A program made the translations under genes and the position numbers. This document shows, one piece after another, positions 1 to 10,117 of a DNA stretch of 10,117 nucleotides; within the stretch, counting starts at the first letter, position 1; every line of letters begins with the position of its first letter. The stretch comes from Legionella longbeachae. Lineage in GTDB: Bacteria; Pseudomonadota; Gammaproteobacteria; Legionellales; Legionellaceae. The notes below the pieces were generated by a model, which was not told the DNA's origin, searched no databases, and saw only the letters and a program-made list of their open reading frames with translations. Location of the stretch: positions 1-10,117 of the forward strand of contig JACPOX010000127.1 in assembly GCA_016191305.1 (NCBI GenBank). The letters are read 5' to 3'.

Positions 1-494
1 AACATGTACAACTGATGGGAAGTGGAACCATTTTACGTGAAGTCATCAAAGCAGCGGATATGTTAAAAACTGACTACTCTGTATCTGCTGATGTATGGAG
101 TGTGACCAGCTTTAATGAACTAAGAAGAGATGGATTGACCATTGAACGTTATAATGCAATGCATCCTCAAGAAAAAGAACAAGAATGTTATGTTGCTAAA
201 CAATTAAAAGGAAGACCTGGTCCAGTAATTGCTGCAACAGATTATATGCGACTATATGCCGAACAAATTCGTGCTTATATACCTAATTATTATGTCACTT
301 TGGGGACAGATGGTTATGGTAGAAGTGATACACGCGAACGTTTGCGTCACTTTTTTGAAGTCGATGCCAAATTTATAGTTTTGGCCGCTTTGAATGCTTT
401 AGTTGCTGAAGGAAGTATTGATAAATCCAAAGTTGTGGATGCAATGAAACGCTATAACATTAATCCTGATAAATTGAATCCGGTTAATCATTAG
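1..494 (+). CDS. aceE: Pyruvate dehydrogenase E1 component, C-terminal part (5' end outside window)
   Basis: This is the C-terminal end of the homodimeric, thiamine-diphosphate-dependent E1 subunit, which decarboxylates pyruvate and passes the acetyl group to the lipoyl arm of E2. The frame is open from base 3 (HVQL then MGSG), so the ATG at 15 is internal and not the start. About 164 residues are visible. They match the transketolase-like C-terminal domain of E. coli-type AceE from memory: GSGTILREV, ADVWSVTSFNELRRDG, the TDYMRLYAEQIRAY stretch, LGTDGYGRSD, then LRHFFEVDA. The ending NPDKLNPVNH corresponds to the usual C-terminus, so this end looks complete. aceF follows 155 bases downstream on the same strand, as in most gammaproteobacterial pyruvate dehydrogenase operons, but a palindromic element sits in the gap. 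The promoter lies outside the window. Confidence 0.95.
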   Translation, partial: HVQLMGSGTILREVIKAADMLKTDYSVSADVWSVTSFNELRRDGLTIERYNAMHPQEKEQECYVAKQLKGRPGPVIAATDYMRLYAEQIRAYIPNYYVTLGTDGYGRSDTRERLRHFFEVDAKFIVLAALNALVAEGSIDKSKVVDAMKRYNINPDKLNPVNH

Positions 495-510
495 AATTTA
501 TGGCCTTGCC

Positions 511-615
511 CGCCATTTCGACCACTACGTCCCCCGACTTGTTCGCGGGATCCAGTACTGGTGCTGATTCTGACTCCTCGGACAAGCCGTGGAGCGTAGA
601 CTGGTCGGAATGGCG
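511..615. repeat. G+C-rich palindromic (MITE/REP-like) element between aceE and aceF
   Basis: Two imperfect inverted arms face each other. The left arm, 511-550, begins CGCCATTTCGACCA; the right arm, 574-615, read on the minus strand begins CGCCATTCCGACCA. Each arm also folds on its own. In 530-550 an 8-position stem with one mismatch closes loop CTTGT; in 574-594 an 8-position stem with one mismatch closes loop ACAAG. The two loops are exact complements, so the RNA could form two hairpins with kissing loops or one long hairpin. The centre holds the perfect palindrome CCAGTACTGG (552-561). Base composition is clearly richer in G+C than the flanking genes. From memory, sequences of the type CGGGATCCAG next to such stems are dispersed in Legionellales genomes; this was not searched. 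It has no coding role that I can support, and would lie within the aceE-aceF transcript. Confidence 0.75.
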
Positions 616-649
616 TCTTTGATAACTTAGGCACACTTTGAGGAAAAAA

Positions 650-2272
650 ATGTCGAACGAAATAGAAGTTAAAATTCCTGATATTGGTGGAGCCACTCAG
701 GTTGAAGTAATTGAAATCATGGTTCAGGTTGGAGATCAAATCGAAGTTGATACTCCACTAATCACTTTGGAATCAGATAAAGCCAGTATGGAAATTCCTT
801 CTCCAATAGTGGGAAAAATCACTAAACTGCAAGTAAAAATAGGTGATAAAGTATCTGAGGGTGATTTAATTCTTGTGGTTGTTTCAGAAAATAAAGCTGA
901 ACCAGTAAACGAAAATGAAAAAAGTACTGTTACCAAAGAAGAGTCAAACCAAGCAAAAGAAGAAAAAAAAGATACAAAAAAAGATAAACCAGTAACAGAA
1001 CAAGAAATAAAAGTTCCTGACATTGGTGGCTCAACTAAGGTTGATGTAATTGAAATCATGGTCCAGGTTGGGGATCATATCGAAGTGGATACTCCACTAA
1101 TTACTTTAGAGTCAGATAAAGCCAGTATGGAAATTCCTTCTCCAATGAGAGGAAAGGTTAGCAAAGTGAATATTAAAGTAGGCGATAAAGTCTCTCAGGG
1201 TGATTTGATTCTTGTCGCTATTGGCGAACAAGAATCCGATACTGCTATAAAAGAAGATATCAGTGCAGTTGAGTCTCAATCAATAAATATCCCTCATGTA
1301 TCTAAAACGGAACAACCTGTTCAAATGAGCGAAGAGATTTCCTCAAAACCCATTTCTGCAGATCAAATTGATGCAAAAATAATTGCTGCGGGTCCTGCGG
1401 TTAGGCGTCTGGCACGTGAGCTTGGTGTCAATTTAACGGATGTTAAAGGAAGCGGGCGTAAAACACGTATTACTAAAGAGGATGTACAAGCGTATGTCAA
1501 AGCAAGATTAAGTGAGCCTTCTAATTCGGGAACCTTAGGGTTACCAACAAGTCCAGTAATTGATTTTTCTCTGTTTGGTGAAATTGAAACAAAACCCTTA
1601 AATAAAATTAAAAAACTGACTGGAGTTAATGTTCATCGTTCCTGGATTACGATCCCTCATGTAACTCAATTTGACTCAGCTGATATTACTGAAGTAGAAG
1701 CATTTAGAAAGTCTGAGGCAGAATTGGCTAAAGATAAGGGATATAAATTAACTCTTTTGGCATTTGTTTGTGCTGTCGTGAGTAAAGCATTACGAGTTTT
1801 TCCTCAATTCAATGCATCCTTAGATTCAAGTGGCTCCAATCTAATTTTTAAAAAATATTGTAATATTGGCATTGCAGTAGAAACGCCTAACGGTTTAGTT
1901 GTTCCGGTGATTAAAAATGTAGATAAATTAAGTGTTGCCGAAATTGCCACTGAAATGACGCGTTTGAGTGCTAAAGCTCGAGATAAAGGTTTAATGCCTG
2001 TAGATATGTCTGGAGGCTGTTTCACTATTTCTAGTTTGGGAGGAATTGGTGGTACATCATTCACTCCTATAGTGAATAGTCCAGAGGTAGCAATTCTTGG
2101 ATTATCGCGTTCGGAAATAAAACCTGTTTACGAAAATGGTACATTTCTACCGAGATTAATGTTGCCACTGTCTTTATCTTATGATCATCGAGTCATTGAT
2201 GGTGCAGAAGCAGCTCGGTTTACGCGGTTTATTTGTGATTGCTTAAGTGATATAAGACGAATTTTACTTTGA
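650..2272 (+). CDS. aceF: Dihydrolipoyl acetyltransferase, E2 of pyruvate dehydrogenase
   Basis: E2 forms the core of the pyruvate dehydrogenase complex and transfers the acetyl group from its lipoyl arm to CoA. The 540 residues show, in order: lipoyl domain 1 (about 2-78, lipoyl-lysine K44 in ESDKASME), a Lys/Glu-rich linker (about 80-117), lipoyl domain 2 (about 118-192, K157 in the same ESDKASME motif), a second linker, the peripheral-subunit-binding domain (about 242-284, GPAVRRLARELGVN), and the acetyltransferase domain (about 305-540) with the catalytic DHRVIDG motif (H513, D517). E. coli AceF has three lipoyl domains; two is common in other species. An in-frame TTG lies at 638, but the ATG at 650 is chosen because GAGG (640-643) sits six bases before it and MSNEIEVKIPDIG is the expected N-terminus. 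lpd starts 50 bases downstream. No defect is seen. Confidence 0.96.
   Translation: MSNEIEVKIPDIGGATQVEVIEIMVQVGDQIEVDTPLITLESDKASMEIPSPIVGKITKLQVKIGDKVSEGDLILVVVSENKAEPVNENEKSTVTKEESNQAKEEKKDTKKDKPVTEQEIKVPDIGGSTKVDVIEIMVQVGDHIEVDTPLITLESDKASMEIPSPMRGKVSKVNIKVGDKVSQGDLILVAIGEQESDTAIKEDISAVESQSINIPHVSKTEQPVQMSEEISSKPISADQIDAKIIAAGPAVRRLARELGVNLTDVKGSGRKTRITKEDVQAYVKARLSEPSNSGTLGLPTSPVIDFSLFGEIETKPLNKIKKLTGVNVHRSWITIPHVTQFDSADITEVEAFRKSEAELAKDKGYKLTLLAFVCAVVSKALRVFPQFNASLDSSGSNLIFKKYCNIGIAVETPNGLVVPVIKNVDKLSVAEIATEMTRLSAKARDKGLMPVDMSGGCFTISSLGGIGGTSFTPIVNSPEVAILGLSRSEIKPVYENGTFLPRLMLPLSLSYDHRVIDGAEAARFTRFICDCLSDIRRILL
711..1146 (+). repeat. Tandem duplication of the lipoyl-domain coding sequence inside aceF
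   Basis: The blocks 711-807 and 1050-1146 align without gaps over 97 bases with seven differences by my count, at a fixed offset of 339 bases (113 codons). They encode the hairpin that carries the lipoyl-lysine (K44 and K157). Similarity continues less strongly on both sides, through the KxPDIGG start of each domain. The two copies are much closer to each other than the constraint on the protein alone requires, since several third positions also agree. Confidence 0.85.
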
Positions 2273-2322
2273 TTTAAATTCGCAGTTGAATTTACTAAAT
2301 AATATAATGAAAGAGGCTTGTA

Positions 2323-3690
2323 ATGGCTAATAAAATAAAAACTGATGTTGTCGTATTAGGAAGTGGACCTGGTGGATACACTGCTGCATTTAGAGCAGCA
2401 GATTTGGGAAAAAAGGTAGTATTAGTAGAACGTTATGATACCCTCGGTGGTGTCTGTTTAAATGTTGGCTTGTCTGAGCAAGGTGTCAGTTTTGGCACGC
2501 CTAAACTGGATAATAAAAAAATTGTTGCTTGGAAAAATTCGGTAATTTCTAAACTTACAGGTGGTTTAAAAGCATTATCAAAACAGCGTAAGGTAGAAAT
2601 TGTAACTGGAGTAGGCAAATTTTCAGGTACCCATCAAATAACAGTTGTTACTAAAGATGGTGCTGTCGAAGTTGAATTTGAAAATGCGATTATTGCAGTT
2701 GGTTCTGAATCCATTAACTTACCTTTTATACCTGAAGATAAACGGATTTTTAGTTCTACAGGGGCTTTAGAACTTGCCGATATTAAAGGCAGTTTATTGG
2801 TTTTAGGTGGTGGAATTATTGGTTTGGAAATGGCTACAGTTTATTCTTCTTTAGGTGTTGATGTTACGGTAGTGGAATTTATGGATCAACTCATTCCTGG
2901 TGCTGATTCTGATTTAGTTAATGTGTTACAAAAACGCATGCTTAAAAAAGGAGTTAAATTCCTTTTAAAAACCAAAGTAACTGCGGTAGAGGCTAAAAAA
3001 GATGGTATTTATGTTTCTATGGAAGGAGAGCATGCCACAGACAAGGCCTTATGCTTCCAACAAGTTCTTGTATCAGTTGGTAGAAAGCCCAATGGTGGGA
3101 CCATCGATGCAGAAACAGCGGGAATTAAAGTTGATGAGCGCGGTTTTATCAAAGTAGATAACCAACAAAAAACTAATATTTCTCACATTTTTGCCATTGG
3201 TGATGTTGTAGGGCAACCGATGCTTGCTCATAAAGCAATTCCTGAAGGTAAAGTTGCAGCGGAAGTAATTGCCGGTAAGAAACACTATTTTGAGCCTAAA
3301 TGTATTGCGAGTGTCGCATATACCGATCCAGAACTTGCTTGGACTGGCCTAACAGAAAAAGAAGCTAAAGAAAGCAATATTCGTTATGAAAAAGCAACAT
3401 TTCCTTGGGCTGCTAGTGGTCGTGCACTGAGTATGGGACGTGAAGAAGGAATGACCAAATTATTATTTTGCCCAGATACTAATCGAATTTTAGGGGCTGG
3501 AATTGTTGGTGTCAATGCGGGTGATTTGATTGCTGAAACAGCTTTGGCTATTGAAATGTGCTGTGATGTAGAAGATATTGCATTAACAATACATCCTCAT
3601 CCTACGCTCTCTGAAACGATTGCACAGTCTGCAGAAGCATTTGAAGGTACTATTACAGATCTGTATTTACCTAAAAAGAAGAAAAGTTAA
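2323..3690 (+). CDS. lpd: Dihydrolipoyl dehydrogenase (E3) with internal deletion of the redox-active site; probably inactive
   Basis: Family role: E3 reoxidises dihydrolipoamide with NAD+ via FAD and a CxxxxC disulfide, serving the pyruvate and 2-oxoglutarate dehydrogenases and glycine cleavage. The 455 residues keep the FAD motif GSGPGG (13-18), the NAD motif GGGIIG (162-167), the second FAD motif AIGD (291-294) and the C-terminal catalytic dyad H426/E431 in HPHPTLSE. The active-site segment is broken: GGVCLNVG (42-49) runs straight into LSEQGVSFG (50-58). E. coli Lpd, from memory 474 residues, has GGVCLNVGCIPSKALLH there, so 19 residues are gone, including the second cysteine and the following helix. 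The length difference is exactly 19. The frame is otherwise intact, with no stop or frameshift. Start: ATG with AAGAGG (2311-2316) six bases ahead. By family knowledge this protein should not catalyse the reaction; a natural deletion, an altered sequence or an assembly error are all possible. Confidence 0.93.
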   Translation: MANKIKTDVVVLGSGPGGYTAAFRAADLGKKVVLVERYDTLGGVCLNVGLSEQGVSFGTPKLDNKKIVAWKNSVISKLTGGLKALSKQRKVEIVTGVGKFSGTHQITVVTKDGAVEVEFENAIIAVGSESINLPFIPEDKRIFSSTGALELADIKGSLLVLGGGIIGLEMATVYSSLGVDVTVVEFMDQLIPGADSDLVNVLQKRMLKKGVKFLLKTKVTAVEAKKDGIYVSMEGEHATDKALCFQQVLVSVGRKPNGGTIDAETAGIKVDERGFIKVDNQQKTNISHIFAIGDVVGQPMLAHKAIPEGKVAAEVIAGKKHYFEPKCIASVAYTDPELAWTGLTEKEAKESNIRYEKATFPWAASGRALSMGREEGMTKLLFCPDTNRILGAGIVGVNAGDLIAETALAIEMCCDVEDIALTIHPHPTLSETIAQSAEAFEGTITDLYLPKKKKS

Positions 3691-3723
3691 TACTGCTTAA
3701 TAGCGCGAAGGTAAAAGGCTTTT

Positions 3724-3797
3724 TAGGTTGGGCCCCTGACCCAACGAAAGACTATATCTTAGGCATGATGTTCATGTTGGGCCAGAGGCCCAACCTA
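3724..3797. repeat. Inverted-repeat element downstream of lpd
   Basis: Two 22-base arms (3724-3745 and 3776-3797) are inverted copies with two mismatches, separated by 30 bases. Both have the core GTTGGG...CCCAAC. Each arm is itself a palindrome: the right arm forms a perfect 8-bp stem GTTGGGCC/GGCCCAAC with loop AGA, and the left arm pairs GTTGGG/CCCAAC. The element lies 33 bases after the lpd stop in the 192-base gap before rimI. It could protect the 3' end of the lpd messenger or slow RNA polymerase, but no T-run follows, so it is not a standard intrinsic terminator. It differs in sequence from the element at 511-615. Confidence 0.75.
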
Positions 3798-3882
3798 CAT
3801 TTTAAAGCCACTTTCCTGAAATTAACGGTATATATGGATAAGAACATTAGTCTGATCTTGAAGCATTAGTAGGAGCATAAGG

Positions 3883-4347
3883 ATGACTTATAACATTCGT
3901 CGAATGACTGAATCAGATATTGATAAGGTTTATGCAATTGAAAAGGATGTTCATATTGCTCCTTGGAGTAGAGGTATATTAAGTGACTGTGTTCGTGTAG
4001 GCTATGATTGTCGCGTTTTCGAAATAAACGATGGCACTGGTCCAGTTCTTTCTGGTTATATTATTTGCAGACACGGTACTAATAGTAGCCATATTTTAAA
4101 TTTTTGTATTGCAAAACCGTTGCAATCTAAAGGTTATGGTCGCCAATTATTGCAGAATATGCTTGATTTTTTAAATAAGTTAAAACATATTGAACATATA
4201 GTACTTGAAGTAAGACCAAGCAACAAAATAGCTTTACAGCTTTATAAAAGTATGGGATTTGAGCAAGTAGAGATTAAACCTGCTTACTATAAAGATGATA
4301 CACATGTCGAAGATGCTATATTGTTAAAAAAAATGTTGCACACTTAA
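3883..4347 (+). CDS. rimI: Ribosomal protein S18 alanine N-acetyltransferase
   Basis: A GNAT-family enzyme that acetylates the N-terminal alanine of ribosomal protein S18 in the family's best-known member. The 154 residues compare with 148 in E. coli RimI (from memory). Visible motifs: APWS (26-29), the acetyl-CoA pyrophosphate loop QSKGYGRQLL (81-90), LEVRPSN (108-114), LYKSMGF (120-126) and the YYKDDTHVEDAILL end. E109 and Y121 align with the E. coli catalytic glutamate and tyrosine. The start is ATG 3883, preceded by AGGAG (3871-3875) seven bases away. It is separated from lpd by 192 bases holding the inverted-repeat element, so it probably has its own promoter, although I could not identify one. 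GNAT enzymes are hard to tell apart by substrate; another protein N-acetyltransferase is the main alternative. Confidence 0.85.
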   Translation: MTYNIRRMTESDIDKVYAIEKDVHIAPWSRGILSDCVRVGYDCRVFEINDGTGPVLSGYIICRHGTNSSHILNFCIAKPLQSKGYGRQLLQNMLDFLNKLKHIEHIVLEVRPSNKIALQLYKSMGFEQVEIKPAYYKDDTHVEDAILLKKMLHT

Positions 4348-4388
4348 TAATTATAATTTTAAGTCATTAGAAAAAGTGCAGCAATGCC

Positions 4389-4405
4389 CTTAAAACGACT
4401 TAAAT
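4389..4405 (+). promoter_or_regulatory. Direct repeat CTTAAAA / CTTAAAT, possible response-regulator site
   Basis: CTTAAAA (4389-4395) and CTTAAAT (4399-4405) repeat with a 10-base period, one helical turn, about 95 bases before the hypothetical gene at 4497. The motif resembles PmrA half-sites (CTTAA), which in Legionella precede several effector genes, but known PmrA half-sites repeat with a period near 11. The second copy also pairs with TTTAAGTC at 4358-4365 as a perfect 8-base inverted repeat (GACTTAAA, 4397-4404). A weak -35/-10 pair (TTGAAT 4411-4416, TTATTT 4434-4439, spacer 17) follows. In A+T-rich DNA this may be chance. Confidence 0.25.
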
Positions 4406-4496
4406 ATAGCTTGAATAAAGTTCAAAATATGGCTTATTTTTCTTTTGGTACAGTTTTTGAGCTATTTGTGATAAAAGTCTAGATTGAAAAAATTAT

Positions 4497-5387
4497 ATGA
4501 ATGAAAAAAAAGAATCAGCACTTAAAACTCCTGTATCCTTGCACATGCGAAAAGAGTTTGTAGAGAAAGATAGGAAAGAGTTATATTTAACTTCAGAGGT
4601 GGAAAGAATACCTTATTTAATTACATTTAAAGAAGGTAAAGTTTATAATGCACTGGATATATGTTTAACAGAAGAAAAACTTTTTTTTATCATGGATGAA
4701 AAGGACCGTATATTTGCGATTTCGACAGAAAGCAAATGGAATCATTCTTTTTTTATGGCAGGACAACCAGTTCGCGCAGCCGGTATCATCTCCACCAACA
4801 AACAAGGTAGAATTGATAAGATCAGTAATGAAAGTGGACATTATATTCCCACCACCAAACAGATGCTTTACTTTCTTACTTTTATTTTTCAGCATGTATA
4901 TAAGTTTCAGGGTTATGACGAAATTATTTATGAAAGTCATGATGAGGTACCTCTTAAAAATATTCTCAAAGACTATCCCTTATTTCAGATTGTTAACATA
5001 ATAGATGAAAAGAAATCTTTCGAAAATCAACTAAAAGAAATTTGTATGGGCGTAACTGATTTATCAAATATTAATACACAAACAGTGCAAATTGAAGGAT
5101 ATGACAATCATATTGTTGGTCATGACTATCAGTTAGAACATATAAGAATATCACGATATGGGCTGAAACCCGCAAATAATGATACCTTGAATACAGGTAC
5201 TTGTACTAAAAAACTTGATAACTCTTGTCTTACCAAGGAGCATTCAGAAAGTTTTGAAAAATCTTCCAATTCTTTTAGTTTTTCATGCAATCCCATCAAT
5301 ACTATGTTTACTTCGTCTTCTATGTCATTCTATGAAAAAAATTTAGAATATAATAAGGAATGTGACGATTTTAGCAATCACAAATGA
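4497..5387 (+). CDS. Hypothetical protein with FMAGxPVxxAG...SGHY motif; candidate secreted effector
   Basis: I do not recognise this 296-residue protein as a named family. It has no signal peptide, no clear membrane helix and is probably cytosolic or exported by a non-Sec route. Residues 38-130 look like one folded unit: a beta-rich part (YLITFKEGKVYNAL, LFFIMDEKDRIFAI), then FFMAGQPVRAAG (85-96) and SGHYIPTTKQM (113-123). From memory, an F-L/M-A-G-x-P-V...S-G-H-Y-x-P pattern occurs in other bacterial proteins, including secreted ones, and in plant IQM proteins. Residues 225-278 are rich in Ser, Asn, Thr and Cys and probably disordered. The last 20 residues carry E280, E284, E288, D290 and D291, loosely like the acidic C-terminal signals of Dot/Icm effectors. 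The start is ATG 4497; no good ribosome-binding site is visible. It stands alone, between rimI and a tRNA gene, which fits an accessory gene. The effector idea is inference. Confidence 0.8.
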   Translation: MNEKKESALKTPVSLHMRKEFVEKDRKELYLTSEVERIPYLITFKEGKVYNALDICLTEEKLFFIMDEKDRIFAISTESKWNHSFFMAGQPVRAAGIISTNKQGRIDKISNESGHYIPTTKQMLYFLTFIFQHVYKFQGYDEIIYESHDEVPLKNILKDYPLFQIVNIIDEKKSFENQLKEICMGVTDLSNINTQTVQIEGYDNHIVGHDYQLEHIRISRYGLKPANNDTLNTGTCTKKLDNSCLTKEHSESFEKSSNSFSFSCNPINTMFTSSSMSFYEKNLEYNKECDDFSNHK

Positions 5388-5423
5388 TCGGAAAACAAGC
5401 ATGTACTAAATAAGATTATTTAA

Positions 5424-5510
5424 TGGTACCTAGGGTGGGACTCGAACCCACACGGTGTCACCACCACCGGATTTTGAATCCGGCGCGTCTACCAATTCCG
5501 CCACCCAGGC
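5424..5510 (-). tRNA. tRNA-Leu, anticodon CAA
   Basis: Read on the minus strand, 87 bases fold as a class II tRNA. The acceptor strands are GCCTGGG and CCTAGGT (two G-T pairs), followed by discriminator A and an encoded CCA. The anticodon stem CCGGA/TCCGG closes loop TTCAAAA, giving anticodon CAA at 5474-5476 for UUG codons. A long variable arm (GGTG/CACC, loop GTGA) and the T arm GTGGG-TTCGAGT-CCCAC are present. The long variable arm and the D-arm start TGGCGGAATTGGTAGACGC are typical of bacterial leucine tRNAs. No strong terminator is seen downstream on the minus strand; the AT-only hairpin TAAATAA/TTATTTA just past the 3' end has a two-base loop and is weak. Confidence 0.96.
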
Positions 5511-5522
5511 ATTTGTGCGGCC

Positions 5523-5550
5523 ATTATAACAAAGAAATAAATTCTAACAA
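5523..5550 (-). promoter_or_regulatory. Sigma-70 promoter of tRNA-Leu
   Basis: On the minus strand, TTGTTA (5550-5545) and a perfect TATAAT (5528-5523) are separated by 16 bases. The tRNA begins 12 bases after the -10 box, leaving a short 5' leader. GGCCGC directly follows the -10 box; a G+C-rich discriminator is typical of stable-RNA promoters under stringent (ppGpp) control. This separates the tRNA from the nadA transcript. Confidence 0.8.
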
Positions 5551-5624
5551 TGGTTTTAGGGTATTATTGTTAAGAAAATCAAAAAATTTTACACGTGAAT
5601 TGTCACAATATGTTCCTTAAGAGT

Positions 5625-6968
5625 TCAAATTCGGTCTTCAGTAATATTAATCATCATTTGCAAGGATTTTTTAGCATTATCTATAACCCATTGCTGATCT
5701 TGTTCAGGTAGTCTGTTTCTACTCCCAGTGAATTCATTGACAACGTCACCTGCTTTAACTTCGTTATAAGACATTTTTTTACCCTGTCTTAGTAAATCAA
5801 CGAGAGCGACTAAATGAGGAGGATCATTGCGTGACATGGTAGCACAACCGCATCCAAGGCCTTTTTCATTTTCTTTTTTAGGAGCTTCAGCTAAATTGGT
5901 TACTTCTATCCCTAAACTTTTACAATACTGTTTGAGATTGTCAACCATATGATTTTCAGTGCCAATAGCATAGCGTTTGGTTTTGGCGCGATCATGGACT
6001 ACGTAGTCCCAAATAAAGGCTGTAGAACCAGAGTGTTCAGCCACTTTAATGACCGAATTACGACACTCAGGGTGAACAATAGTGGTATAGCCCTGATGAT
6101 GCCAATAATCACACATCTCAGGCTGATAATGAGTATGTACGGCACATTGACTAGCAAATAGAATTAATTCTGCATCATCAAACTGTTTTAAAGTTTTTTT
6201 ATCTTGGTTCGCAAGAGAGTATTGGGCTCCTGCTGTTCCACCTGGCCAGTAAGCCATATTTTTTATTCCAAGCCAATAAGCAACATTTTCTCCCATATGT
6301 TGATCTGGAATAAAAAGTATTTTTTTATTTTGTTTTCGTGCCCATTGAAATATTTTTTTTACGTTGGAGCTGGTACAAACGGCACCACCTTGAGCTCCAG
6401 TCATGGCTTTGACTCGCCCTGAGGTATTCATGTAGCAGACAGGTAAAATGTTTTCAACTCCATAACGTTCATTCAAATCAAGAAAAGCAGGTTCAACCAT
6501 GAAGTCTTTAGCTAACATTTCCATAGTACAACCTGATTTGGGATTGGTTATATAAACCTGTTGATTCGTATTAGCTAGGATGCTAATTGATTCCGCCATA
6601 AAATGTACAGCTGATTCAATAATAACCGATTTTTCGGGATGCTCAGCAGCCATCAAGGCTAATTGATAGGAATCACCAATCAGTCCTCCGAATTGCTCAA
6701 CCAAGCGAACAATGTCACCGCCCATGTAATAATGAGCTAAGAGTAATAATCGATTACCAAAATGATCCTGAGCTTTTTTGAGATAAGGAGTCATCCATGC
6801 CAGTACGGTTGTTAGTTTACGGTCTGGCAAAGCTTGGTATTCCTGAGCATAAGGGATAAACTCTTCCTGATACCAGTCTATAGGGTAGTCACTTTGACAA
6901 ATACTCATATCATTTGTGATATGCATTAATGTTGTTTCAGGTGTGTAAATAGTGGAATTTTTAAACAT
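5625..6968 (-). CDS. nadA: Quinolinate synthase, long form
   Basis: NadA condenses iminoaspartate (from NadB) with dihydroxyacetone phosphate to quinolinate, using a [4Fe-4S] cluster; this is the second step of de novo NAD synthesis. The likely cluster ligands are C147 (SGCTMEM), C198 (GGAVCTSSN) and C373 or C375 in GLGCGCATMSRND. Other family motifs: LLAHYYMGGDI (76-86), GDSYQLA (98-104), YMNTSGRVKA (179-188), IPDQHMGENVA (220-230), VHPEC (298-302), SGSTAF (313-318) and GTEN (336-339). At 447 residues it is about 100 longer than E. coli NadA (347, from memory), with extra sequence at both ends; it belongs to the longer form and looks complete. The start is ATG 6968 with GAGG (6980-6977) eight bases before it. 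It starts 26 bases after the nadB stop, so the two are probably co-transcribed. If nadB is dead, this enzyme lacks its usual substrate. Confidence 0.94.
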   Translation of the reverse strand: MFKNSTIYTPETTLMHITNDMSICQSDYPIDWYQEEFIPYAQEYQALPDRKLTTVLAWMTPYLKKAQDHFGNRLLLLAHYYMGGDIVRLVEQFGGLIGDSYQLALMAAEHPEKSVIIESAVHFMAESISILANTNQQVYITNPKSGCTMEMLAKDFMVEPAFLDLNERYGVENILPVCYMNTSGRVKAMTGAQGGAVCTSSNVKKIFQWARKQNKKILFIPDQHMGENVAYWLGIKNMAYWPGGTAGAQYSLANQDKKTLKQFDDAELILFASQCAVHTHYQPEMCDYWHHQGYTTIVHPECRNSVIKVAEHSGSTAFIWDYVVHDRAKTKRYAIGTENHMVDNLKQYCKSLGIEVTNLAEAPKKENEKGLGCGCATMSRNDPPHLVALVDLLRQGKKMSYNEVKAGDVVNEFTGSRNRLPEQDQQWVIDNAKKSLQMMINITEDRI

Positions 6969-6994
6969 CTATTTTGCCTCAAAATCAGCGTTAT

Positions 6995-8479
6995 TCAAGT
7001 GAAATAAGTATTTGTCCAAGTTTTAGCAATACTCTCCTGTGCTTTAATATTTTTATTGGGGTAATCTTCGCGAAAGTGGCCACCACGTGATTCTCGTCTG
7101 GTGAGAGCGGCTCTTACAATTAATTCAGCATTAAGGATAATGTTTCTTAATTCAAGAAAATCACGAGTAATACAATGCTTCCAATAATACTCTTCAATTA
7201 TTTTTTTTCTCTTCATTATTAATTGTAGTAGATCTTCAAGGCCTGCTTCAGTACGAACTATTCCTGCATAAGAAGTCATTTCTCCTCTTAAGCCACGCCA
7301 TTGAGCATTAATTTGGCTAGCACGTCGTGCATTGACCTCTCTGGGCGCACTCCAGTTAGGAATATGTTCTGTATATTTCCATGGCGAAGAGATATCTTTT
7401 AAGGTACATCGTGCGGCATTCGCACCCATGACTAGGGCTTCAAGCAAAGAGTTGCTCGCTAGACGATTCGCTCCATGTAAACCTGTAAAGGCAACCTCAC
7501 CTATAGCGTAAAGACGTTTTAAATCGGTGCGACCATCAATATCTGTAAGTACTCCGCCACATTGATAATGTGCAGCGGGAACTACTGGAATCATATCTTG
7601 GCTCATATCGATGCCAATGGATAATAAAGTGGTGTAAATCTGCGGAAAACGTTTTTTGAGAAAATCTTTAGATTGATGGGTAATATCAAGATAAACATAT
7701 CCTTTTTGACTATGCTCAATTTCATTAAAAATGGCGCGAGCAACTACATCTCGAGTAGCAAGTTCCATTTGGTTTGGTGCATATTTTTTCATGAAACGCG
7801 CACCAGTTTCCGCATCTTTAAGTAAGCCACCTTCACCACGTACTGCTTCGGAAATGAGGAAGTTATTTAAAGAATGGTGATGCAATAGAGTAGGGTGAAA
7901 TTGATAAAACTCCATGTTACCAACACGTGCCCCAGCTCTATAAGCCATTGCAACTCCATCGCCGGTGGCGACCATTGGATTGGTAGTGTATCTATAAGTT
8001 TTACCGGCACCGCCAGTAGCTAGGATCACACAGTTTGCAAGGAAAGTATGGATAAAACCGGTTTGATCACCACAATTGAAAATACGCCGGTGCGAATGTC
8101 CGCCTTCTTGCGCAAGATTAAAATTTCCTTTGCTATCTTGTTTAAATCGAACCTTGTATTGGCTCAGTTGCTTTATAGTTTCTGGGCCTTGGCGAATAAT
8201 AAATTCTACAGCGGGTAGATAACACAGCCCATCACCGGCAGCCAACGTATCATTAATATGAGATTCAAGCGAGTCTTCAACAGACTGGACAGAAGCGATA
8301 CCACCTTGAGCATAACGGCTATTGCACTCAATAGCCTCAGCTTTACTAATTAGGGCAATTTTTAAATGGGGTTGCAGACTTAGGAGCTGCAGACAGTATT
8401 GTAATCCCGCCAGACCTGTACCGATAACAAGAACGTCAAACTCAAAAGTTTGTCCCTGTTGCGATAGAGTGTCATTCAT
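6995..8479 (-). CDS. nadB: L-aspartate oxidase with internal deletion in the FAD-binding domain; probably inactive
   Basis: Family role: NadB oxidises L-aspartate to iminoaspartate with FAD, first step of de novo NAD synthesis. The frame is open over 494 residues. Present: GTGLAG FAD motif (20-25), RYAQGGIA (55-62), EGGHSHRR (125-132), the ILATGGAGK strand (152-160), FHPT (194-197), EAVRGEGG (211-218), HYQCGG (304-309), GLHGANRLASNSLLEAL (333-349) and the helical C-terminal domain with TRRESRGGHF. Missing: after GDQTGFIHTFL the protein goes directly to ANCVILATGG. In E. coli NadB (540 residues, from memory) about 50 residues separate TGREVETTL from AKAVVLATGG; they form a helix and the beta-strands that complete the FAD domain. 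The junction lies near 8038. No stop or frameshift is seen, but the fold is unlikely to bind FAD. The start overlaps the purB stop as ATGA, with AAGG eight bases upstream. Confidence 0.93.
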   Translation of the reverse strand: MNDTLSQQGQTFEFDVLVIGTGLAGLQYCLQLLSLQPHLKIALISKAEAIECNSRYAQGGIASVQSVEDSLESHINDTLAAGDGLCYLPAVEFIIRQGPETIKQLSQYKVRFKQDSKGNFNLAQEGGHSHRRIFNCGDQTGFIHTFLANCVILATGGAGKTYRYTTNPMVATGDGVAMAYRAGARVGNMEFYQFHPTLLHHHSLNNFLISEAVRGEGGLLKDAETGARFMKKYAPNQMELATRDVVARAIFNEIEHSQKGYVYLDITHQSKDFLKKRFPQIYTTLLSIGIDMSQDMIPVVPAAHYQCGGVLTDIDGRTDLKRLYAIGEVAFTGLHGANRLASNSLLEALVMGANAARCTLKDISSPWKYTEHIPNWSAPREVNARRASQINAQWRGLRGEMTSYAGIVRTEAGLEDLLQLIMKRKKIIEEYYWKHCITRDFLELRNIILNAELIVRAALTRRESRGGHFREDYPNKNIKAQESIAKTWTNTYFT

Positions 8480-9846
8480 AGGAAAGCCTTTACTAATTGA
8501 GTTGCCATGCCAGTATAATTTTCTGGTTTCAGTTTGAGTAATTGTTCTTTGGCTTCTTCCGGGATCGACAGCTTTTTAATGAATTGTTTAAGACTTTCCT
8601 CATCAATTCCCTGACCACGGGTCAGTGTTTTTAATTGATCATATGCATCAGGTACATTATAACGACGCATCATAGTTTGCACGGCTTCCGCCAACACTTC
8701 CCAGTTTGATTTTAAATCTTCCTCTAGAGCAGATTTGTTGATTTGTAATTTATCATTACCCTTGGCGAGAGAAAGATAGGCAATCAGGCTATAAGAAAAT
8801 GCCATACCTAAATTACGCAATACGGTGGAATCAGTTAAATCCCGTTGTAATCTAGATTGAGTTAGTTTATTGGCAAAATGAATGAACAAAGCATTAGCCA
8901 TTCCTAAATTTCCTTCGGCGTTTTCAAAGTCAATCGGATTAACTTTATGAGGCATAGTTGAAGAGCCGACTTCTTCTGCTATGGTTTTTTGTTTAAAGTA
9001 GCCAAGAGATATATAGCTCCATATGTCCTGAGTGTAATCTAACAAAATATTATTAATGCGTACCATAATTTGTGATACTTCCGCCAAACCATCGTGAGGC
9101 TCGATTTGCGTGGTATAAGCGTTGAAGGATAAACCTAATGAGGTTACAAAATTAGAGCAGTGTTTACGCCAATCTACTTCTGGATAAGAAATGACATGGG
9201 CATTATAGTTGCCGACTGCACCATTGAATTTTCCAGGAATCAATACTTCTGCTAATTGTTGTTGTGGTCTTTTGAGTCGAGCAACAAAATTAACTAGCTC
9301 TTTGCCCATGGTTGTTGGTGTTGCTGGTTGACCATGAGTTCTTCCCAACATAGCTACGTCAGCATGCTGTTTTCCAAGAAGCGTAATGCCACCCATGATT
9401 TCAGCTAAGGTTGGTTGAATGACCTGGGCAATCGCTTGTTTTACCATTAAAGCATAAGCTAAATTATTAATGTCTTCTGAAGTACAGGCAAAATGAATGA
9501 AGGAAGTAATAGATTTCAGACTAGGGTTATGCTGAAATTTATCTTTTAGATAATATTCGATTGCTTTGACATCATGGTTTGTTTGTTTTTCGAATGCTTT
9601 GATTTTTACCGCTTCATTTTCATCAAACTGGGCAATGATCGCATCTAGAAAATCTTGAGTTTCCTTATCTAGTTTGGGAACTTCAGAAATAGTGTTATTG
9701 GCTGCTAAAGATTCCAGCCAACGAATTTCTACAGTCAGACGATAATAAATTAAAGCAAATTCACTAAAATAGGGACTTAGAGCCCGTGTTTTATGGATAT
9801 AACGTCCGTCAATTGGCGAGATGGCGTTTAAAGCGGAAAGAGTCAT
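8476..9846 (-). CDS. purB: Adenylosuccinate lyase
   Basis: PurB cleaves SAICAR to AICAR and adenylosuccinate to AMP, releasing fumarate each time; it acts twice in purine synthesis in the cytosol as a tetramer. The protein has 456 residues, the same length as E. coli PurB (from memory), and aligns along its whole length: SPIDGRY near the N-terminus, TNHDVKA (89-95), TSEDINN (122-128), the catalytic-histidine motif RTHGQPATP (169-177, H171), and the fumarase/aspartase signature GSSTMPHKVNP (294-304) with the catalytic serine S295 or S296 in its flexible loop. No deletion is seen, unlike its neighbour. The start is ATG 9846, with a modest AGGG ten bases before it. It is the first gene of the minus-strand purB-nadB-nadA cluster and overlaps nadB by four bases, suggesting translational coupling. 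Confidence 0.96.
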   Translation of the reverse strand: MTLSALNAISPIDGRYIHKTRALSPYFSEFALIYYRLTVEIRWLESLAANNTISEVPKLDKETQDFLDAIIAQFDENEAVKIKAFEKQTNHDVKAIEYYLKDKFQHNPSLKSITSFIHFACTSEDINNLAYALMVKQAIAQVIQPTLAEIMGGITLLGKQHADVAMLGRTHGQPATPTTMGKELVNFVARLKRPQQQLAEVLIPGKFNGAVGNYNAHVISYPEVDWRKHCSNFVTSLGLSFNAYTTQIEPHDGLAEVSQIMVRINNILLDYTQDIWSYISLGYFKQKTIAEEVGSSTMPHKVNPIDFENAEGNLGMANALFIHFANKLTQSRLQRDLTDSTVLRNLGMAFSYSLIAYLSLAKGNDKLQINKSALEEDLKSNWEVLAEAVQTMMRRYNVPDAYDQLKTLTRGQGIDEESLKQFIKKLSIPEEAKEQLLKLKPENYTGMATQLVKAFL

Positions 9847-9878
9847 AAGTAGCTAGCCCTAATGAGAATGCGTATATG

Positions 9879-9908
9879 ATATTAGATGCGAGGCCAGTTG
9901 TGAATTAA
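9879..9908 (-). promoter_or_regulatory. Possible promoter of the purB-nadB-nadA cluster
   Basis: On the minus strand TAATAT (9884-9879) is an acceptable -10 box, which would give a leader of about 26 bases before the purB ATG. The sequence 18 bases upstream (TTAATT, 9908-9903) is a poor -35. The gap between the divergent purB and transporter genes is 149 bases, so a promoter is expected here; this is only the best candidate I could find. Confidence 0.25.
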
Positions 9909-9930
9909 AGTAGAAAATTTTATATGGAAA

Positions 9931-9961
9931 TTGATATTTTTTTAGAACATTTGAGTATAAT
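9931..9961 (+). promoter_or_regulatory. Possible promoter of the SulP-type transporter gene
   Basis: A perfect TATAAT (9956-9961) is preceded by TTGATA (9931-9936), 19 bases away, which is longer than the preferred 17. A start near 9968 would give a leader of about 28 bases before the ATG at 9996. Confidence 0.45.
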
Positions 9962-9995
9962 GGCGACAAAGGATAACTAAGTAAGTGACAATTCT

Positions 9996-10117
9996 ATGAA
10001 AACTATCATCGAATCATATCGGGCGGGTTTATTTCAAAAGAAATATTGGTTACAAAATATAATCGCTGGAATTATTGTTGGAGTGGTTGCATTACCTTTA
10101 GCTATGGCTTTTGCTAT
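9996..10117 (+). CDS. SulP-family anion transporter, N-terminus only (runs off window)
   Basis: Forty codons plus two bases are visible. The translation starts MKTIIESYRAGLFQKKYW and continues with the hydrophobic segment IIAGIIVGVVALPLAMAFAI. GxxVGVVALPLAMAFAI is the conserved first membrane segment of SulP (SLC26-like) carriers, which move sulfate, bicarbonate or other anions across the inner membrane; the substrate cannot be told from this fragment. ATG 9996 is the only likely start, because an in-frame TAA lies at 9978. The ribosome-binding site is weak (AGTGA, about eight bases upstream). It is divergent from purB and probably unrelated to it in function. Confidence 0.82.
   Translation, partial: MKTIIESYRAGLFQKKYWLQNIIAGIIVGVVALPLAMAFA

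What the first reader, a model, noticed from the sequence alone, without database searches (positions are those of the whole stretch)
2452..2490. In-frame loss of the redox-active cysteine segment of dihydrolipoyl dehydrogenase
GGVCLNVG is followed directly by LSEQGVSFG, where the family has the second active-site cysteine and the helix that follows. Compared with E. coli Lpd from memory, exactly 19 codons (57 bases) are absent at about 2469/2470, while every other motif is kept. An E3 with only C45 cannot form the disulfide that takes electrons from dihydrolipoamide. This would stop pyruvate dehydrogenase unless another lpd exists. The rest of the gene is undamaged, so the deletion is recent, or the protein has kept some other role, or the sequence is altered.
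Basis: partly seen in the sequence, partly recalled or inferred. Interest (0 to 1): 0.75.

Follow-up and report, generated by a model that had tools for sequence, protein, structure and literature searches.

The report
Assembly gap mimicking enzyme active-site loss
The gene for an essential metabolic enzyme seems to have lost its active-site piece, but the draft genome drops similar pieces from many genes, RNA polymerase included, so this is almost surely an assembly error rather than biology.

Summary
The lpd gene (2323-3690) lacks exactly 57 bases at about 2469/2470. All 23 same-genus loci aligned and all 80 named loci kept have the missing motif.

The interpretation as a biological loss fails. 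The window lies in a fragmented, 81.7%-complete Legionella-type assembly of 323 contigs. A second gene in the window, nadB, lacks 162 bases in the same way. In a 52-stretch sample of this assembly, 9 of 99 conserved genes carry clean internal deletions of 45-379 bases. Of four long essential genes tested, two are broken out of frame: rpoC (187 bases, including the DFDGD catalytic motif, in the only copy found) and valS (19 bases). No cell could live with that rpoC.

Four of the 11 deletions keep the frame, as chance gives. Ten junctions could be read; all share 0-2 bases with the lost sequence. The assembly also has mis-sized N gaps, one starting at the base after the window end.

Best reading: contig ends were joined without Ns across short unassembled stretches. 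Not a real feature. Raw reads could not be checked.

The parts
2323..3690 (+). lpd, dihydrolipoyl dehydrogenase (E3), 455 codons as assembled, 19 codons shorter than the relatives compared
2469..2471 (+). blunt junction at which 57 bases (second redox cysteine and the following helix) are missing
   Evidence: no shared base as read by eye from the alignment
6995..8479 (-). nadB, L-aspartate oxidase, 494 codons as assembled, 54 codons shorter than 23 of 23 same-genus relatives between two conserved motifs
8054..8055 (-). second blunt junction in the window: 162 bases missing from nadB (position counted from the alignment)
638..2272 (+). aceF, E2 of pyruvate dehydrogenase; only small length differences (up to 11 residues) against the ten best relatives shown
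15..494 (+). 3' part of aceE, E1 of pyruvate dehydrogenase; no deletion against the ten best relatives shown
10117..10117 (.). window end: the next base of the contig begins a 35-base N run (scaffold gap) inside a gene whose relative best matches DauA/SulP transporters (below their cut-offs); a 72-base N run follows at contig 10913-10984

Best explanation
The 57-base loss is an assembly error, not a mutation. Two contig ends inside lpd were placed side by side although a short stretch between them was not assembled, and no Ns were put in its place. Missing 57 bases leave the frame open by chance, so the gene looks like a clean in-frame deletion of the redox-active segment. The organism presumably has an ordinary lpd. 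Shown: the deletion, its counterparts in the same assembly, their blunt ends, their random phase, and one in rpoC that (from established knowledge of RNA polymerase) no cell could survive. Inferred: that the cause is a scaffold or gap-closing join; the assembler and the reads are not known to me.
For: (1) 9 of 99 conserved genes sampled from this assembly carry clean internal deletions of 45-379 bases against relative G018; in 322 gene-by-locus comparisons from 80 named loci the same scan lists no deletion over 30 bases, apart from one N gap (L142) that is 53 bases short (junctions). (2) rpoC lies in two frames with 187 bases missing, including DFDGD, which is in neither strand of the own rpoC loci but in both relatives checked; of 22 relatives searched, 20 have it full length without stops and 2 incomplete ones (87% and 62%) have no match. 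valS lacks 19 bases out of frame. (3) 4 of 11 deletions keep the frame; P(>=4 of 11 at 1/3) = 0.53. (4) Of the 10 junctions that I could read by eye, 7 share 0 and 3 share 1-2 bases. (5) The scan listed no frameshift of 1-2 bases in G000 genes but five of 1-7 bases in G006, so it can see them. (6) 11 N runs of 8-128 bases in the sample; at 3 the flanking ends overlap exactly by 6, 8 and 10 bases although Ns stand between, an error type described for IDBA-UD and CLC assemblies (passages of PMC7111523). (7) The rest of lpd has dN/dS 0.021-0.040 against nine named species; seven L. anisa pairs of intact genes give 0.017-0.044.
Against: No reads could be examined, so lack of read support at the junction is not shown. 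The passages read in the cited paper describe inserted Ns and unsupported local sequence, not blunt joins with lost sequence in these words. The window shows two in-frame losses, which looks selected until the wider sample is seen. The shorter in-frame losses in the sample (45 bases in L239, 93 in L169) could be real lineage differences, since they were compared with one relative only. rpoB and the TIGR00594 polymerase gene are whole. The sample covers about a sixth of the assembly. The 80-locus control comes from the lpd neighbourhood alone.
Confidence: 0.95

Rival explanations
1. The lineage is a decaying symbiont whose genome is really losing gene segments, lpd among them.
For: Small assembly (2.48 Mb; same-genus genomes listed range from 2.0 to 4.8 Mb); many genes with internal deletions; a possible remnant of an msbA-like gene (55 of 588 residues matched).
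Against: The only rpoC found is broken out of frame and lacks its catalytic motif. Decay normally brings single-base frameshifts and nonsense mutations; the scan listed no 1-2 base frameshift and two stops in 30,986 aligned residues. lpd shows strong purifying selection. The readable junctions lack the short direct repeats usual at real deletions (the expectation is general knowledge).
Confidence: 0.03
2. lpd alone carries a real, recent in-frame deletion, independent of the assembly errors around it.
For: The frame is kept and the rest of the gene is undamaged.
Against: It has the same anatomy as the other junctions, and one error deletion in three is in frame anyway. It would remove the only recognisable E3 found in the assembly.
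Confidence: 0.01
3. A chimeric consensus of several strains, with the deletion present in one of them.
For: Fragmented assembly of metagenome type (323 contigs), with 1.06% contamination.
Against: Does not explain why blunt deletions are spread over many unrelated genes.
Confidence: 0.01

Closest known systems
Dihydrolipoyl dehydrogenase (E3, Lpd; TIGR01350; PDB 4jdr_A)
   Same: FAD motif, first redox cysteine, NAD domain, dimerisation domain and the C-terminal HPTL region align over the whole length
   Different: 19 residues with the second redox cysteine and the following helix are missing from the assembled sequence
Local assembly errors at scaffold joins in metagenome-assembled genomes (PMC7111523, passages read)
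   Same: Fragmented draft with mis-sized N gaps, including Ns between ends that overlap, and incorrect protein-coding genes as the result
   Different: The passages read describe unsupported sequence and superfluous Ns; blunt joins with lost sequence are my inference for this assembly
Glutathione-disulfide reductase (NF004776 / TIGR01421) at G000:C194:6195-7520
   Same: Same flavoprotein disulfide reductase superfamily; carries an intact CVNLGC pair
   Different: Not an E3: 626.4 bits to NF004776 (cut-off 480), 332.4 to TIGR01350, below its cut-off of 408.8

Membership tests
Dihydrolipoyl dehydrogenase (E3) | Profile score over the curated cut-off of TIGR01350 | tested here: met
   442.7 bits, cut-off 408.8
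Dihydrolipoyl dehydrogenase (E3) | Redox-active CxxxxC pair | tested here: not met
   Second cysteine absent from the assembled sequence; judged an artefact, so this is not evidence about the organism
Dihydrolipoyl dehydrogenase (E3) | FAD, NAD and dimerisation domains | tested here: met
   PF07992, PF00070 and PF02852 all matched over their cut-offs
Dihydrolipoyl dehydrogenase (E3) | Gene beside E1 and E2 genes of pyruvate dehydrogenase | tested here: met
   aceE 3' end, aceF and lpd in order on one strand
Local assembly error at a join | Comparable lesions scattered through unrelated genes of the same assembly, indispensable ones included | tested here: met
   9 of 99 sampled genes, plus rpoC and valS among 4 long essential genes searched
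Local assembly error at a join | Lengths random modulo 3 | tested here: met
   4 of 11 in frame (lengths; test)
Local assembly error at a join | No read supports the junction | not testable with these tools
   No reads held
Reductive genome decay | Single-base frameshifts and nonsense mutations accompany the deletions | tested here: not met
   No 1-2 base frameshift listed and two stops inside matches, 99 genes; small frameshifts near gene ends could be missed by the scan

The most novel reading that the evidence does not exclude
A lineage of Legionella keeps an E3-like flavoprotein without the redox disulfide for another role (for example as a structural subunit of the complex or as a diaphorase) while the rest of the gene stays under strong selection.
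Probability: 0.01. Interest if true: 0.7.

Novelty: not a real feature. Interest (0 to 1): 0.07.

Why it matters
It shows that a clean, in-frame 'loss of the active site' in a single draft genome can come from assembly alone. The lesson is practical: before reading such a loss as biology, count comparable deletions in genes that cannot be lost (rpoC here) and ask whether about one in three is in frame. This assembly should not be used for claims of gene loss.

Tried and rejected
Second lpd in the same assembly: only a glutathione reductase was found.

Deletion by recombination between short repeats: the junctions of lpd and nadB have near-matching bases around them, but read strictly they share none; for the 10 junctions read by eye the overlap is 0-2 bases. 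The pabB junction was too diverged to read; its length of 109 comes from the protein-level scan.

Selection for keeping the frame: rejected, 4 of 11.

Left out of the count of 11: a diverged gene in L240 whose in-frame gaps (21, 39 and 72 bases) do not make one clean junction; the msbA-like remnant in L160; an apparently broken SDR-family gene in L066, seen and not analysed (the scan lists no event for it); a 15-base insertion beside the antiporter deletion, an artefact of the protein alignment there; three gene-spanning N gaps. In one search the nadB loss is split into two gaps of 138 and 30; the DNA alignments give 162.

A first look for DFDGD in the own rpoC loci read only one strand, the wrong one; one search repeated it on both strands with the same result.

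Control caveats: G006 shows no deletion over 15 bases in 94 genes, but it is 99.8% identical to G018 in RpoC, so the 80 named loci are the better control; those come from the neighbourhood of lpd, their divergence from G018 was not measured locus by locus, and one of them has an N gap 53 bases short (L142). A planned control with another metagenome-type genome (G002) could not be fetched. The gene in L239 was not identified (one search failed); the one in L169 has no NCBIfam match at 1e-40.

Literature: searches (metagenome-assembled genomes, scaffolding errors, frameshift, deletions; dihydrolipoamide dehydrogenase, active site disulfide, Legionella) found no paper holding all terms; one search gave a listing from which only PMC7111523 was opened, and only passages of it were seen; one search gave a listing of 8 of 15 papers, with nothing on an E3 lacking a cysteine in the titles and abstract starts shown.

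Full report
What is there. The window is bases 1-10117 of contig C25 (14,596 bases) of an assembly of 2,483,502 bases in 323 contigs, completeness 81.68% and contamination 1.06%. The best matches among named records are Legionella species. The window carries the 3' end of aceE, aceF, lpd, rimI, a 296-codon ORF without NCBIfam or Pfam match, a tRNA-Leu, and on the other strand nadA, nadB and purB. The lpd ORF (2323-3690) is open over 455 codons and passes the TIGR01350 cut-off. Against PDB 4jdr_A it lacks exactly 19 residues, beginning with the second redox cysteine, and aligns everywhere else. In DNA the loss is 57 bases against 23 of 23 same-genus loci, and the missing motif is present in 23 of 23 of these and in 80 of 80 named loci.

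A second loss in the same window. nadB (6995-8479, minus strand) lacks 54 codons: 20 residues lie between two conserved motifs where 23 of 23 same-genus relatives have 74 (DNA alignment). Like lpd it stays in frame. Two in-frame losses in one window would suggest selection or a strange biology, so I sampled the rest of the assembly.

The assembly as a whole. I took 52 stretches (429,610 bases, of which 406,567 are not N) and compared them with 937 ORFs from 1.2 Mb of relative G018. In 99 genes with a match of at least 65% identity (30,986 residues) the scan found clean deletions in nine: lpd, nadB, an antiporter gene (best profile GadC, below its cut-off), purD, lpxD, a pyruvate dehydrogenase E1-alpha gene, pabB, and two genes not named here, in L169 and L239 (names from the relatives' copies; events). 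They measure 57, 162, 119, 119, 50, 379, 109, 93 and 45 bases. A tenth, diverged gene (L240) was dropped. The same scan on 322 gene-by-locus comparisons from 80 named loci (160,826 residues, all from the lpd neighbourhood) listed no deletion over 30 bases apart from one N gap that is 53 bases short; on 94 genes of G006 it listed none over 15 bases, though G006 is very close to G018. The scan works by chaining tblastn pieces, so it can miss losses near gene ends or ones that leave only a short remnant, in both the sample and the controls.

The decisive gene. I then searched the own assembly for four long indispensable genes. rpoB and the TIGR00594 DNA polymerase are whole. rpoC lies in two frames on contig C67, model positions 1-386 and 444-1146, and no other copy was found. 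Compared with G018, 187 bases are missing, and with them the DFDGD motif that holds the catalytic metal: it is in G018 and G006 and in neither strand of the own rpoC loci (its role is established knowledge). Of 22 relatives in the same search, 20 have a full-length rpoC without stops and 2 incomplete genomes have no match. valS is broken by a 19-base loss that shifts the frame. A living population cannot have this rpoC, so at least this deletion is an error, and it has the same anatomy as the others.

Anatomy of the junctions. Of the 11 deletions, 4 keep the frame, against 3.7 expected; the chance of 4 or more is 0.53. Of the 10 junctions I could read by eye, 7 share no base and 3 share one or two with the lost sequence. 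Real bacterial deletions usually sit on short repeats, and a k-mer assembler cannot join ends without a long overlap (general knowledge); blunt joins point to contig ends that were laid next to each other. The sample also holds 11 N runs of 8-128 bases. At three of them the two ends overlap exactly by 6, 8 and 10 bases although Ns stand between. At the three N runs that fall inside scanned genes, the gap region is 16, 31 and 47 bases longer than the relative requires. Gap sizes are thus misjudged. The base after the window end begins one of these runs. Passages of PMC7111523 describe such local errors, including Ns inserted despite overlapping ends in IDBA-UD and CLC assemblies, and note that leaving them propagates incorrect protein-coding sequences in public databases. 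Which program made this assembly is unknown to me.

Against genome decay. The rest of lpd has dN/dS of 0.021-0.040 against nine named species, like seven pairs of intact genes (0.017-0.044). The scan listed no 1-2 base frameshift and two stops in the G000 matches, while it did list small frameshifts in G006. Decay would leave many.

Conclusion. The missing active-site segment is most likely an assembly join without Ns (0.95 for an assembly error of some kind; the scaffold-join mechanism itself is inference, perhaps 0.75). Nothing here bears on whether the organism has a working pyruvate dehydrogenase.

Noticed in passing
window 8054/8055 (nadB, minus strand): A second blunt in-frame loss, 162 bases, in L-aspartate oxidase, not mentioned in the finding.
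   Followed up: yes
G000:C67:1041-4879 (L275, L276): The only rpoC found in the assembly is split into two frames with 187 bases missing, including the catalytic DFDGD motif.
   Followed up: yes
G000:C170:4881-7651 (L168): valS carries a 19-base out-of-frame loss.
   Followed up: yes
L160 (G000:C70) 7953-8117: Only 55 of 588 residues of an msbA-like ABC transporter gene are matched, near two other conserved genes; larger loss or remnant.
   Followed up: no
window 4497-5387 (+): 296-codon ORF with no NCBIfam or Pfam match and no tblastn match at 1e-20 in the relatives' loci held; possibly lineage-specific.
   Followed up: partly
window 5423-5620 (+): A short ORF (MVPRVGLEPTR...) overlaps a tRNA-Leu (caa) gene on the other strand at 5424-5510 and is probably not a gene.
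   Followed up: partly
L257, L268, L271 (G006): The single-contig relative G006 shows five frameshifts of 1-7 bases in matched genes, an aceE-sized one among them, which look like sequencing errors of another kind.
   Followed up: no
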